This document shows, one piece after another, positions 1-64,000 of a stretch of DNA of 64,000 nt. The translations under genes were made by a program, and so were the position numbers. This DNA comes from Polaribacter gangjinensis. Its GTDB lineage: Bacteria; Bacteroidota; Bacteroidia; Flavobacteriales; Flavobacteriaceae. How positions within the stretch are numbered: the first letter of the stretch is position 1; each line of letters opens with the position of its first letter. The DNA lies in contig NZ_CP150662.1 in NCBI RefSeq assembly GCF_038024125.1, forward strand, positions 1,877,501 through 1,941,500, written 5' to 3'. The notes beneath the pieces were generated by a model that was given only the letters and a program-made list of their open reading frames with translations, ran no database searches and was not told where the DNA came from.

Positions 1-57
1 AAAGTTTGATTTTGTCATTATGTAACTTGAGTTACTCATGACAATATTGATAAAAAG

Positions 58-65
58 TATCTTTG
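58..65 (+). promoter_or_regulatory. Promoter -7 element, TATCTTTG
   Basis: TATCTTTG matches the Bacteroidota housekeeping -7 consensus TAnnTTTG and lies 16 bp before the ATG of the thioredoxin-like gene. I could not fix a convincing -33 element. Functional assignment is inferred from the family consensus. Confidence 0.6.
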
Positions 66-81
66 TATAAAATTACACATC

Positions 82-690
82 ATGAAAAATATTCTCGAAA
101 ACGCCCTTAAAAATTCAATTTCATATCAAGATTATAGAGATTTAATGCATCAATTAACGGCTGAAGGAAAATCTACAGGACCTATTCAGTCTGAAGAATT
201 GATAAATTATAGTCTTTTGAATGAAGCAAGAATGAAACGTTTGGATAAAACTATCGAAATTGATGATGAAGTTGCCACTGAATTTCAAAAAATAGAAGAA
301 CCGCAAATTTGGTTAGTAATCACCGAAAGTTGGTGTGGAGATGCTGCACAGAATTTGCCAGTCATCCATAAATTGGCTGAATTGAATGACAAAATTCAAT
401 TGAAATTGGTTTTGCGAGATGAAAATTTAGAATTGATGGATTTATTTTTAACCAACAACGGAAGATCAATTCCAAAGTTAATTGTCCTTGACAACCAATT
501 AAACGTACTCAATACTTGGGGACCAAGACCAAGTTTTGCAACCAAAATGGTTCATGATTACAAAGAAAAAAATGGCAGTTTAGATGCGCAATTTAAGCAA
601 GATTTGCAGGTTTGGTATAATAAAGACAAAGGTAAAAATGTACAAGAAGATTTTGTAAACCTCATCAATTCAACACTCATTCATTCATAA
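82..690 (+). CDS. Thioredoxin-family protein (single-Cys, Thioredoxin_9 type)
   Basis: 202 residues, no signal peptide, so probably cytoplasmic. The core has a beta strand IWLVITESW followed by Cys85 in WCGDA (residues 84-88) and a later cis-Pro-like SIPKLIVL segment, the layout of a thioredoxin fold. The second redox Cys of a CxxC pair is absent: the position holds Ala/Asp, so classical disulfide exchange is unlikely. Related flavobacterial proteins are annotated simply as thioredoxin family. It is monocistronic: its own -7 element sits upstream and a strong hairpin terminator follows. Partner and substrate are unknown. Confidence 0.8.
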   Translation: MKNILENALKNSISYQDYRDLMHQLTAEGKSTGPIQSEELINYSLLNEARMKRLDKTIEIDDEVATEFQKIEEPQIWLVITESWCGDAAQNLPVIHKLAELNDKIQLKLVLRDENLELMDLFLTNNGRSIPKLIVLDNQLNVLNTWGPRPSFATKMVHDYKEKNGSLDAQFKQDLQVWYNKDKGKNVQEDFVNLINSTLIHS

Positions 691-697
691 AATTGAT

Positions 698-733
698 AAA
701 AACCGCAAAAAGCAACTGTTTTTTGCGGTTTTT
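698..733 (+). terminator. Intrinsic terminator after thioredoxin-like gene
   Basis: Inverted repeat AAAAACCGCAAAAA (698-711) pairs with TTTTTTGCGGTTTTT (719-733) around a short loop, with a U-rich 3' side. It ends the transcript of the upstream gene; the next promoter starts just 8 bp later. Confidence 0.8.
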
Positions 734-740
734 CTTTGCG

Positions 741-748
741 TATCTTTG
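741..748 (+). promoter_or_regulatory. Promoter -7 element, TATCTTTG
   Basis: Perfect TAnnTTTG match, 18 bp before the ATG at 767. Because transcription should begin about 5-8 bp downstream of it, the in-frame TTG at 746 lies inside the promoter and cannot be the translation start; this decides the start of the next gene. Confidence 0.7.
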
Positions 749-766
749 CAATCTATTTTATCAATT

Positions 767-1249
767 ATGTTTGTAGATTTTTCGTCAATTTCTGAAGATG
801 CTAAAATTTGGATTTATCCTTCTAGCAGAAAATTTTATGATACTGAAACTCCAGAAATCGAAAATTTGATTCAAAATTTTATCGAAAACTGGAAAACTGA
901 AGACGAAAATTTCAAAGCTTCTTATCAATTTTTGTACAATCGTTTCATCATTTTATGCGCTGATGATTCAGAATCTAAATTGTCTAATTCGGATATTGAT
1001 GCTTCTGTTTCGTTTATTTTAGAATTACAAGAAAAATACGACGTAATGCTTTTGGATAAAATGAACGTGTGCTTTAAACAAGGTGAATTTGTGCAGTATA
1101 AAGAGCTAAAAGACTTTAAACAACTCGTTAAAAGCAAGGCTGTTACTGGAAAAAGCATCGTTTTTGATAATTTAATTAATACAAAATTCGACTTCGAAAA
1201 TTATTGGGAAATTCCTATGGAAGAAAGTTGGTACAATCGCTTTTTATAA
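767..1249 (+). CDS. Conserved flavobacterial hypothetical protein
   Basis: 160 residues from the ATG at 767 (a longer TTG reading would begin inside the promoter). Acidic, soluble, with an N-terminal segment AKIWIYPSSRKF and a C-terminal ESWYNRFL. As I recall, flavobacterial homologues circulate under the name ABC transporter ATPase, but no Walker A, signature or Walker B motif is visible, so that name is not supported by the sequence. It is followed after 6 bp by a true ABC ATPase gene, which may be the origin of the name. Likely co-transcribed with it. Function unknown. Confidence 0.75.
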   Translation: MFVDFSSISEDAKIWIYPSSRKFYDTETPEIENLIQNFIENWKTEDENFKASYQFLYNRFIILCADDSESKLSNSDIDASVSFILELQEKYDVMLLDKMNVCFKQGEFVQYKELKDFKQLVKSKAVTGKSIVFDNLINTKFDFENYWEIPMEESWYNRFL

Positions 1250-1255
1250 TAGTTT

Positions 1256-2182
1256 ATGCTTCAAGTTAACCATCTTTCTTTTCAATATGTTGCCAAAAAA
1301 AATGTTTTAAAAAACATCCATTTTAGCCTAAAAAAAGGCGAACATTTGTGCATAATGGGAGAAAGTGGCTGTGGAAAATCGACCTTATTAAAGTTGATTT
1401 ATGGCTTGTTAGATGCTACTGAGGGAACTATTTTTTGGAATTCAACACCTGTTTTAGGACCCAAATTTCATTTAGTTCCTGGCATGGAATTCTTTAAATA
1501 TGTAGCGCAAGATTTTGATTTGATGCCTTATACCTCTGTTTCAGAGAACATTAAAAAATTCCTGTCTCGTTTTCATCCTGAAGAAAGTGAACAACGAACG
1601 CAAGAATTATTAGAAGTTATTGAAATGAAAGCGTTCGAAAATACCAAAGTAAAAAACTTGAGTGGTGGTCAAAAGCAACGTGTTGCAATTGCGCGTGCTT
1701 TGGCAAACGAACCTGAATTAATTCTTCTTGATGAACCTTTTGGGCAAATTGACAACTTCAAAAAAAACAGTTTACGACGAAAGTTATTTCAATATTTGAA
1801 AGAGAAAAATATCGCTTGTATTGTGGCAACTCACGACAAAGAAGACGCACTTTCGTTTGCTGATTTTTTGATGGTAATTCAACATCAAGAAATCATTGTT
1901 TTTGATTCGCCAACAACAATTTACAACAATCCTTCTCAAAAATATATTGCTGCTTTGTTTGATGATGTAAACGAAATAAAAATTGCTCAAAAAGAGCGCC
2001 TTTTATATCCACATCAACTAAAAATTGTAGAAAATTCAATCTATGAAGCAACTGTTTTAAACACTTATTATAGAGGAAATTATTGGTTGATTGAAGCTGA
2101 TTTTGAGTCTCAAAAAGTGTTTTTAAATCATCCTTTTGAAATTAAAAAAGGAACAGAAATCAAACTATTTTTTGAATTTTAA
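1256..2182 (+). CDS. ABC transporter ATP-binding protein, PotA/FbpC-like
   Basis: 308 residues. Walker A GESGCGKS (35-42), signature LSGGQ (135-139), Walker B LILLDE (155-160) and switch His193 (ATHD) are all intact, so it should hydrolyse ATP. About 90 residues after the nucleotide-binding domain look like the regulatory/TOBE-type extension of polyamine, iron(III) or sulfate importers. No permease or binding protein is encoded nearby, so the substrate cannot be named and it may pair with a distant permease. Co-directional with the preceding gene (6 bp gap). Its 3' end overlaps the convergent GreA-like gene by 23 bp. Confidence 0.85.
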   Translation: MLQVNHLSFQYVAKKNVLKNIHFSLKKGEHLCIMGESGCGKSTLLKLIYGLLDATEGTIFWNSTPVLGPKFHLVPGMEFFKYVAQDFDLMPYTSVSENIKKFLSRFHPEESEQRTQELLEVIEMKAFENTKVKNLSGGQKQRVAIARALANEPELILLDEPFGQIDNFKKNSLRRKLFQYLKEKNIACIVATHDKEDALSFADFLMVIQHQEIIVFDSPTTIYNNPSQKYIAALFDDVNEIKIAQKERLLYPHQLKIVENSIYEATVLNTYYRGNYWLIEADFESQKVFLNHPFEIKKGTEIKLFFEF

Positions 2183-2621
2183 TGCGATTTCCATCAAACA
2201 AAAATTCATCATTTTCGTGCTTCCCTAACAACAATTTTCCAATTGGAGAAGAAACAGAAATTGCAAAATAACTCGCATTTTCTATATCTATTTTTCCTGC
2301 TGAAATGCTTAAAAAATAGTTAGCTTTTGCTGTGTAAACGACACTTCCTAAATGAGCAGCATTTTGTTTTGAATTTTCTGAAATTGAAATATCAATTTTT
2401 GATAAAATTTGATTCATTTCCGAAATTCCTGCCAATTGCTGACTCGCTTTTTCCATTTCCAATTGAATCATAGCTCGCCCTGTTTCGTGTTTGTCTCCAG
2501 CAGAACTTTTGGTTTCGGATTGCAACGATTTTTGATGAGAATATATGATTTCTTCCACTGTTTGCATGCGTTTGTTGACAAACATTTTGCAATGCATTAA
2601 AAGGGCTTCTTTGATATTCAT
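2160..2621 (-). CDS. GreA/GreB C-terminal-domain protein
   Basis: 153 residues. The C-terminal half carries the Gre-factor-like core GSVVYTAKANYFLSIS and SPIGKLLLGKHENDE, matching the FKBP-like C-terminal domain of GreA/GreB; the N-terminal half is helical (about 20-85) but the coiled-coil acidic tip of true GreA is not evident. It may contact RNA polymerase like Rnk-type proteins; that is inference. Last gene of the leftward polyketide operon, overlapping the phosphopantetheinyl transferase stop by 4 bp and the convergent ABC ATPase by 23 bp. Homologues are sometimes named 3-oxoacyl-ACP synthase, apparently from their neighbours. Confidence 0.7.
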   Translation of the reverse strand: MNIKEALLMHCKMFVNKRMQTVEEIIYSHQKSLQSETKSSAGDKHETGRAMIQLEMEKASQQLAGISEMNQILSKIDISISENSKQNAAHLGSVVYTAKANYFLSISAGKIDIENASYFAISVSSPIGKLLLGKHENDEFLFDGNRIKIQKIV

Positions 2622-3175
2622 TGGCTTTTTACAATGGCAAATCCACCATAATTCCCATGGTGAGAAGTAGAAACTGAAAAACCAAGTTTTTTGTCTTTTT
2701 GATATAAAAATGGAACTCCAAATTCATTTTTTTGAACAGATGTTGCCAAAGGAACACTTGAAAGTATTTGCTCAGAAACTTGAGCAGTTTGAGATGATTT
2801 TTCATCCATCAAAAACAATTTTGAGTTCGGAATTTCATCAAAATTCTTGAAAACAATTGTATGAATACAATTTTCAGTAATTGTGGATGAAGAAAAATAG
2901 ATTTCTTCTACAAATTTTATGGTTCCTGAAGTATTAGAAATCATTGCACACTGAAACTTTTTGGGCGCAAAAAATCGATTTTGATGTTGTTGAACATGCA
3001 ATTTATAGGCAGCTTCTTTCATGCTCCAAAACAACCAAAGTTGCAAAAATGCATAATCAGAATTGACAATTTTTTCGACTTCAACATCAGTAAATTGTTT
3101 TTCTAAAAAGCCTTTTCGTTGCCAATTACTTTGGGTTTTAGCTAATTGCAAATCAACAATATCGTTGCCAATCAT
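2618..3175 (-). CDS. 4'-phosphopantetheinyl transferase superfamily protein
   Basis: 185 residues. N-terminal IGNDIVDL supplies the Mg-binding Asp (Asp5), and WSMKEAAYK (50-58) is the conserved W/F-x-x-KEA-x-K motif with the Glu and Lys used for catalysis. The C-terminal half (about 150-182) resembles the AcpS-type SVSTSHHGNYGGFAIV strand. It should move phosphopantetheine from CoA to Ser41 of the ACP encoded immediately upstream (start overlaps the ACP stop by 4 bp). Being part of the operon, it is probably dedicated to this pathway rather than to primary fatty-acid synthesis. Confidence 0.85.
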   Translation of the reverse strand: MIGNDIVDLQLAKTQSNWQRKGFLEKQFTDVEVEKIVNSDYAFLQLWLFWSMKEAAYKLHVQQHQNRFFAPKKFQCAMISNTSGTIKFVEEIYFSSSTITENCIHTIVFKNFDEIPNSKLFLMDEKSSQTAQVSEQILSSVPLATSVQKNEFGVPFLYQKDKKLGFSVSTSHHGNYGGFAIVKSQ

Positions 3176-3426
3176 TTATTGGCTAATTTTGCTTCAATAA
3201 TTTCCATAGCTGCTTTTACAGAGAGCATTTTTTCCATGGCTTCATTGTCAATTTCGATGTCAAATTCATCTTCAACATCCAAAATAACATCTACCAAATT
3301 GGCCGAATTTATCTTTAAATCCTTAATAAAATCGGTGTTTTCCGATAAGTTTGCAAAAGCCTCTTCATCTTGAATGTAAGGCTTTACAATCGTTTTTAAT
3401 TTTGAAATTAGTTCCTCTTTATTCAT
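3172..3426 (-). CDS. Acyl carrier protein of the type III PKS operon
   Basis: 84 residues using the ATG at 3424-3426, which sits 1 bp after the ketosynthase stop; a longer reading would run 36 bp into the ketosynthase gene. Predicted helices follow the ACP pattern, with the carrier Ser41 in KINSANLVDV. The canonical DSL motif is therefore NSA here, a divergence also found in carrier proteins dedicated to aryl-polyene/dialkylresorcinol-type systems. Acidic helix II (VILDVEDEFDIEI) is kept. Translationally coupled to the ketosynthase upstream and the transferase downstream. Confidence 0.85.
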   Translation of the reverse strand: MNKEELISKLKTIVKPYIQDEEAFANLSENTDFIKDLKINSANLVDVILDVEDEFDIEIDNEAMEKMLSVKAAMEIIEAKLANK

Positions 3427-3427
3427 T

Positions 3428-4702
3428 TTATTCAATATATTTTTTAAAGATAACACATGCATTTACATCTCCAAAACCAAAACTTGCTTTGGCAACAATT
3501 TGAATGTTTTTTTCAATCATTTTTGTGGGAATTTTTTCTGTTGAAATCAACGCTGAAATTTCAGGATGCACATCTTCGCAATTGATATTTGGAAAAACAA
3601 ATTGATCTTTTATTTGCAACACGGAAGCCACAGATTCAATGGCTCCAGAAGCTGCTAAACAATGACCAACTTGCGATTTTAACGAATTTATGTGCGGAAA
3701 ATCAGCTCCTTTTCTGTTCAGTGCTTTTGTCCAATTTTCAATCTCTAAACTATCTTTTGAAGTGGCTGTTAAATGTCCGTTAATTGCATCTATTTTATCT
3801 GCAGAAATATTGGCATCAATTAATGCATCTTTTATACATTTTTGAACAGCTTCAGCATTTGGTGCCGTTAAAGTTCCGCCATTTCTTTGTCCTCCAGCAT
3901 TAATATTTCCACCCAAAACTTCTGCATAAATAGTTGCATTTCGCTCTAAAGCACTTTCTAAAGATTCTAAAATCATTGCTCCTGCTCCACTTCCAGGCAC
4001 AAAGCCTGAGGCAGTTTCGCTCATGGGTCTTGAGCCTTTTTCGGGAGTTTCATTGTGTTTATAGGTCATCACTTTCATGGCATCAAAACCTCCCCAAGAA
4101 TACAAACTGCTGTCACTTGAACTGCCCACTAACATGCGTTTTGCCTTTCCATTTTGAATGCGTTCAAAACCCAATAAAATAGCTTCAGTTCCTGTTGTAC
4201 ATGCTGAGGAATTTGTAGTAACCTGATTTCCAACACCTAAAATTCCACCCAAATATGCAGAAATGCCACTTGCCATTGTTTGTACTACTGAAGTGCTTCC
4301 TAAACGTCTTACATTTTGATTGTCAATTTGATAAATAGCTTCTCTAAATTTTTCAATTCCTGAGGTACCTGTTCCAAAAATAATTCCTGTGTCATAGTCT
4401 AAATGAGAGTTTTCATCCACCAAAAATCCAGCATCTTTCCAAGCATCAATTGCAGCTATACAACCATATAAAATAGAAGTGCTATTGAATCCACGAAGTT
4501 GCAAAGGCGTTAAATATTCCGAAATTTTTTGATCGGAAATGGTTGGAATTCCTCCAATACAACAAGAAAATCCTTTGTCTTTTAAATGTTGATGAAATGC
4601 AATTCCAGATTTGCCAATTTTTATAGCGTTTGTAAAATCTTGCAAACCAACTCCATTTGGTGCAACAACTCCTAAACCTGTAATTACGACTCTATTTTTC
4701 AT
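3428..4702 (-). CDS. Beta-ketoacyl-ACP synthase, FabF-like
   Basis: 424 residues, thiolase fold. Active-site Cys168 in SSACTTGTEA, His310 in NGHLTATSKDS, Lys342 and His347 in SLKSQVGHCLAASGA form the Cys-His-His set of an elongating ketosynthase, so it should perform decarboxylative condensation of malonyl-ACP onto an acyl chain. The usual HGT triplet after the first His is HLT, separating it from housekeeping FabF. One bp separates its stop from the ACP start, and its ATG is 1 bp from the dehydratase stop. Likely elongates or makes the acyl starter that the type III PKS uses. Confidence 0.9.
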   Translation of the reverse strand: MKNRVVITGLGVVAPNGVGLQDFTNAIKIGKSGIAFHQHLKDKGFSCCIGGIPTISDQKISEYLTPLQLRGFNSTSILYGCIAAIDAWKDAGFLVDENSHLDYDTGIIFGTGTSGIEKFREAIYQIDNQNVRRLGSTSVVQTMASGISAYLGGILGVGNQVTTNSSACTTGTEAILLGFERIQNGKAKRMLVGSSSDSSLYSWGGFDAMKVMTYKHNETPEKGSRPMSETASGFVPGSGAGAMILESLESALERNATIYAEVLGGNINAGGQRNGGTLTAPNAEAVQKCIKDALIDANISADKIDAINGHLTATSKDSLEIENWTKALNRKGADFPHINSLKSQVGHCLAASGAIESVASVLQIKDQFVFPNINCEDVHPEISALISTEKIPTKMIEKNIQIVAKASFGFGDVNACVIFKKYIE

Positions 4703-4703
4703 C

Positions 4704-5144
4704 TTATTTTGCGATAATCATTCCAGCAATACTTCCTCTACAAACCAATTCGTTTTTTGCATTAAACATTTTTACAATGCACTTTAATTTATTGAATCTG
4801 AAATACACTTTTTCTGAAATAACAGTAACTTTTTCTGATGGATAAACAGGTAAAAAGAAATCTATTTCATTGGATGTCAATGCAATTTGAGGTTTTTTAT
4901 CGGATAAAATTTCATCTTTTAACAAATAAATTCCCAAACAAACAACCCCAATTTGTGCCATTGTTTCTGTTAAAATCACGCCTGGTGTAATTGGATTATT
5001 GATAAAATGACCTTCATAAAAATACTCATTTTCTTTAAATGTATAATTTCCTATAACACCATTTTCTGATATTTGCGTGATTTCATCTACAAACAAAAAA
5101 GGTTTTGTGTAAGGTAAAAATGATATAATTTTTTGTGAATCCAT
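4704..5144 (-). CDS. 3-hydroxyacyl-ACP dehydratase, FabZ/FabA-like hotdog
   Basis: 146 residues, one hotdog domain. The motif FYEGHFINNPITPGV carries catalytic His46, and Glu60 in TETMAQ lies where FabZ has its catalytic Glu. It should remove water from 3-hydroxyacyl-ACP. Separated by 1 bp from both the SDR gene upstream and the ketosynthase gene downstream in the same operon. No ketoreductase of typical FabG form is present in the operon, so that step is probably done by the housekeeping FabG. Confidence 0.88.
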   Translation of the reverse strand: MDSQKIISFLPYTKPFLFVDEITQISENGVIGNYTFKENEYFYEGHFINNPITPGVILTETMAQIGVVCLGIYLLKDEILSDKKPQIALTSNEIDFFLPVYPSEKVTVISEKVYFRFNKLKCIVKMFNAKNELVCRGSIAGMIIAK

Positions 5145-5145
5145 A

Positions 5146-5943
5146 CTACCTTAAACTTTCTCCACCATCAACTTTTAAGATGGTTCCATTCATCCATTTT
5201 GATTCTTCTTTGACCATCAAATACACCACATTTGCAACATCTTCAGGAGTTGTTAATCGTTCAAAAGGATTTCTCACTAAAGTGTGTTTTTTAATTTCAT
5301 CGCTATTTGGAATTCTATTTAAAGACTTTGTATTTGTTACTCCAGCTTGAATGCAGTTGGCTTTAATTCCGAATTTTGCAAACTCTAAAGCGATGTTTCT
5401 TGTAATTGCCTCCAAAGTTACTTTCGCAGCTGAAACTGCAGCATAATTTTCCCAAGGTTTTACATTTCCTTCGCTTGTAAAACTGACGATTCTTGCATCA
5501 TCAGAAAATAGTTTAGCTTCAAAAATAGCTTTGAACCAATCATACAAACTAATTGCCATAGCATTGATGGTAATTTGAAAATCGTCATTTTGTAAAACCT
5601 CATTTTCATTCGAAAACATGGGTTTTAAATTTCCTTTTGCTATGGAATGAATCAGGGTTTTTATAGTTCCTAGATTTCCTATTTCTTGTTTAATTTCATG
5701 GATTATTTCTGTTCTTTTATCAGGATTTAATGCATCAATATTATAAGATAAAAATCTGATTTGATGATTTTTAACATCTTCAAAATCTTTTTCAATGGCA
5801 GTCATTTGTACTCTAGAATTTCTATGAACTACACAAATATTCATGCCGTGTTTTGCCAACTTTTTAGCAGTTGCCAAACCCAAACCACTTGAGCCTCCCA
5901 AAATAATTGCCCATTCATTTTTGTCTTGAAAATCTTTGTACAT
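5146..5943 (-). CDS. SDR-family reductase, enoyl-ACP reductase (FabI/FabL)-like
   Basis: 265 residues from the ATG at 5941-5943. A longer reading from 5982 would translate an interspersed repeat and is rejected. Cofactor loop GGSSGLG (16-22). The catalytic pair is Tyr167-x6-Lys174 (YAAVSAAK), the spacing of FabI/FabL enoyl reductases, not the Yx3K of ordinary ketoreductases. It is therefore a candidate enoyl-ACP reductase giving saturated acyl chains, completing a KS-DH-ER module with the two genes downstream. C-terminal NGTILKVDGGESL is the standard SDR ending. Confidence 0.82.
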   Translation of the reverse strand: MYKDFQDKNEWAIILGGSSGLGLATAKKLAKHGMNICVVHRNSRVQMTAIEKDFEDVKNHQIRFLSYNIDALNPDKRTEIIHEIKQEIGNLGTIKTLIHSIAKGNLKPMFSNENEVLQNDDFQITINAMAISLYDWFKAIFEAKLFSDDARIVSFTSEGNVKPWENYAAVSAAKVTLEAITRNIALEFAKFGIKANCIQAGVTNTKSLNRIPNSDEIKKHTLVRNPFERLTTPEDVANVVYLMVKEESKWMNGTILKVDGGESLR

Positions 5944-5949
5944 GTTACT

Positions 5950-5990
5950 ATATATTATAAGATGCTGAAACAAATTCAGCATGACAAAAT
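5950..5990. repeat. Flavobacterial palindromic interspersed repeat (TTCAGCAT type)
   Basis: ATGCTGAA (5962-5969) and TTCAGCAT (5975-5982) form a perfect 8-bp inverted repeat with a 5-bp loop, followed by GACAAAATG. The sequence is of a kind I recall as widespread between genes in Flavobacteriaceae, often mistranslated as MLNLFQHLI at protein N-termini, exactly as would happen here. It lies between the type III PKS and SDR genes inside an operon. Confidence 0.65.
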
Positions 5991-5994
5991 GTTG

Positions 5995-7047
5995 TTACCA
6001 TTCTAATAAAATTCGTTGAGCAGAAAAACCGGGTCCAAAACTCAACATCAAACCTCTTTCTCCTTTTGTGGGATTTTGATCCATAAATCGTTCTAAAACA
6101 TACAAAACAGTTGCACTTGACATGTTGCCAAACAATCGTAAAACCTCTTTAGTGTCATCAATATTTTTGCCTAAAACGCCAAATAAATCCTCTACTGTTT
6201 GCACAATTTTTTTTCCTCCTGGATGAAAAATTAGGTAATGTATATCATCAATAGTAAGGTTATTTCTCTCTAAAAATGGATGAACAATTGCTGGAAAATG
6301 ATCGGAAATTTTTTGAGGAACTTCTTTGTCTAAAATCATTTGTAAGCCCGAATTTACCAAATTAAAACCCATCATGTGAGTTGCATCATAAAAATGATAC
6401 ATGGATTCATCAATGATTTCAGGACCTTTATCATCCTCAAAAGAAGACAAAATTACGGCTGATGCTCCATCTCCAAAAATGGCAGCACTCACAATATTTG
6501 CCATTGAAAAATCATTCAACTGAAAAGTTGCTGTTGGAGCTTCAACTGCAATTACTGCTGCTCTTTTATTTGGATTTGCTTTTAAAAAATTTTTGGCATA
6601 AATCATTCCAGAAACACCTGCTGCACAACCCATTTCTGTAACTGGCAATCGTACAATATCTTGTTTCATCGCAAGAGAATTAATCAAATAGGCATCCATT
6701 GAAGGAATCATAATTCCTGTGCAACTTACTGTAATTATATAGTCGATTTCTGTGGCTTTTAAATGAGCTTTTTCTAACGCTTTTTTTAGTGATTCTGTAG
6801 CTAATTTTACAACTTCTCTTGCGTAAATAGTATTTTTTTCTTCAAAAGATGAGGCTGTAAAAACTTCTTCAGGACTCATAATTGAGTAGCGTTTATCAAC
6901 ACCTGCACCTTCAAAAAGTTTGATTACTTTGCGTTGAAATCGTTCTTCTTGATCTTGCATCCAAAGTTTTACAAAAGGAATAATATCTTTTGTCTCTCGA
7001 AAATATTGGGGTAGTTGCTTTGCAACTGAAATTATTTTAACTGCCAT
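5995..7047 (-). CDS. Type III polyketide synthase (chalcone-synthase-like)
   Basis: 350 residues, typical length for a homodimeric type III PKS. Catalytic triad is complete: Cys141 in TEMGCAAGVSGM, His275 in LIFHPGGKK, Asn308 in RLFGNMSSATVL; the C-terminal loop reads FGPGFSAQ (337-344). It should load an acyl starter and extend it with malonyl-CoA to an alkylpyrone, alkylresorcinol or acylphloroglucinol. It sits directly between a methyltransferase gene (1 bp gap upstream) and a fatty-acid-type module downstream, which suggests a long acyl starter made on the operon's own ACP. The exact cyclisation mode cannot be read from sequence. Confidence 0.92.
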   Translation of the reverse strand: MAVKIISVAKQLPQYFRETKDIIPFVKLWMQDQEERFQRKVIKLFEGAGVDKRYSIMSPEEVFTASSFEEKNTIYAREVVKLATESLKKALEKAHLKATEIDYIITVSCTGIMIPSMDAYLINSLAMKQDIVRLPVTEMGCAAGVSGMIYAKNFLKANPNKRAAVIAVEAPTATFQLNDFSMANIVSAAIFGDGASAVILSSFEDDKGPEIIDESMYHFYDATHMMGFNLVNSGLQMILDKEVPQKISDHFPAIVHPFLERNNLTIDDIHYLIFHPGGKKIVQTVEDLFGVLGKNIDDTKEVLRLFGNMSSATVLYVLERFMDQNPTKGERGLMLSFGPGFSAQRILLEW

Positions 7048-7758
7048 TTATTTTTGTATAATCCATAAAAAACGGAATGCCCATTTCCATGATATTTGTG
7101 ATGTAACTTTTAATTTTTCAGCCATTTTTTCAAGTTCATTTCTTTTAAATCCTCTTAAAACAGAGGTTAATCCGTCTTCAATAATCATCTTATTTTTGAT
7201 AAAAACCGAGAGCAACATAAACAAATAATACGCAACTTTATGTCTGTGCAAATCGTTTACGACAATGCCTATTTTGGTTTGTTTGATAGTATTCTGCAAA
7301 AACTTCACCAATTCTTCTTCTTTGAAATGATGTAAAAATAAGGTTGCTAAAACCACATCAAATTGTCTGTTTTGAAATTCTTCTGAAAAAATATCTTGTG
7401 TTTGAAAACTGATTTCTGGATATTTTTTTGACAATTCATTTGCGTACAAAATCGCAGTTGGATTTGCATCAACACCTATCAATTTGAATATAAAACCATT
7501 TTTTCTTCCAAAAATTGCCACATCACGCAAAATATCTCCATGACCACAACCAATATCAACAATGGTAATTTCTTCAGTTTTTGGATGATTTTTTAAAATG
7601 GTTTTTAATCCATGAATTGTTACTTTATTTCCTCCTAACCAGCGATTTATGTTTTCTAATTTGTCTAATGTATCACGCAATAAATCACCTCCAATAGAAA
7701 AATCATCCATCAATTCTTCTTTATCTGTTCTGTATTTTGTGCTGATAAAAAAATCCAT
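7048..7758 (-). CDS. Class I SAM-dependent methyltransferase
   Basis: 236 residues. SAM-binding motif I is IVDIGCGHGD (66-75), with an acidic strand-2 end at LIGVDAN and a motif-IV-like DVVLATLFLHHF. Likely methylates the type III PKS product (O- or C-methylation). Its ATG overlaps the upstream flavoprotein stop (TGATG), and it is 1 bp from the PKS gene, so the three are translationally linked. This trio of PKS, methyltransferase and flavoprotein parallels the srsA-srsB-srsC arrangement of Streptomyces griseus that makes methylated alkylquinones; the analogy is by gene types only. Confidence 0.82.
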   Translation of the reverse strand: MDFFISTKYRTDKEELMDDFSIGGDLLRDTLDKLENINRWLGGNKVTIHGLKTILKNHPKTEEITIVDIGCGHGDILRDVAIFGRKNGFIFKLIGVDANPTAILYANELSKKYPEISFQTQDIFSEEFQNRQFDVVLATLFLHHFKEEELVKFLQNTIKQTKIGIVVNDLHRHKVAYYLFMLLSVFIKNKMIIEDGLTSVLRGFKRNELEKMAEKLKVTSQISWKWAFRFLWIIQK

Positions 7759-8891
7759 CAGATTTTTATTGGTTTTCCATGGGTTTGTTGAATAATTACA
7801 GGTATTAAAAATGGTAATTTCCTTAAAATCTGTAATAAAAAATTCGCTATTCTGTGATTTCTAAACAATCTTGCAATAAAATGACCTGCTTTTAAACGCC
7901 ATTTAAACGCTTGATTCCATTGCCTAATATACTCTTTTTCAAGGTAGCTTCTTGAGGCGTTTTCATCATTTAGATAATTTAGAATCAATTTAGATGCAAT
8001 TTGCGCAGACTGAATTGCCATGCTCATGCCATTTCCACACAAAGGATGAATCATTCCTGCTGCGTCTCCACACATAATCAAATGATTTTCAACAGGCTTT
8101 TTGGTTTCAAAAGAAATTTGGCTGATGGATAAAGGTTGCTCAAAAAGCGGAGTTGATTTTTGAAACATTTCTTTTAAAAAACTATTTTTAAAAACCACAT
8201 TTTCTTGAAAATCGTCGATATTTTTATATTCTTTAAAAGATGAAAAATTGGTGATATAACACAAATTAATCGTGTTATTTTCAACATTTGACACTCCACA
8301 ATAACCTCCTTTAAAATTATGAAGCGCCACTAAATTCGATGGAAAATTTCCTTTGACATGAATTTTTACGCCTAAATAAGGCGATTTTTTTTGAATGAAA
8401 TCTCGTTCCATTTTTACATCTAACAATGAACGTTTGCCAAAAGCTCCAATAACAATTTTTGATGTAAATTGCTGATTTTCTTTAGTTTCTATGTAAAAAA
8501 CATCCTTTTTAAAGTTGATATTTACAACAGTGTCTTGTAAAATTTTAGCGTCATTTTCAATCGCTTTTTTTGCCAAAACTTCGTCCAATGTAAATCTTGA
8601 AATACCAAATCCACCTAAAGGTAATTTTGCTGAAATCAATTTATTATTGGTTGTTGACAATTGAAATTCATCAATTTTTATAGCGCCAAAATCAAATGGA
8701 TTTACATCCAAAAAAGCCAGATAAGGCAACACTTCATTGGAAATATATTCTCCACAAACTTTGTGTTTTGGATAGTCATTTTTTTCAATCAACAACACTT
8801 TTTTACCAAATTTTGATAAGTGAATGGCATTGCACAAACCAGCCAAACCTCCTCCAATAATCAGAACATCAAAATTTTGGGGTGTTTTCAT
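7758..8891 (-). CDS. FAD-dependent oxidoreductase, geranylgeranyl-reductase/hydroxylase family
   Basis: 377 residues. N-terminal dinucleotide fold IIGGGLAGL (about 11-19), a second conserved segment HKVCGEYIS (about 43-51), and the FAD-ribityl motif CGDAAGMIHPLCGNGMS near residue 275. The C-terminal helix region is basic and hydrophobic (residues 340-370), compatible with membrane association. In this context it could hydroxylate the resorcinol ring to a quinone or reduce double bonds; sequence alone does not decide. Stop overlaps the methyltransferase start; 3 bp separate it from the next upstream gene. Confidence 0.82.
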   Translation of the reverse strand: MKTPQNFDVLIIGGGLAGLCNAIHLSKFGKKVLLIEKNDYPKHKVCGEYISNEVLPYLAFLDVNPFDFGAIKIDEFQLSTTNNKLISAKLPLGGFGISRFTLDEVLAKKAIENDAKILQDTVVNINFKKDVFYIETKENQQFTSKIVIGAFGKRSLLDVKMERDFIQKKSPYLGVKIHVKGNFPSNLVALHNFKGGYCGVSNVENNTINLCYITNFSSFKEYKNIDDFQENVVFKNSFLKEMFQKSTPLFEQPLSISQISFETKKPVENHLIMCGDAAGMIHPLCGNGMSMAIQSAQIASKLILNYLNDENASRSYLEKEYIRQWNQAFKWRLKAGHFIARLFRNHRIANFLLQILRKLPFLIPVIIQQTHGKPIKI

Positions 8892-8894
8892 TTG

Positions 8895-10004
8895 TTATAT
8901 TGTCAAATCTGCTAATTCTTTCCCAACCAAACTACCAATTGCAACTCCCATTCCTCCAAGTCTTATTCCACAAAAAATATGATTAGAAACCTGTTTTACA
9001 ATGGCTTTTTTCTGATTTCCAACACCCATAATGCCACTCCATCTTTGGTCAATTTCAAAAGGAATATTGGGTAAAATAATATCTCTCAACATTTTTTCTA
9101 ATTGATTTTGAATCAATTCTGTTTCACCAAACTCAAAGGTGTTTTCGCTGGTAAAATCTAAATTTCTTCCTCCTCCAAATAAAATTCGATTGTCGATATT
9201 TCTAAAGTAATAATAGCCTTTATCTAAATGAAAAGTTCCTTTGCTGTGTAAATTTTTTATTGGTTTTGTAATTAACACTTGCGCTCTTGCAGGTTGTACA
9301 TTTTCTTGTAATAATTGTGAAGCAAAACCATTGGTTGTTATCAATAGTTTTTTTGTGTAAAAATCAAATCTATTGGTTTTTATGTGAACTTTATCTTCTT
9401 TTTCGATAAAAGATTCTAGGTGAATTGAATTGACAATTTTAACTCCTTTTTTCTGTACTTTTTGCAACAAATGAGCCATCATTTTTCCAGTATCTAATTG
9501 ACCTTCAAAGTTGTTTACACTGTATTGTTGATGTATATTTTGAAAACCAAAAATGTTATTTGAAGTACTAAAAACAACTCCTTTGAAAATCGGTTTTAAT
9601 AGCTGATTGATGTGTTCATTTTTGGAAATACAGGCTTCAAAAAAATCGGCTGAGTCAAACAATTCAAAACCTTTGTTTTGTTGAAAATCAATTTTTCTAT
9701 CGCCTAAATTTTTTCGTAATAATTGCAATCCTTCCCAACGTTTTTTGACCAATTCAAACACTTCTTGTTCAGAATGTGTTTGCAAATCATCAATAATTTC
9801 TGACAAACTTCCAAAGCATGCAAAACCAGCATTTTTAGTACTTGCTCCTTGAGGCAATATGCCTTTTTCTAGGATTAAAATTCTGGCTTTTGGATAGATT
9901 TTTTTCAGTTGTAAAGCGCAATTCAAACCCACAATTCCACTGCCAACAATCGTAAAGTCGATGTTGGAAAACCACTCTTTCAATTCCCAATAACTTAGAT
10001 TCAT
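8895..10004 (-). CDS. FAD-dependent oxidoreductase, DAO (glycine/D-amino-acid oxidase) family
   Basis: 369 residues. FAD-binding motif IVGSGIVGLNCAL (about 19-31), E at the end of strand 2 (ILILEKG), and the DAO hallmark GASTKNAGFACFGS (about 53-66). The C-terminal segment IFCGIRLGGMGVAIGS is the usual second FAD-contact region. First gene of the leftward operon, 3 bp from the next flavoprotein. Family members oxidise amines or amino acids (PuuB, SoxA, ThiO); its role with the polyketide genes is unclear and it may only be co-transcribed. Confidence 0.78.
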   Translation of the reverse strand: MNLSYWELKEWFSNIDFTIVGSGIVGLNCALQLKKIYPKARILILEKGILPQGASTKNAGFACFGSLSEIIDDLQTHSEQEVFELVKKRWEGLQLLRKNLGDRKIDFQQNKGFELFDSADFFEACISKNEHINQLLKPIFKGVVFSTSNNIFGFQNIHQQYSVNNFEGQLDTGKMMAHLLQKVQKKGVKIVNSIHLESFIEKEDKVHIKTNRFDFYTKKLLITTNGFASQLLQENVQPARAQVLITKPIKNLHSKGTFHLDKGYYYFRNIDNRILFGGGRNLDFTSENTFEFGETELIQNQLEKMLRDIILPNIPFEIDQRWSGIMGVGNQKKAIVKQVSNHIFCGIRLGGMGVAIGSLVGKELADLTI

Positions 10005-10043
10005 GAGTTATTTTTTCGGTTAGTAATTTAGTTCTATTTTGTT

Positions 10044-11126
10044 TTAAAAATCAAATTTCAATTGTACCCAAATTGGTGTTGTTTTTTCTGTGTTTAAATT
10101 TCCGAAAGAAATTCCTAACAATCGTACCGAATTTTTCAGTTTTTCTTGATACAACAACTCTTTTACAACAGGAAAAAACTCAAACTTTTCTTGCATAAAA
10201 TACTCCATGGTTTTGCTTCTGGTTTGTTGAGAAAAATCAGAATATTTTATTTTTAAGGTGATGGTTTTTCCTTTAGTATCTGACTTTTTCATTCTTCTTT
10301 CAAGTTCATCAGCAATTTTTTCGAGCTTTTCTATCATAAAAATTTCTGAAGAAATATTCTCAAAAAAAGTAGTTTCTGCACCAACAGATTTTCGAATTCT
10401 ATCGGGTTTTACTTTGCTATTATGAATTCCGCGAACAATATGATAGTAATGCAATCCTGATTTTCCAAAGAGATTGGTAAGTTCTTCCACTGATTTTTTC
10501 TTCAAATCATTGCCAACAAAAATGCCTAAATTGTACATTTTTGCTGCTGTTACTTTTCCAACTCCATAAAATTTATGTACAGGCAATTCCTCTAAAAATT
10601 GTATAACTTCTTCAGGATTGATGGTTTTTTGTCCATTTGGTTTGTTGATGTCAGAAGCAACTTTGGCAATAAATTTATTGATGGAAATTCCAGCAGAAGC
10701 ATGCAAACCCGTTTCCTCAAAAATGCGATTTCGAATTTCTTGAGCAATTAAACTTGCTGAAGGATTTCCTTTTTTGTTTTCAGTAACATCCAAATACGCT
10801 TCGTCCAAAGAAAGTGGCTCAACCAAATCTGTGTATTCGTAAAAAATTTCTCTAATTTGATACGAAACCTCTTTATATCTTGAAAAATTTGGTTTCACGA
10901 AAATTAAACTGGGGCATTTTTGTTTCGCCAAAACTCCACTCATGGCAGATTTTACACCAAATTTTCGAGCTTCGTAACTAGCTGCAGCAACTACTCCTCT
11001 TGATTCTCCTCCACCAACAGCAATGGGTTTTCCACGCAATTCAGGATTGTCTAATTGCTCTACAGAAGCAAAAAATGCATCCATATCAACATGAATTATT
11101 TTGCGAAAAGGAGGCTGTAATTCCAT
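10044..11126 (-). CDS. dinB: DNA polymerase IV (Y-family translesion polymerase)
   Basis: 360 residues, close to E. coli DinB (351). Metal ligands in HVDMDAFFASVEQ (Asp14) and SLDEAYLDV (Asp108, Glu109), helix-hairpin-helix segment near VHKFYGVGKVTAAKM, and a C-terminal little-finger domain. Performs error-prone bypass of DNA damage in the cytoplasm. The extreme C-terminus has no clear QL-type clamp-binding peptide, though the last residues WVQLKFDF could serve. It lies 39 bp upstream of the flavoprotein that begins the polyketide operon, with no terminator between, so read-through is possible. Confidence 0.95.
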   Translation of the reverse strand: MELQPPFRKIIHVDMDAFFASVEQLDNPELRGKPIAVGGGESRGVVAAASYEARKFGVKSAMSGVLAKQKCPSLIFVKPNFSRYKEVSYQIREIFYEYTDLVEPLSLDEAYLDVTENKKGNPSASLIAQEIRNRIFEETGLHASAGISINKFIAKVASDINKPNGQKTINPEEVIQFLEELPVHKFYGVGKVTAAKMYNLGIFVGNDLKKKSVEELTNLFGKSGLHYYHIVRGIHNSKVKPDRIRKSVGAETTFFENISSEIFMIEKLEKIADELERRMKKSDTKGKTITLKIKYSDFSQQTRSKTMEYFMQEKFEFFPVVKELLYQEKLKNSVRLLGISFGNLNTEKTTPIWVQLKFDF

Positions 11127-11156
11127 ATTTCGAAAATACGGAATTTCAGGTTGAAA

Positions 11157-11996
11157 TTATCTTAAAAAATCAATACAAATCGCAGTGACCTCTGTTAACT
11201 CTTTTGACATTTCCTTTTTATTCCAAGGATGAGAAACATTAAAGACATGATCTGCATTTTCAATAATAGTAAAAGCGCTTTTTGGTTGCCACTTTTTTAG
11301 ATTTTCTGCCTCAGAAATCAAGACAGAAGTATCGTTATTTCCATGAAGTATTAAATGAGGAATTTGTAAATTTTCAATAGCTTTTTTGATATTTAATCGA
11401 TGTTTATTTTTTTCAAAATCTTCAAAAAATTGATAAAAATGAGGCATTTCTTGATGAGTTCTCCCGTTTTTTAAATAATAAACACCTTTTTCTTTCCATT
11501 TTTGAAAATCATCATTTTTTGGGAAACGACTTTCAAAATCAGAAACTCCAGCCAAAGTAATCACTTTTTTTATCCTAATATCTTCATTAGATTTTAGCAA
11601 CACAATTCCTCCTCCTCTACTGTGACCAATCAAAGAAATTTCATTGCAATTTGCTTCGTTTTTAAAATCAGTATTGTGAAAAATCCAATCTGCAACAGCC
11701 TCTACATCATCCAATTCTTTAGTGTAATTGTTATTTCCAAAAGCTTCTAAATCAGGAAAATTTATAGGTTGCTCAGCTGTTCCTCCATTGTAAGAAAAAT
11801 TAAATTTGATAAAGAAAAATCCCGCTTTTGCAAATTCTGATGCCATTAAATTCCAAGCTCCCCAATCTTTAAATCCTTTGTATCCATGGCAAAAAATAAT
11901 AATCGGTTTTGGTTGTGATGTTTCCTCAAAAAAGACATCCAATAAAATTGGTTTTTGATGTTTTCCTTCAATAACTTGATTTGTAATTTTCTTCAT
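11157..11996 (-). CDS. Alpha/beta hydrolase
   Basis: 279 residues from the ATG at 11994-11996; a 9-codon longer reading starting MVCFFYFYK runs back into the gdhA terminator and is rejected. Nucleophile elbow GHSRGG (Ser126), acid Asp222 in HGNNDTSV, and His250 in NADHVFN complete the triad; the oxyanion segment is CHGYKGFKDWG (36-46). No signal peptide, so cytoplasmic. Belongs with dienelactone-hydrolase-like/esterase proteins of unknown substrate. It lies downstream of the gdhA terminator and 30 bp upstream of dinB. Confidence 0.82.
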   Translation of the reverse strand: MKKITNQVIEGKHQKPILLDVFFEETSQPKPIIIFCHGYKGFKDWGAWNLMASEFAKAGFFFIKFNFSYNGGTAEQPINFPDLEAFGNNNYTKELDDVEAVADWIFHNTDFKNEANCNEISLIGHSRGGGIVLLKSNEDIRIKKVITLAGVSDFESRFPKNDDFQKWKEKGVYYLKNGRTHQEMPHFYQFFEDFEKNKHRLNIKKAIENLQIPHLILHGNNDTSVLISEAENLKKWQPKSAFTIIENADHVFNVSHPWNKKEMSKELTEVTAICIDFLR

Positions 11997-12000
11997 TTTA

Positions 12001-12037
12001 TAAAAATAAAAAAAGCACACCAAAAATAGTGTGCTTT
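12001..12037 (-). terminator. Intrinsic terminator of gdhA
   Basis: AAAGCACAC (12012-12020) pairs with GTGTGCTTT (12029-12037). Read leftwards, the hairpin is followed by a T-rich run (complement of 12001-12011). It lies 27 bp after the gdhA stop. Confidence 0.85.
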
Positions 12038-12063
12038 ATCAATATAAATTGAAAAACGAATTC

Positions 12064-13419
12064 TTAAATAATTCCTTGTGCTAACATAGCATCTGCCACT
12101 TTTACAAAACCAGCGATGTTTGCTCCTCTTACATAATCAATGCTACCATCTTCATTTTGACCATATTGTACACAAGAATTGTGAATATTTTCCATAATTT
12201 CTTTCAAACGCTCATCCACTTCTTTTCTTGACCAACTTAAACGCAATGAGTTTTGACTCATTTCCAAACCTGAAGTTGCAACACCACCTGCATTCGATGC
12301 TTTTCCTGGTGCAAATAAAATTTTTGCATGTTGAAACTCGTGAATAGCTTCAGGAGTAGAAGGCATATTTGCACCTTCAGAAACACACATACATCCGTTT
12401 TTGATCAATTGTTTTGCCTCATCACCATTCAATTCATTTTGAGTAGCACATGGCAACGCAATATCACAAGAAACTGACCAAGGTCTTTGGTTCGCTACAA
12501 ATTTTGCTGAAGGATATTTGTCTATAAAATCACTAATTCTACCACGTTTTACATTTTTGATATGCATTACATATTGCAATTGTTCTGTAGAAAAACCATT
12601 TTCAACATAAATATATCCACTTGAATCAGAAAGTGTTAACACTTTTGCACCCAATTCAATCGATTTTTCAGCAGCAAATTGAGCTACGTTTCCAGAACCT
12701 GAAATCACTACTTTTTTACCCGAAAAGGATTCATTTTTACGTTTCAACATATTTTGTGCAAAATATACTGTTCCATAACCTGTTGCTTCTGGTCTGATTA
12801 ATGAACCTCCCCAAGATTGCCCTTTTCCAGTTAAAACTCCTGTAAATTCGTTGTTTAGTTTTTTATACATTCCAAACATAAATCCGATTTCTCTTGCGCC
12901 AACTCCAATATCTCCAGCAGGAACATCTGTATTTGGTCCAATATGTCTGAATAATTCCGTCATAAATGCATGGCAAAAACGCATAATTTCATTATCCGAT
13001 TTTCCTTTTGGATCAAAGTCAGAACCTCCTTTTCCACCACCCATAGGCAATGTTGTCAAAGAATTTTTGAAAACTTGTTCAAAAGCCAAAAACTTTAAAA
13101 TACTTGCATTTACAGTTGGGTGAAAACGCAAACCTCCTTTATAAGGGCCAATTGCAGAATTCATTTGAATTCTATAGCCTCTATTTACTTGAATTTCACC
13201 ACTATCATCCACCCAAGAAACTCTGAAAGAAATCAATCTTTCTGGCTCAACCATTCTCAATAAAATGTTTTTACCATTGTAAATATCGTGTTGGATAATA
13301 TAAGGAATTACAGTTTCTGCTACTTCACGAACAGCCTGTAAAAATTCGGGTTCATGACCATTTCGTTTTTCAACGAGCTCCATGAAACCATCTATTTTAG
13401 ATTTGATACTTTCTTCCAT
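12064..13419 (-). CDS. gdhA: Glutamate dehydrogenase (NADP-type)
   Basis: 451 residues, the length of the hexameric NADP-dependent bacterial enzyme. Glutamate-site motif PMGGGKGGSDFDPKG with catalytic Lys130, Rossmann segment VVISGSGNVAQFAAEK, and the conserved AGGVATSGLEMSQN near the C-terminus. Catalyses reversible amination of 2-oxoglutarate with ammonium, the entry of ammonium into glutamate. Monocistronic: own promoter at 13454-13461 (minus) and terminator at 12001-12037. Confidence 0.96.
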   Translation of the reverse strand: MEESIKSKIDGFMELVEKRNGHEPEFLQAVREVAETVIPYIIQHDIYNGKNILLRMVEPERLISFRVSWVDDSGEIQVNRGYRIQMNSAIGPYKGGLRFHPTVNASILKFLAFEQVFKNSLTTLPMGGGKGGSDFDPKGKSDNEIMRFCHAFMTELFRHIGPNTDVPAGDIGVGAREIGFMFGMYKKLNNEFTGVLTGKGQSWGGSLIRPEATGYGTVYFAQNMLKRKNESFSGKKVVISGSGNVAQFAAEKSIELGAKVLTLSDSSGYIYVENGFSTEQLQYVMHIKNVKRGRISDFIDKYPSAKFVANQRPWSVSCDIALPCATQNELNGDEAKQLIKNGCMCVSEGANMPSTPEAIHEFQHAKILFAPGKASNAGGVATSGLEMSQNSLRLSWSRKEVDERLKEIMENIHNSCVQYGQNEDGSIDYVRGANIAGFVKVADAMLAQGII

Positions 13420-13453
13420 GTTTTTTTATAGGATTACTAAAAATTTAACGTCA

Positions 13454-13461
13454 CAAAGATA
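13454..13461 (-). promoter_or_regulatory. gdhA promoter -7 element
   Basis: Plus-strand CAAAGATA reads TATCTTTG on the minus strand, a perfect TAnnTTTG match 35 bp before the gdhA ATG. Confidence 0.65.
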
Positions 13462-13587
13462 CATAATTTTCAATATCGCAAAATTAAAAAATTGTGAATA
13501 TTTATGTTTTAACCCTTATTTTCAATCGATTTCGTTGAGTGGTTTAGAAACCTAAAAAATTCATCCTAAAAACTCTTTAAAATACTG

Positions 13588-13595
13588 TAAATTTG
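13588..13595 (+). promoter_or_regulatory. pheS promoter -7 element
   Basis: TAAATTTG matches TAnnTTTG, 20 bp before the pheS ATG. The 196-bp gap between gdhA and pheS thus holds two divergent promoters and nothing else that I can recognise. Confidence 0.6.
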
Positions 13596-13615
13596 CAATC
13601 TAATTTTCGCACAAA

Positions 13616-14635
13616 ATGTTAGACAAAGTAAAAGAATTGATTGTTGAAGTAGCACATTTCAATGCCTCAACTAAAGAGGAATTAGAATCTTTCAGAATAA
13701 AATATTTAGGAAGCAAAGGTGTATTGAAAGATTTATTTGCTGAATTTAAAAATGTGGATGCTGATTTGCGCAAAGATTTTGGGCAAGCTTTAAATACTTT
13801 GAAAAAAACAGCTGAAGAAAAAGTGATTCAATTAACGGAAATTCTTGAAAATTCAGTCGAAGAAAAAACACTTTATGGCGACTTAACAAGACCTGGAGAA
13901 CCCATTGAATTGGGTTCACGTCATCCAATATCAATCGTAAAAAATCAAATTATTGAGGTGTTTAATAGAATTGGTTTTACGGTTTCTGAAGGACCTGAAA
14001 TAGAGGATGATTGGCATAATTTTTCTGCATTGAACTTGCCAGAATATCATCCAGCAAGAGACATGCAAGACACGTTTTTTATTAATAAAAATCCAGATAT
14101 TTTATTAAGAACGCATACATCCTCAGTGCAAGTGCGTTATATGGAGAAAAATCAACCTCCAATCAGAACAATTTCTCCAGGAAGAGTGTTTAGAAATGAA
14201 GATATTTCTGCAAGAGCGCATTGTATTTTTCATCAAGTAGAAGGGTTATATATTGATACAGATGTATCTTTTGCCGACTTAAAACAAACTCTTTTATACT
14301 TTACAAAAGAGATGTTTGGAAAGTCGAAAATTCGTTTACGTCCTTCGTATTTTCCATTTACTGAGCCTAGTGCAGAAGTGGATATTTATTGGGGTTTAGA
14401 AACTGAAATTGATTACAGAATCACCAAAGGTACAGGTTGGTTAGAAATTATGGGTTGTGGAATGGTTGATCCTAATGTGTTGAAAAACTGCAATATAGAC
14501 CCAACAAAATATTCTGGTTATGCTTTTGGAATGGGTATTGAACGAATTGCCATGTTGTTATATCAAATTCCTGATATCAGAATGTTTTACGAAAATGACA
14601 AGCGTTTTCTAGAGCAATTTAGGTCTGTAATTTAA
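13616..14635 (+). CDS. pheS: Phenylalanine--tRNA ligase alpha subunit
   Basis: 339 residues, standard length. N-terminal coiled-coil that grips tRNA (about 1-85), then the class II catalytic core: motif 2 region [22 protein letters not shown] and motif 3 [16 protein letters not shown] near the C-terminus. Charges tRNA-Phe with phenylalanine as an alpha2beta2 enzyme in the cytoplasm. The beta subunit gene pheT is not adjacent, as is common in Bacteroidota. Own promoter upstream; an interspersed repeat follows the stop directly. Confidence 0.96.
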
Positions 14636-14636
14636 A

Positions 14637-14710
14637 TCGTCATTGCGAGTTTACGAAGCAATCTTTTTCTAAATTTGTAGATTACTTCGTCATTCTTCCT
14701 CGTAATGACA
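14637..14710. repeat. Interspersed inverted repeat (CGTCATTGCGAG type)
   Basis: About 74 bp. The left arm TCGTCATTGCGAG...ACGAAGCAATCT is repeated as an imperfect inverted copy on the right (GATTACTTCGTCATTC...CTCGTAATGACA). This is a mobile palindromic repeat of the kind scattered through many Bacteroidota genomes. It begins 1 bp after the pheS stop. Confidence 0.75.
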
Positions 14711-14720
14711 AATGAGATTT

Positions 14721-15128
14721 ATGAAAAAAGATATTGTTATTCCAGAAGTTACAAACGTTGAAATCGCAGTTGTATTTGAATACAATGACATTTACAAAAC
14801 TGATGATTGGAACGTGTATATCATCAATAAAAAATCGGTTGATTTAGAATTGGTTGTCATTGTTTCTCAAGGATTTTCTCCCGAAATTTCGGGATTAAAA
14901 ACGACTTCTTTATTTCGTAAAAAAATTGATATTTTGCCTGCAAATTCTTTTGCAAAAATCGAGTTGATTCAACCCGAATTATTTCAATTGAACAATCGTT
15001 TTCAAGTAAGTTTTTTTGAAGGAAATACCTTATTTGAAAAAACCTTTCTTTTTAAAGAAAATACCATCAAAGAGGGCGCTTTACGAATGATTCCTCAATT
15101 GAAAAAACGTGGGATTTTAGCTAATTAA
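14721..15128 (+). CDS. Conserved hypothetical protein downstream of pheS
   Basis: 135 residues from the ATG at 14721 (an ATG three codons earlier, at 14712, is also possible). Soluble, beta-rich, no signal peptide or catalytic motif that I recognise; segments DDWNVYIINKKS and KEGALRMIPQLKKRGILA are notable. Homologues tend to lie beside pheS in flavobacteria and have been mislabelled as phenylalanyl-tRNA synthetase subunit; no synthetase motif is present. Enclosed between two different interspersed repeats, so either it was moved with them or the gaps were separate targets. Confidence 0.7.
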   Translation: MKKDIVIPEVTNVEIAVVFEYNDIYKTDDWNVYIINKKSVDLELVVIVSQGFSPEISGLKTTSLFRKKIDILPANSFAKIELIQPELFQLNNRFQVSFFEGNTLFEKTFLFKENTIKEGALRMIPQLKKRGILAN

Positions 15129-15134
15129 CTCATT

Positions 15135-15214
15135 TAAACGCCAAGTTCGCGAAGTTTTTTTTCGCGAAGAACGCAAAGAAAAATTTCTTATAAAACTCTG
15201 CGTCTTTGCGTTTA
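15135..15214. repeat. Interspersed inverted repeat (TTTGCGTCTTTGCGTTTA type)
   Basis: About 80 bp. The left arm TAAACGCCAAGTTCGCGAAG and the right arm, whose reverse complement is TAAACGCAAAGACGCAGAG, form an imperfect long palindrome; the centre repeats TTCGCGAAG and AACGCAAAG. A second repeat family, different from the one at 14637. It ends 3 bp before the convergent nhaC stop and may act as a bidirectional hairpin. Confidence 0.7.
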
Positions 15215-15217
15215 GAC

Positions 15218-16693
15218 TTACCCAAAAAATCCAAGAATCAAATACAATACAGTGGAAATAATTCCTCCTATAATTGCATAAGGCAATTGCGTTTTCACAT
15301 GATCAATATGGTCACTTGCAGAAGCCATAGATGAAATTATGGTTGTATCTGAAATTGGCGAACAATGATCACCAAAAATTCCACCACCCAAAGTTGCAGC
15401 AACTATAATGGTTACATCAGCACCATGAATGGTTGCCATTGGTATTGAAATTGCCAACATAATGGCAAAAGTTCCCCAAGATGTTCCTGTTGAAAATGCA
15501 ATGAACGAACTAATTATAAAAACTACTGCAGGTAATAATTCTGCTGATAACCAACCTTTTGTAGCATTTGCCACATACATTCCAGTTTCTAATTCCTTAC
15601 AAGCGTCACCAATTGCAAATGCCAATAACATCAATAAAGCTAATGGTATTAATTCACTAATTCCTTTTAAAGTTAACGTAATTGCTTCTTTTGGTTTTAA
15701 AATTCCCTGAACAAAATACATTAAAATTGCCACTAAAATTGCCGTAATTACTGCATATAAAACGGATGATGATCCTGAGCCTTCTCCAATAGCTTGTGAA
15801 ACATGATTTAAAAAAGAAGTTGATTCTTTAACGGCATTCCAACCTGTAAAAATTAAATTTATTGGCATCATTAAAACCATCACCAAAAGTGGCACAATCA
15901 TGTTGTATGCTTTTGCTTCAATACCTTCTTTTGGAGGAAAAGAAGTAACTTCATCAGAAACCATTGGCGTAGAATTTTCATTGAATAAATCCCCTGTTTC
16001 AAGCGTTCTTTTTTCGGCTTTTTTCATCAATCCAACGTCTTTTTTTGACAAAATCACCACAAAAACAATCACAATTGCCAATAATGGATAAAAATTATAT
16101 TTAATGGAAGCCATCATCATTGAAAAAGGTTTGTCAATTCCTTGTGTCAACAACAAACCCATGATAAATGCGCCCCAAGCATTAAAAGGAATCAAAATAG
16201 AAGAAGGTGCAGAGCTTGAGTCTGCAATGTAAGCCAATTTTTCTCTTGGAATTTTCAATCTATCAAAAATTGGACGATATAATGTTCCAACTGTTAACGA
16301 ACTGATACTGGTTTCAACAAATAACAAAATCCCCGTAAACATCGCTAAAATCTGAACCATCACTCTAGCAAATCCTGATTTTTTTGCTTCTAATTTCACC
16401 AATTTTTTATTCAAATAATTGACAAAACCTTCAACTCCTTTTGAGTATTGTATGAAAATTAAAAGTGCTCCAACCAAAGCACTAAACATAATTGTTCTGG
16501 TATTTCCTTTAGATTGAAAGACATCAACCATCGCTTCAATCATAGAAATTGTTCCTTGCAAAGGATTCCAATGATTGATAATTAACCATGAAAACCAAAT
16601 TCCGAATAACAAAGCAATATACACTTGCTTTGTTCTCAGTGCCAGAATAATTGCAACAACAGGAGGTATTACTGATAAAAATCCATATTCCAT
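15218..16693 (-). CDS. Na+/H+ antiporter, NhaC family
   Basis: 491 residues, about a dozen hydrophobic segments, inner membrane. The motif GDHCSPISDTTIISSMAS near the C-terminus is the NhaC signature (canonical GDNCSPISDTT). A soluble loop of about 50 residues (around 215-265) lies mid-protein. Exchanges Na+ (or a charged organic pair, as some NhaC members do) for protons, fitting a marine organism. Divergent from glpK; 111 bp separate the two starts. Confidence 0.88.
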   Translation of the reverse strand: MEYGFLSVIPPVVAIILALRTKQVYIALLFGIWFSWLIINHWNPLQGTISMIEAMVDVFQSKGNTRTIMFSALVGALLIFIQYSKGVEGFVNYLNKKLVKLEAKKSGFARVMVQILAMFTGILLFVETSISSLTVGTLYRPIFDRLKIPREKLAYIADSSSAPSSILIPFNAWGAFIMGLLLTQGIDKPFSMMMASIKYNFYPLLAIVIVFVVILSKKDVGLMKKAEKRTLETGDLFNENSTPMVSDEVTSFPPKEGIEAKAYNMIVPLLVMVLMMPINLIFTGWNAVKESTSFLNHVSQAIGEGSGSSSVLYAVITAILVAILMYFVQGILKPKEAITLTLKGISELIPLALLMLLAFAIGDACKELETGMYVANATKGWLSAELLPAVVFIISSFIAFSTGTSWGTFAIMLAISIPMATIHGADVTIIVAATLGGGIFGDHCSPISDTTIISSMASASDHIDHVKTQLPYAIIGGIISTVLYLILGFFG

Positions 16694-16783
16694 AGAAATG
16701 ATTTTAATTTGCGGACAAGGTACTAATTTCTCAATATTTGTAAGGTCAAATTTTGTAAATTGTGGGTTCTATTTTAATAGCTA

Positions 16784-16801
16784 CTGAAATTAATTCAGCA
16801 T
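16784..16801. repeat. Degenerate TTCAGCAT-type palindrome
   Basis: CTGAAATTAATTCAGCAT: inverted CTGAA/TTCAG arms, and the right half AATTCAGCAT is identical to that of the repeat at 5950-5990. It lies just before the glpK ATG. It may be a worn copy of the same repeat or an operator; low certainty. Confidence 0.35.
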
Positions 16802-16804
16802 ACA

Positions 16805-18289
16805 ATGTCTCAAAAATATATTTTAGCACTCGATCAAGGAACTTCTAGTTCACGTGCAGCAATTGTTGATGAAAAAGGAAAAATTGTGTCAATTTCACAA
16901 GAAGAATTTCCGCAAATTTATCCTCAATCTGGTTGGGTTGAACACGATCCTTCAGAGATTTTAGCATCACAATTGCGTACTTTAAAAAGCGTGATTGAAA
17001 AAGCAGCAATTGCTACATCTCAAATTGCAGCAATTGGAATCACAAATCAAAGAGAAACTACCGTTATTTGGGATAAAAACACAGGAAAACCCATTTACAA
17101 TGCCATTGTTTGGCAAGACAAAAGAACGGCTTCTATCTGCGAAAGTTTAAAAGAAAAAGGCCTTGAAAATCATGTAAAACAAACTACAGGATTGGTTATT
17201 GATGCCTATTTTTCAGCCACAAAAACTCATTGGATTTTAGAAAATATCCCTAATGCTAGAGAAGAGGCTGTAAAAGGAAATTTGCTTTTTGGAACCATTG
17301 ATTCTTGGATTTTATGGAATTTAACTGACCGTAAAATTCATGCTACAGATGTTAGCAACGCTTCAAGAACCATGCTTTTTGATATTAAAAATTTGTGTTG
17401 GGACGAAACGCTTTTGACTGTTTTAGATATTCCAAAATCGTTGTTACCAGAAGTAAAACCTTCCTCATATCATTTTGGTGATTTTGAATTGGAAGGTGTA
17501 AAAATTCCAATTACAGGCATTGCAGGTGATCAACAAGCAGCACTTTTTGGTCAAGGTTGTTTTGATTCAGGAGATGCAAAAAACACTTATGGAACAGGAT
17601 GTTTTTTATTGATGAATACAGGTACAAAACTACAATTTTCAAAAAGTGGTTTGCTAACTACCATTGCTTGGGGAATTGACAATAAAATATATTATGCTTT
17701 AGAAGGCAGTGTTTTTGTGGCTGGAGCCGCCATTCAGTGGTTGCGTGATGGTTTGCAAATTATCAATTCTGCCGAAGAAACTGAACATTTTGCACGAGAA
17801 GTTGAGGAAGAAAATTCGGTAATTGTAGTTCCTGCTTTTGCTGGTTTGGGAGCGCCTTATTGGGATATGTATGCCAAAGGCGCTATTTTTGGATTGACCA
17901 GAGATACAGGAAAAAATCACCTCATCAAAGCCACTTTAGAATCCTTAGCTTATCAAACCAAAGACGTGTTGATTGCCATGCAACAAGATGCCACAATTCC
18001 TTTAAAATCTTTGAAAGTAGATGGTGGTGCAAGTGCCAATAATTTTTTGATGCAATTTCAAGCAGATATTCTGAACACGATTGTAGAAAGGCCTAAAAAC
18101 AGTGAATCAACAGTGATGGGTGCTGCATATTTGGCTGGAATTTGTGTAGGAATTTGGCATCAAGATGAAATTTTATCTCAAAGAGAAATTGACAGAAAAT
18201 TTACTCCAAATTTTACAGATGAAAAAAGAGAACGATTGTATAAAAAATGGTTGAAAGCCATTGAACGAACTAAAAACTGGGAATTATAA
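16805..18289 (+). CDS. glpK: Glycerol kinase
   Basis: 494 residues, full length. FGGY-family features: N-terminal [18 protein letters not shown] (phosphate 1), [13 protein letters not shown] (about 239-251), and the C-terminal [19 protein letters not shown] adenosine motif. Phosphorylates glycerol with ATP to sn-glycerol 3-phosphate, which GlpD (4 genes downstream) oxidises. No glycerol facilitator gene is adjacent. The upstream region holds a TTCAG palindrome but no strong TAnnTTTG element. Confidence 0.95.
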
Positions 18290-18386
18290 ATTCTTTTAAA
18301 CATCTGTTTTATCGAGAAAAATACCGTGTTTGTCTAAAAAGTTTCTGTTTTATGAAAAGCCAGCGTTTTTTTGTGTCAAATAAATT

Positions 18387-18394
18387 TAAATTTG
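18387..18394 (+). promoter_or_regulatory. Candidate promoter -7 element
   Basis: TAAATTTG matches TAnnTTTG only 6 bp before the lipoprotein ATG at 18401, which would give an almost leaderless mRNA. It would drive the lipoprotein/kinase/regulator cassette. Confidence 0.45.
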
Positions 18395-18400
18395 ATAATT

Positions 18401-19060
18401 ATGAAAGTTGAAAAAACCCTTTTTGTAAGCATTTGTATACTTCTTTTTAGTTCTTGTGTTATAAAATCCTTGCATCCATTTTATACCAAAGAAACCATTT
18501 CTTTTGATAAAAGTTTACTTGGTGAATGGAACGATTCTAAAAAAGGAACTTGGAAAATAGTTTCTTTTAAAGACGAAATGAAAAAAGAAAACGATATGAG
18601 CGAAATTAAAAATGAGTTGGCAAAAGTTTATAAAGAATACCAAAATAGCTACTACATTCAAAGAACATTTGATAATGTAGAAGTCATTTTTATTGCGACT
18701 CCTTTTAAAATAAAGAATCAGACATTTTTAGATTTTTTTCCTATGGATAATCAAGATGATGTAGATAATTTACTTCAAAGTCATTCAGTTTATACCCATA
18801 GTTTGGTAAAATATGATGTTCAAAAAAATGGAAATATCGAAATAAAATGGCTTGACGAAAATAAAATTGAAGCGCTTTTCAAAGAAAATAAAATTAAAAT
18901 GAAACATGAAACATTTGGGCTTTTAAACGAAAAGTATTTATTAACTGCATCGTCTAAAGAATTACAAAAATTTATTGAAAAATATATGGCTTCAAGTGAT
19001 TCCGAAAAATGGGAAACATCTACAAAATTTACTTTACAAAAAACAAATGCTACAAATTAA
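18401..19060 (+). CDS. Putative lipoprotein linked to a two-component system
   Basis: 219 residues from the ATG at 18401; a reading 10 codons longer starts upstream of the likely promoter. N-terminal signal with lipobox-like LLFSSC (Cys about residue 19), so probably exported and lipid-anchored. The rest is hydrophilic with a repeated WKI/WND pattern (GEWNDSKKGTWKI). No family recognised. Its 3' end overlaps the histidine kinase start by 14 bp, so the two are translationally coupled; a role in sensing or as a target is inference. Confidence 0.65.
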   Translation: MKVEKTLFVSICILLFSSCVIKSLHPFYTKETISFDKSLLGEWNDSKKGTWKIVSFKDEMKKENDMSEIKNELAKVYKEYQNSYYIQRTFDNVEVIFIATPFKIKNQTFLDFFPMDNQDDVDNLLQSHSVYTHSLVKYDVQKNGNIEIKWLDENKIEALFKENKIKMKHETFGLLNEKYLLTASSKELQKFIEKYMASSDSEKWETSTKFTLQKTNATN

Positions 19061-20099
19061 GCCTTTTTTTAAAAGAACCAATTTTCACAATAAGGTGTTT
19101 TTTAACGCTTTGTTGTGGAGTTGTTCTTTTATAATTCTTTTGTTTTTGTTTTCTGGAAGTTCATCTCCGTCTAAAATCGATTATATTTATACATCAAGCT
19201 TTATTTTTACGTTAGTTATTCCGGTTTATATAAACTTATATTGCCTACTTCCTAAATATCTAAAAAAAGAAAAATACCTTCTTTTCAGTATTCTTTTTGT
19301 CATAAATCTTATCGTATTTGCTCAGTTAAATCCTTGGTTTTTTACTTTTTTAGTTAATACTTTTTTCAATGATTATTATTTTATTTCGTATCACAATAAC
19401 ATCGAAATATATTTTATTTTTTCTGTTTTTTTCATTCTATCTGTTCTTATAAAACTTGCTGAAGATTGGGTGCATTTAAACCAATTAGAAAATAAAACAC
19501 TTAAAATTGAAAAACAACAAATAGAAAATCAATTGTACTATTTAAAAGGTCAAATAAATCCGCATTTTTTATTCAATTCATTGAATGTTTTGTATTCACT
19601 TGCCATTGATGAAAAAAAAGAAATTACCAATGCAATTTTACAATTGTCTGATATTTTACGGTATGTAATTTATGATGTAAATACAGATAAAATAACCATC
19701 AAAAAAGAAATTAAACTTCTTAAAAATTATATCGAATTTGAAAAAAATAGGCACGTAAATAACGCTAGCATTACTTTTAATTTTTCAATTGCTGAAGATG
19801 AAGAAATCTATCCAATGTTGTTATTACCTTTATTAGAAAATAGTTTTAAACATGGATTGAAAAGCGGAGTGCAAAATCCTTTTATTGAAATAAAATTAAC
19901 ATCAAAAAACAAAAAATTAGATTTTATTATTTCAAATAATTACAAGGAAATTAAAAATAATAATAAAACAGAAAATCACGGAATTGGTTTAAAAAACATT
20001 CAAGAAAATTTAGCCATCATTTATCCTAACAAACATCTTTTTGTTGTAACCAATAACAATCCTATTTTTTCTGTGCAACTAACCCTAAATTTAGAATGA
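19047..20099 (+). CDS. Sensor histidine kinase, LytS/YehU type
   Basis: 350 residues from the ATG at 19047, which overlaps the lipoprotein gene by 14 bp; an ATG 72 bp further upstream lies deep inside that gene and is less likely. Four hydrophobic segments (about 20-36, 47-68, 77-95, 120-137) form a membrane sensor without a large periplasmic loop. His_kinase domain with phospho-acceptor His173 in GQINPHFLFNSLN, N-box LLENSFKHGLK and G-box HGIGLKNIQENL. Pairs with the LytTR regulator downstream (4 bp overlap). Confidence 0.88.
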   Translation: MLQIKPFFKRTNFHNKVFFNALLWSCSFIILLFLFSGSSSPSKIDYIYTSSFIFTLVIPVYINLYCLLPKYLKKEKYLLFSILFVINLIVFAQLNPWFFTFLVNTFFNDYYFISYHNNIEIYFIFSVFFILSVLIKLAEDWVHLNQLENKTLKIEKQQIENQLYYLKGQINPHFLFNSLNVLYSLAIDEKKEITNAILQLSDILRYVIYDVNTDKITIKKEIKLLKNYIEFEKNRHVNNASITFNFSIAEDEEIYPMLLLPLLENSFKHGLKSGVQNPFIEIKLTSKNKKLDFIISNNYKEIKNNNKTENHGIGLKNIQENLAIIYPNKHLFVVTNNNPIFSVQLTLNLE

Positions 20100-20770
20100 T
20101 GAATATTCGTTGTTTAATAATTGATGATGAGCCTTCATCGCAAAATGTACTAAAATCATTCATTCAAAAAATCGATTATTTAGAATGTGTGGATGTTTGT
20201 AACAATGCATTAGAGGCTTTAGAATTTTTAAAAAGCAATCCTATAGACTTACTTTTTTTGGATATCAATATGCCCCATCTTTCTGGAATTGATTTTTATA
20301 AATCGCTAAAAAATCCGCCAAAAGTAATTTTTACAACAGCTTATTCAGCCTTTGCTTTAGAGGGTTTTGAATTAGATGCAGTAGATTATTTGTTAAAACC
20401 ATTTTCGTTTGAACGATTTTTAAAAGCAGTTTCAAAAGTTAAGGAGTTGAATGATTATAAAATAGAATATGTATTTATCAAATCAGATAAAAAAATACAT
20501 CAACTAAAAATAGACGACATTTATTTTATTGAAGGTTTAAGAGATTATATCAAAGTTCATTTAAAAAATAACTTTTTAATAACGTATAAACCCTTAAAAT
20601 TAATGTACAATTCATTGCCAAAGTCTACCTTTATACAAGTACATAAATCGTTTATAGTTAACAAAAATAAACTAGATTATTTAGAAGGAAATGTTGCAAG
20701 CATCAACTCAAATAAAATACCTTTAGGAGAAAAATATAAGAAGGAATTTCTTGATCGATTTAATTTATAA
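20096..20770 (+). CDS. LytTR-family response regulator
   Basis: 224 residues. Receiver domain (about 1-115) with acidic pocket IIDDEP, phospho-acceptor Asp56 in LLFLDINMP and Lys in LLKPFS; then a LytTR DNA-binding domain (about 130-224; FIEGLRDYIKVHL, STFIQVHKSFIVN). Two adjacent ATGs (20096 and 20099) overlap the kinase stop, so translation is coupled. Should bind direct repeats upstream of target promoters; none could be assigned here. Confidence 0.9.
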   Translation: MMNIRCLIIDDEPSSQNVLKSFIQKIDYLECVDVCNNALEALEFLKSNPIDLLFLDINMPHLSGIDFYKSLKNPPKVIFTTAYSAFALEGFELDAVDYLLKPFSFERFLKAVSKVKELNDYKIEYVFIKSDKKIHQLKIDDIYFIEGLRDYIKVHLKNNFLITYKPLKLMYNSLPKSTFIQVHKSFIVNKNKLDYLEGNVASINSNKIPLGEKYKKEFLDRFNL

Positions 20771-20773
20771 ATT

Positions 20774-21316
20774 ATGTCAAAATTTTACACCAAAATCACT
20801 CAAAAGCTTCAAGATTTTATGGAAGCACAAAAAATATTTTTTGTGGCTACAGCACCAAATTCAGGAAGAATTAATTTGTCTCCAAAAGGCATGGATTCCT
20901 TTAGAATATTAGAAGAAAACAGAGTAATCTGGTTAAATGTTACTGGAAGTGGCAATGAAACTGCTGCACATTTAAATGAAAATGAACGGATTACAATCAT
21001 GTTTTGTTCTTTTGAAAAAACACCCAATATTTTGCGTTTGTATGGAAAAGGGAAAGAAATTAAAGAAGGAAATGCATCTTGGGATGAACTGATTTCTTTC
21101 TTTCCAAAAACACCAGGAACGCGTCAAATTTTTGATATTACCATTGAATCTGCTCAAACTTCTTGTGGTATGTCAATTCCTTTTTTTGAATACAAAGGCG
21201 AACGAAATGATTTGAATGATTGGGCAAAAAGCAAAGGGAAAGAGGGAATTAAAAATTATTGGAAAGATAAAAATCAAACCAGTATTGATGGTTTACCAAC
21301 TCATATTTTAGATTAA
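20774..21316 (+). CDS. Pyridoxamine 5'-phosphate oxidase-family flavin protein
   Basis: 180 residues, one split-barrel FMN-binding domain; N-terminal QDFMEAQKIFFVATA and GRINLSPKG, then RVIWLNVTGSGNETAAHL, which is typical of the general PPOX family rather than PdxH itself. Cytoplasmic. Follows the response regulator by 3 bp and may belong to that operon. Substrate unknown. Confidence 0.8.
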   Translation: MSKFYTKITQKLQDFMEAQKIFFVATAPNSGRINLSPKGMDSFRILEENRVIWLNVTGSGNETAAHLNENERITIMFCSFEKTPNILRLYGKGKEIKEGNASWDELISFFPKTPGTRQIFDITIESAQTSCGMSIPFFEYKGERNDLNDWAKSKGKEGIKNYWKDKNQTSIDGLPTHILD

Positions 21317-21384
21317 AAATTGCATGAAATCGCCATTAACCAAAAGTTTGCGTAAGCAAATACCCATGAGTAAAAAAGCGATCG

Positions 21385-21421
21385 CATATGTGACCGTTAA
21401 AAAATAGAATTTACACATATG
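21385..21421 (+). promoter_or_regulatory. Inverted repeat over the glpD start codon
   Basis: CATATGTG (21385-21392) and CACATATG (21414-21421) are perfect 8-bp inverted arms around a 21-bp loop; the right arm contains the glpD ATG. In mRNA this hairpin would sequester the start, or in DNA it could be an operator. Functional meaning is inference. Confidence 0.4.
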
Positions 21422-23065
21422 AAAAACTTTTCTTATTTCAACAGAAAAAACATTCAAACAACACTACAAACTACTGAGTTTGACATTCTCATTATTGGTG
21501 GTGGAATCACTGGAGCAGGAATTGCTTTAGACGCTGCTTCACGTGGAATGAAAGTCGCATTAATTGAAAAAAACGATTTTGCTTCTGGTACAAGTAGCAA
21601 ATCAACCAAATTGATTCATGGTGGTTTGCGCTATTTGAAACAATTCGATTTTTGGTTGGTAAAAGAAGTTGGCACAGAACGCGCTATTGTGCACAAATTG
21701 GCACCTCATTTAGTAGTTCCAGAAAAGATGATTTTACCTTTAATTGATGGAGGAACTTATGGTTCTTGGTTGACTTCCATTGGATTAAAAGTATATGATA
21801 TTTTGGCTTCTGTTGAAAGTGATGACAAACGAAAAATGCTCACTAAAGAAGAGGCTTTGCAAAAAGAACCACTATTGCCAGAAAACATTTTAAATGGAGC
21901 AGGTTTTTATGCAGAATACAGAACAGATGATGCGCGTTTAACAATCGAAATTCTTAAAACTGCCTTGAATTATGATGCTCAAATTTTAAATTATGCAGCT
22001 GCAACTGAATTTTTATATGAGGAAAAAAGAGTTGTTGGTGCAAAAATATCAGACATAATTTCTGGCGAAAATTTCGAAATAAAATCAAAATATGTAGTCA
22101 ATGCTACTGGACCTTGGGTTGATGAATTACGACAAATCAATCATTCAAAAATTGGGAAAAGGTTGCATCTAACCAAAGGTGTTCATTTGGTGGTTGCTCA
22201 CGAAAAATTACCTGTAAAACAATCTGTGTATTTTGACATTCCTGATGGCAGAATGATGTTTGCCATTCCAAGAGGAAAAGTAACTTATTTTGGCACAACA
22301 GATACCAATTATCAAGAAGATAAAGATGCTGTAAATACAAATATTGTTGATGCAACTTACTTGATATCAGCAGTTAACAATATGTTTCCTGAAATAAATA
22401 TTACGTTAAATGATATTCAATCTTCATGGGCAGGTTTGCGTCCTTTGATTCATGAAGAAGGAAAGTCAGCCTCAGAATTATCTCGAAAAGATGAAATTTT
22501 TGTATCAGATTCTGAGCTGATTTCTATTGCTGGAGGTAAATTAACTGGCTACAGAAAAATGGCAGAACGCATTGTGGATTTGGTTGCCAAAAAATATGAA
22601 AACCGATTTGAAAAAACTTTTGATGCAATTAAAACCGATAAAATTGTGCTTTCTGGAGGAACTTTTAAAAACTCACATGAAGTAAAAAGTTATACTGATG
22701 CCATTTATAATCGAATTAATGAAGTTGATTTTAATCAAAAAGATGCTGAATATTTAGTGCATAATTATGGAAAACAGACAGACATCATTCTAAAAAAGTT
22801 TGATGAATTTATGGATGAAGATCAAGCAAAAAAAATGATAAAAGCAGAAGTTTGGTTTGCTATAAATTATGAAATGGCATGCAATCCAACTGATTTTTTT
22901 ATGCGCAGAACAGGACGTCTTTTTTTTGATAAACCAAGTGTAGATGTTCACAAAGCATATGTTTTACAATTGTTTGCGAATCATTTTAATTGGGATGAAA
23001 AAACGGCAAATTTCCATCAAAATGAGTTGGAACATCAACTAGAAATGGCAACTTCGTTTTCTTAA
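21419..23065 (+). CDS. glpD: Glycerol-3-phosphate dehydrogenase, FAD-dependent
   Basis: 548 residues. FAD fold IIGGGITGAGIALDAASRG (about 25-43), DAO signature GTSSKSTKLIHGGLRYL, and a C-terminal helical cap (about 400-548) of GlpA/GlpD. Oxidises sn-glycerol 3-phosphate to dihydroxyacetone phosphate at the inner membrane, feeding electrons to quinone. It completes glycerol utilisation with glpK upstream. The 3' end overlaps the convergent glycosyltransferase by 4 bp. Confidence 0.94.
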   Translation: MKNFSYFNRKNIQTTLQTTEFDILIIGGGITGAGIALDAASRGMKVALIEKNDFASGTSSKSTKLIHGGLRYLKQFDFWLVKEVGTERAIVHKLAPHLVVPEKMILPLIDGGTYGSWLTSIGLKVYDILASVESDDKRKMLTKEEALQKEPLLPENILNGAGFYAEYRTDDARLTIEILKTALNYDAQILNYAAATEFLYEEKRVVGAKISDIISGENFEIKSKYVVNATGPWVDELRQINHSKIGKRLHLTKGVHLVVAHEKLPVKQSVYFDIPDGRMMFAIPRGKVTYFGTTDTNYQEDKDAVNTNIVDATYLISAVNNMFPEINITLNDIQSSWAGLRPLIHEEGKSASELSRKDEIFVSDSELISIAGGKLTGYRKMAERIVDLVAKKYENRFEKTFDAIKTDKIVLSGGTFKNSHEVKSYTDAIYNRINEVDFNQKDAEYLVHNYGKQTDIILKKFDEFMDEDQAKKMIKAEVWFAINYEMACNPTDFFMRRTGRLFFDKPSVDVHKAYVLQLFANHFNWDEKTANFHQNELEHQLEMATSFS

Positions 23066-23766
23066 ACAGACTCTCTCAACAAACTTTTATAGGTTTTTCG
23101 AAGTTTGATTGGATGAACACCCAATTTGTATTTTAAAAAAACATAACCATTAATTAAATTCACTTTTAACCAAGAATTCTGGTCATATTTTCGAGCGCTT
23201 ACAGTTGCCAACGATTGAATTATTGTATAGGGAACTCTCGATTTTCTCACTTTATCCATCATTTCAAAATCTTCCATTATGCAAAATACCTCATTATATC
23301 CTTGCAATTTTTCAAACGTTTCCTTGGTAAAAAACTGGCATTGATCTCCTCCTCCAGCAAAAAATCCATCCTTTTTAGTGAATGAACTATTTAAGTTTAG
23401 CAATGTTGTTTCCTTATCAAATTGGTAAGCAAAAAAACCCGCTTTGAATCCTTTTTTTATTGCATTGGTTACTTCTTCGTAAAAATTAGTGGGCAACTCA
23501 ACATCTGCATGTAAAAAAAGTAAGATTTCGCCTGTTGCATGATTTGCGCCAAAATTCATTTGAGCTGCTCTGCCTTTTTTGGGAGCATTTATAAAATGTA
23601 ACTTTGAAAAGTTTTTGCATACATTTGGTGTGGCATCTGTTGTTTCTGGAGAGTTAGAAACGATGATTTCTATCGGAAATTTGTCAGTTTGATTGCATAA
23701 AAACGACAACCTTTTTGCAAGATTTTCTTGCTCATTATAAACCGGAATAATTACAGAAATTCTCAT
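23062..23766 (-). CDS. Family 2 glycosyltransferase (TIGR04283-like)
   Basis: 234 residues. GT-A fold start MRISVIIPVYNEQENL, acidic IIVSNSPETTD, and a DxD-like HADVELP (about 101-107); KKGRAAQMNFGA is typical of the TIGR04283 group that often accompanies arsenosugar or other small clusters. No membrane segment is obvious. Acceptor unknown. Its start codon overlaps, head to head, the start of the DUF547 gene (shared CATG). Confidence 0.85.
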   Translation of the reverse strand: MRISVIIPVYNEQENLAKRLSFLCNQTDKFPIEIIVSNSPETTDATPNVCKNFSKLHFINAPKKGRAAQMNFGANHATGEILLFLHADVELPTNFYEEVTNAIKKGFKAGFFAYQFDKETTLLNLNSSFTKKDGFFAGGGDQCQFFTKETFEKLQGYNEVFCIMEDFEMMDKVRKSRVPYTIIQSLATVSARKYDQNSWLKVNLINGYVFLKYKLGVHPIKLRKTYKSLLRESV

Positions 23767-24550
23767 GCTTAAACATACGAAATTTTACACAAAACAGTTT
23801 TTTTACAGTCTTATTTTTTTATCAAGCTTTTTTTTGAATTCTCAAGAAAACATAAAATTTACAGAAGTTTCTAAAGATTTACCTACGAATATAAAAGACT
23901 CCAAATCAATAGAAAATGAACTAAAAATAGTATCGGAAAGTAATTTATCTGATTTGATGAAGCAGCTAAAAACTGACAAGGAAAAAATTGCTTTTTGGGT
24001 GAATATTTACAATGCTTTTATTCAAATTTCATTGTCTGAAAATCCAAAATTATACGAAGACAAAGGAACTTATTTCAGTGAAAAACGCATCAAAATAGGT
24101 GGAGAAATACTGTCTTTTGATGATATTGAACATGGAATTCTTAGAAAATCTAAAGTAAAAATCGGTTTGGGATATGTAAGAAAATGGTTTCGTCCAAAAT
24201 GGGAACGCAAATTACGTGTTGAAAATGTAGATTGGCGCATTCATTTTGCCTTGAATTGTGGTGCAAAAAGTTGTCCTCCTGTGGCAATTTATTCCCCTGA
24301 AAACTTAGAAAATGAATTAACTTTTATGACAAAAGCCTATTTAGAAGAGCAAACTTCATATGATAAAACATCAAAAACGGCTTCAACTTCGGTTTTGATG
24401 TCTTGGTTTAGAGGTGATTTTGGCGGTAAAAATGGTGCAAAAAAAATTCTTTTAGACTATAAAATAACTCCTGAAAAACCAAAATATTTAGATTTTAAAA
24501 CTTACGATTGGACACTTTTATTAGGCAATTTTAGAACAATTCCCAACTAA
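23765..24550 (+). CDS. DUF547 domain-containing exported protein
   Basis: 261 residues with an N-terminal signal peptide (hydrophobic about 11-25, likely cut after LNSQ). DUF547 features: KEKIAFWVNIYNAFIQ (about 74-89), FDDIEHGILR, and RIHFALNCGAKSCPP with its paired Cys. Probably periplasmic or outer-membrane associated; molecular function of the domain is not established. The ATG shares a CATG with the divergent glycosyltransferase start, so its promoter must lie inside that gene. Stops 1 bp before the convergent MFS stop. Confidence 0.85.
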   Translation: MLKHTKFYTKQFFYSLIFLSSFFLNSQENIKFTEVSKDLPTNIKDSKSIENELKIVSESNLSDLMKQLKTDKEKIAFWVNIYNAFIQISLSENPKLYEDKGTYFSEKRIKIGGEILSFDDIEHGILRKSKVKIGLGYVRKWFRPKWERKLRVENVDWRIHFALNCGAKSCPPVAIYSPENLENELTFMTKAYLEEQTSYDKTSKTASTSVLMSWFRGDFGGKNGAKKILLDYKITPEKPKYLDFKTYDWTLLLGNFRTIPN

Positions 24551-24551
24551 A

Positions 24552-25820
24552 TTATTCGGCATTTTCATGGTCTTCAATATCTTTTGTTAAATCTAACTCA
24601 CGCAAAGTTGGGTTAATAATTGCTGTAGCACCAACAGTTAATAAAGTCATGGTGCCACCAAAAACTACTGCTGCAACAGGACCAATAATTTTTGCAGCCA
24701 AACCACTTTCAAAAGCACCTAATTCGTTAGAAGATCCCACAAACATGGAATTTACAGATGAAACACGTCCTCGCATTTCATCAGGAGTTTTGATTTGTAA
24801 AATCGTTTGACGAATCACCATCGAAATTCCATCTGCAGCACCACTAATAAAAAGGGCTAAAACACTTATCCAAAAGATTGATGACAATCCAAAAGCGATA
24901 ATACTTACTCCAAAAATAAAAATGGAAATCAATAATTTTTTTCCAGTATTTCTATTGATTGGAATATAGGTTGTAATGAACATCGTAACAATACTTCCCA
25001 TGGATATGGAAGCATTTAGTATTCCAAAACCTTCGCTTCCAACGTGTAAAATATCTTGTGCAAAAACCGATAAAATTGCTACAGTTCCTCCAAAAAGCAC
25101 AGCAATCATATCTAAAGTAAGCGCACCTAAAATGGCTTTATTTTGAAACACAAATCTCACTCCAGCTTTCAAACTTTCATTGATTGGTTCACCAATTTTG
25201 GTGTTTAAAATAGGTTTCTTTTTGATGAAAAAAACGACAATAAATGATAAAACAACCAGAATAAAAACCAATAATAACGTGTTTGCAACTCCCATCCAAC
25301 TGATTGAAAATCCTGCAAATAATGCACCTGTAACTGAGGCTGTTTTCCAAGTACTTGTGCTCCAAGTTGCTGCATTGTGATAGATTTTTTTAGGAACAAT
25401 CAATGCAACTAATGAGAAAATTGTGGGTCCAAAAAAAGAACGTAAAAATCCACCAAAAAAAACCAATCCATAAATGGCATATAAAATTTTATGGGTTGAC
25501 CAACTTTTAAAAATGCTATCTGTTGTTAAAAAATACAATCCTAAACTGATAAGTGAAAATGTAGCAATACAAATGGCTAATAAGTTTCTTTTTTCTCTTT
25601 GATCTACAATATGACCTGCAAAAAGCGCCATTGAAAACGCAGGAATTATTTCCAACAAACCAATAATTCCTAGTGATAATGGATCTTTTGTGATACTATA
25701 TACTTGCCATTCAATAACAATAAATTGCATAGACCAACCAAAAACCAATAAAAAACGCATTAACAAAAAGATATTGAACTCTTTTATTTTTAATGCTGCA
25801 TAGGGATTTGTTTTTGCCAT
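24552..25820 (-). CDS. MFS transporter (MFS_3/EntS-like)
   Basis: 422 residues with about 12 hydrophobic segments, inner membrane. Features of the enterobactin-exporter-like MFS_3 group: early FVIEWQVYSITKDPLSLG, loop AGHIVDQREKRNLL between helices 2 and 3, and TILQIKTPDEMRGRVSSV in the C-terminal half. Likely a proton-driven exporter of a small molecule; substrate unknown. Co-transcribed with the ACT-like gene upstream (3 bp gap). Confidence 0.85.
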   Translation of the reverse strand: MAKTNPYAALKIKEFNIFLLMRFLLVFGWSMQFIVIEWQVYSITKDPLSLGIIGLLEIIPAFSMALFAGHIVDQREKRNLLAICIATFSLISLGLYFLTTDSIFKSWSTHKILYAIYGLVFFGGFLRSFFGPTIFSLVALIVPKKIYHNAATWSTSTWKTASVTGALFAGFSISWMGVANTLLLVFILVVLSFIVVFFIKKKPILNTKIGEPINESLKAGVRFVFQNKAILGALTLDMIAVLFGGTVAILSVFAQDILHVGSEGFGILNASISMGSIVTMFITTYIPINRNTGKKLLISIFIFGVSIIAFGLSSIFWISVLALFISGAADGISMVIRQTILQIKTPDEMRGRVSSVNSMFVGSSNELGAFESGLAAKIIGPVAAVVFGGTMTLLTVGATAIINPTLRELDLTKDIEDHENAE

Positions 25821-25823
25821 AAA

Positions 25824-26483
25824 TTACCCCAATTTCATATCCATTAAAATGGCAAAAGTTTGATTGATGTCTTTGTCTTTTACCACAATTGTCATTTCGT
25901 TTGTTGTAGAAATAATTTCTTGCAATGGAATATCTGCCCAAGCCAATTGCTTTAAAATAAAATAATAAATTCCTGATTGTTCTTGATTTTCTTTGGGTAA
26001 TTTTATAGTGATAGATGCCAAATCTAGCACTCTATTTATTAATGTTTCTTTTTCGAAAATTTCCTCAATATACGGACGTAAATTTTTACTTGATACCAAG
26101 TTTGTTTCAAAAATTCCTTGTGAAACTGTTAAAAAATAGTCTGAACTTTCTGAGGATTTACTCAAAATTCTAGACACTTCTTTCAATAATGACGTTGTAT
26201 TTTTAAATGTAAAATCGCACAAATCCGAACGAACAATCACATCACCCAAATCTAAAGCCAACTTTTTAATATTTTTTCTGATGCGCAATTCGCTTGCAGG
26301 TGAAAGTCTGTTAATTGCCATCATTACTGCACCAACTTTTACTTCTTTTTTCAATGCTTTTGAAACTTCTGGTAAAATGATTCTAGCTAAAGAAGAAACA
26401 TTGATAAGCTTTTCATTCAGCGCTTCTTCAATGAAAGGTGTTTTTCTTACAGTACTTTCAACGACTTCTTGTATTGTTTTCAT
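25824..26483 (-). CDS. ACT-domain-like regulatory protein
   Basis: 219 residues, soluble. N-terminal helical part with KKEVKVGAVMMAINRL, C-terminal ACT/CASTOR-like fold (about 150-215: ASITIKLP, IPLQEIISTTNEMTIVVK). ACT folds bind amino acids or other small ligands; the aspartokinase-like catalytic part is absent, so it is a stand-alone sensor. Upstream of the MFS transporter in a two-gene unit, which could mean that the ligand and the exported molecule are related (inference). Confidence 0.65.
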   Translation of the reverse strand: MKTIQEVVESTVRKTPFIEEALNEKLINVSSLARIILPEVSKALKKEVKVGAVMMAINRLSPASELRIRKNIKKLALDLGDVIVRSDLCDFTFKNTTSLLKEVSRILSKSSESSDYFLTVSQGIFETNLVSSKNLRPYIEEIFEKETLINRVLDLASITIKLPKENQEQSGIYYFILKQLAWADIPLQEIISTTNEMTIVVKDKDINQTFAILMDMKLG

Positions 26484-26526
26484 GTGTTAAGTTAAAAAGT
26501 TGAAATGATTGTTCAAAATTAAACAA

Positions 26527-27522
26527 TTAATCCAATTTATCTGTCAACTTTTTAAATTCTTTTTTGGGGCTTTTTTGCTCGTATAAAATGGCAAATACAG
26601 CGTCAATAATAGGAGTTTTCGCCTTGTTTTCTAAAGAAATTTTATACGCGCTTTTGGCTGCATAATAGCCTTCAGCAATCATACTCATTTCCAATTGAGC
26701 TGATTTTACAGTGTAGCCTTTTCCAATCATGTTTCCAAAATGACGATTTCTACTAAAAGTGGAATATCCTGTCACTAATAAATCGCCCAAATAAGCAGAA
26801 TTATTAATGTTTCGTTTCATTTTATGCACTTTTCTGATGAAACGTTTCATTTCTCGAATGGCATTGCTCATCAACACTGCTTGAAAATTATCTCCATATC
26901 CCAAACCATGTGCAATTCCTGCAGCAACTGCGTAAATATTTTTCAAAACGGCTGCATATTCAGTACCAATGATATCATCAGAAGTTTTGGCATTGATATA
27001 CCAACTTTCTAAATATGTTGCCATTTTTTTAGCTTTTTCTTCATCCTGACAAGCAATTGTTAAGTACGATAAACGCTCCATAGCAACCTCTTCAGCATGA
27101 CAAGGTCCTGTAATAACACCAATATTTTCAATAGGAATTTGGTATTCTGTGTTAAAATGTTCGCCAACAATCAAACCCGTTTCAGGAACAATTCCTTTTA
27201 TGGCAGAAAAAATGATTTTATTTTCTAAAGAAATAGAGAGTTTGTGTAATTCACTTTCTAAAAAAGCAGAAGGAATGGCAAAAATCAAGGTATCATATTT
27301 TGAAACAGTTTCGTTGATATCATATGACAAATCCAAACGATTTGCATCCAATTCAGCCGAACTTAAGTATTTTGGGTTGTGATTATTTTCTTTGATATGC
27401 TCAATAGATTGGCTATCACGCATATACCAACCAACCGTTTCTAAATTTTCGGATAACATTTTTACAATCGCTGTTGCCCAACTTCCACCTCCTAAAACGG
27501 CAATTTTTTGCTGTTTGTCCAT
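26527..27522 (-). CDS. gpsA: NAD(P)H-dependent glycerol-3-phosphate dehydrogenase
   Basis: 331 residues from the ATG at 27520-27522, chosen because it places the Rossmann motif VLGGGSWATA at residues 9-18 as usual; a start 21 bp upstream adds MTFKIIF. GpsA motifs: ITGPCHAEEVA and EYAAVLKNIYAVAAGIAHGLGYGDN with the catalytic Lys. Reduces dihydroxyacetone phosphate to sn-glycerol 3-phosphate for phospholipid synthesis, opposite in sense to GlpD. Cytoplasmic. Confidence 0.94.
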   Translation of the reverse strand: MDKQQKIAVLGGGSWATAIVKMLSENLETVGWYMRDSQSIEHIKENNHNPKYLSSAELDANRLDLSYDINETVSKYDTLIFAIPSAFLESELHKLSISLENKIIFSAIKGIVPETGLIVGEHFNTEYQIPIENIGVITGPCHAEEVAMERLSYLTIACQDEEKAKKMATYLESWYINAKTSDDIIGTEYAAVLKNIYAVAAGIAHGLGYGDNFQAVLMSNAIREMKRFIRKVHKMKRNINNSAYLGDLLVTGYSTFSRNRHFGNMIGKGYTVKSAQLEMSMIAEGYYAAKSAYKISLENKAKTPIIDAVFAILYEQKSPKKEFKKLTDKLD

Positions 27523-27588
27523 AAAAATAATTTTGAACGTCAAAAGTAAGAAAAGTATTAACTTTTCAAGAATACTTCGTTCATTTAT

Positions 27589-27596
27589 TATATTTG
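27589..27596 (+). promoter_or_regulatory. Promoter -7 element, TATATTTG
   Basis: TAnnTTTG match, 18 bp before the esterase ATG at 27615; gpsA is divergent. Confidence 0.6.
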
Positions 27597-27614
27597 TGAA
27601 AAATCAATCAATTG

Positions 27615-28451
27615 ATGAAAGAACTCTTTCGTTTCATATTTATAAGTATTTTTATTTTACATTTTTTTGGGTTGAATGCTCAAGAAAAAATAAGCACAAA
27701 AACTTCAAATGTTTCCATTTTAGAGGAAGAGTTTGAAATAAAATCTTTAGAAGTTTCTCATAAAATTTGGGTGTATTTACCACCTAATTATGAAAAATCA
27801 TCGAAAAAATTTCCTGTAATTTATATGCATGATGCTCAAAATTTGTTTGACAATGCAACTTCATATGCTGGTGAATGGAGTATTGATGAAACCTTAAATG
27901 ACCTATTTAAAAAAACTGGAAAAGGATTTATTGTTGTAGGAATTGAAAATTCGGGCGCAAAAAGAATAGATGAATACACACCATTTAAAAATGAAAAATA
28001 TGGAGGAGGAAAAGGAAGTATTTACATTGATTTTTTAGTGAACGAATTGAAACCTTTTATTGATAAAACCTATCGCACAAAATCAAACGCAAAAAATACA
28101 GCCTTGATTGGCAGCTCATTAGGCGGATTAATTTCTTTTTATGGAGGATTAAAATATCCTAGCGTTTTTGGGAAAATTGGTGCACTTTCCACATCTTTCT
28201 GGTTTTCTGATGAAATTTATGAGTTTGCAACAAAAAATGGAAATCAAAAAAATCTAAAAATCTACTTATTAGTTGGTGGAAAAGAAGGAGAAATGATGGT
28301 TCCTGATACTGAAAAAATGGTGAAAACCTTATCCGAAATTGGATTTCCTAGTAAAAAAATTAAAACAAAAATTGTTCCTGAAGGCAAGCATAATGAAGCA
28401 TTTTGGAAATCGGAATTTTTAGAAACAATTACTTTTTTATTTAAATTATAA
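27615..28451 (+). CDS. Exported alpha/beta-hydrolase, esterase D-like (PF00756)
   Basis: 278 residues from the ATG at 27615 (the TTG one codon before is less likely). Signal peptide MKELFRFIFISIFILHFF with cleavage near LNAQ. Putative esterase fold: VYLPPNYE, VIYMHDAQNLFD, nucleophile GSSLGG (Ser168) and a late His in EGKHNEAFW. Probably periplasmic, acting on an ester or siderophore-like substrate; family members include IroE/Fes-type esterases. Followed 6 bp later by dut, likely the same transcript. Confidence 0.85.
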   Translation: MKELFRFIFISIFILHFFGLNAQEKISTKTSNVSILEEEFEIKSLEVSHKIWVYLPPNYEKSSKKFPVIYMHDAQNLFDNATSYAGEWSIDETLNDLFKKTGKGFIVVGIENSGAKRIDEYTPFKNEKYGGGKGSIYIDFLVNELKPFIDKTYRTKSNAKNTALIGSSLGGLISFYGGLKYPSVFGKIGALSTSFWFSDEIYEFATKNGNQKNLKIYLLVGGKEGEMMVPDTEKMVKTLSEIGFPSKKIKTKIVPEGKHNEAFWKSEFLETITFLFKL

Positions 28452-28457
28452 AAATAT

Positions 28458-28889
28458 ATGACTGTAGAAATTATCAACAAATCAAAACACGCAATACCTA
28501 ATTATGAAACAGCAGGTGCTGCTGGTATGGATTTAAAAGCAAATATTGATTCTCCAATAATTCTAAAACCTCTAGAAAGAGCTATCGTAAAAACAGGCTT
28601 ATACATTGCTTTGCCTCAAGGATTTGAAGCACAAGTAAGACCAAGAAGTGGTTTGGCTGCAAAAAAAGGAATCACTGTTTTAAATTCACCTGGAACTGTA
28701 GATGCTGATTATAGAGGAGAAATTGGCGTTATCTTAGTAAATCTATCCAATGAAGATTTTATTGTGAATGATGGAGAAAGAATTGCGCAATTAGTAATTG
28801 CAAAACACGAACGAATTTCTTGGCAAGAAGTAGAAATTTTAGGCGAAACGAAACGTGGAGCAGGAGGTTTTGGCAGTACTGGCCTATAA
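28458..28889 (+). CDS. dut: dUTP diphosphatase
   Basis: 143 residues, trimeric dUTPase. Motifs in order: [10 protein letters not shown] (1), [12 protein letters not shown] (2), [14 protein letters not shown] (3, with Tyr and catalytic Asp), ERIAQLVI (4), and C-terminal [10 protein letters not shown] (5) that closes the active site. Hydrolyses dUTP to dUMP, limiting uracil in DNA. Cytoplasmic. Confidence 0.96.
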
Positions 28890-28928
28890 AAAATAATTTT
28901 TTAAGTTTTTTTTAAGAAAATTACGAAT

Positions 28929-28942
28929 ATGATATTTATCAT
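28929..28942. promoter_or_regulatory. Palindromic operator candidate upstream of the YceI/porin genes
   Basis: ATGATATTTATCAT is a perfect palindrome of two 6-bp arms around TT. It is nested inside a second inverted pair, CGAATAT (28924-28930) and ATATTCG (28949-28955). A weak -7 element AATCTTTG lies at 28965-28972, so the palindrome sits near the -33 position. A repressor or Fur/Crp-like regulator site is possible; not identified. Confidence 0.45.
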
Positions 28943-28992
28943 TTTTTAATATTCGCAATTGCTCAATCTTTGCATCGTAATTAAACACAATT

Positions 28993-29574
28993 ATGATGAA
29001 AAAAACAAAATTACTACCCTATCTGTTGTTATTCGTATTTATGACAACGCCTTTTTTCGTTCAGGCACAAAAACTAACTTTAGATAACGAAACGTCTTTC
29101 TTACAAGTATTAGGAACCTCTTCTTTGCATGATTGGCATGTACAAGCAGAAAAACAAAGTGGCAGCCTTGTTTTTTCTGATGCAGATAAATTTGCTATTA
29201 GCTCACTTACATTCTCTGTAGAAAGCGAAAGTTTAAAAAGTGGTAAATCTGCCATGGATAAAAAAACTTTTGAAGCATTAAATACCAAGAAGTTTAAAAC
29301 AATTGAATTTGTATTAACAGAAGTTTTATCTGCTAATAAAAAAACAGACAAACGTTATGATGTTGCTGCATCAGGAAACTTGGTTATAAATGGCGTTAAA
29401 AAGCCCATTACTTTAAAGTTTTCAATTGAAAAAAATGACAAAGTGTATATTTTAGAAGGATCACACAAAATGTTGATGACCACTTTTGGAATTGTACCAC
29501 CAAAAGCACTTCTAGGAACAATAAAAACAGGTGACGAAATTGAAGTAAAATTTAAAACAATATTCAAAAATTAA
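28993..29574 (+). CDS. YceI-family periplasmic protein
   Basis: 193 residues with a signal peptide (cleavage near VQAQ). YceI lipocalin-like barrel: GTSSLHDWHVQAE, FSVESESLKSGKSAMDKKTFEALNTKK and the late MTTFGIVPPKALLGTIKTGDE segment. YceI proteins bind polyprenyl lipids; here probably a periplasmic lipid carrier. First of a YceI/barrel/YceI trio, 43 bp before the barrel gene, with a palindromic operator upstream. Confidence 0.9.
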   Translation: MMKKTKLLPYLLLFVFMTTPFFVQAQKLTLDNETSFLQVLGTSSLHDWHVQAEKQSGSLVFSDADKFAISSLTFSVESESLKSGKSAMDKKTFEALNTKKFKTIEFVLTEVLSANKKTDKRYDVAASGNLVINGVKKPITLKFSIEKNDKVYILEGSHKMLMTTFGIVPPKALLGTIKTGDEIEVKFKTIFKN

Positions 29575-29617
29575 TTTTAAAAACAAGTACAAACAATAAT
29601 TCAAAATCAATATTAAT

Positions 29618-30886
29618 ATGAAAAATTTAGCAAAAATAGTTTTTTTAGTTATCGTCTTAACTAATATGAATTTGTTCTCTCAAAAATCACAGAGAGACCT
29701 AGATAATTACAGAAATCCTGACAAACGTGGAATCAATGTTTTTGAAGCTCCAAAAGATACAGTATTAGCTCCTTTCAAAGACGTTTATGTAAGAATGGGT
29801 GGTGCATCTGCCTTGCAATTTCAATCATTATCTCACAGTAACTCAGGTGCAGTAGCATTAAAAGAAATCGGAGGAAACTTTAACTTAGCTACTGCAAACT
29901 TAGACATGGATGTTGTTTTAGGAAAAGGTTTACGTATGCACTTACGTACCTATTTATCATCAAGACACCACCCAGAACCTTATGTAAAAGGTGGTTATAT
30001 TCAAATTGATAATTTAGATTTTATCAAAGAAGGCTTCATGGAAAACTTTATGAAATATGCTACTGTAAAAATTGGTCACATGGAAAACAACTATGGTGAT
30101 GCTCACTTTAGACGTTCAGATAATGCCCAAGCTTTATTCAACCCTTTTGTTGGAAACTTAATTATGGATGCTTTTACAACTGAGGTTGGAGCTGAATTTT
30201 ATTACCGTAAAAATGGATTCATCTCTATGATTGGTATTTCTAATGGTAAATTGAATCAAGATGTTGCAAATCCTGATACTGGAGGAGCTTCTTTCTTAGC
30301 AAAATTTGGTTATGACAAACAAATAAATGATGATTTCAGATTCAGATTAACAGGATCTTTATACAATACTGGTAGAGTAAGAACATCATACTTATACTCT
30401 GCAGATAGAGCTGGATCAAGATATTATTTAGTATTAGAACCGGAAACTGCTACACCAAGTGCAAACTTTAGATCAGGACGTTACAACCCTAACTTAACAA
30501 ATCAAATTCGTGCCATCATGATTAACCCTTTTGTTAGATATAAAGGATGGGAGTTCTTTGGAACATACGAAAATGCAACTGGTAAAAATGCTGCTGAAGC
30601 AGATAATAGAACCGCAACTCAATGGGCTTTAGAAAGCATCTATAGATTTGGTAAAGATGAAAACCTATACATAGGTGCTCGTTACAATACTGTAGATTCT
30701 GAAGAAAGAAATGGAGATAATATCGAAATCAGTAGATTTAACCTTTCTGGTGGATGGTTTTTAACTAAAAACATGCTTTTAAAAATGGAGTATGTGAGCC
30801 AAAAACACTCTGGATATAATGCTGCAAGTATTTTTGATGGAGGTAAATTCGATGGATTTATGTTAGAAACCGTTATTAGTTTCTAA
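29618..30886 (+). CDS. Outer-membrane beta-barrel (porin-like) protein
   Basis: 422 residues, signal peptide MKNLAKIVFLVIVLTNMNLFS. Many alternating amphipathic strands rich in aromatic residues and ending in a C-terminal Phe (ETVISF), the signature of an outer-membrane barrel. Segments GGYIQIDNLDF, KIGHMENNYGDAHFRRSDN and FFGTYENATGK resemble phosphate-selective-porin/OprP-like architecture. Solute unknown. Codon use looks like that of a well-expressed gene. Followed by a strong terminator; flanked on both sides by YceI-type genes. Confidence 0.75.
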   Translation: MKNLAKIVFLVIVLTNMNLFSQKSQRDLDNYRNPDKRGINVFEAPKDTVLAPFKDVYVRMGGASALQFQSLSHSNSGAVALKEIGGNFNLATANLDMDVVLGKGLRMHLRTYLSSRHHPEPYVKGGYIQIDNLDFIKEGFMENFMKYATVKIGHMENNYGDAHFRRSDNAQALFNPFVGNLIMDAFTTEVGAEFYYRKNGFISMIGISNGKLNQDVANPDTGGASFLAKFGYDKQINDDFRFRLTGSLYNTGRVRTSYLYSADRAGSRYYLVLEPETATPSANFRSGRYNPNLTNQIRAIMINPFVRYKGWEFFGTYENATGKNAAEADNRTATQWALESIYRFGKDENLYIGARYNTVDSEERNGDNIEISRFNLSGGWFLTKNMLLKMEYVSQKHSGYNAASIFDGGKFDGFMLETVISF

Positions 30887-30922
30887 AAAAATAGTATTTT
30901 TTTCAATGTTTTTTAGTAATTT

Positions 30923-30959
30923 AAAGGTCTCTAATCGTCACTAGAGACCTTTATTTTTT
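30923..30959 (+). terminator. Intrinsic terminator after the porin-like gene
   Basis: AAAGGTCTCTA (30923-30933) pairs with TAGAGACCTTT (30942-30952), loop of 8, followed by ATTTTTT. It separates the first two genes of the trio from the second YceI-like gene, at least partly. Confidence 0.85.
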
Positions 30960-30974
30960 AAAACCAAAAGCTTT

Positions 30975-31571
30975 ATGAGACCTTTATTAATTATTCTTGG
31001 AAATCTTTTTATACTGTCAAACTTTTATTTTTCTTCCGCAAGAAAAGAGATTGTAACGCTTTCATTTACGCCAAAAAGTACCTTAATTATCAAAGGAAAA
31101 TCAAACGTACATCAATTTGAATGCGATTACAATACTTATGAATTATCAGATTCATTAAAAGTAAATTTTAAAAAAAATGACAATACGATTGTTTTTGAAA
31201 ATACACAGTTGCTTCTAGAAAAAACTGAATTTGATTGTGGAGGAAGAGGAATTAACAAAGATTTTCATAAGTTATTGCAAACTAAAGATTTTCCACATAT
31301 AAAAATGAATCTGAAAAAGGTATCTTTATCTGGTAAAAACACAGTGAATGCCGAACTTTCATTTACAATTTGTGAAATCACTAAAAATTATTCTGTTCCT
31401 ATTTCAATTAGTCAACATCACAATAAAATGAATTTTAAAGGTGATATTGCACTAAGTTTACAAGACTTTCATTTAACTACCCCAAAAAAAATAATGGGTT
31501 TAATTAAAGTTAAAGACACCATTGTCGTTAATATTAATTTAGAATCTGTCATAAATAAAAAAACACCTTAA
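30975..31571 (+). CDS. Second YceI-like exported protein
   Basis: 198 residues; N-terminal hydrophobic signal (MRPLLIILGNLFILSNFYF). Divergent YceI-type barrel: KSTLIIKGKSNVHQFECDY, LLLEKTEFDCGGRGINKDFHKLL, and the terminal DFHLTTPKKIMGLIKVKDT segment. Contains two Cys (CDY, DCGG) not seen in the first copy, a possible disulfide. Close behind the porin-like gene; likely the same functional unit. Its stop codon lies within the following terminator stem. Confidence 0.75.
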   Translation: MRPLLIILGNLFILSNFYFSSARKEIVTLSFTPKSTLIIKGKSNVHQFECDYNTYELSDSLKVNFKKNDNTIVFENTQLLLEKTEFDCGGRGINKDFHKLLQTKDFPHIKMNLKKVSLSGKNTVNAELSFTICEITKNYSVPISISQHHNKMNFKGDIALSLQDFHLTTPKKIMGLIKVKDTIVVNINLESVINKKTP

Positions 31572-31590
31572 AAGGTGTTTTTTTTATTTT
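31557..31590. terminator. Bidirectional terminator between YceI-like gene and recA
   Basis: Near-perfect inverted repeat with core CACCTT/AAGGTG and A- and T-runs on both sides. It contains the stop codon of the upstream gene and abuts the recA stop, so it can serve both convergent transcripts. Confidence 0.85.
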
Positions 31591-32593
31591 ATTGATTGGC
31601 AATTGCTTCTTTTATTTTTGCTTCCAATTCGTCCATCAACTCAGGATTGTCTTTAATTACTCCTTTTACAGCATCTCTTCCTTGACCTAATTTGGTATCA
31701 CCATAACTAAACCAAGAGCCACTTTTTTTCACAATACCAAGTTCAACACCAATATCCAAAACTTCACCAACTTTTGATATTCCTTCTCCATACATAATAT
31801 CAAATTCTGCTTGTTGAAAAGGTGGAGCTACTTTGTTTTTTACAACTTTTACTTTAGTGCTGTTTCCAATAACTTTTTCACCATCTTTAATTTGCGTTTT
31901 TCTTCTGATGTCTAAACGAACTGAAGCATAAAATTTCAACGCATTTCCACCTGTTGTAGTCTCAGGATTTCCAAACATTACCCCAATTTTATCTCTCAAC
32001 TGATTGATAAAAATTACAGTACATTTTGTTTTTGAAATGGTTCCTGTTAATTTTCTCAAAGCCTGACTCATTAAACGTGCATGCAATCCCATTTTAGAAT
32101 CACCCATTTCTCCTTCAATTTCTGATTTTGGCGTTAATGCTGCAACAGAATCCACCACAACAATATCAATTGCTCCTGAACGAATTAAATTCTCTGTAAT
32201 TTCTAACGCTTGTTCTCCATGATCAGGTTGCGATATGATTAAATTATCAATATCAACACCTAAACTCTCTGCATAAAAACGATCAAAAGCATGTTCTGCA
32301 TCAATAAATGCAGCAATTCCTCCTGCTTTTTGAGCTTCTGCTATGGCGTGTAGTGACAATGTTGTTTTTCCAGAAGATTCTGGTCCATAGATTTCAATAA
32401 TTCTTCCTCTTGGATAGCCTCCAACTCCTAATGCTAAATCTAAACCTAATGATCCTGATGAAATCGCTTCAACATCATCTACAGCTACATCTCCCATTTT
32501 CATTACAGCTCCTTTTCCATAAGTCTTATCTAACTTATCTAATGTAAGTTGCAAGGCTTTTAATTTGGCTAATTTTTCTTTATCTTCTGACAT
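31589..32593 (-). CDS. recA: Recombinase RecA
   Basis: 334 residues. Walker A GPESSGKT (70-77), Walker [14 protein letters not shown]-binding loop regions GEMGDSKMG and [27 protein letters not shown]. Forms the nucleoprotein filament for homologous recombination and SOS induction. No LexA-type box could be recognised in the upstream 90 bp. The C-terminus is acidic but short, as usual in Bacteroidota. Confidence 0.97.
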
Positions 32594-32710
32594 ATTTACT
32601 AGTTTTCTAAATTTTTTTTAAAGCAAGCAAGTTACAAAAAAGTCTTGTTAATAATTTAGAAAATAGCTTACAATTTTGTAATATTGTTAACTACCAAAAT
32701 TTCATTGAAG

Positions 32711-33496
32711 ATGATACATTTAAAAAATAATAATAGTAACGTAAGTATTGATGAAGGAGAATTGGTGAGTTATATTGTTGATGGTGAGCAATACATTCAT
32801 CAAAAAGGCAATAAAGGATGGAGAAAATCAGATGATGAAATGTTTCCTGTAATTGGCCCTACAATAAAAAACGATTTTATTGTTCATACAAAACATGGAG
32901 ATGCTGTACAAGATCAACATGGATTACTCAGAGAATTGTCTTATACGTTAGTTTCTGAAAATGAAAATCAGGTAAAATTTCAAAAAAAATACACCAAAAA
33001 CACGTGGGTAAAAAACAGCAAATTTCCCTCTAAATCAACTGAAGAATTCTTGTTTTGGACTTTTGATTTTATTTTTGAAAAAAAAATTACACTTTTAAAA
33101 GATACGTTGATTGTTGATTTTATGATTCAATCTGAAGAAGGAATGCCATTTATGTTAGGCTATCATCCCGCATTTTTATTGTCTGATACTGGAGAAGAAA
33201 CCCTCATTTCAAAACAACAAAAAATCACGTTGAAAGATGTGTTGAATGCAGGTGCTAATGCTTTTCCTGTATTGGAATCTGATGAAATTCTATTGATTAA
33301 TTACGATAAGAAAAACCTGCAAATCAATACAAAAGGTTTTCATAATTTTATGCTTTGGACAGAAGTAAACAACATGATTTGTATTGAACCAATTACCCAA
33401 TATACTTCGTTTACAAATCAGCAATTTTCAGAAGAAAATATGCAACTTTCAAAAGGAAAAAATTACTTTTCAGTTGAAATTAGAGTATTAGAATAA
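32711..33496 (+). CDS. Aldose 1-epimerase family protein (LacX/YeaD-like)
   Basis: 261 residues from the ATG at 32711, preferred over the ATG 27 bp upstream because the domain begins at IHLKNNNSNVSI. Galactose-mutarotase fold: MFPVIGPTIKN, GLLRELSYTL, MLGYHPAFLL with the conserved His, and CIEPITQYTSF with the catalytic Glu. Probably interconverts sugar or sugar-phosphate anomers in the cytoplasm. Single gene between recA (divergent) and the ElaA-type GNAT (convergent). Confidence 0.85.
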   Translation: MIHLKNNNSNVSIDEGELVSYIVDGEQYIHQKGNKGWRKSDDEMFPVIGPTIKNDFIVHTKHGDAVQDQHGLLRELSYTLVSENENQVKFQKKYTKNTWVKNSKFPSKSTEEFLFWTFDFIFEKKITLLKDTLIVDFMIQSEEGMPFMLGYHPAFLLSDTGEETLISKQQKITLKDVLNAGANAFPVLESDEILLINYDKKNLQINTKGFHNFMLWTEVNNMICIEPITQYTSFTNQQFSEENMQLSKGKNYFSVEIRVLE

Positions 33497-33507
33497 TTGG
33501 ATTTTTA

Positions 33508-33948
33508 TTAGTTTCTATCCATTCTAATATGTGGAATTCCGTCTTCTAAATAAGTTTCACCTATTTGTATAAATCCATGATATTCATAGAATTTTTTCAA
33601 ATAAAATTGTGCTGAAATAGTAATTTTATCTTGATGAAAAGCTGATTTTACAGCTTCAATAGAGACCTTCATCAATTCGTGTCCATAACCAAATTTTCGT
33701 TCACTTTCTTTCACAACAACTCTTCCAATACTGGCATTTTCGAAATAATCTCCAGGTTTAAAAATGCGAGTGTAAGCAATAATTTTTTCGTTTTTAAATC
33801 CTAAAATATGTATGGCTTTTTGGTCTTTAAAATCAATATCTTGATAAACGCAATCTTGCTCTACTACAAAAACTTCTGAGCGTAATTGTAGTATTTGATA
33901 CAATTCAAAAATAGATAATTCTGAAAATTGTTTGATTTGAAATTCCAT
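33508..33948 (-). CDS. GNAT-family N-acetyltransferase (ElaA-like)
   Basis: 146 residues from the ATG at 33946-33948, whose A overlaps the rpiB stop (TAATG). ElaA features: LYQILQLRSEVFVVEQDCVYQDID at the N-terminus and acetyl-CoA-binding IGRVVVKESERKFGYGHELM. Acetylates an unknown amine. Coupled to rpiB. Confidence 0.85.
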   Translation of the reverse strand: MEFQIKQFSELSIFELYQILQLRSEVFVVEQDCVYQDIDFKDQKAIHILGFKNEKIIAYTRIFKPGDYFENASIGRVVVKESERKFGYGHELMKVSIEAVKSAFHQDKITISAQFYLKKFYEYHGFIQIGETYLEDGIPHIRMDRN

Positions 33949-34379
33949 TAAATGCATGAGATTTTATCAACTCTATTTTGATGTCTTCCTCCTTCAAAAT
34001 CCGTTGAAAGAAAAATATCTACAAAACCCAAAGCTTGTTGTAAGGATACAAAACGCGCAGGAATCGTTAATACATTTGCATTGTTATGTTGTCTTGTAAG
34101 CGCTACTAATTCGTTATTCCAGCACAAAGCAGCTCTAATTCCTTGGTGTTTATTTGCAGTCATTTGTGCGCCATTTCCACTACCACAAAGGATAATTCCG
34201 AAAGTTGCTTTACCAGTTTCAACAGCTGTTGCAGTTGGATGAATTGCATCTGGATAATCCATAGAATCGTTTGTATCTGTCCCAAAATTTAGCACTGAAT
34301 ATCCTTTTTTTTCTAAATGTTTGATGATTTCGAACTTATACTCAGTTCCTGCATGATCATTTCCGATGGCAATTGTCAT
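33948..34379 (-). CDS. rpiB: Ribose-5-phosphate isomerase B
   Basis: 143 residues. RpiB/LacAB signature: IGNDHAGTEYK at the N-terminus, catalytic Cys in ILCGSGNGAQMTANK, and NANVLTIPARF. Interconverts ribose 5-phosphate and ribulose 5-phosphate in the pentose phosphate pathway. Own -7 element upstream (34411-34418). As I recall, rpiB lies near rnr in many flavobacteria; here 12 kb separate them. Confidence 0.95.
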   Translation of the reverse strand: MTIAIGNDHAGTEYKFEIIKHLEKKGYSVLNFGTDTNDSMDYPDAIHPTATAVETGKATFGIILCGSGNGAQMTANKHQGIRAALCWNNELVALTRQHNNANVLTIPARFVSLQQALGFVDIFLSTDFEGGRHQNRVDKISCI

Positions 34380-34410
34380 AGTAGATTGATTTTAATAACT
34401 TTATGAACTA

Positions 34411-34418
34411 CAAAAATA
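34411..34418 (-). promoter_or_regulatory. rpiB promoter -7 element
   Basis: Plus-strand CAAAAATA reads TATTTTTG on the minus strand (TAnnTTTG), 31 bp before the rpiB ATG. Confidence 0.5.
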
Positions 34419-34626
34419 AAGATTCTAATGTTTATCTTCAGTTATTAACAATCAATTTTTATCATTTTTAAATAAGTTATTCAATATAAAGCTTTTAACT
34501 ATATTAAGAAAATGTTAAGAACTTATCATTAAAATCTGATAATTAATTTTGGTGATTTCTATTTTTTTTACAATACAAAAGGTAATCCTAATAATCCATA
34601 AAAAATTATTAGTTTTTAATAAAAGT

Positions 34627-34657
34627 TTATCAACAATTTATTTACAATTTATTTACA
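34627..34657 (+). repeat. Three 11-bp tandem DnaA-box-like repeats
   Basis: TTATCAACAAT, TTATTTACAAT, TTATTTACA follow each other with 11-bp spacing, about one helical turn, so bound proteins would sit on the same face. Confidence 0.6.
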
Positions 34658-34683
34658 TTGAAATTTTATAAACTTGTTAGTTA

Positions 34684-34705
34684 ATAAACGTTAATTAATG
34701 TTTAT
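34684..34705. repeat. 22-bp near-perfect palindrome with TTAATTAA core
   Basis: ATAAACGTTAATTAATGTTTAT is self-complementary except for one base pair. It is inside the AT-rich DnaA-like cluster and overlaps one of the 9-mers. Could be a protein site or cruciform. Confidence 0.5.
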
Positions 34706-34922
34706 AACTATTGTTAATAAGTATGAAATTGAATTGATTTTTAATCAATTAGTGTTCTAATAAAATGTCAATAGATTTTAATAAGTCAAAAATCAAAATA
34801 AATTATAAAAATTTTATTGTAGCTATTAACACACAATAATAAACATCAAAAGATTTTAAAAAAAAATTTAATGAAAAAGTTTATTTATAGTATGTGTTTA
34901 TAACTTTTAAGATTTAAAAATT

Positions 34923-35096
34923 TTAAACTGTAGATTTTTTATTTTTATAAAGATTGATGGAATCTTTTTTTGCGTCAACCGTTTTTTGAGGAAGTTCACT
35001 TTTACGCAATGTTTTTTGAACCGTTTTTACAGTTACAACAATGCCTGTGATAAAAATGAAAAGAAATAAAGCGATTATTTTTCTAAGATTTTTCAT
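34923..35096 (-). CDS. 57-residue single-pass membrane protein, unknown
   Basis: Starts MKNLRKIIALFLFIFITGIV (one membrane segment, about 6-24), then a basic soluble tail of about 30 residues rich in Lys and ending KNKKSTV. A basic N-terminus before the hydrophobic stretch suggests N-in topology with the tail in the periplasm, or a signal anchor. Not part of a family I recognise. It lies between the AT-rich gap and the SusCD locus terminator, reading leftwards on its own. Confidence 0.6.
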   Translation of the reverse strand: MKNLRKIIALFLFIFITGIVVTVKTVQKTLRKSELPQKTVDAKKDSINLYKNKKSTV

Positions 35097-35170
35097 TTAA
35101 GTTTGGTTTCAACTATTATATAGACGCTTTAATTTTCAATTCGTTACAAAAAAATTAAGTTTTTATTAAC

Positions 35171-35203
35171 AAAAAAACCACCTAACAATGTTAAGTGGTT
35201 TTT
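35171..35203 (-). terminator. Intrinsic terminator of the SusCD locus
   Basis: AAAAACCACCTAAC (35173-35186) pairs with GTTAAGTGGTTTTT (35190-35203), one mismatch, loop AAT; a T-run follows on the minus strand. It lies 24 bp past the stop of the last gene of the locus. Confidence 0.85.
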
Positions 35204-35226
35204 GAAATAACTTTTTAAAAGTATTT

Positions 35227-36654
35227 TTATTGTATAATCAACTTTTGAGTTGATACTTTATCATCTTGAGAAACTTTTAAAATATAGTTTCCTTTGCTAA
35301 TTCCAGAAACTGAAATCTGAGAAGAACTAATGATTCCTTCTTTTACAACTTGCCCTAAAATTGAATAGATTTTATAGCTGCTATTCTCATATTCTGAGCT
35401 AATTTTAATAAATTCTGATGCTGGATTAGGGTAAATCTGTAAAGAGTTCTTAGAAACGCTCTCAATAGATAGTGTTGTAGGATCTAACATGTATAATTCA
35501 TTTCCTGTTGTTCCATTATCTCCTTCAAAGAATAATTTACCATTTAAAACAACTATTTGGTCAATATCTTTAATAGTATTAGTAATTAATTCAGTTGTAT
35601 TTCCATTCGTTCTATATAAATAACCATTAGTATCATCTGCAGGTTCACCTCTGTAGTACATATAATTTCCAACGACTGCATAATCTTCAGGATCGTGATT
35701 ATTTCCACCAGTTGCAGTACTTCCTGTGATATTACTTACGTTTGTAATTGTATCAGTATTTGGGTCATATTTAAATAATTGATCGTTTGATACTCCTGTA
35801 TCACCTTCAAAGAATAATACTCCATTCCAATTAAAATAAAAATCTGTTCCAGTTAAAGTATTTGCAGCTGTAACTTCTACAGTTCCGTTTGTAGTTCCGT
35901 CTGTTTTCCAAACTTTTCCTAAAGCTTCAAAATACAATTCGTTACCAATAGTTACAAAATTACTAATTCCTGAATCATTTGAGTTTCCGGTAATATCTTT
36001 TATTAACGTATAAGTATCTGTAGCAGGATCATAAGAGTATAATTCTCTTCCAATAGTAGGATCATCAGTTGCAGTAAAACCATAACCATAAATTTTTCCA
36101 TTAAAAGCAATAATTTGAGCTCCAATAAAATTTACGTGTTCACTACCTGAATTAGGTACTTTTATTTGGGTTGTTCCATCAAATTGATACAATCCGTTTG
36201 CATCAGTTGTGTTGATATAGTATATTAAACCATCTAATTCTCTTGGTTCAAAAACGAATCCACCACCAGTTGCAACTGTTCCATCTACAGTTCCATCTGA
36301 TGAAATTAAAACGTTTCCTGATCCTGTATTTGCACTGAAATACATAGTTCCGTTGAATGTAAAAAAGAAATTTGGAGTAGAATTACTACTTCCAATATTA
36401 AAATCTTTAAAGAATGTAGTACCTTCAGATGTTCCATCTGTAACCCATAATTCAGAACCTAAATCAACATTTCCTGGTGTATTAGAACCACTAGAATCAT
36501 CAGCAGCAAAATAGATTTTGTTATTGAAAACAAATAAATTATTTGGATTTGAACTAGATGTTCCAGAATCGTTGATTTCTTTTAAAAGTGTTACTTGTGC
36601 ACTTGTCGTTAAAAATGCAATTAATGTAATTGCTAAAAGTAATTTTAGTTTCAT
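35227..36654 (-). CDS. Secreted protein with T9SS C-terminal sorting domain
   Basis: 475 residues. Signal peptide (MKLKLLLAITLIAFLTTSAQ). The body holds several repeats of the ELWxTDGTxxGT type (SELWVTDGTSEGT, LISSDGTVDGT, KVWKTDGTTNGT) alternating with F-NGxxYFSA strands, suggesting a beta-propeller. The last ~75 residues (LQIYPNPASEFIKIS ... GNYILKV ... KLIIQ) are a type A Por/T9SS sorting domain, so it is exported across the outer membrane. Last gene of the SusCD locus, 25 bp after the di-heme peroxidase. Ligand unknown. Confidence 0.85.
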   Translation of the reverse strand: MKLKLLLAITLIAFLTTSAQVTLLKEINDSGTSSSNPNNLFVFNNKIYFAADDSSGSNTPGNVDLGSELWVTDGTSEGTTFFKDFNIGSSNSTPNFFFTFNGTMYFSANTGSGNVLISSDGTVDGTVATGGGFVFEPRELDGLIYYINTTDANGLYQFDGTTQIKVPNSGSEHVNFIGAQIIAFNGKIYGYGFTATDDPTIGRELYSYDPATDTYTLIKDITGNSNDSGISNFVTIGNELYFEALGKVWKTDGTTNGTVEVTAANTLTGTDFYFNWNGVLFFEGDTGVSNDQLFKYDPNTDTITNVSNITGSTATGGNNHDPEDYAVVGNYMYYRGEPADDTNGYLYRTNGNTTELITNTIKDIDQIVVLNGKLFFEGDNGTTGNELYMLDPTTLSIESVSKNSLQIYPNPASEFIKISSEYENSSYKIYSILGQVVKEGIISSSQISVSGISKGNYILKVSQDDKVSTQKLIIQ

Positions 36655-36679
36655 GATGTTTGTTTTTAAAAATTAATAA

Positions 36680-37834
36680 TTATTGTGGTAAAGTTGGTAT
36701 TATTGTTCGTCTTGTTGGTGTACTTAACGTATTTATAAAAGCTAAAACAGCGTCTATTTCTTCTCTATTTAAATTTAGTTTTTTCAATAATGGAGATGTT
36801 TTTGGAATCAAAGAATCCCTTCCTACACCTTTATATTTATTTTGAATTGGAGCTGGATTTCCAAGATTGTAAAATTCAACAACATCTAACAACGATGGAA
36901 AATGTCCATGATGCATCCAAGGTCTTGTATTAGCAACTTCTCTAATTGTTGGTGTTCTAAATTTTCCAATATCTTCTATTTTTCCGGTAACATTGTATCT
37001 ACCAAAATCTTCATCTTTAGTTCCAAAAAGAGTTTGTCCATCATTATGATATTGATTATCACTAAAATATCCTGTATTATGACAATTGATACAACGTGCT
37101 TTCGTTCTAAATAAATGCAAGCCCATTACTTCTTGATCTGTAAATTTATCAGATGTTCCAGTTACAAATTTATCAAATTTTGACATTGGACTTTTTATAG
37201 ACCTTTCAAAAGTTGCAATGGCTTTTTGTATTTTTTGTAATGTAATTTTTTCATCGCCAAAAGCACTTTTAAATAAAGGTTTATAACCTTCTATTTTTTG
37301 TAAATTTTCTACAGCATATTCTAAATCCATGTTCATTTCTAGTTTATCAGGAATTGGAAATCTTGCTTGATCTTCTAAACTAGTAGCTCTACCATCCCAA
37401 AAAAGCTCTTTTGCATAACCAACATTTAAAATAGTCATAGAATTTCTACTTCCTGTTTGTCTGTTATGACCAAATGAACGCGTTGAATTATCTGTCCAAC
37501 CTAATTCAGGATTGTGACAAGAAGCACACGCAATTTGTCCACTTTTAGACAATCTTGGATCAAAAAATAAGGTTTTACCTAACTTACTTTTTTCTTCAGA
37601 ATACGGATTGTCTGCAGGAAATTCCATTTCAGGTAATACACCAATATCTTTAAAAGTAGTTTTATCGATCAATGAATCTAAATGTGGTTTTGGCCATTTG
37701 CTTGCATCTGGCTGTGAATACACTTTTCTTAAATAAGAAATGTCTTGATATTGCTCTTTTTCAGTTTTATTATATGCTAATAGCAGTAAACTAATACAAA
37801 TAACAAAAAGAACAAGGATAGATTTTTTAATCAT
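36680..37834 (-). CDS. Di-heme cytochrome c peroxidase (CCP/MauG family)
   Basis: 384 residues from the ATG at 37832-37834; a start 10 codons earlier overlaps the upstream gene and lacks support. N-terminal membrane/signal segment (about 5-20). Two c-heme motifs: C103-ASC-H107 (CASCHNP) and C248-INC-H252 (CINCHNT). FGHNRQTGSRNSMTILN and WDGRATSLEDQ are family-typical. Periplasmic; reduces hydrogen peroxide or, as in MauG/MbnH, oxidises a Trp of a partner protein. Sits 5 bp behind the lipoprotein of the SusCD locus, an unusual partner for that system. Confidence 0.9.
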   Translation of the reverse strand: MIKKSILVLFVICISLLLLAYNKTEKEQYQDISYLRKVYSQPDASKWPKPHLDSLIDKTTFKDIGVLPEMEFPADNPYSEEKSKLGKTLFFDPRLSKSGQIACASCHNPELGWTDNSTRSFGHNRQTGSRNSMTILNVGYAKELFWDGRATSLEDQARFPIPDKLEMNMDLEYAVENLQKIEGYKPLFKSAFGDEKITLQKIQKAIATFERSIKSPMSKFDKFVTGTSDKFTDQEVMGLHLFRTKARCINCHNTGYFSDNQYHNDGQTLFGTKDEDFGRYNVTGKIEDIGKFRTPTIREVANTRPWMHHGHFPSLLDVVEFYNLGNPAPIQNKYKGVGRDSLIPKTSPLLKKLNLNREEIDAVLAFINTLSTPTRRTIIPTLPQ

Positions 37835-37839
37835 AATTT

Positions 37840-39303
37840 TTATAAATTTATTACTCTTGGACACGAACCGTTTATTGGATCTGGATCTGGATAACTATTT
37901 GAATTGTATAAAATGTAATTTATGGTAACAATTTCTCCGTTAATTTCTGAACAATCCACTAAAATTTCGAGTTCTATTTTCCATAAATTATTGCCGCTAT
38001 TTACCAATTTATAAGTTCCTGTTCCGCTAATAGGAACATTGTATGCAATTCCACTATTTCTACTGATTATCACAATTCTTTGAGTTACAACATTAACAAC
38101 TCCTTCTGTGGTACTATTTCCATTTTTAGGGAAAAACTCAATTGCTTCTGTTAAATTAAACCCTGGAGATTCTACTGATGCTCCATTAAAAAGATTTCTT
38201 AACGAAAATGGATTTGTTCCAACTGGTGGAAAATTTCCAACAAACCCGAGTCTAAATTTGTGATGATAAATATCATCAGAAGCATCATTAGGAGTGCCAT
38301 TATCAGAAAATAAAAATCCATTTGGATTGTCTTTAGAAACAATTACAGGCTTAGGAAAAACGGAGGTACTTGCCCAATCACAATTTAAATTATTGGTATT
38401 GTATCGCCAATATTCTCCAAATAATCTGTAAAATGGATTTGAAAGATTGTAAAAATGAACGACCGGATTTCCACTTCTATCAATTTTTATAGGCTTATTG
38501 ATGTCTAAAAATTTATTATTTCCTTTCACATAATTAGGCACATCAACCAATGTTAAAGATGCGTCTAATGAAGAATCGTCAGGTAAATTTTCATTCAGAG
38601 TGAAGGTAAATTCAACTTCATCTTCTTTTGTGATTGGTTTTTTTACAATACTGTAATTAAAGGTTGATGGCGCACTGAATAAAGCAGTATTTTCTATATC
38701 TTCTTTTACAAATCCGTTTGGAAAAACAACTTTAAAATCGAAAGATTCTTGATTATTTCCTAGAATTTCTTTTCTATTGATGTTGAATGAATACGAAAAT
38801 GTTGTTTCTCTAAAATTAATGATTAATTCTTTATTTGAAACCGTTTCATTTGGCATTCCAATAGCAATTGATGGATTGCTACTGTTTGTTAAAGTTAATT
38901 TTATTTGAGGATTTTTAGTCAAATCCCAATTTTCATTTACTTTGATATAGATTGTATCTACTCTTTTTTGATTGGTAAAAGAAAGTGAATTTGTTGGGGA
39001 AATTGTATAATCTGTCAATCCAGAAACTTCAGTTTCAAAACCTATTTGAATACTATTTTCAATAGTACCAGTTGTAATTGCAACAGGAACTTTTAAGGTT
39101 TTTAAATTGTCTTTTGTATAAGTAGATTTTGCTACTAATCCTCCGTTTTTTTCAGGAAATTCTAGTACGTTATTGTTATTATCAACCAACAAAAAGAAAC
39201 GAACAAACGAATTTTCATTTGAAAATAATTTGTCATCTTCTTTTTCGCAATTCAGAAAAAGAACAATGAAACTAGCAAAAAGTATGTATTTAATAGCCTT
39301 CAT
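37840..39303 (-). CDS. Surface lipoprotein of the SusCD locus (SusE/F position)
   Basis: 487 residues from the ATG at 39301-39303, overlapping the SusD stop by 14 bp. Lipobox FASFIVLFLNC (Cys about 19). N-terminal half (about 40-240) is beta-sandwich-like with sequences in the style of DUF4843 (LKVPVAITTGTIENS, DTIYIKVNENWD); the C-terminal half (300-487) contains a Tyr/Trp- and Asn-rich domain with Cys at CDW, DCSE and SCPR. Probably on the cell surface as a substrate-binding accessory. Exact family uncertain. Confidence 0.72.
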   Translation of the reverse strand: MKAIKYILFASFIVLFLNCEKEDDKLFSNENSFVRFFLLVDNNNNVLEFPEKNGGLVAKSTYTKDNLKTLKVPVAITTGTIENSIQIGFETEVSGLTDYTISPTNSLSFTNQKRVDTIYIKVNENWDLTKNPQIKLTLTNSSNPSIAIGMPNETVSNKELIINFRETTFSYSFNINRKEILGNNQESFDFKVVFPNGFVKEDIENTALFSAPSTFNYSIVKKPITKEDEVEFTFTLNENLPDDSSLDASLTLVDVPNYVKGNNKFLDINKPIKIDRSGNPVVHFYNLSNPFYRLFGEYWRYNTNNLNCDWASTSVFPKPVIVSKDNPNGFLFSDNGTPNDASDDIYHHKFRLGFVGNFPPVGTNPFSLRNLFNGASVESPGFNLTEAIEFFPKNGNSTTEGVVNVVTQRIVIISRNSGIAYNVPISGTGTYKLVNSGNNLWKIELEILVDCSEINGEIVTINYILYNSNSYPDPDPINGSCPRVINL

Positions 39304-40735
39304 TTTGTCGAATATTTTCATTTAATTCAATACTTGCTTGTGGAATTGGTAATACAAAGAAATTTGATGGATAACTTAAATTACACACGGTTGCTAAACA
39401 TCCTTTATTTCTGATAACATCTTTTTTAAATCGAGCTAAATCAAATAACAAATGTCCTTCAAAAGCCAATTCTTTTCTTCGCTCTAAAAAGATTTCTTCT
39501 AACAAATTTCCTGTTGATGTTAATGAACTTAAATTAGCTCTTTGTCTTAAGATATTAATATCAATCAAAGCATCATTTTCTCTGTTTAAACGCGCATTTG
39601 CTTCTGCTCTTATCAAATACATTTCAGACAAGCGAATGTGAGTTGTACCAGCACCATTTTGGAATTTTTTTGTAAAATAATAAGGTAAATTTTGCTCAAC
39701 TCCTGCAACTTTTGTTGGTAAATTTTGAGTGATAAACATATTTTTTCTGATGTCATTTGTATCATACAAATCCAGTAAATCTCTTGAAGCTACATAACGT
39801 TTGTAATTAAGATTCGATTCATAAAAAAACCATTGAGAAATGGATTGTGAAACAGCACCTTCTGAGGTTCTTGGAGCAGAAAATTCCAAAATAATTTCAG
39901 AAACAGGTTCTTCTTCTTTTTCCCATTCAGTTACATAATTGTTTGTTGAAATTAATGCAATTCCAGAGGTTGTTATTACGTTATTGGAATATAAAAAAGC
40001 TTTTTCCCAATCATTCATTTGCAATGCGATTCTTGCATACAAAGCTTCAGTAGTTTTTTTATTGAAAAGAGAATGACTTGGTCCTGCTAAAAATTGATTA
40101 TTTGTAAACAATGATAAAGCTGTATCTAAATCTGCTTGTAACAAATCGTAGGTTTCTTTCATTGTTTTTCTTGACGGAAAATCAACTCCAATCAATAAAG
40201 TTTCGGAATTGTAAACGATTCCAGGATGTGAAGCATCTGCTGTAAATCCGTAGTTTTGAGCAAATAACAAACTTAATTGGTAATGAGAAAAAGCACGAAT
40301 TACCAATAATTCTGCTTCTAGTTGATTTTTTTCATCCGTTGTTAAAAAGGTAAACGTATCATAATATTTTAGGATGATATTTGCTTGATTGATGATTTCA
40401 TATAAGAGATTATAAGATCCTACATAATCAGATTCTTGAGCAATATCACTAAAATTATAACTATTTTGAATGGTTCCAGGAACTGTAATTTCTTTGTTTG
40501 TAACAAAGGGACTAAAAGTGATATTACCTCCTTGAACATCTGCATACACATTACTTTCTGACGCTAAATAATCTTCAATATCATAATAAATTCCATTAAG
40601 CGCTAATTCCAGACCTGTTTTACTAGATAATTGTTCATTGATTGAAATTTGAGTTCCTGGCTCAACTTTTAAGAAATCATTGCATGAAATCAATACAAAA
40701 AGACAAATTAAAAAAGTGATTTTATAGTTTTTCAT
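39290..40735 (-). CDS. SusD/RagB-family nutrient-binding lipoprotein
   Basis: 481 residues. Lipobox LFVLISC (Cys18) followed by NDFLKVEPGTQIS, the usual SusD N-terminus. Helical TPR-like body, with RAFSHYQLSLLFAQNYG and the C-terminal RLSEMYLIRAEANARLN and RRKELAFEGHLLFDLARF motifs. Forms the lid on the SusC barrel and binds substrate at the outer surface. One bp after the SusC stop. Confidence 0.95.
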   Translation of the reverse strand: MKNYKITFLICLFVLISCNDFLKVEPGTQISINEQLSSKTGLELALNGIYYDIEDYLASESNVYADVQGGNITFSPFVTNKEITVPGTIQNSYNFSDIAQESDYVGSYNLLYEIINQANIILKYYDTFTFLTTDEKNQLEAELLVIRAFSHYQLSLLFAQNYGFTADASHPGIVYNSETLLIGVDFPSRKTMKETYDLLQADLDTALSLFTNNQFLAGPSHSLFNKKTTEALYARIALQMNDWEKAFLYSNNVITTSGIALISTNNYVTEWEKEEEPVSEIILEFSAPRTSEGAVSQSISQWFFYESNLNYKRYVASRDLLDLYDTNDIRKNMFITQNLPTKVAGVEQNLPYYFTKKFQNGAGTTHIRLSEMYLIRAEANARLNRENDALIDINILRQRANLSSLTSTGNLLEEIFLERRKELAFEGHLLFDLARFKKDVIRNKGCLATVCNLSYPSNFFVLPIPQASIELNENIRQNEGY

Positions 40736-40736
40736 A

Positions 40737-43700
40737 TTAAAACGTGGTATTAATTCCTAAAGTAAATGTTCTTGACTCAGGATATTGATTTCTAAATTCT
40801 GCCACACCATTTTTTCCTTTCGGAGATTTATTTTTATACCAGTAAAATAAATTGGAGCCATTCAATGTAAATGACAAGGAATTTAGGGGAATTTTCCATT
40901 TTTTTACTGGCATATTATAAGATAAACTCACAGAACGTAATTTGATATGAGAAGTATCAAACAAATATTTTGTAGAGTTTGATATTAATGTATTATTATC
41001 AATAATGATTGGATGAATGGCTTCATCTCCTTGATTGAACCATGCATCTTCAAAAACATTCACATTGATATTTCTGTTTGTTAATACTCTGTAATTATCA
41101 AATAAAACTCTGTCTATCATGATATCAGCGCCATAGGTAAAAGACATCATCACATTCAGCGTCAGATTTTTATATTGAAATGTGTTGTTAAAACCACCAA
41201 AAAAGTCTGCTTGAGAATCTCCAATTGGTTTCCAATCAGAAGGACCAAACAAGGTTCTTACTTGTGAACTATCATAAATTTGATTGTTTACATTGAATAA
41301 TTCACGGCCTGTTGCAGGATCAATTCCTATAAAATCAAATCCCCAAATTGTAGAGGTTGCATAACCAACAGTTTGTGCTCTTGCAACTTCTGCAGTTGAA
41401 AATGCAGATCCTAAACCTACCAATGAAGTTACTTCATTTCTGATAGTGGTAATGTTAAAACTCGAATTCCAAGAAAGGCTTTTTTTATCAATTATGGTAG
41501 TATTCAAAGCAAATTCAAATCCTTGATTGTACATTTCAGCCCCATTTATTTGAGCTTCTCTAAATCCAGTTTCTGCAATTACATTTCGAGAAACAATTTG
41601 ATCTATGATTTTATCTCTAAAAAAATCAGTGGTAAATTTGAAACGTTTTAAAAAGTTGAAATCAAAACCAACATTGAATTTTTTATTTGTTTCCCAAGTT
41701 AAATTTGGATTAGGAGCTGATGTTAAATTTGCATAATCCAATCCATTATACCCATTAAAATTGGTAGTGTATAATCCTAAAGCTCTGTAAGAACCAATTC
41801 TTGAATTTCCTGTAGTTCCGTAACTAATTCTAGCTCTTAAAAAGTCTACAAACTCACTATCTTTTAAAAATGATTCACTGCTAATGTTCCAACTTGCGCC
41901 AATTCCACCATTATAAGCTGTATTTCTATCATCTCCAAAAGCAGAACTTTGATCAATTCTAAAATTCACCAAAAAGAAATATTTCTTTTTATAATTATAA
42001 TTTAACTGACTAAACATGGATCTTCCTGCACTTTCTGAAATATCATTTTGATAATCTTGTTCAAAAGCAGTTTCAACAGGTTGAGGAACGCTTTCATTAC
42101 CAAAACCTTTTCCCATAGCATATCCAAAATATACTTTTTCTTTTCGGGCTTCAATTCCTAGAATACCATCAATCATATGGTTTTTCCCAAAAGTATTGTT
42201 GTATGCTAAAGATGCGTTCCAGTTCCAGCGTCTTGTATCTCTGTTTCGTAACATTCTTCTTCCTTTTACCAATCCAAAACTATCAGTTGGATCTCTAAAA
42301 AACGGAGAATCATTGTCTGTACCAAAATCTCCAGAACCATTCAAACCAGAAAAATAGCGATCTTCGTCTTTGTCTGAATAATCCAATCCAAATAAAGTCG
42401 AGAATTTTAAACGATCACTAAATGTATAATTTGCTTGTAAACTTGTTAAAAAAGCGACAGTAGTTGCATCAGAAATATTTTGATTTGCAACTGCTAAAGG
42501 ATTTCCAAAAGTATCAAAACGAGTATAATTTCCGTTTTCATCTCTTACAGGAATTGTAGGAGGCAAAGCAAAAGAATACAATTTATTTGGATCTTTTTTC
42601 AAAGCAAAAGAAGGAGAAAAAACTAGAGAAGCATCAAATTTATCTTTATTGTATCTGTATGAAAAAGAAGCATTTATTTTTTCAAAAGAATTATTTATTT
42701 GTGCTTCAGCAGTTTTTTGATATCCTAAACTTGCTCTATAAGTACTGTTTTTTACACCTCCAGAAGCACTGAAATTTATTCTACTAAACAAACCAGTGGT
42801 GTTTAATAAATTAAACCAATCTGTATTTACGCCATTCCAAGGTTGTACATTTTGTAAGTTTCCGCTGTTGGTATTGTATTCATTAATAACAGTTTGGTAT
42901 TGTTCCCCATTTAAATATTTCAATCCGTTAAATGCGGTTGTTACACCAATTTGGTTGGATGCTGTGTAGCTTATTTTACCTTTTCTACCTTTTTTTGTGG
43001 TGATGATTATAACACCATTTGCAGCATCAGCTCCATACAAACCAACAGCAGCTGCATCTTTTAAAATATTGAAACTTTCAATATCGTCAATACCAATTTT
43101 TGCTAATGGATTTAAGATATTTTCGGATAAATTTCCAGTACCAACATCAAAGAAATTATTTCCATCTAATCCAATTTCTTCAGATAAAATAATTCCGTCA
43201 ATAATGATTAAAGGTTGTGTTGAAGTACCCACAATATTGCTGTTTAAAGGTGTTATAGATCCTTGACCACGAATATCAATTTTTACAGGTTCACCCAATT
43301 GCGAACTTATTTGTATAGAAACACCTGCAACTTGACCTTCTAAAAGTTCATCAATAGAAATTACAGGTTGTTCTAAACCTAAATCCTTTGCTTTTACTGT
43401 GGCAATACTTCCTACAACTTCTTCTTTTAATTTTGCTGTTCCGTAAGAAGAGGTAATTACAATTTCATCTAAAGAAGTTGCTGCTTCTTCTAAAGTAATA
43501 TCAAAATATGATTTTGTTCCAACAACAATTTCTTTAGTTTGATAGCCTAAATAAGAGATTTCTAAAGTTACATTATTGATATTATCGTCTTTTATTAGGT
43601 ATGTAAATTTTCCGTCAAAATCAGTAACTGCCCCTTTTTTGGTTCCTTTTATCAAAACAGTTGCATTGGGAATTCCTGTATTTTCAGACTTGCTTTTTAC

Positions 43701-44066
43701 AACTCCTGAAATTTGTCTGGATTGAATTATAGGTTTTTTATCAACAAAAACGATTTGTTTTTCTCTAATTATGTAATTGATTTCAAGATTTTTACTAATA
43801 ATATCTAAGACCTCTTTTAAGGGTACATTTTTTACATCAATAGTAATTTTTGCAGAAGTATTGATTTTTTTAGCGTTGAATAAAATTCTGTAAGAAGTTT
43901 GTTGTTCAATAGAAGTAATTACTTCTTGAAGCGGTTTGTCTATTTTATTGATTGAAACTGTTTGCGAGAAAGAATTTGCAATAACACAACACAAAAATGC
44001 CATTAGAAAGATAATTTTCTTCGTTTTCAAGGATGTATAAAGTATTTTTTCTAACAGTATTTTCAT
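40737..44066 (-). CDS. SusC/RagA TonB-dependent transporter with STN signalling domain
   Basis: 1109 residues from the ATG at 44064-44066 (an upstream ATG would overlap fecR). Signal peptide ending near ANSFSQ; then an N-terminal STN domain (about 40-100; EVITSIEQQTSYRILFNAKK), carboxypeptidase-regulatory-like beta-sandwich (about 120-200; ISGVVKSKSENTGIPNATV), plug (about 200-360; GLYGADAANGVIIITTKKG) and a 22-strand barrel ending in aromatic-rich TFTLGINTTF. The STN domain passes a signal to the FecR anti-sigma encoded 4 bp upstream. Substrate not evident. Confidence 0.95.
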   Translation of the reverse strand: MKILLEKILYTSLKTKKIIFLMAFLCCVIANSFSQTVSINKIDKPLQEVITSIEQQTSYRILFNAKKINTSAKITIDVKNVPLKEVLDIISKNLEINYIIREKQIVFVDKKPIIQSRQISGVVKSKSENTGIPNATVLIKGTKKGAVTDFDGKFTYLIKDDNINNVTLEISYLGYQTKEIVVGTKSYFDITLEEAATSLDEIVITSSYGTAKLKEEVVGSIATVKAKDLGLEQPVISIDELLEGQVAGVSIQISSQLGEPVKIDIRGQGSITPLNSNIVGTSTQPLIIIDGIILSEEIGLDGNNFFDVGTGNLSENILNPLAKIGIDDIESFNILKDAAAVGLYGADAANGVIIITTKKGRKGKISYTASNQIGVTTAFNGLKYLNGEQYQTVINEYNTNSGNLQNVQPWNGVNTDWFNLLNTTGLFSRINFSASGGVKNSTYRASLGYQKTAEAQINNSFEKINASFSYRYNKDKFDASLVFSPSFALKKDPNKLYSFALPPTIPVRDENGNYTRFDTFGNPLAVANQNISDATTVAFLTSLQANYTFSDRLKFSTLFGLDYSDKDEDRYFSGLNGSGDFGTDNDSPFFRDPTDSFGLVKGRRMLRNRDTRRWNWNASLAYNNTFGKNHMIDGILGIEARKEKVYFGYAMGKGFGNESVPQPVETAFEQDYQNDISESAGRSMFSQLNYNYKKKYFFLVNFRIDQSSAFGDDRNTAYNGGIGASWNISSESFLKDSEFVDFLRARISYGTTGNSRIGSYRALGLYTTNFNGYNGLDYANLTSAPNPNLTWETNKKFNVGFDFNFLKRFKFTTDFFRDKIIDQIVSRNVIAETGFREAQINGAEMYNQGFEFALNTTIIDKKSLSWNSSFNITTIRNEVTSLVGLGSAFSTAEVARAQTVGYATSTIWGFDFIGIDPATGRELFNVNNQIYDSSQVRTLFGPSDWKPIGDSQADFFGGFNNTFQYKNLTLNVMMSFTYGADIMIDRVLFDNYRVLTNRNINVNVFEDAWFNQGDEAIHPIIIDNNTLISNSTKYLFDTSHIKLRSVSLSYNMPVKKWKIPLNSLSFTLNGSNLFYWYKNKSPKGKNGVAEFRNQYPESRTFTLGINTTF

Positions 44067-44070
44067 TGAA

Positions 44071-45207
44071 TTATGGTTTTGTAATTTCAATAATTCCATT
44101 TTCTATGGTATAATTAAAAGGAGTATCTAATTTGAATAACTCTAAAATATTTTCAACCGCTGTTTCTTTAATTTTTATGGTTCCTGTAAATTCTTGTGAA
44201 GCTAAAAACGGATAATTATTGTTGATTTTTATATTGTAATAACGTTCAATTTTTTTGGCAATACTACTAAATGTTTCTTTGTCAAAAATCAATTCTCCTC
44301 CAGTCCAAGAGCTATAGTTCGTTGTTTTTACAGATTTTTTTGTGAAAAATTTCTTTCCTTTTTGCCAAGTTGCTTTGGTATTTGGTTCTAATAAAACACT
44401 ATTTTCAGGATTTATTTTTTCAGATAAGCGAACAGAACCTTCTGTTAAAACACAATTGATAAAATCATCCTCTTGATAATTACTAACGTTAAATGTGGTT
44501 CCTAAAACCTCAATAGAAACCTCATTTGCTTCTACAATAAAAGGTTTTGACTTATCTTTTGAAACTTCAAAAAATGCTTCTCCTTTTAAAACAACATTAC
44601 GTGAATTTTCACTTGCAACAAACTGCTCAGGATATGTAAAAGTGGTTCCTGCATTCAAATGTACTACTGTTCCATCTGAGAGCGTTATTTTAAAAGTTTT
44701 TGAAAAAGGAACTTTTATGGTATTGTAAACAGTTGTTTTGATAGCCTCATTTTTATAATAAACCAGCTCTTTATCATTTTGTTTTGCAATTACATTTCCA
44801 GCTTCGTCTTTGATAATTTTATTGGTTTTGTCAGAAATATATTCTTTACTTCCAGAGCTTTTTTCTAAGACAATTACATTTTCTAAATTGTCATTAATTT
44901 TTGTATCTGTTGAATTTGTTTTTGTAAAAAAGTAGCTTAAACTTGCCAATATAACTGCAATACTTGCAACATATCCCCATTTTCTTGAATAAAATTTACG
45001 ACGTTGAGTTGGAAATTGATTCTTTAGTTGATTCCAATCAAACAAGTTTTTAGCATCGGAATTTGGTGTTATAAACAACCACATTTTTTTCAATTCTATG
45101 AAAGCTAGTTTGTTTTCTTCTGATTTTTCAATCCAATTTAACACTTGAACAACTTCTTCTTCTGAAGCTTCGTTTTGTAAGTATTTAAAAACTAATTCTT
45201 GAATCAT
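44071..45207 (-). CDS. FecR-family anti-sigma factor
   Basis: 378 residues from the ATG at 45205-45207; a reading from 45291 overlaps the PLDc_N gene and is rejected. Cytoplasmic N-terminal sigma-binding part (about 1-85, QNEASEEEVVQVLNWIEKSEEN), one membrane helix (about 93-110, GYVASIAVILASLSYFF), and a periplasmic FecR domain (KTFKITLSDGTVVHLNAGTTFTYP) with DUF4974-like C-terminus (LFKLDTPFNYTIENGIIEI). It should hold the ECF sigma factor until SusC senses substrate. Confidence 0.93.
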   Translation of the reverse strand: MIQELVFKYLQNEASEEEVVQVLNWIEKSEENKLAFIELKKMWLFITPNSDAKNLFDWNQLKNQFPTQRRKFYSRKWGYVASIAVILASLSYFFTKTNSTDTKINDNLENVIVLEKSSGSKEYISDKTNKIIKDEAGNVIAKQNDKELVYYKNEAIKTTVYNTIKVPFSKTFKITLSDGTVVHLNAGTTFTYPEQFVASENSRNVVLKGEAFFEVSKDKSKPFIVEANEVSIEVLGTTFNVSNYQEDDFINCVLTEGSVRLSEKINPENSVLLEPNTKATWQKGKKFFTKKSVKTTNYSSWTGGELIFDKETFSSIAKKIERYYNIKINNNYPFLASQEFTGTIKIKETAVENILELFKLDTPFNYTIENGIIEITKP

Positions 45208-45247
45208 TTTATTTTTTGATAGTGATTTATCTCCGCTATTACTTGTG

Positions 45248-45457
45248 TTAAATTTCTTTTTTACCAATGAAAACGTAATATAACGAACCAATTATTGGGA
45301 TAAATAAAATCACTAAAAGCCAAATAATTTTATCATCTTTTTCAAGTTTACTTTTTAGTAAGTTGAGTAGCGCGTAAATCCAAAATACTATTGAAATAAG
45401 CAAAATGGCATTCCAAAATACTAAACTGTAAGAAAAATCGGGAATAAGAGTTTCCAT
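45248..45457 (-). CDS. Small PLDc_N-type two-helix membrane protein
   Basis: 69 residues with two hydrophobic helices (about 12-34 and 44-63) split by KSKLEKDDK. The pattern WIYALLNLLKSK ... KIIWLLVILFIPIIGSLYYVFIG is that of the phospholipase D nuclease N-terminal (PLDc_N) domain, which occurs alone in many small membrane proteins. It lies between sigma and FecR genes, 40 bp before fecR and 101 bp after the sigma stop. Function unknown; it is an unusual guest in such a pair. Confidence 0.75.
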   Translation of the reverse strand: METLIPDFSYSLVFWNAILLISIVFWIYALLNLLKSKLEKDDKIIWLLVILFIPIIGSLYYVFIGKKEI

Positions 45458-45558
45458 TAAAATTTTACATTTTTTAAAGAACTTACATCAAAACATTGTT
45501 GATTTTTAAGCTCCATGTATGTTTGTACACGCGAAAGTTTAAAAACCCTATATTATTT

Positions 45559-46158
45559 TTAAAAAAAATGTAATAAAAACAGTAAATATGGTAAATAATC
45601 CGCAAGTTTTTGCTTTAAAACCTTTATAGCACTCGAAAAATGCGCTTCAACAGTTTTTATAGAAATATTCATTTCAGTTGCAATTTCTTGATTTTTCTTT
45701 TTTTCAAATCGTTTGCTTTTGAAAATTTCTTTGGTTTTTTCGGGCAATTCTTCAATAGATTTAAAAATAAGAGTTTCTAATTCAGCAAATGTTAATGAGT
45801 CGAATTGCAAAGATTGCAATACTTCTTGATGTAAATTTTCTTCTTTTTCGTTGATCGTTTTATCAACGTATTTTGCTTTTACTTTTCTGTGTCTGATGAT
45901 ATTTAAACACTTAGATTTTGCGTACGTATATAAAAAAGATGAAATTCCGTTGACAGTTTCAATTTGTTCTTTTTGATTCCAAAGATGTAAAAAAGCTTCT
46001 TGTGCAATTCCTTTTGCGTCATTTTCTTCGTGTATGAATTGCACACAAAAACCGACAATATGATGGTGAAACTTATAAAAAAAATACTCAAAAGCAGCTT
46101 CATTCCCTTCTTTAAAGAGAAGAAATTTTAAAAAATCTTCATTTTGAATATCTTTCAT
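45559..46158 (-). CDS. ECF sigma-70 factor of the SusCD locus
   Basis: 199 residues, sigma2 (about 20-90; DAKGIAQEAFLHLWNQ, SSFLYTYAKSKCLNIIRHRK) and sigma4 (about 125-185; ELPEKTKEIFKSKRFEKKKNQEIATEMNISIKTVEAH). FecI-like type found with FecR/SusC pairs in Bacteroidota. Should direct transcription of the downstream uptake genes when FecR releases it. Own -7 element upstream. The C-terminus carries an extra hydrophobic LPYLLFLLHFF tail, common in this subgroup. Confidence 0.92.
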   Translation of the reverse strand: MKDIQNEDFLKFLLFKEGNEAAFEYFFYKFHHHIVGFCVQFIHEENDAKGIAQEAFLHLWNQKEQIETVNGISSFLYTYAKSKCLNIIRHRKVKAKYVDKTINEKEENLHQEVLQSLQFDSLTFAELETLIFKSIEELPEKTKEIFKSKRFEKKKNQEIATEMNISIKTVEAHFSSAIKVLKQKLADYLPYLLFLLHFF

Positions 46159-46235
46159 CTCGAGATTAAGAAATTAATGTGTCAATCTAAAATAGCTACT
46201 TTCAACCTACGAATCTAAGGAAAATCAGTATCTTA

Positions 46236-46243
46236 CAAAAGTA
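46236..46243 (-). promoter_or_regulatory. ECF sigma gene promoter -7 element
   Basis: Plus-strand CAAAAGTA reads TACTTTTG on the minus strand (TAnnTTTG), giving a leader of about 70 nt before the sigma gene ATG. The 245-bp gap between this gene and rnr shows nothing else clear. Confidence 0.5.
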
Positions 46244-46403
46244 ATTAATCAATGAACAATAGCATTATTCACAAACATTTTTATTGAAAATGCTTTTTTT
46301 AGTCTTTTTCAGGTTCAAAAAATGAATTATGACCAATTTTAATAGATGACCATTGTAAAATAGTGTATTTTAGTAACTTCATATTTTAAGAAATGAATTA
46401 ATA

Positions 46404-48599
46404 ATGTCAAGAAAGAAAAAAATATTTAAAAAGAAAGGCAATATCATCAAAGATTTAACTAAAAATATCTTCAAAATTTTAAAAGAAGATGCAACAAAAC
46501 AGTTTAATTATAAACAAATTGCAGCGAAACTTCAGGTTTCTGATACTGAAGGTAAAAATCAAATTATTCAAAAATTAGCTGAATTAACTGCTGCTAAAAA
46601 ATTAAAAGAAGTTGATAGAGGAAAATATCAAGTAAATGAAGAACGCAAATATTCTGTTGGGAAATTAGACATTACTTCTAATGGAAATGGCTATTTTATA
46701 ACAGATGATTATGAAGATGATATTTTTGTTCCAAATGTAAATCTTGGCAAAGGATTGCACAACGATTTGGTAAAAGCCTATGTGTATAAAAAACGCAGAA
46801 GTAATAAGCTTGAAGCGGATGTTGTAGAGGTTTTAGAAAGAGCAAAAACGCAGTTTGTTGGGGTGTTGCAAAAGAGTAAAAACTTTGGATTTGTAATTCC
46901 TGATAACAACAAAATGTATGCAGATATTTTTATATCTGAAAACAAAATGAATGGCGCTGAACACGGAGATAAAGTGCAAGCAACCATTTTAGATTGGCCA
47001 GAAAACTCAAAAAATCCTTTTGGAAAAATCACCGCTGTTTTAGGAAAACCAGGAGATCAAAACACTGAAATGCACTCAATTTTAGTAGAATATGATTTGC
47101 CTTACGAATTTCCAAAAGAGGTAGAAGAAGAGGCATCACATCTTCCTATTGAAATTACCAAAGAAGAAATATCCAAAAGAAAAGACCTCAGAGAAACACT
47201 TACTTTTACCATTGATCCAAAAGACGCCAAAGATTTTGATGATGCATTATCTTTCAAAAAACTTGAAAATGGCAATTATGAAATTGGAATTCACATTGCA
47301 GATGTCTCTCATTATTTACAACCAAAAACTATTTTAGATGATGAAGCTTACGAACGCGCAACATCAGTATATTTAGTAGATAGAGTAGTGCCTATGTTGC
47401 CAGAAATATTGAGTAATGGTGTGTGTTCTTTACGTCCTGAAGAAGAAAAATTAACTTTTTCTGCCATTTTTGAATTGAACGAAAACGCAGAATTGATCAA
47501 CCAATGGTTTGGGAGAACAGTTACTTATTCTGACAAACGTTTTGCGTACGAAGAAGCACAAGCAATTATTGAAACCAAAACAAACATAGTTCCTGCGAAC
47601 GTTTCTTTAACTGGTCAAGATTACACAGTTGATGAAGCTATTGTTGAAGCCATTTTAAAAATGGATGAATTGGCAAAAATTCTCAGAAAACGTAGAATGA
47701 ATCAAGGAGCAATTTCGTTTGATAGAGTAGAAGTGAAGTTCAATTTAGATGAAGATGCTAATCCAACAAGTGTGTATTTTAAAGAAGCAAAAGATGCTAA
47801 TAAATTGATTGAAGAATTCATGTTACTAGCCAACAGAAAAGTGGCAGAATTTATTGGTCAAAAAAACAAAAAACCTTCAGGAAAAACATTTGTGTACAGA
47901 GTTCATGACGAACCTGATACCGAAAAATTAGCTTCTTTGCAGAATATCATCAGTAAATTTGGTTACAAAATCAATACGGATACAAGAGAATCTACTTCAG
48001 CAACATTGAATCAATTATTGGCTGATGTTCATGGAAAAGCAGAATCAAACATGATTGAAACTTTGGCAATTCGCTCTATGAGTAAAGCTGTTTATACAAC
48101 ACAAAACATTGGCCATTATGGTTTAGCGTTTGAATATTATAGCCATTTTACATCGCCAATTAGACGTTATCCTGATGTAATGACTCACAGATTATTGCAA
48201 CATTATTTAGATGGAGAAAGCTCTCCAAAAGTTGAATTGTATGAAGAAAAATGCAAACACTCTTCTAAAAGAGAAGAATTGGCATCAAAAGCAGAGCGTG
48301 ATTCTATCAAATACATGCAAGTAAAATACATGCAAAATCATAAAGACGAAATTTTTGAAGGAGTAATCACAGGTGTTACAGAATGGGGAATTTATGTAGA
48401 AATTACCAAAAATAAATGTGAAGGAATGGTTCGTATTCGCGATATTAAAAGCGATTATTATTTGTTTGATGAAAAGCAATATGCTATTGTTGGGCAATCA
48501 ACCAAACAATTGTATCAATTAGGAGATGATGTAAAAGTGCAGGTTAAAAAAACCGATTTAGAACGTAAACATTTAGATTTTAATTTGATTGAAGATTAA
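46404..48599 (+). CDS. rnr: Ribonuclease R
   Basis: 731 residues. N-terminal basic extension and winged helix (about 1-75), two cold-shock/OB regions (about 75-225), RNB catalytic domain (about 260-590) with metal ligands in TIDPKDAKDFDDALSF, and a C-terminal S1 domain (about 640-720, DEIFEGVITGVTEWGIYVEI). 3'-5' exoribonuclease that degrades structured RNA and matures rRNA/tmRNA. The stop overlaps the start of the next gene (TAATG). Confidence 0.96.
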   Translation: MSRKKKIFKKKGNIIKDLTKNIFKILKEDATKQFNYKQIAAKLQVSDTEGKNQIIQKLAELTAAKKLKEVDRGKYQVNEERKYSVGKLDITSNGNGYFITDDYEDDIFVPNVNLGKGLHNDLVKAYVYKKRRSNKLEADVVEVLERAKTQFVGVLQKSKNFGFVIPDNNKMYADIFISENKMNGAEHGDKVQATILDWPENSKNPFGKITAVLGKPGDQNTEMHSILVEYDLPYEFPKEVEEEASHLPIEITKEEISKRKDLRETLTFTIDPKDAKDFDDALSFKKLENGNYEIGIHIADVSHYLQPKTILDDEAYERATSVYLVDRVVPMLPEILSNGVCSLRPEEEKLTFSAIFELNENAELINQWFGRTVTYSDKRFAYEEAQAIIETKTNIVPANVSLTGQDYTVDEAIVEAILKMDELAKILRKRRMNQGAISFDRVEVKFNLDEDANPTSVYFKEAKDANKLIEEFMLLANRKVAEFIGQKNKKPSGKTFVYRVHDEPDTEKLASLQNIISKFGYKINTDTRESTSATLNQLLADVHGKAESNMIETLAIRSMSKAVYTTQNIGHYGLAFEYYSHFTSPIRRYPDVMTHRLLQHYLDGESSPKVELYEEKCKHSSKREELASKAERDSIKYMQVKYMQNHKDEIFEGVITGVTEWGIYVEITKNKCEGMVRIRDIKSDYYLFDEKQYAIVGQSTKQLYQLGDDVKVQVKKTDLERKHLDFNLIED

Positions 48600-49012
48600 T
48601 GAAAGCTTTTATCAATAATAAAGAAATTTCATTAAGCGATTTATCCTATAATGATGGTTTAAATTTTAATCGATTTTTCGATTCAAACATCTTAAGTTAT
48701 TCATTGATTGTTACAAAAAATACCTTTATAAAATCTTTAGAAAAAGAATACAATCGTATTAAAGATGAAATACAACTTGATGATTTACAGTACAATGAAC
48801 TTTCGGATTTTTCTGAAATTAATTATTGTTCCTTTGAAAAATTATTAGACAATCCTGAGTATTTATTAAACATATTTAAAGATTTTTTGAGAAATGATTT
48901 TTTTAAAATGCTAAGTGAAAATAGCAATTCAAAATTTGTGATAAATTCAATTGATTCCGTTGAAAATGCTAAAGAAATTACCATCAAAGGAAGAGCTTTT
49001 ATCAAAAAATAA
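48599..49012 (+). CDS. Hypothetical protein coupled to rnr
   Basis: 137 residues, acidic, mostly helical, no signal or membrane segment and no motif that I recognise. Its ATG shares an A with the rnr stop (TAATG), so it is translated by coupling and probably made in a fixed ratio to RNase R. The AT content is higher than that of rnr. Unknown function. Confidence 0.65.
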   Translation: MKAFINNKEISLSDLSYNDGLNFNRFFDSNILSYSLIVTKNTFIKSLEKEYNRIKDEIQLDDLQYNELSDFSEINYCSFEKLLDNPEYLLNIFKDFLRNDFFKMLSENSNSKFVINSIDSVENAKEITIKGRAFIKK

Positions 49013-49100
49013 GAATTATTTTACAACAAAAATCACAGACAGTCGTTTTTAATGAGGCATAATTATTGATTACTTATGCATTTTATTTAAAACTTATAAA

Positions 49101-49790
49101 ATGAAAATACCAGCATTTATACTCTTATTTATTTTTAGTTATACACTTGTTGCTCAAACAACGATCACTAAAAACCTAGGAGATTTTTCAATCTTAAAAG
49201 TTTACAACGGAATTGAAGTAGAATTGGTAAAATCATCAGATCAAAAAATTGAAATTTCAGGAGAAAAATCAGAAAGTGTTAGTATTAAAAACATAGACAA
49301 TACCTTAAAGATTTCATTGCCTTTTTCATTAAATCCTGATAAAAATCTCACTAAAAGAGAAGTTTTAGTTACTATTTATTACAATAAAAACATTGATGTT
49401 ATTGATGCAAATGAAGCTTCAACAATTACAGCAAAAGAAATTCGACAAGATAAATTAGAAGTAAATGCTCAAGAAAAAGCGTTTATAAACATGGTTGTTG
49501 CAGTAAAACATTTAGAAGTGAGAGTGTCATCAGGAGGAGTTATTAAACTTACAGGAACTACAAAAAACCAACATGTAGATGTAGATTTATACGGAATTTA
49601 TAATGGTTTTAATTTAGAATGTAGCTCAAATTCTGTTGTAAAATCAGGAACTGGAGCAAAAGCCGAAATTTTTGCTGGCGAATCTTTAAACGCAAAAGTC
49701 ACTTTTGGAGGTTCTATTTTTTACAAAGGAGACCCTGAAATTGTAAAAGATAAAAAAGTAATAGGAGGAATTATTCAAAAAAGAAATTAA
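49101..49790 (+). CDS. Head GIN domain-containing exported protein
   Basis: 229 residues, signal peptide ([19 protein letters not shown]). DUF2807/GIN repeats: [37 protein letters not shown], and the C-terminal beta-helix [21 protein letters not shown]. Probably a periplasmic or surface adhesin-like beta-solenoid; exact role not known. Single gene, followed by tatA with its own promoter. Confidence 0.85.
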
Positions 49791-49804
49791 TAGAAACCTT
49801 TTTG

Positions 49805-49812
49805 TATCTTTG
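49805..49812 (+). promoter_or_regulatory. tatA promoter -7 element
   Basis: TATCTTTG, perfect TAnnTTTG, 19 bp before the ATG at 49832. It shows that the TTG at 49802 cannot be the start codon. Confidence 0.65.
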
Positions 49813-49831
49813 TACAGTTAATTTTTTATTT

Positions 49832-50020
49832 ATGAACAACTTATTAATGCATTTCGGTTTTGTTGGTGGCACTCAAGTAGTTATTATTTTGGTAGTTGTG
49901 TTGCTTTTATTTGGTGGAAAAAAGATTCCAGAATTGATGAAAGGACTTGGAAACGGAATCAAAGAATTTAAAAACGCTACAAAAGAAGATTCTTCTGATA
50001 AATTAGGTGATAAAAAGTAA
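49832..50020 (+). CDS. tatA: Sec-independent translocase subunit TatA/TatE
   Basis: 62 residues from the ATG at 49832. One membrane helix (about 8-27, [20 protein letters not shown]), hinge [21 protein letters not shown] forming the amphipathic helix, and an acidic/Lys tail ([10 protein letters not shown]). Builds the twin-arginine protein-export pore with TatC, which is not in this window. Strong bidirectional terminator follows. Confidence 0.93.
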
Positions 50021-50042
50021 CGATTGTTACCATTTATAAAAC

Positions 50043-50077
50043 AAAAAAGCTCTGTAAAATTTTTACAGAGCTTTTTT
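50043..50077. terminator. Bidirectional terminator, tatA / Band 7 gene
   Basis: AAAAAAGCTCTGTAAA (50043-50058) pairs perfectly with TTTACAGAGCTTTTTT (50062-50077). It has A- and T-runs at both ends and lies between convergent genes. Confidence 0.9.
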
Positions 50078-50094
50078 GTTTTGGGTTTTGAAGT

Positions 50095-51012
50095 TTATTC
50101 TTTTTTCTTTGTGTTTTTCATTGCTTCTCCAATTTGATTGCTTGCTGCAAAACTTGCAACCATGTCATTCAACATATTGCTGCCAACTTGCGGCGAATTA
50201 GGTAACAAAATTAAATTACTATTGGTTTGTTCTCCTAATGATTGCAAGGTATCATAATGTTGAGTTACAACAATCAATGCAGAAGCTTCTTGACTATTGA
50301 TGCCAACACGATTTAAAACTTCTACAGATTCTTCTAATCCACGAGCAATTTCTCTACGTTGATCAGCAATACCTTGTCCTTGTAAACGCTTGCTTTCAGC
50401 TTCAGCTTTGGCTCTTTCTACAATTAAAATACGTTGCGCATCTCCTTCATATTGTGCAGCTGTTTTTTCTCTATCAGCAGCATTAATTCTGTTCATAGCT
50501 GCTTTTACTTGCGCATCAGGATCAATATCAGTAACTAATGTTTTTATGATATCATAGCCATATTCCATCATAGCATCATTCAATTCTGATTTTACAGCAA
50601 TAGCAATATCGTCTTTTTTAACAAAAACATCATCCAATCTCATTTTAGGAACTTCAGCTCTTACAACGTCAAAAACATACGAAGTAATTTGATCATGAGG
50701 ATAATCTAATTTATAAAAAGCATCATACACTTTGTCTTTAATAACTTTAAATTGAACAGAAACTTTTAATTTTACGAAAACATCATCCAGAGTTTTGGTT
50801 TCTATAATAACGTCTAACTGCTGAATTTTTAAACTTAATCTTCCTGCAATTCTTTGAACTCCAGGAATTTTTAGATGAAAACCAGAATGACGAATGCTCG
50901 TAAATTTTCCAAAAGTTTCAATAATTGCAGCTGTTTGTTGTTTTACGATAAAGTAAGAAGCAAAAATGACAAGACCAATAAGAATAACAATAATTAATGG
51001 GATAGGTAACAT
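50095..51012 (-). CDS. SPFH/Band 7 (stomatin-like) membrane protein
   Basis: 305 residues. One N-terminal membrane helix (about 4-24), then a Band 7 domain (about 25-190; TAAIIETFGKFTSIRHSGFHLKIPG) and a long coiled-coil (about 165-235; AADREKTAAQYEGDAQRILIVERAKAEAESKRLQGQG). Similar to slipin/QmcA. Assembles as rings in the inner membrane and often supports proteases or lipid microdomains. Monocistronic. Confidence 0.92.
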   Translation of the reverse strand: MLPIPLIIVILIGLVIFASYFIVKQQTAAIIETFGKFTSIRHSGFHLKIPGVQRIAGRLSLKIQQLDVIIETKTLDDVFVKLKVSVQFKVIKDKVYDAFYKLDYPHDQITSYVFDVVRAEVPKMRLDDVFVKKDDIAIAVKSELNDAMMEYGYDIIKTLVTDIDPDAQVKAAMNRINAADREKTAAQYEGDAQRILIVERAKAEAESKRLQGQGIADQRREIARGLEESVEVLNRVGINSQEASALIVVTQHYDTLQSLGEQTNSNLILLPNSPQVGSNMLNDMVASFAASNQIGEAMKNTKKKE

Positions 51013-51085
51013 AATAAAATTTTTTAGTGAAATTGATTTTTCGTAAATATACGATTTATTTGACGTGATTTTTTTGAGTTGTTAC

Positions 51086-51115
51086 AAAAAAAATCCTGAT
51101 AATAATTTATCAGGA
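51086..51115 (-). terminator. Intrinsic terminator after gltX operon
   Basis: TCCTGATAA (51094-51102) pairs with TTATCAGGA (51107-51115), loop TAAT, followed leftwards on the minus strand by a T-run (complement of 51086-51093). Confidence 0.85.
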
Positions 51116-51141
51116 CTTTTTTGATATTTGTGAAGTTGAAT

Positions 51142-51678
51142 CTATTTTTCTTCTGAAAACGTTTTATTTAAGCTTTTGTTGTATTTCAACCATTTTTGAT
51201 ATTGCTTGTCTGAAAGGATTTTTTTGATTTCTTCATCCAATTTTTGATCTTCAGTTTTCATAGTTTCTGAAATTGGTTTTAAATCTTCAGCTAATTTTTT
51301 TTGAACCTCAGCTTGATTAGAGTAATCTCTATTTTTAATTACCGCTCTTTGAAAATTTTCAACCATTTCTTTTGAACTGTTCAATGTGAATGAATTAATT
51401 CTTCGGATTTGTTTGATTTTATTATTGTAATCTGTTATTATTTTTGAGAACGATTTTCCTTCATCAGAATCTAGTTTTATTCCCGATTTTTTAGCAGTTT
51501 TTTCAATATCGTAGATTACAATTCCTAAATATTGATCAACATCAAAATTTGGTTCAGGAGTTCTTTCGGGAGTTTGCATCATTTGTCTTTGACGCTGATT
51601 TTGCAATCCTCCATTCATAAATTGTGCATTTACAGTACAAAATGTCATGATTGATAGTAGAAATACGATTTTTTTCAT
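51142..51678 (-). CDS. Exported hypothetical protein, helical
   Basis: 178 residues, signal peptide (MKKIVFLLSIMTFCTVNAQ). N-terminal part is Gln/Arg-rich (NQRQRQMMQTPERTPEP), the rest is charged helix (about 50-175) with KKLAEDLKPISETMKTEDQKLDEEIKKIL. The general layout recalls Spy/CpxP-type periplasmic helical proteins but no signature LTxxQ is evident. 3 bp after the gltX stop, so co-transcribed. Confidence 0.7.
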   Translation of the reverse strand: MKKIVFLLSIMTFCTVNAQFMNGGLQNQRQRQMMQTPERTPEPNFDVDQYLGIVIYDIEKTAKKSGIKLDSDEGKSFSKIITDYNNKIKQIRRINSFTLNSSKEMVENFQRAVIKNRDYSNQAEVQKKLAEDLKPISETMKTEDQKLDEEIKKILSDKQYQKWLKYNKSLNKTFSEEK

Positions 51679-51681
51679 GAG

Positions 51682-53202
51682 TTAAAATTTTTTAATTGCT
51701 GTTTCAATTCTTTGTATAGTTGCTTGTTTTCCAATGATTTCCATGATGTCAAACAAATGTGGTCCTTTCATTTCGCCAACCAAACTCAAACGCAAAGGTT
51801 GCATTACTTTTCCAAAACCAATTTCGTTTTTAGTAATCCAATCTTTGATTATTATTTCGGTATTTTGCGATGAAAAATCATCGATTGTTGAAATTACAAT
51901 CAATAATTGTTCCATCAATTTGTTGGTGTCTTCTTTCCAATTTTTTGCTACTGCTTTTTCATCAAAAGTTGTAGGAGCTTGAAAAAAGAAGTTTGATAAT
52001 TCCCAAAAATCAGCTACAAAAACAGCACGCTCTTTTACTAAAGAAATTATTTTTTCAATTTTGTTTTTTTCAGCAACAATTCTTTTTTCTTTTAAAATTG
52101 GCTCGTATAAATTTGCCAATTCCACAACAGATTTTTGCTGCATGTATTGTTGATTGAACCATTTTGTTTTATCAGGATTGAATTTCGCTCCAGATTTGCT
52201 AACTCTATTTAAATCAAATGCTTGTACTAATTCTGACAAAGAAAAAATTTCTTGTTCAGTTCCAGGATTCCAACCTAAAAGAGCCAACATATTTATAAAT
52301 CCGTCTTCAAAATAGCCATCTTCTTTGTAGCCTCTAGAAACGTCTCCAGTTTCTTCGTTTTTATATGCCAATGGAAATACAGGAAATCCTAATTGATCTC
52401 CATCACGTTTGCTTAATTTTCCTTTTCCAATTGGTTTTAAAATCAAAGGTAAATGTGCAAATTTAGGTGCTTTCCAATCAAAAGCTCTGTATAGAAGAAT
52501 GTGTAAAGCCATAGAAGGAAGCCATTCTTCACCTCGAATTACATGCGTAATTTCCATTAAATGATCATCTACAATATTTGCCAAATGATACGTTGGCATT
52601 CCATCAGATTTAAACAACACTTTGTCATCTAAAGTATTGGTATCAATGCTAATTTTTCCTCTGATTTCATCTTCCATTTCCAAGATTTCATCTTGTGGAG
52701 ATTTGAAACGAATTACATAATCATCACCATTTTCGATTCTTTTTTGAACTTCTTCATTGCTCAAAATCAACGAATTAATTAAATTTCCTTTGCTTCTGTT
52801 ATGCCAATTATAAATAAACGTTTTGCCATTTTCTTCGTGTTCTTTTCTCAAAAAATCTAAAGATTCTGCAGTGTCAAAAGCATAATATGCCCAACCATTT
52901 TCAAGAAGAATTTCAGCGTATTTTTTATAGATTTCTTTGCGTTCAGATTGTCTGTAAGGTCCAAATTTTTCATTTTTTCCTGGACCTTCATCAAAAGGAA
53001 TTTTACACCAATTTAACGAATCAATAATGTATTTTTCTGCATTTGGCACATAACGAGTTTGGTCTGTATCTTCAATTCTAAGAATAAAAGTGCCATTATT
53101 TTTCTTTGCGAAAAGGTAATTATATAAAGCAGTTCTTACTCCACCAATGTGTAAAGGGCCTGTTGGACTTGGTGCAAAACGAACGCGTACTGATGAATTC
53201 AT
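51682..53202 (-). CDS. gltX: Glutamate--tRNA ligase
   Basis: 506 residues from the ATG at 53200-53202; a start 7 codons upstream would lie across the likely transcription start. Class I motifs: HIGH box as PTGPLHIGG (about 12-20) and KMSKS as KGKLSKRDGD (about 255-264). C-terminal anticodon-binding helical domain. Charges tRNA-Glu (discriminating or not cannot be told). First gene of a two-gene leftward unit. Confidence 0.96.
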   Translation of the reverse strand: MNSSVRVRFAPSPTGPLHIGGVRTALYNYLFAKKNNGTFILRIEDTDQTRYVPNAEKYIIDSLNWCKIPFDEGPGKNEKFGPYRQSERKEIYKKYAEILLENGWAYYAFDTAESLDFLRKEHEENGKTFIYNWHNRSKGNLINSLILSNEEVQKRIENGDDYVIRFKSPQDEILEMEDEIRGKISIDTNTLDDKVLFKSDGMPTYHLANIVDDHLMEITHVIRGEEWLPSMALHILLYRAFDWKAPKFAHLPLILKPIGKGKLSKRDGDQLGFPVFPLAYKNEETGDVSRGYKEDGYFEDGFINMLALLGWNPGTEQEIFSLSELVQAFDLNRVSKSGAKFNPDKTKWFNQQYMQQKSVVELANLYEPILKEKRIVAEKNKIEKIISLVKERAVFVADFWELSNFFFQAPTTFDEKAVAKNWKEDTNKLMEQLLIVISTIDDFSSQNTEIIIKDWITKNEIGFGKVMQPLRLSLVGEMKGPHLFDIMEIIGKQATIQRIETAIKKF

Positions 53203-53220
53203 ATGATTTTTTTTGTGCTG

Positions 53221-53228
53221 CAAAGATA
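53221..53228 (-). promoter_or_regulatory. gltX promoter -7 element
   Basis: Plus-strand CAAAGATA reads TATCTTTG on the minus strand, 18 bp before the gltX ATG. It supports the shorter start of GltX. Confidence 0.65.
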
Positions 53229-53318
53229 CTTTTTTTACACACGAGATAAAATCAAAATAGCTTTTAACAAATATTTGATTGCATTTTACCTCAAATACTG
53301 TATTTTTATGAGTTAATT

Positions 53319-56300
53319 ATGAATGAATTTACGAAAATAACACAAAAGCTACATCAGTTTTCTCTAAAATTCTATACCAATGAATTGATTAGAGGTAGTA
53401 TTTTATTCCTTTCATTCGGAATTTTGTACTTGTTTTTTACACTTTTTGTTGAGTATTTTTTATGGCTACAACCAATTTCTAGAACCCTTTTATTTTGGAT
53501 TTTTATTTTCGTTGAACTTTTTTTACTCACTAAATTTATTCTATTTCCATTTTTTAAAATCGTTGGTTTAAAAAAAGGAATTTCATTCGAAGAAGCATCA
53601 AAAATTATTGGAAACCATTTTCCAGAAGTAGAAGACAAGTTGCTTAATATTTTACAATTGCAGCAACAATCCAATCAATCAGATTTATTGTTGGCGAGTA
53701 TTGATCAAAAATCGGCTGCTTTGCAACCCATTCCTTTTGCAAAAGCGATTGATTATTCAAAAAATAAAAAGTATTTAAAATACATTTTGATTCCAATTTT
53801 TATTTGGTTTTTAAGCTCAATTTCTGGAACAAATGGTGCACTTACTAAAAGTTTGGAGCGAGTTGTAAATTACAAAACCGTATATACACCTCCAGCTCCG
53901 TTTTCGTTTTTGTTGATTTCTAAAAACTTACAAGTTGTTCAAGGAAATGATGTAACAATCGCTTTTAAAATTGTGGGTTCTTTGCTTCCTGATGAAGTAA
54001 AAATTGTGTTCAATGACCAACAGTATTTTATGCAACAATCAGGAAATGCAACTTTTTTATACACTTTCTCTGATGTAAAAGAAAACATCGAATTTAATCT
54101 TGAAGCCAATGGAGTTAAATCTAATTCGTATCAAATTGACGTAATAAATGCTCCAATAATCAACAACATTTTTTTAGATATAAGCTATCCAAATTATATC
54201 GGAAAAAAGAATGAAACGATTCAAAATGCTGGAAATATTTCAGTTCCTGAAGGCACAAAAATCAATTGGAAAGTAAGCACTTCAAATACCGATAAAATTA
54301 CTTTTATTGAAAATAAACAGAAATCTAGTTTTTTGAAAACAACTCTAGATAATTTTCAATTTTCGAAAACAATTTCAAAGTCCTTCAACTATCAAATTTC
54401 TTCATCAAACAAAAATTTATCAGATTTCGAAAACCTACAATTTTCTGTAAATGTTATTTCTGATGAATTTCCAACAATTTCAGTAGTTTCAAATATTGAT
54501 AGTATTTCAAGAGGAACAGCTCAATTTGCTGGACAAATTTCTGATGATTATGGATTTAAAAAATTGCAATTGGTGTATTATGATGAAGCAAATTCACAAA
54601 TCAAAAAAATGATTGATATTCCAATTTCTGCTGATAATATTCAAACTTTTTTTTACCAATTTCCAAATGGAATAAACTTAGCTGAAGGAAAAAATTATGA
54701 ATTATTTTTTCAGATTTTTGATAATGATGGTGTAAATGGATCAAAAAAATCAACATCAAAAGTGTTTCAATATCGACAAAAATCATCTGATGAAATTGAA
54801 GAAGAATTGTTAATTGAACAAAAAAATACGATTCAGAATTTAGAAAAATCGGTTCAAACTCAAAAAAAAGAACAAAAGCAACTAGAAACTTTACAACAAG
54901 ATTTGCAACAAAAAAAGAATGCCAATTGGAATGATCAAAAAAAGATTGAAAATTTCATCAAACGTCAAGAGCAATACAAAGAAATGATGCAACGTCAAAC
55001 TGACAAATTGCAAGAAAATTTGGATGAAAAAAAGGAGCAAAATCAGTCTTTACAAGATAAAAAAGAAGCCTTAAAAGAACGTATCCAAGAATTGAAAAAT
55101 TCAGAAAAGCAACAAAAATTGTTGGATGAAATTCAGAAAATGGCTGAAAAACTCAACAAAGAAGATTTGGTTGAAAAAGCCAAAGAATTGGCGCAACAAA
55201 ACAAACAACAACAACGAAGTTTAGAAAAAACGTTGGAATTAGTGAAACGTTTTTATGTGGAGCAAAAAACTATGCAAATTGCATCAAAAGTTGAGGAACT
55301 TTCAAAAAAGCAAGAAGCTATTGCCAAAGATTCTACAAACGTAAATTCTAAGCAAAAAGAGATAAAAAAGGATTTTCAGGAAATTGAAAAAGAATTGGAA
55401 GAAGTAAAAAAGGACAATGAGAAATTAAAAGATCCAATGGAATTGCCAGATGTTGATGATGAAAGTGATAAAATCAATGAGGAATTAAAGAATGCTGAAG
55501 AAAATTTAGATAAAAAAGAATCTTCAAAAGCGAAAAAAAATCAGCAAAAAAGTGCTCAAAAAATGAAAGAAATGAGTTCTAAAATGCAAAAATCTTTGAT
55601 GGAAATGCAAGGAGAATCTATGGAAGAAAACATGGATGATTTGCGTAAAATTCTAGAAAACTTAGTAATTTTTTCATTGGAACAAGAAAATTTGATGAAA
55701 AAGTTCAATCAAATTTCTACTTCACATCCTGATTTTGGTACAGCCTTGAAAATGCAAAATGAAATAAAGAAATACTTTGAACATATTGATGATAGTTTGT
55801 ATGTGCTTTCAATGAGAGTTCCAACGATTTCAACAAAAATTCAAAATGACTTATCAACTGCGCATTATAATTTAGATCAATCCTTAGATAATTTTGCTGA
55901 AAACAGATTTTCTCAAGGAATTTCGAACCAACGTTATGTAATGACTGCCACCAATAATCTGTCAGATTATTTAAGCAATGTGTTGAATAACATGAAGCAA
56001 AATATGTCTATGCAAATGAAGCAAGGAAAAGGAAAATCATCAGATTTTAGTTTGCCAGATTTGATTAAAAAGCAAGAAGGTTTGTCAAAAAAGATGGAAG
56101 ATGGAATGAAAAAGGGAGATGAGAAGGGTAAGGGAAATGAATCTGGAGATGAAAAGGGAGATCAAAAAAATGGACAGAAAAACGGTCAAGGAGAAGGAAA
56201 TAAAAATGATGATTTAAATGGTGAATTGTATAAAATATTTAAACAACAAACCGAATTAAGACAACAATTGCAAGATGCAATCAATGAAAATGAATCTGAT

Positions 56301-56639
56301 AAACCTGGTGGAAATAATGCTAACAAAGCTTTAAAAACGATGGAAGAATTAGAAAATGAAATTCTTGAAAAAGGTTTTAATAAAGAGGTTTTGCAAAAAA
56401 TGCAACAACTAAACTATGAATTATTGAAGTTAGATAAAGCAGCGTTAAATCAAGGAAAAGAGAATAATAGAAAGTCAAACACCAACCAAATTATTAATGA
56501 GCGTAATAATTTGAAAGCGTTAGAATTTAAAAAGCAGTTTTACAATCAGATAGAAATATTAAATCGACAATCATTACCTTTGCAGCAATTATACAAAAAT
56601 AAAGTGCGAACGTATTTTTCTGAAGAAAAAAAACAATAA
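53319..56639 (+). CDS. DUF4175 domain-containing large membrane protein
   Basis: 1106 residues. Two or three membrane helices at the N-terminus (about 28-50, 55-78, 150-166), a beta-rich periplasmic-type region (about 170-490), then an unusually long charged coiled-coil (about 490-760) rich in Lys, Gln and Glu (QKKEQKQLETLQQDLQQKK), a helical domain, and a Gly/Lys/Asp-rich low-complexity linker around 925-965 (GDEKGKGNESGDEKGDQKNG). DUF4175 proteins occur across Bacteroidota, often near a MoxR/von Willebrand locus, but have no firm function. Followed by ybeY 2 bp later, one unit. Confidence 0.85.
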   Translation: MNEFTKITQKLHQFSLKFYTNELIRGSILFLSFGILYLFFTLFVEYFLWLQPISRTLLFWIFIFVELFLLTKFILFPFFKIVGLKKGISFEEASKIIGNHFPEVEDKLLNILQLQQQSNQSDLLLASIDQKSAALQPIPFAKAIDYSKNKKYLKYILIPIFIWFLSSISGTNGALTKSLERVVNYKTVYTPPAPFSFLLISKNLQVVQGNDVTIAFKIVGSLLPDEVKIVFNDQQYFMQQSGNATFLYTFSDVKENIEFNLEANGVKSNSYQIDVINAPIINNIFLDISYPNYIGKKNETIQNAGNISVPEGTKINWKVSTSNTDKITFIENKQKSSFLKTTLDNFQFSKTISKSFNYQISSSNKNLSDFENLQFSVNVISDEFPTISVVSNIDSISRGTAQFAGQISDDYGFKKLQLVYYDEANSQIKKMIDIPISADNIQTFFYQFPNGINLAEGKNYELFFQIFDNDGVNGSKKSTSKVFQYRQKSSDEIEEELLIEQKNTIQNLEKSVQTQKKEQKQLETLQQDLQQKKNANWNDQKKIENFIKRQEQYKEMMQRQTDKLQENLDEKKEQNQSLQDKKEALKERIQELKNSEKQQKLLDEIQKMAEKLNKEDLVEKAKELAQQNKQQQRSLEKTLELVKRFYVEQKTMQIASKVEELSKKQEAIAKDSTNVNSKQKEIKKDFQEIEKELEEVKKDNEKLKDPMELPDVDDESDKINEELKNAEENLDKKESSKAKKNQQKSAQKMKEMSSKMQKSLMEMQGESMEENMDDLRKILENLVIFSLEQENLMKKFNQISTSHPDFGTALKMQNEIKKYFEHIDDSLYVLSMRVPTISTKIQNDLSTAHYNLDQSLDNFAENRFSQGISNQRYVMTATNNLSDYLSNVLNNMKQNMSMQMKQGKGKSSDFSLPDLIKKQEGLSKKMEDGMKKGDEKGKGNESGDEKGDQKNGQKNGQGEGNKNDDLNGELYKIFKQQTELRQQLQDAINENESDKPGGNNANKALKTMEELENEILEKGFNKEVLQKMQQLNYELLKLDKAALNQGKENNRKSNTNQIINERNNLKALEFKKQFYNQIEILNRQSLPLQQLYKNKVRTYFSEEKKQ

Positions 56640-56641
56640 CA

Positions 56642-57055
56642 ATGACAACGTTTAATTACGAAACTGATTTTGAACTTTCTGATGAAGTTGCATTAGAAAC
56701 TTGGGTTGAAATGATAATTTCAAACAAAGGATTTGAACCTGGTGAAATCAATTTTATATTTTGTGATGATGAATATTTACATCGTTTAAATGTTGAGTTT
56801 TTACAACACGATACTTTAACGGATGTGATTAGTTTTGATAATTCTTTAGGAAAATTAATTTCAGGAGATATTTTTATTTCTGTTGAAAGAGTAAAAGAAA
56901 ATGCGTCAGATTTCAATGTTACTTTTGACGAAGAATTACACAGAGTAATGATTCATGGGATTTTGCATTTTTTGGGTTTTAAAGATAAAACTCCAGAAGA
57001 TGAAAAATTGATGAGACAAGAAGAAAATAACGCTTTGTCTTTATTAAACAATTGA
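56642..57055 (+). CDS. ybeY: Endoribonuclease YbeY (rRNA maturation)
   Basis: 137 residues. Conserved IHGILHFLGFKDK (104-116) supplies zinc ligands His105 and His109; the canonical third His (GYDH) is replaced by Lys-Asp-Lys (114-116), a change I associate with Bacteroidota YbeY. DTLTDVISFD (57-66) is the other signature. Needed for 16S rRNA 3'-end maturation and ribosome quality control. Tight spacing to the DUF4175 gene. Confidence 0.93.
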   Translation: MTTFNYETDFELSDEVALETWVEMIISNKGFEPGEINFIFCDDEYLHRLNVEFLQHDTLTDVISFDNSLGKLISGDIFISVERVKENASDFNVTFDEELHRVMIHGILHFLGFKDKTPEDEKLMRQEENNALSLLNN

Positions 57056-57076
57056 TATTCAATTAACTATAGTAAA

Positions 57077-57092
57077 CGTTTCACGTGAAACA
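57077..57092. promoter_or_regulatory. parS-like site upstream of mnmG
   Basis: CGTTTCACGTGAAACA matches the bacterial parS consensus TGTTNCACGTGAAACA at 15 of 16 positions, including a perfect 14-bp palindrome GTTTCACGTGAAAC. It ends 7 bp before the mnmG ATG. ParB would bind it and spread to organise the origin region. Confidence 0.75.
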
Positions 57093-57099
57093 TTAAAAA

Positions 57100-58977
57100 A
57101 TGAGTTTATTTACAACAACATATGATTTAATTGTAGTTGGAGGTGGTCACGCTGGAAGTGAGGCTGCAGCTGCATCAGCAAACATGGGCGCAAAAACATT
57201 ATTGATTACAATGAATTTGCAAAATATAGCTCAAATGAGTTGTAATCCTGCAATGGGAGGAATTGCAAAAGGACAAATTGTAAGAGAAATTGATGCTTTA
57301 GGAGGGTATAGTGGAATTGTAACTGACAAAACTGCTATACAATTTAAAATGCTCAACAAATCAAAAGGTCCTGCAATGTGGAGTCCAAGAGCGCAATCTG
57401 ACAGAATGCAATTCGCTGAATGTTGGAGAATGATGTTAGAACAAACAGAAAATTTAGATTTCTTTCAAGATTCTGTAAATGGATTGTTGTTTGAAGATGA
57501 TAGAATTGTTGGTGTTAAAACAGCTTTGGGAATTGAAATTAAAGCAAAAGCTGTTGTAATTACTGCTGGGACTTTTTTAAATGGATTGATTCATATCGGT
57601 GAAAAAACATTTGGTGGAGGTAGAGCAGGAGAGAGTTCTTCAACAGGAATTACAGAAGATTTAGTTAAAAAAGGATTTGAGGCAGGAAGAATGAAAACAG
57701 GAACGCCACCAAGAGTTGATGGTCGTTCTTTAGATTATTCAAAAATGGAAGAACAACCAGGAGATGAATTTCCTGTAAAGTTTTCTTATTTGCCAACCAC
57801 AAAACCATTAACAGAACAACGTTCTTGTTATTTGACTTATACCAATCAAAAAGTACATGATTTATTACGCGAAGGTTTTGATCGTTCGCCAATGTTTAAT
57901 GGTCGAATTCAATCTACAGGACCAAGATATTGTCCTTCTGTAGAAGATAAAATCAATCGTTTTGCATCTAAAGAAAGACATCAAATTTTTGTTGAGCCTG
58001 AAGGTTGGAATACGGTTGAAATTTATGTGAATGGTTTTTCAACATCGCTTCCTGAAGATATTCAAGACAAAGCAATCAGAGCTATTGAAGGTTTTGAAAA
58101 CGTAAAGTTTTTCAGATATGGCTATGCAATTGAATATGATTATTTTCCCCCAACACAATTGACACATTCTTTAGAAACTAAGTTGATTAAAAACTTGTTT
58201 TTTGCGGGTCAAATAAATGGAACAACAGGTTATGAAGAAGCTGCTGCTCAGGGTTTGATGGCGGGAATAAATGCCGCTTTAAAAGTTCAAGAAAAAGAAC
58301 CTTTTATCCTAAAAAGAAACGAAGCTTATATTGGAGTTTTGATTGATGATTTAATTACAAAAGGCACAGAAGAGCCATACAGAATGTTTACATCAAGAGC
58401 TGAATATCGTACGTTGTTGCGCCAAGACAATGCTGATTTACGACTCACACCAAAAGGTTTTGAAATTGGTTTAGCGTCAAAAGAACGAATGGAAAGAGTT
58501 TTGGAAAAGCAACGCAAAACAGATTTATTGATTTCTTTTTTAGAGAATACGAGCGTAAAACCGGAAGAGGTAAATCCTATTTTAGCCGCTAAAGAATTGG
58601 CATTGGTTTCTCAATCTTTAAAGCTCTTTAAAATTGCGACAAGGCCTCAATTAGCTTTTGATGATTTATTAGTGATTTCGTCTTTAAAACAATTTATAGA
58701 TGATAATTTCATTGATGCAGAAATTATTGAACAAGCCGAAATTCATTTGAAATATTCTGGATATATTGACAAGGAAAAAAACAATGCGGATAAATTAAAC
58801 AGATTAGAAAATGTGTTAATTCCGTCAAGTTTTGATTATCATAAACTACATAGTTTATCAATTGAAGCAAGACAAAAATTAACTAAAATTAAACCAACTT
58901 CCATTTCGCAAGCAAGTAGAATCAGTGGTGTTTCACCAAGTGATATTTCTGTTTTATTAGTGTATATGGGAAGATAA
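57100..58977 (+). CDS. mnmG: tRNA uridine-5-carboxymethylaminomethyl modification enzyme MnmG
   Basis: 625 residues. N-terminal FAD fold VVGGGHAGSEAAAASANMG (about 12-30), family signatures SCNPAMGGIAKGQIVREIDALGG and FNGRIQSTGPRYCPSVEDK, and a C-terminal helical domain that grips tRNA and MnmE. With MnmE it adds the carboxymethylaminomethyl group to the wobble uridine of certain tRNAs. Formerly gidA, classically origin-proximal. Flanked by parS-like palindromes 7 bp upstream and 19 bp downstream. Confidence 0.97.
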   Translation: MSLFTTTYDLIVVGGGHAGSEAAAASANMGAKTLLITMNLQNIAQMSCNPAMGGIAKGQIVREIDALGGYSGIVTDKTAIQFKMLNKSKGPAMWSPRAQSDRMQFAECWRMMLEQTENLDFFQDSVNGLLFEDDRIVGVKTALGIEIKAKAVVITAGTFLNGLIHIGEKTFGGGRAGESSSTGITEDLVKKGFEAGRMKTGTPPRVDGRSLDYSKMEEQPGDEFPVKFSYLPTTKPLTEQRSCYLTYTNQKVHDLLREGFDRSPMFNGRIQSTGPRYCPSVEDKINRFASKERHQIFVEPEGWNTVEIYVNGFSTSLPEDIQDKAIRAIEGFENVKFFRYGYAIEYDYFPPTQLTHSLETKLIKNLFFAGQINGTTGYEEAAAQGLMAGINAALKVQEKEPFILKRNEAYIGVLIDDLITKGTEEPYRMFTSRAEYRTLLRQDNADLRLTPKGFEIGLASKERMERVLEKQRKTDLLISFLENTSVKPEEVNPILAAKELALVSQSLKLFKIATRPQLAFDDLLVISSLKQFIDDNFIDAEIIEQAEIHLKYSGYIDKEKNNADKLNRLENVLIPSSFDYHKLHSLSIEARQKLTKIKPTSISQASRISGVSPSDISVLLVYMGR

Positions 58978-58996
58978 TTTTCCGGAATTTTTAAAA

Positions 58997-59012
58997 TGTT
59001 CCACGAGGAACA
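58997..59012. promoter_or_regulatory. Second parS-like site downstream of mnmG
   Basis: TGTTCCACGAGGAACA has 14 of 16 matches to TGTTNCACGTGAAACA and is a palindrome with arms TGTTCC/GGAACA. Only 1 base separates it from the symmetric parS variant TGTTCCACGTGGAACA. It lies 11 bp before the next ATG. Function inferred. Confidence 0.6.
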
Positions 59013-59023
59013 TTTCCAAAAAA

Positions 59024-59881
59024 ATGAAAAAACAATCTGATTTTTATAGCGATTTAGAACCCTTTTTACAATGTAAAGATCATACAGTTTCGCAAGAATT
59101 GTATGATGTAAAAAGAAATAAAACCTATGATATGTTGGTTACTTATCCTGTTCCTAAAAAGTTAGAAGATTATTACAAGAGCGAAAATTACATTTCTCAT
59201 ACAGACAGTAAAAAAAGTTTTTTTGATAAAATTTATCAATTTGTAAAGAATTTTACAGTTAAAAAAAAAGTTGATTTAATCAATTCTTTTGGATTTGAAA
59301 ACAAAACAATTTTAGATATTGGAGCAGGAACAGGCGATTTTTTAAAAGTTTGTTTGCAGAATAATTGGAATGTTTTTGGAACAGAACCCAATCAACAAGC
59401 AAGAGAAGTTGCAGTCAAAAAAGGAATTCTTCTGCATGAAAATGTAGCTGATTTTTCAAACCAAAAATTTGATGTTATAACGCTTTGGCATGTTTTGGAA
59501 CATGTAGAAAATTTATCAGAATTTATTTCTCAATTGAATAATTTGCTTTCTGAAAATGGAAAACTAATTATTGCTGTTCCAAATTATAAAAGTGATGATG
59601 CAAAGTATTATAGAGAGTTTTGGGCCGCTTTTGATGTGCCAAGACATTTATGGCATTTTTCGCAACAATCTATTTCTAAAATTTTTACAACTGAAAATTT
59701 CATTGTAGAAAAAACGCTTCCTATGAAGTTTGATTCTTTTTATGTTTCGATGTTAAGTGAAAAATACAAAAAAGGGAAAATGAATTTTTTGAATGGTTTT
59801 TGGCGAGGTTTTGTTTCTAATTGGAAAGCTCGCTCAACTTCTGAGTACTCTTCTCTGATTTACATCATAAAAAAGAGCTAA
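59024..59881 (+). CDS. Class I SAM-dependent methyltransferase (Methyltransf_23 type)
   Basis: 285 residues. N-terminal segment with CKDHTVSQELYDVKRN, then SAM motif I ILDIGAGTGDFLK (about 95-107), motif II FGTEPNQQA, and ITLWHVLEHVENL, the WHVLEH signature of the family seen near O-antigen or lipid genes. Followed by DVPRHLWHFS, typical for this group. Acceptor unknown. Cytoplasmic. Confidence 0.85.
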   Translation: MKKQSDFYSDLEPFLQCKDHTVSQELYDVKRNKTYDMLVTYPVPKKLEDYYKSENYISHTDSKKSFFDKIYQFVKNFTVKKKVDLINSFGFENKTILDIGAGTGDFLKVCLQNNWNVFGTEPNQQAREVAVKKGILLHENVADFSNQKFDVITLWHVLEHVENLSEFISQLNNLLSENGKLIIAVPNYKSDDAKYYREFWAAFDVPRHLWHFSQQSISKIFTTENFIVEKTLPMKFDSFYVSMLSEKYKKGKMNFLNGFWRGFVSNWKARSTSEYSSLIYIIKKS

Positions 59882-60023
59882 AACAAATTTAAAACGATTT
59901 AATTGTGGTTAAATTTAAAAATCAAGTAAACGTATTCGGGTTTTTTAAAAGCGTCTTAAAACGTCTTATTTTGGCTTGAATTTTATAAGAAATTCTTATA
60001 GCAATATTTTGTTGATATAAGTT

Positions 60024-60422
60024 TTAGTTATGTAATAAAAAAACTCCAAAAACGGTCAAAATAAAATAAACTGTTAAAGACATAGCACCTGCATAATCTT
60101 TTGCCAAACGTTGACCAATCAATAAAAAAATCAAGGTAATTGCACAAAGTTCAATTCCTAAAAGAGCCATTTCTTTTTCGCCTGAATGATACAATTGATA
60201 GATTCCTATACTCATTAAAATTGTGGCAACAATTTCAATCAATAAAATGATTCCTAATAAAACAGGCACATTATTTTTGAGAGGTGAATTTTTAAAATGT
60301 TCATTTATAAATGAAACATTTCCTTTCCAATCCAATAATTTATCAATTCCTGATTGTAAAAAAGTAACAATCAAAAAAAGCAATATTAAAATCTCTGTTG
60401 GATAATCACTAAATAATTTCAT
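60024..60422 (-). CDS. DoxX-like small membrane protein
   Basis: 132 residues with four hydrophobic segments (about 10-26, 50-70, 85-103, 110-130), inner membrane. FLQSGIDKLLDWKGN near the N-terminus is the DoxX-type motif. Role uncertain, possibly redox-linked. Last gene of a tight leftward unit (6 bp gap). Confidence 0.7.
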   Translation of the reverse strand: MKLFSDYPTEILILLFLIVTFLQSGIDKLLDWKGNVSFINEHFKNSPLKNNVPVLLGIILLIEIVATILMSIGIYQLYHSGEKEMALLGIELCAITLIFLLIGQRLAKDYAGAMSLTVYFILTVFGVFLLHN

Positions 60423-60428
60423 AATTTT

Positions 60429-60818
60429 TTATTTGAATAAATTTTCATCAATAGGTTCCCAAAGTTCAATTTTGTTCCCATCATTGTCTAAAATCCAACC
60501 GAATTTTCCGTACTCAAATTCTTGAATTTCGCCTAAGATAGTTACGCCTTCTTTTTTTAATTCTTTAAGCAATTCAACTAAATTTTCAACTCGGTAATTG
60601 AACATGAATTCTTTTTTAGAAGGTTCAAAATGAGTTGATTTTTCTGAGAATGGAGACCATTGAGTTGTGCCTAAATTTCCAGAATCATCTTTCCATTTAA
60701 ATGTGCAGCCCCATTCATCCGTGTTAAAACCTAAGTGTTTTTGATACCAATCTTTTGTGGCATTTACATCTTTTGTTTTAAAAAATAATCCGCCAATTCC
60801 AGTAACTCTTTTTTTCAT
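60429..60818 (-). CDS. VOC-family (glyoxalase/bleomycin-resistance) protein
   Basis: 129 residues, one double beta-alpha-beta-beta-beta unit: GIGGLFFKTKDVNATKDWYQKHLGF and EYGKFGWILDNDGNKIELWEP with the metal-binding Glu. Probably a metal-dependent dioxygenase/isomerase-like fold or a binding protein; substrate unknown. 4 bp after the DUF1801 gene. Confidence 0.85.
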   Translation of the reverse strand: MKKRVTGIGGLFFKTKDVNATKDWYQKHLGFNTDEWGCTFKWKDDSGNLGTTQWSPFSEKSTHFEPSKKEFMFNYRVENLVELLKELKKEGVTILGEIQEFEYGKFGWILDNDGNKIELWEPIDENLFK

Positions 60819-60822
60819 AAAT

Positions 60823-61278
60823 TTATTTTTTCATGGTATTTTCATAAATAGAAATCCATTCATCAACAGCTATTTTTTGAACTAATTCTTCTAATATTTC
60901 AAAAGGAATAGCTGCTTCATTTTTAAAACGGATACAACTTTTTCCTATATCTAATTTCTTTGAAAATTGTTTGGAATATTCAGTTACAAACCAATCATAC
61001 ACATCTTTTTTTGCATACAATCCCATATGATACATATTCACAGAATTTTTCTGAGAAGCAATACTCATAAATGGCAATGGTTCTTTAGGATTACAATGAT
61101 AGCCATTTGGATAAATTTTGTGGGGAACAAAATACCCAATCATTCCATATTGCATTCCTTCTTCAAATCCCTTTGGAAGGTTGTTTAAAATAGAATTTCT
61201 TAGTTTTTCTATGATTATTTTTCTTTCATCAGTTAATTCCGAAATATAATCATCTACTGTATTCGCTTTTGAAGTCAT
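60823..61278 (-). CDS. DUF1801 domain-containing protein
   Basis: 151 residues, cytoplasmic. Typical DUF1801: TVDDYISELTDERKIIIEKLRNSI, EEGMQYGMIGYFVPHK and LPFMSIASQKNSVNMYHMGLY, KSCIRFK. The fold is related to YdhG-like proteins; biochemical role unknown. In the unit with the neighbouring dehydrogenase gene (6 bp) and VOC gene (4 bp). Confidence 0.85.
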   Translation of the reverse strand: MTSKANTVDDYISELTDERKIIIEKLRNSILNNLPKGFEEGMQYGMIGYFVPHKIYPNGYHCNPKEPLPFMSIASQKNSVNMYHMGLYAKKDVYDWFVTEYSKQFSKKLDIGKSCIRFKNEAAIPFEILEELVQKIAVDEWISIYENTMKK

Positions 61279-61284
61279 AAGACG

Positions 61285-62229
61285 TTAATTTTTTATGAAT
61301 ATATTTTTGATTTTATCGACAATAGTTTGTGCCAATTTTTCATGACTTTCTACTGTCCAGCCTGCAATATGAGGTGTTAAAATTACGTTTTCAGCATTAA
61401 TTAAATATTGAAAAGCTTCTGGGATATTTTCATCAGAAAAAAAGTTTTCAAATGAAGTTTTTTCATATTCCAAAACATCTAATCCTGCACCTAAAATTTT
61501 CCCTGATTGTAATGCTTTTACCAAATCAGTAGTTATAACTGCAGAACCTCTTGCTGTATTTAATAACCAAAAATTATGATGAAATTGATTGATAAAACTT
61601 TCACAAATCATTTTTTTTGTATCTGAAGTTTGTGGTGTATGTAAACTTACAACTGTCGCCTTTTCTTGCAGTTCAGCTAAAGAAACTTGCCTACAATTTT
61701 CATCACCAACATTGGGTTTGATATCATAACAAATCACTTCTACATCAAAACCTTTTAGTTTTTTTGCAAAGGATTTTCCCATGTTTCCATAGCCAATGAT
61801 ACCTATAGTTTTTCCATCCAACTCAATTCCACGATTTTGCTCACGTTGCCAAATGCCATTTTTCACTTCAGAATTTGCTTTATTTAGCTTATTAAAAAGC
61901 GATAATAACATTCCTAAGGTATGTTCTCCAACAGCATTTCTGTTGCCTTCAGGAGCAGCAATGAGATGAATCTTTTTTGATGATGCAAATTCACAATCAA
62001 TATTTTCTAAACCTGCGCCAACTCTACCAATAAATTTGAGGTTTGTTGCCTTTTCTAAAAAAGTTTTGTCAATTGAAAATCGACTTCTAATGATTATGCC
62101 ATCATATAAATGAATTTTAGCTTCAATATCACTTTTTGACGAAGTATAATCTTCTTCATTTTCAAAACCAAAATCATTCAATTGGTTGATTAATAATGAG
62201 TTATTGGTGTCTAAGTGAAGAATTTTCAT
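61285..62229 (-). CDS. D-2-hydroxyacid dehydrogenase (SerA-like)
   Basis: 314 residues, catalytic plus Rossmann domains, no ACT domain. NAD motif IGIIGYGNMGKSFAKK (about 145-160), substrate Arg in LLNTARGSAV, then a late catalytic His in LTPHIAGWTVES. Oxidises a 2-hydroxyacid with NAD, perhaps 3-phosphoglycerate-like or D-lactate-like acids; which one cannot be told. First gene after panB in the same direction (59 bp gap that holds a repeat). Confidence 0.85.
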   Translation of the reverse strand: MKILHLDTNNSLLINQLNDFGFENEEDYTSSKSDIEAKIHLYDGIIIRSRFSIDKTFLEKATNLKFIGRVGAGLENIDCEFASSKKIHLIAAPEGNRNAVGEHTLGMLLSLFNKLNKANSEVKNGIWQREQNRGIELDGKTIGIIGYGNMGKSFAKKLKGFDVEVICYDIKPNVGDENCRQVSLAELQEKATVVSLHTPQTSDTKKMICESFINQFHHNFWLLNTARGSAVITTDLVKALQSGKILGAGLDVLEYEKTSFENFFSDENIPEAFQYLINAENVILTPHIAGWTVESHEKLAQTIVDKIKNIFIKN

Positions 62230-62254
62230 TGTAATAAATAGTTGTAACTGATTC

Positions 62255-62288
62255 TGTTCCTTCCCTTTGGGAAGGTTAGGATGGGCTT
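62255..62288. repeat. Interspersed palindromic repeat (CCTTCCCTTTGGGAAGG)
   Basis: Perfect palindrome CCTTCCC-TTT-GGGAAGG (62259-62275) followed by TTAGGATGGGC. I recall the same sequence as a common intergenic repeat in Flavobacteriaceae. It ends at the panB stop; no T-run follows, so it is not a good terminator. Confidence 0.65.
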
Positions 62289-63107
62289 TTAATACTGCTC
62301 TTTTTCACTAGGAAAATCACTGCTTTTCACATCAGTTACATATTGTTCAAAAGCTTTTGTCATATCATCATATAAATCCAAATATCTACGTAAAAAACGT
62401 GGGTGAAATTCGTGTGTCATTCCAATCATATCATGAGTTACCAAAACTTGACCGTCAACACCATTTCCAGCGCCAATTCCAATAATTGGAATCGTTAAAG
62501 CTTTTGCTACTTTTTCAGCCAATTTTGCAGGAACTTTTTCCAAAACAATTGCAAAACAGCCAATTCTTTCCAACAATAAGGCATCTTCCATCAATTTTTG
62601 GGCTTCCTCTTCTTCTTTGGCTCTAACTGTATACGTGCCAAATTTATAGATTGATTGTGGCGTTAATCCCAAATGTCCCATTACAGGAATTCCTGCGTTT
62701 AAAATGCGTTTGATAGATTCTTTAATTTCACTTCCTCCTTCTAATTTAATAGCATGTCCACCACTTTCTTTCATAATTCTAATGGCTGAACGCAAAGCTT
62801 CTTTTGGGTCAGATTGATAACTTCCAAAAGGCAAATCAACCACTACCAAACTACGTTCAATAGCTCTTACAACAGCACTTGCATGATAAATCATTTGATC
62901 TAACGTAATTGGTAGTGTTGTTTCGTGACCAGCCATAACATTTGATGCAGAATCACCTACCAAAAGCACATCCAAACCAGCATTGTCTAAAATTTTTGCC
63001 ATGGTATAATCGTAAGCAGTAAGCATACTTATTTTTTCGCCATTGGCTTTCATTTCTACTAGAGATTTTACGGTAATTCGCTTGTACTGTTTTTTTGCTA
63101 CAGACAT
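62289..63107 (-). CDS. panB: 3-methyl-2-oxobutanoate hydroxymethyltransferase
   Basis: 272 residues, decameric TIM barrel. Mg ligands in [16 protein letters not shown] (Asp about 52) and [13 protein letters not shown]; the catalytic Glu in [35 protein letters not shown] near the C-terminus. Adds a hydroxymethyl group to 3-methyl-2-oxobutanoate for pantothenate/CoA synthesis. panC is not adjacent. Confidence 0.96.
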
Positions 63108-63246
63108 ATTTAGATTTTTTATAATGACTGTAAAAGTAAGAAATATCAGCAGATATTCAACAAGTTAATGTTTCGTTAATCTTATCTTACTCTAAATCAG
63201 AAAACTAAAAAAATGGTAGTTTTAAACTTTTAAAATCAACTAAACT

Positions 63247-63720
63247 ATGCAAAAAATTATTTTAGTATTAGCAGCATTTATTATCAGTTTTACAAGCTCT
63301 TCTCAAGAAAAAAATTCAGAAATAGAAATCAAAAATGTAATTGACACTTTTTTTGATGGATTGCACAAAGGAGACAGTAGCATTGTAGCAAAAACACTTC
63401 ACAAAAACATTAAAATTCAAACAACAAATACATCGAAAGAAGGTAAAAAAGTGCTGCTAGATGAAACAAGAGACCAGCTTTTAAAAGCAATAGCATCAAA
63501 AAAATCAAACCAAAAATTCTTTGAAAAATTACTTTCTTACGACATTAAAATTGATGGAAATTTAGCTTCAGTTTGGACACCTTATGAGTTCTTTTACAAT
63601 GATACTTTTAGTCATTGTGGCGCCAATTCTTTTCAGCTTTTTAATAACAATGGCACTTGGGAAATTATTTTTATAGTGGATATGAGAAGAAGAGACGATT
63701 GCACTTACTTACAGAAATAA
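63247..63720 (+). CDS. NTF2-like (DUF4440/SnoaL-type) exported protein
   Basis: 157 residues with signal peptide (MQKIILVLAAFIISFTSSSQ). NTF2-like cone fold: EIKNVIDTFFDGLHKGDSSIVAKTL, LASVWTPYEFFYND and WEIIFIVDMRRRDDC. Periplasmic, function unknown. Near a sigma factor gene that follows 33 bp later. Confidence 0.8.
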   Translation: MQKIILVLAAFIISFTSSSQEKNSEIEIKNVIDTFFDGLHKGDSSIVAKTLHKNIKIQTTNTSKEGKKVLLDETRDQLLKAIASKKSNQKFFEKLLSYDIKIDGNLASVWTPYEFFYNDTFSHCGANSFQLFNNNGTWEIIFIVDMRRRDDCTYLQK

Positions 63721-63728
63721 AAATATCC

Positions 63729-63736
63729 TATATTTG
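63729..63736 (+). promoter_or_regulatory. Sigma factor promoter -7 element
   Basis: TATATTTG, TAnnTTTG match, 17 bp before the ATG at 63754. Confidence 0.55.
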
Positions 63737-63753
63737 GGTTTTTGTTTTCGAGC

Positions 63754-64000
63754 ATGGCTGAACAGCAACATATTTTACATCCTGATTTTTGGGTTGACAA
63801 GCATTCTGATTACTTGTTCAACTTTGCTATTGCGCGTGTAAATAATTATGATTTAGCAAAAGATTTGGTGCAAGAAACATTTTTTGCTGGATTAAAATCT
63901 GCCAAAAACTTTGAAGGAAAAGCTTCTGAAAGAACTTGGTTAGTATCTATTTTAAAAAGAAAAATTATTGATCACTATCGAAAAATAAATTCCATAAAAG
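63754..64000 (+). CDS. RNA polymerase sigma-70 (ECF) factor, 3' end cut by window
   Basis: First 82 residues only; the window ends in frame inside the gene. Starts MAEQQHILHPDFWVDKHSDY. Region 2 is visible: NFAIARVNNYDLAKDLVQETFF and the RTWLVSILKRKIIDHYRK segment that contacts the -10 element. An ECF-type sigma of a SigZ/YlaC-like type; regulon unknown. Confidence 0.85.
   Translation, partial: MAEQQHILHPDFWVDKHSDYLFNFAIARVNNYDLAKDLVQETFFAGLKSAKNFEGKASERTWLVSILKRKIIDHYRKINSIK

What the first reader, a model, noticed from the sequence alone, without database searches (positions are those of the whole stretch)
2160..10004. Type III PKS fused by operon to a dedicated fatty-acid module
Ketosynthase, dehydratase, Yx6K enoyl-reductase-like SDR, ACP and its own phosphopantetheinyl transferase are co-directional and mostly overlapping or 1 bp apart with a complete-triad type III PKS, a methyltransferase and flavoproteins. 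It suggests that the type III enzyme takes a chain built on the operon's ACP, which is then methylated and oxidised to an alkyl resorcinol or quinone lipid. The type III PKS/methyltransferase/flavoprotein part parallels Streptomyces srsABC, but I know of no fully characterised pathway with this gene set in Bacteroidota.
Basis: partly seen in the sequence, partly recalled or inferred. Interest (0 to 1): 0.8.

Follow-up and report, generated by a model that had tools for sequence, protein, structure and literature searches.

The report
Polyketide-lipid operon with private fatty-acid module
Many Bacteroidota, mostly marine, carry a conserved gene set that seems to build a fatty chain on its own carrier protein and hand it to a ring-forming enzyme to make an unknown ring-bearing lipid; the parts stay together in evolution even where the operon has broken in two, but the product is not known.

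Summary
Confirmed: a ten-gene minus-strand operon (2160-10004) in a Polaribacter-like genome encodes an FAD oxidase, a GGR/UbiH-type flavoprotein, a methyltransferase, a type III PKS with intact triad, a Yx6K SDR, FabZ-like DH, FabF-like KS, ACP, PPTase and a GreA-like protein. It is widespread. The PKS belongs to one long-branched clade (56-91% identity in the family; also Pedobacter, Spirosoma, Saprospiraceae) that sits with flavoprotein, methyltransferase, KS and ACP in 61 of 61 loci examined. PKS and KS co-occur almost strictly: genus 79 both, 4 PKS-only (all at contig ends), 0 KS-only, 83 neither; family sample 101, 3 (one unexplained), 0, 195. In two single-contig genomes the operon is split by about 90 and 355 kb, yet both halves persist. 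The SDR is dispensable (20 of 61 loci lack an intact one); the FAD oxidase and GreA-like gene are accessory. Best reading: a dissociated type II module loads an ACP whose chain primes the PKS; the ring is then methylated and flavin-oxidised. Product class (resorcinol, pyrone, quinone, halogenated phenol) is open. New variant of a known kind: srs/hid/pkq trio plus ars-like chain supply.

The parts
8895..10004 (-). FAD-dependent oxidase of the DAO family; accessory, first gene of the run
   Evidence: PF01266 118 bits; co-directional near the core in 29 of 61 loci
7758..8891 (-). flavoprotein of the GGR/UbiH/flavin-halogenase fold; core
7048..7758 (-). SAM methyltransferase, PRK06202-like; core
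   Evidence: Pfam Methyltransf_25; PRK06202 145 bits vs cut-off 243; 61 of 61 loci
5995..7047 (-). type III polyketide synthase, C141/H275/N308, F228 at the CHS-Gly256 (inferred ArsB-Trp281) position; core
5146..5982 (-). SDR with Yx6K, nearest FabL enoyl reductase; optional
   Evidence: FabL model 145 bits vs cut-off 328, PDB 3oic 94 bits; intact in 41 of 61 loci
4704..5144 (-). FabZ-like 3-hydroxyacyl-ACP dehydratase, H46/E60; core
   Evidence: PF07977 55 bits, cut-off 23; tblastn hit in 59 of 60 fetched loci, not L139
3428..4702 (-). FabF-like ketosynthase, C168/H310/H347, NGHLTAT motif; core
   Evidence: TIGR03150 273 bits vs cut-off 494; 30% identical to the genome's FabF; 61 of 61 loci
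3172..3462 (-). acyl carrier protein, Ser53 (likely start about 3426); core
   Evidence: NCBIfam ACP models E 1e-11, below cut-off; Ser in 58 of 58 rows; tblastn hit in 60 of 60 fetched loci
2618..3175 (-). 4'-phosphopantetheinyl transferase; frequent
   Evidence: PF01648 42 bits, cut-off 25; 43 of 61 loci
2160..2621 (-). GreA-like protein of unknown role; accessory, last gene
   Evidence: PF01272 23.8 bits, below cut-off 26.9; 31 of 61 loci

Best explanation
A phenolic/pyrone-lipid operon in which a private, dissociated (type II) chain-building unit supplies the starter of a type III PKS. Proposed steps: (1) the PPTase arms ACP Ser53; (2) the KS and DH, with host FabD and FabG and either the operon SDR or a host enoyl reductase, elongate a chain on that ACP; (3) the type III PKS takes the acyl (or beta-ketoacyl) chain straight from the ACP, extends it with malonyl-CoA and cyclises it; (4) the methyltransferase methylates the ring; (5) the flavoprotein oxidises it, most simply by ring hydroxylation to a methylated hydroquinone/quinone. 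Shown by computation: the gene set, intact active sites, one type III PKS clade, near-strict KS/PKS co-occurrence, retention after splitting. Inferred: every chemical step, the ACP-to-PKS transfer, the use of host FabD/FabG, and the product.
For: Core order flavoprotein-MT-PKS-(SDR)-DH-KS-ACP in 60 fetched loci (DH missing in one) plus the window and in named Polaribacter, Tenacibaculum, Aquimarina, Ulvibacter, Flavobacterium, Pedobacter, Spirosoma and Saprospiraceae loci. Co-occurrence: genus 79/4/0/83, family sample 101/3/0/195 (both / PKS only / KS only / neither); the 4 genus exceptions lie at contig ends. Splits: G160 (PKS | DH, about 90 kb) and G733 (SDR | DH, about 355 kb), both single-contig genomes, keep both halves. 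Invariant active sites. The KS is a diverged paralogue, 30% identical to FabF; of four PF00109 hits in the genome only these two look like elongating KSs to me. Closest structures are PKS11 and CylI; CylI takes its chain from ACP-dependent type I PKSs (PMC8086630, passages) and Azotobacter ArsB/C take acyl chains from the ACP domain of ArsA (PMC6274091, passages).
Against: No ketoreductase or malonyl transferase in the operon, so the module is not self-sufficient. The SDR is repeatedly lost (8-9 state changes on the tree), DH is missing in one locus (L139), and one assembly (G687, 99% complete) has flavoprotein-MT-PKS-SDR without a KS at E 1e-110. PPTase is not found at the locus in 18-19 of the others. 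No direct evidence for ACP-PKS contact. F228 replaces the resorcinol-associated Trp. The flavoprotein resembles halogenases at least as much as hydroxylases.
Confidence: 0.55

Rival explanations
1. The type III PKS acts first: primed by malonyl-CoA like DpgA or THNS it makes a small aromatic unit that the KS, DH and SDR then elongate on the ACP, as in aryl-polyene or flexirubin-type logic.
For: DpgA is the best NCBIfam hit of the PKS (170 bits), and THNS 1u0m is its third-best distinct PDB sequence after two PKS11 sequences.
Against: DpgA's cut-off is 425 bits and three Bacteroidota type III PKSs of other lineages score about the same (159.5-178.5 bits), so the hit is generic. No DpgB/C/D, aromatic-acid ligase or second KS in the operon. 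Closest structures are the chain-accepting PKS11 and CylI.
Confidence: 0.1
2. Same pathway, but the ring is an alkyl-alpha-pyrone rather than a resorcinol or quinone, O-methylated and otherwise tailored.
For: The position I equate with ArsB Trp281 is Phe in all 131 distinct clade sequences tested; Trp281 to Gly turned ArsB into a pyrone synthase (PMC6274091, passages). PKS11, the closest structure, is titled as an alkylpyrone enzyme.
Against: Phe is still bulky and aromatic; CylI, a resorcinol former, has Leu at the aligned place and PKS11 has Trp (alignments, my reading), so the residue is not decisive. A hydroxylase-type flavoprotein has no evident use on a pyrone.
Confidence: 0.2
3. The flavoprotein is a halogenase and the product is a halogenated, methylated alkylphenol.
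Confidence: 0.1
4. The KS/DH/ACP unit makes an unrelated fatty acid and is merely linked to the PKS.
For: It has no KR of its own, and in split genomes it forms a separate unit.
Against: 0 KS-only genomes among 166 in the genus and 0 among 299 in the family sample at the thresholds used; both units retained after splits in single-contig genomes.
Confidence: 0.05

Closest known systems
Streptomyces srsABC / mycobacterial and streptomycete pkqABC (polyketide quinone) operons
   Same: [quoted passage not shown] the name srsABC is recalled).
   Different: Described as three-gene units; here a KS, DH, ACP and often SDR and PPTase are added, and the PKS clade has Phe where that paper reports Trp in PkqA and others (equivalence inferred).
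hidABC (hierridin) of cyanobacteria and the planctomycete alkylresorcinol operon
   Same: Methyltransferase-oxidoreductase-type III PKS trio; planctomycete PKSs gave pentadecyl- and heptadecylresorcinols in C. glutamicum (PMC10896814, abstract and passages).
   Different: No KS/DH/ACP module mentioned in the passages seen; a different gene order.
Azotobacter vinelandii arsABCD
   Same: A dedicated fatty-acid synthase feeds type III PKSs by acyl transfer from ACP (PMC6274091 and PMC13291983, passages).
   Different: ArsA carries its ACP as a domain of a multidomain (type I, PUFA-like) synthase; here single-domain proteins do the job. No MT/flavoprotein is named for ars in the passages seen.
Cylindrocyclophane CylB/CylD/CylH/CylI
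   Same: Free ACP start, chain passed to a type III PKS that makes an alkylresorcinol (PMC8086630, passages); CylI is among the closest structures.
   Different: Elongation by type I PKSs, halogenase and dimerising enzyme; cyanobacterial.
Flexirubin/dialkylresorcinol (DarA/DarB) clusters of Bacteroidota
   Same: A resorcinol lipid pathway in the same phylum (PMC3072089, passages).
   Different: The ring comes from DarA/DarB-type enzymes; this PKS scores 30 bits on the DarB model (cut-off 550).

Membership tests
type III polyketide synthase | Chalcone/stilbene synthase N and C domains above curated cut-offs | tested here: met
   PF00195 77.7 and PF02797 70.5 bits, cut-off 27
type III polyketide synthase | Cys-His-Asn triad | tested here: met
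   C141, H275, N308, invariant in 61 of 61 rows
type III polyketide synthase | Fold | tested here: met
   [not shown]
srs/pkq/hid-type phenolic-lipid trio | Type III PKS next to a SAM methyltransferase and an FAD oxidoreductase | tested here: met
   61 of 61 loci; the same trio without KS in L159, L165, L166 and a Deinococcus radiodurans plasmid
srs/pkq/hid-type phenolic-lipid trio | Methyltransferase of the family found in other trios (PRK06202) | tested here: inconclusive
   145 bits, cut-off 243; trio MTs of L165 and L159 score 275 and 124
srs/pkq/hid-type phenolic-lipid trio | UbiH-type aromatic hydroxylase | tested here: inconclusive
   TIGR01988 77 bits vs cut-off 225; fold shared by hydroxylases, halogenases and reductases
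srs/pkq/hid-type phenolic-lipid trio | Alkylresorcinol-derived methoxy or quinone product | not testable with these tools
   Needs LC-MS or NMR
ars-type FAS-fed type III PKS | Dedicated chain-building genes in the same operon | tested here: met
   KS 60, ACP 60 and DH 59 of 60 fetched loci
ars-type FAS-fed type III PKS | Multidomain type I FAS (ArsA/ArsD) | tested here: not met
   All FAS functions are separate small ORFs
ars-type FAS-fed type III PKS | Acyl transfer from ACP to the PKS | not testable with these tools
   Needs purified proteins
DpgA (3,5-dihydroxyphenylacetyl-CoA synthase) | NCBIfam NF042429 cut-off 425 bits | tested here: not met
   170 bits
Flexirubin/DAR cluster | DarB-type ketosynthase (NF053539 cut-off 550) | tested here: not met
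   PKS 30 bits; other genes of such a cluster were not searched for
Flavin-dependent halogenase | WxWxIP motif (recalled; may vary between subfamilies) | tested here: not met
   0 of 61 sequences
Geranylgeranyl reductase | YxWxFP motif (recalled) and TIGR02032 cut-off 158.8 | tested here: not met
   0 of 61 sequences; 114.6 bits

The most novel reading that the evidence does not exclude
A fully dissociated type II ACP-to-type III PKS relay: a dedicated KS/DH/ACP unit that exists only to prime one type III PKS clade (Phe228 type), making a new class of methylated, flavin-oxidised lipids, possibly polyketide quinones, in about a third of the sampled family genomes (101 of 299) and in some other Bacteroidota.
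Probability: 0.45. Interest if true: 0.75.

Novelty: new variant of a known kind. Interest (0 to 1): 0.55.

Why it matters
Type III PKS clusters are about a tenth of all biosynthetic clusters counted in Flavobacteriaceae (10.74%, PMC10734526 passage; 9%, PMC7440613 passage), and I found no product assigned to this architecture in the searches named. The work shows that this PKS clade has one nearly fixed gene set and names the parts to test: which are core (flavoprotein, MT, PKS, DH, KS, ACP) and which are optional (SDR, PPTase, FAD oxidase, GreA-like). If the ACP primes the PKS, it would be a simple single-domain system for studying how a carrier protein docks with a type III PKS. If the product is a quinone it could bear on respiration in these bacteria, as polyketide quinones do in Streptomyces and mycobacteria (PMC9927152, passages).

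Tried and rejected
DpgA-like reading: dropped, because DpgA scores are generic across type III PKSs. Flexirubin membership: dropped on the DarB score; in the genome's PF00109 search two of four hits lie in loci (L169, L170) whose main ORFs I read by eye as thiolases. F228 as proof of a pyrone or resorcinol: dropped, since the CylI and PKS11 alignments follow no simple rule. I inferred the CHS Gly256 / PKS11 Trp230 / ArsB Trp281 equivalence from spacing to the catalytic His and to a conserved Gly; ArsC (3vs8) was not among the 60 rows listed, so it was not checked directly. The KS structure search listed mostly FabF/FabB-type enzymes. Plasmid search for the PKS gave only hits under 60% identity, the eight listed at 32-34%. 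Promoter scan: 39 sites against 43.5 expected, no information; 39 bases separate the dinB stop from the first gene, so co-transcription with dinB is possible. The koreenceine paper PMC6498172 looked relevant but concerns Pseudomonas. One search (YceI literature) gave a listing only. Rows dropped before counts: all 166 genomes have some hit because FabH-like proteins (about 25-30% identity, E 7e-14 or weaker) also match; I counted only PKS hits at 76% identity or more, including partial hits at contig ends. In some searches the cut was E 1e-35; for the KS it was 1e-130 and 1e-110. Named-locus scan: six of 80 loci lack KS; L198, L229, L231, L251 and L270 are short contigs, and L235 is the same contig as G818:C40, whose KS is on another contig.
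Full report
What is there. The window is bases 1877501-1941500 of a single-contig 2,937,607-base genome. Its closest named proteins come from Polaribacter, so I take the genus to be Polaribacter. On the minus strand ten ORFs run from 10004 down to 2160 with gaps of 3, -1, 0, 12, 1, 1, -35, -4 and -4 bases. Domains: DAO oxidase, GGR/UbiH-type flavoprotein, class I methyltransferase, type III PKS, SDR, FabZ-like DH, FabF-like KS, ACP, PPTase, GreA-like protein. No ketoreductase, malonyl transferase or ligase is in the run. The KS is only 30% identical to the genome's FabF; of the four PF00109 hits in the genome one is FabF, one is this KS, and in the other two loci the main ORFs look to me like thiolases.

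Conservation of the set. I searched the PKS in 166 genomes of the genus, 299 drawn from the family and 395 drawn from the phylum. In the phylum sample 33 of 395 genomes carry it at 66% identity or more; the next listed hits are at 37% or less. In the family sample the full-length clade members range down to 56% (G734). I fetched 20-kb regions for 60 hits that I chose for diversity and contig length, 58 from the family and 2 from other families. With the window, 61 of 61 have flavoprotein, MT, PKS and KS. By tblastn the 60 fetched loci have flavoprotein, MT, KS and ACP in 60, DH in 59 (not L139), SDR in 41 (one broken), PPTase in 41, GreA-like in 32 and FAD oxidase in 29. By ORF calling over all 61: PPTase 43, intact SDR 41, GreA-like 31, FAD oxidase 29, a co-directional YceI-type lipid-binding protein 14. 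Of 80 named loci, 79 carry flavoprotein and 79 MT ORFs and 74 the KS; five of the six without KS are short contigs, and the sixth is the G818 case below. They include Polaribacter, Tenacibaculum, Psychroserpens, Aquimarina, Ulvibacter, Zunongwangia, Salinimicrobium, Flavobacterium, Pedobacter, Spirosoma, Membranihabitans and Saprospiraceae.

Co-occurrence. Genus: PKS and KS both in 79 of 166 genomes, PKS only in 4, KS only in 0, neither in 83. Weak FabH-like matches (about 25-30% identity) occur in all 166 and were left out. The four PKS-only cases (G071, G087, G130, G131) sit on contigs that end before the KS would fit. Family sample: both 101, PKS only 3, KS only 0, neither 195 of 299. The three are G625 (a different, 32% identical PKS), G835 (contig ends after DH) and G687, where flavoprotein-MT-PKS-SDR is followed by other genes and no KS was found; that one is unexplained. 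The Fisher p values ignore shared ancestry, and the two samples overlap slightly, so I lean on the next point more.

Split operons. In G160 (one contig, 2.69 Mb) FAD oxidase-flavoprotein-MT-PKS lies about 90 kb from DH-KS-ACP-PPTase-GreA. In G733 (one contig, 3.16 Mb) flavoprotein-MT-PKS-SDR lies about 355 kb from DH-KS-ACP. G693 shows the same break, with a gene of like length (800 vs 801 aa) before DH, so it may share G733's event. G818 shows it on two contigs of what names as a MAG, where mis-binning or a large insertion cannot be excluded. All four breaks fall just before the DH. Two natural units thus persist together without close linkage, which is better evidence of shared function than linkage itself; at least two independent events are likely, not proven.

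The SDR. Its Yx6K motif and FabL similarity support an enoyl reductase. It is the one catalytic gene of the chain-building set that comes and goes: no intact copy in 20 of 61 loci, with 8-9 changes on a PKS+KS+flavoprotein tree. In 12 same-genus genomes without it at the locus, 11 gave no hit at E 1e-20 and one gave a 33% identical SDR. In 6 of 61 loci a Y1-type transposase gene lies between PKS and DH, four of them without the SDR and two with it. So host enoyl reduction may suffice, or the chain differs in saturation.

Mechanism and precedent. A trio of type III PKS, methyltransferase and FAD oxidoreductase makes methylated alkylresorcinols or quinones in Streptomyces, mycobacteria, cyanobacteria and Planctomycetota (PMC9927152, PMC8086630 and PMC10896814, passages). 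A dedicated synthase feeding a type III PKS is known from Azotobacter ars (type I) and from CylB/D/H to CylI (PMC6274091, PMC13291983 and PMC8086630, passages). The present operon joins both ideas, with single-domain type II parts. Nothing here shows acyl transfer or a product.

Literature. Searches (open-licence PMC papers only) gave counts of such clusters in Flavobacteriaceae (PMC10734526, PMC7440613, passages) but no product or characterised pathway with this gene set in Bacteroidota. Subscription papers are not covered, and I read passages, not whole papers.

Verdict. The gene set is real, widespread and very probably functionally coupled; the product and the ACP relay are inferred. New variant of a known kind, interest 0.55.

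Noticed in passing
L091, L092, L093, L095 (between PKS and DH); also L109, L113: A Y1-type (IS200-like) transposase gene of about 186-194 aa sits where the SDR is found in relatives and the SDR is absent; in L109 and L113 it stands after an intact SDR (6 of 61 loci in all).
   Followed up: partly
14 of 61 loci, e.g. L105:6686-7225: A YceI-domain protein joins the operon at different positions (before the flavoprotein, or after the PPTase). YceI proteins are recalled to bind isoprenoid quinones, which would suit a lipid or quinone product.
   Followed up: partly
L109, L112, L113, L115, L120 (after PPTase): An MMPL-family exporter gene follows the operon in five loci (Pfam checked on one), suggesting lipid export.
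   Followed up: no
L117-L144, 18 of 61 loci: A lipocalin-like lipoprotein and a protein that looks OmpA-like by eye lie directly upstream and co-directional in many family members; part of the operon or only conserved synteny is unknown.
   Followed up: no
L278 (G687): Flavoprotein-MT-PKS-SDR without any detected KS, with a TPR histidine kinase next in line; the only unexplained exception to co-occurrence.
   Followed up: partly
window 8895-10004 and 2160-2621: The FAD oxidase and the GreA-like gene are found in 29 and 31 of 61 loci, sometimes next to each other upstream of the flavoprotein; no role assigned.
   Followed up: no
window 10005-10043: Only 39 bases lie between the dinB stop and the first operon gene, with no convincing promoter, so the operon may be read from upstream of dinB.
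   Followed up: partly
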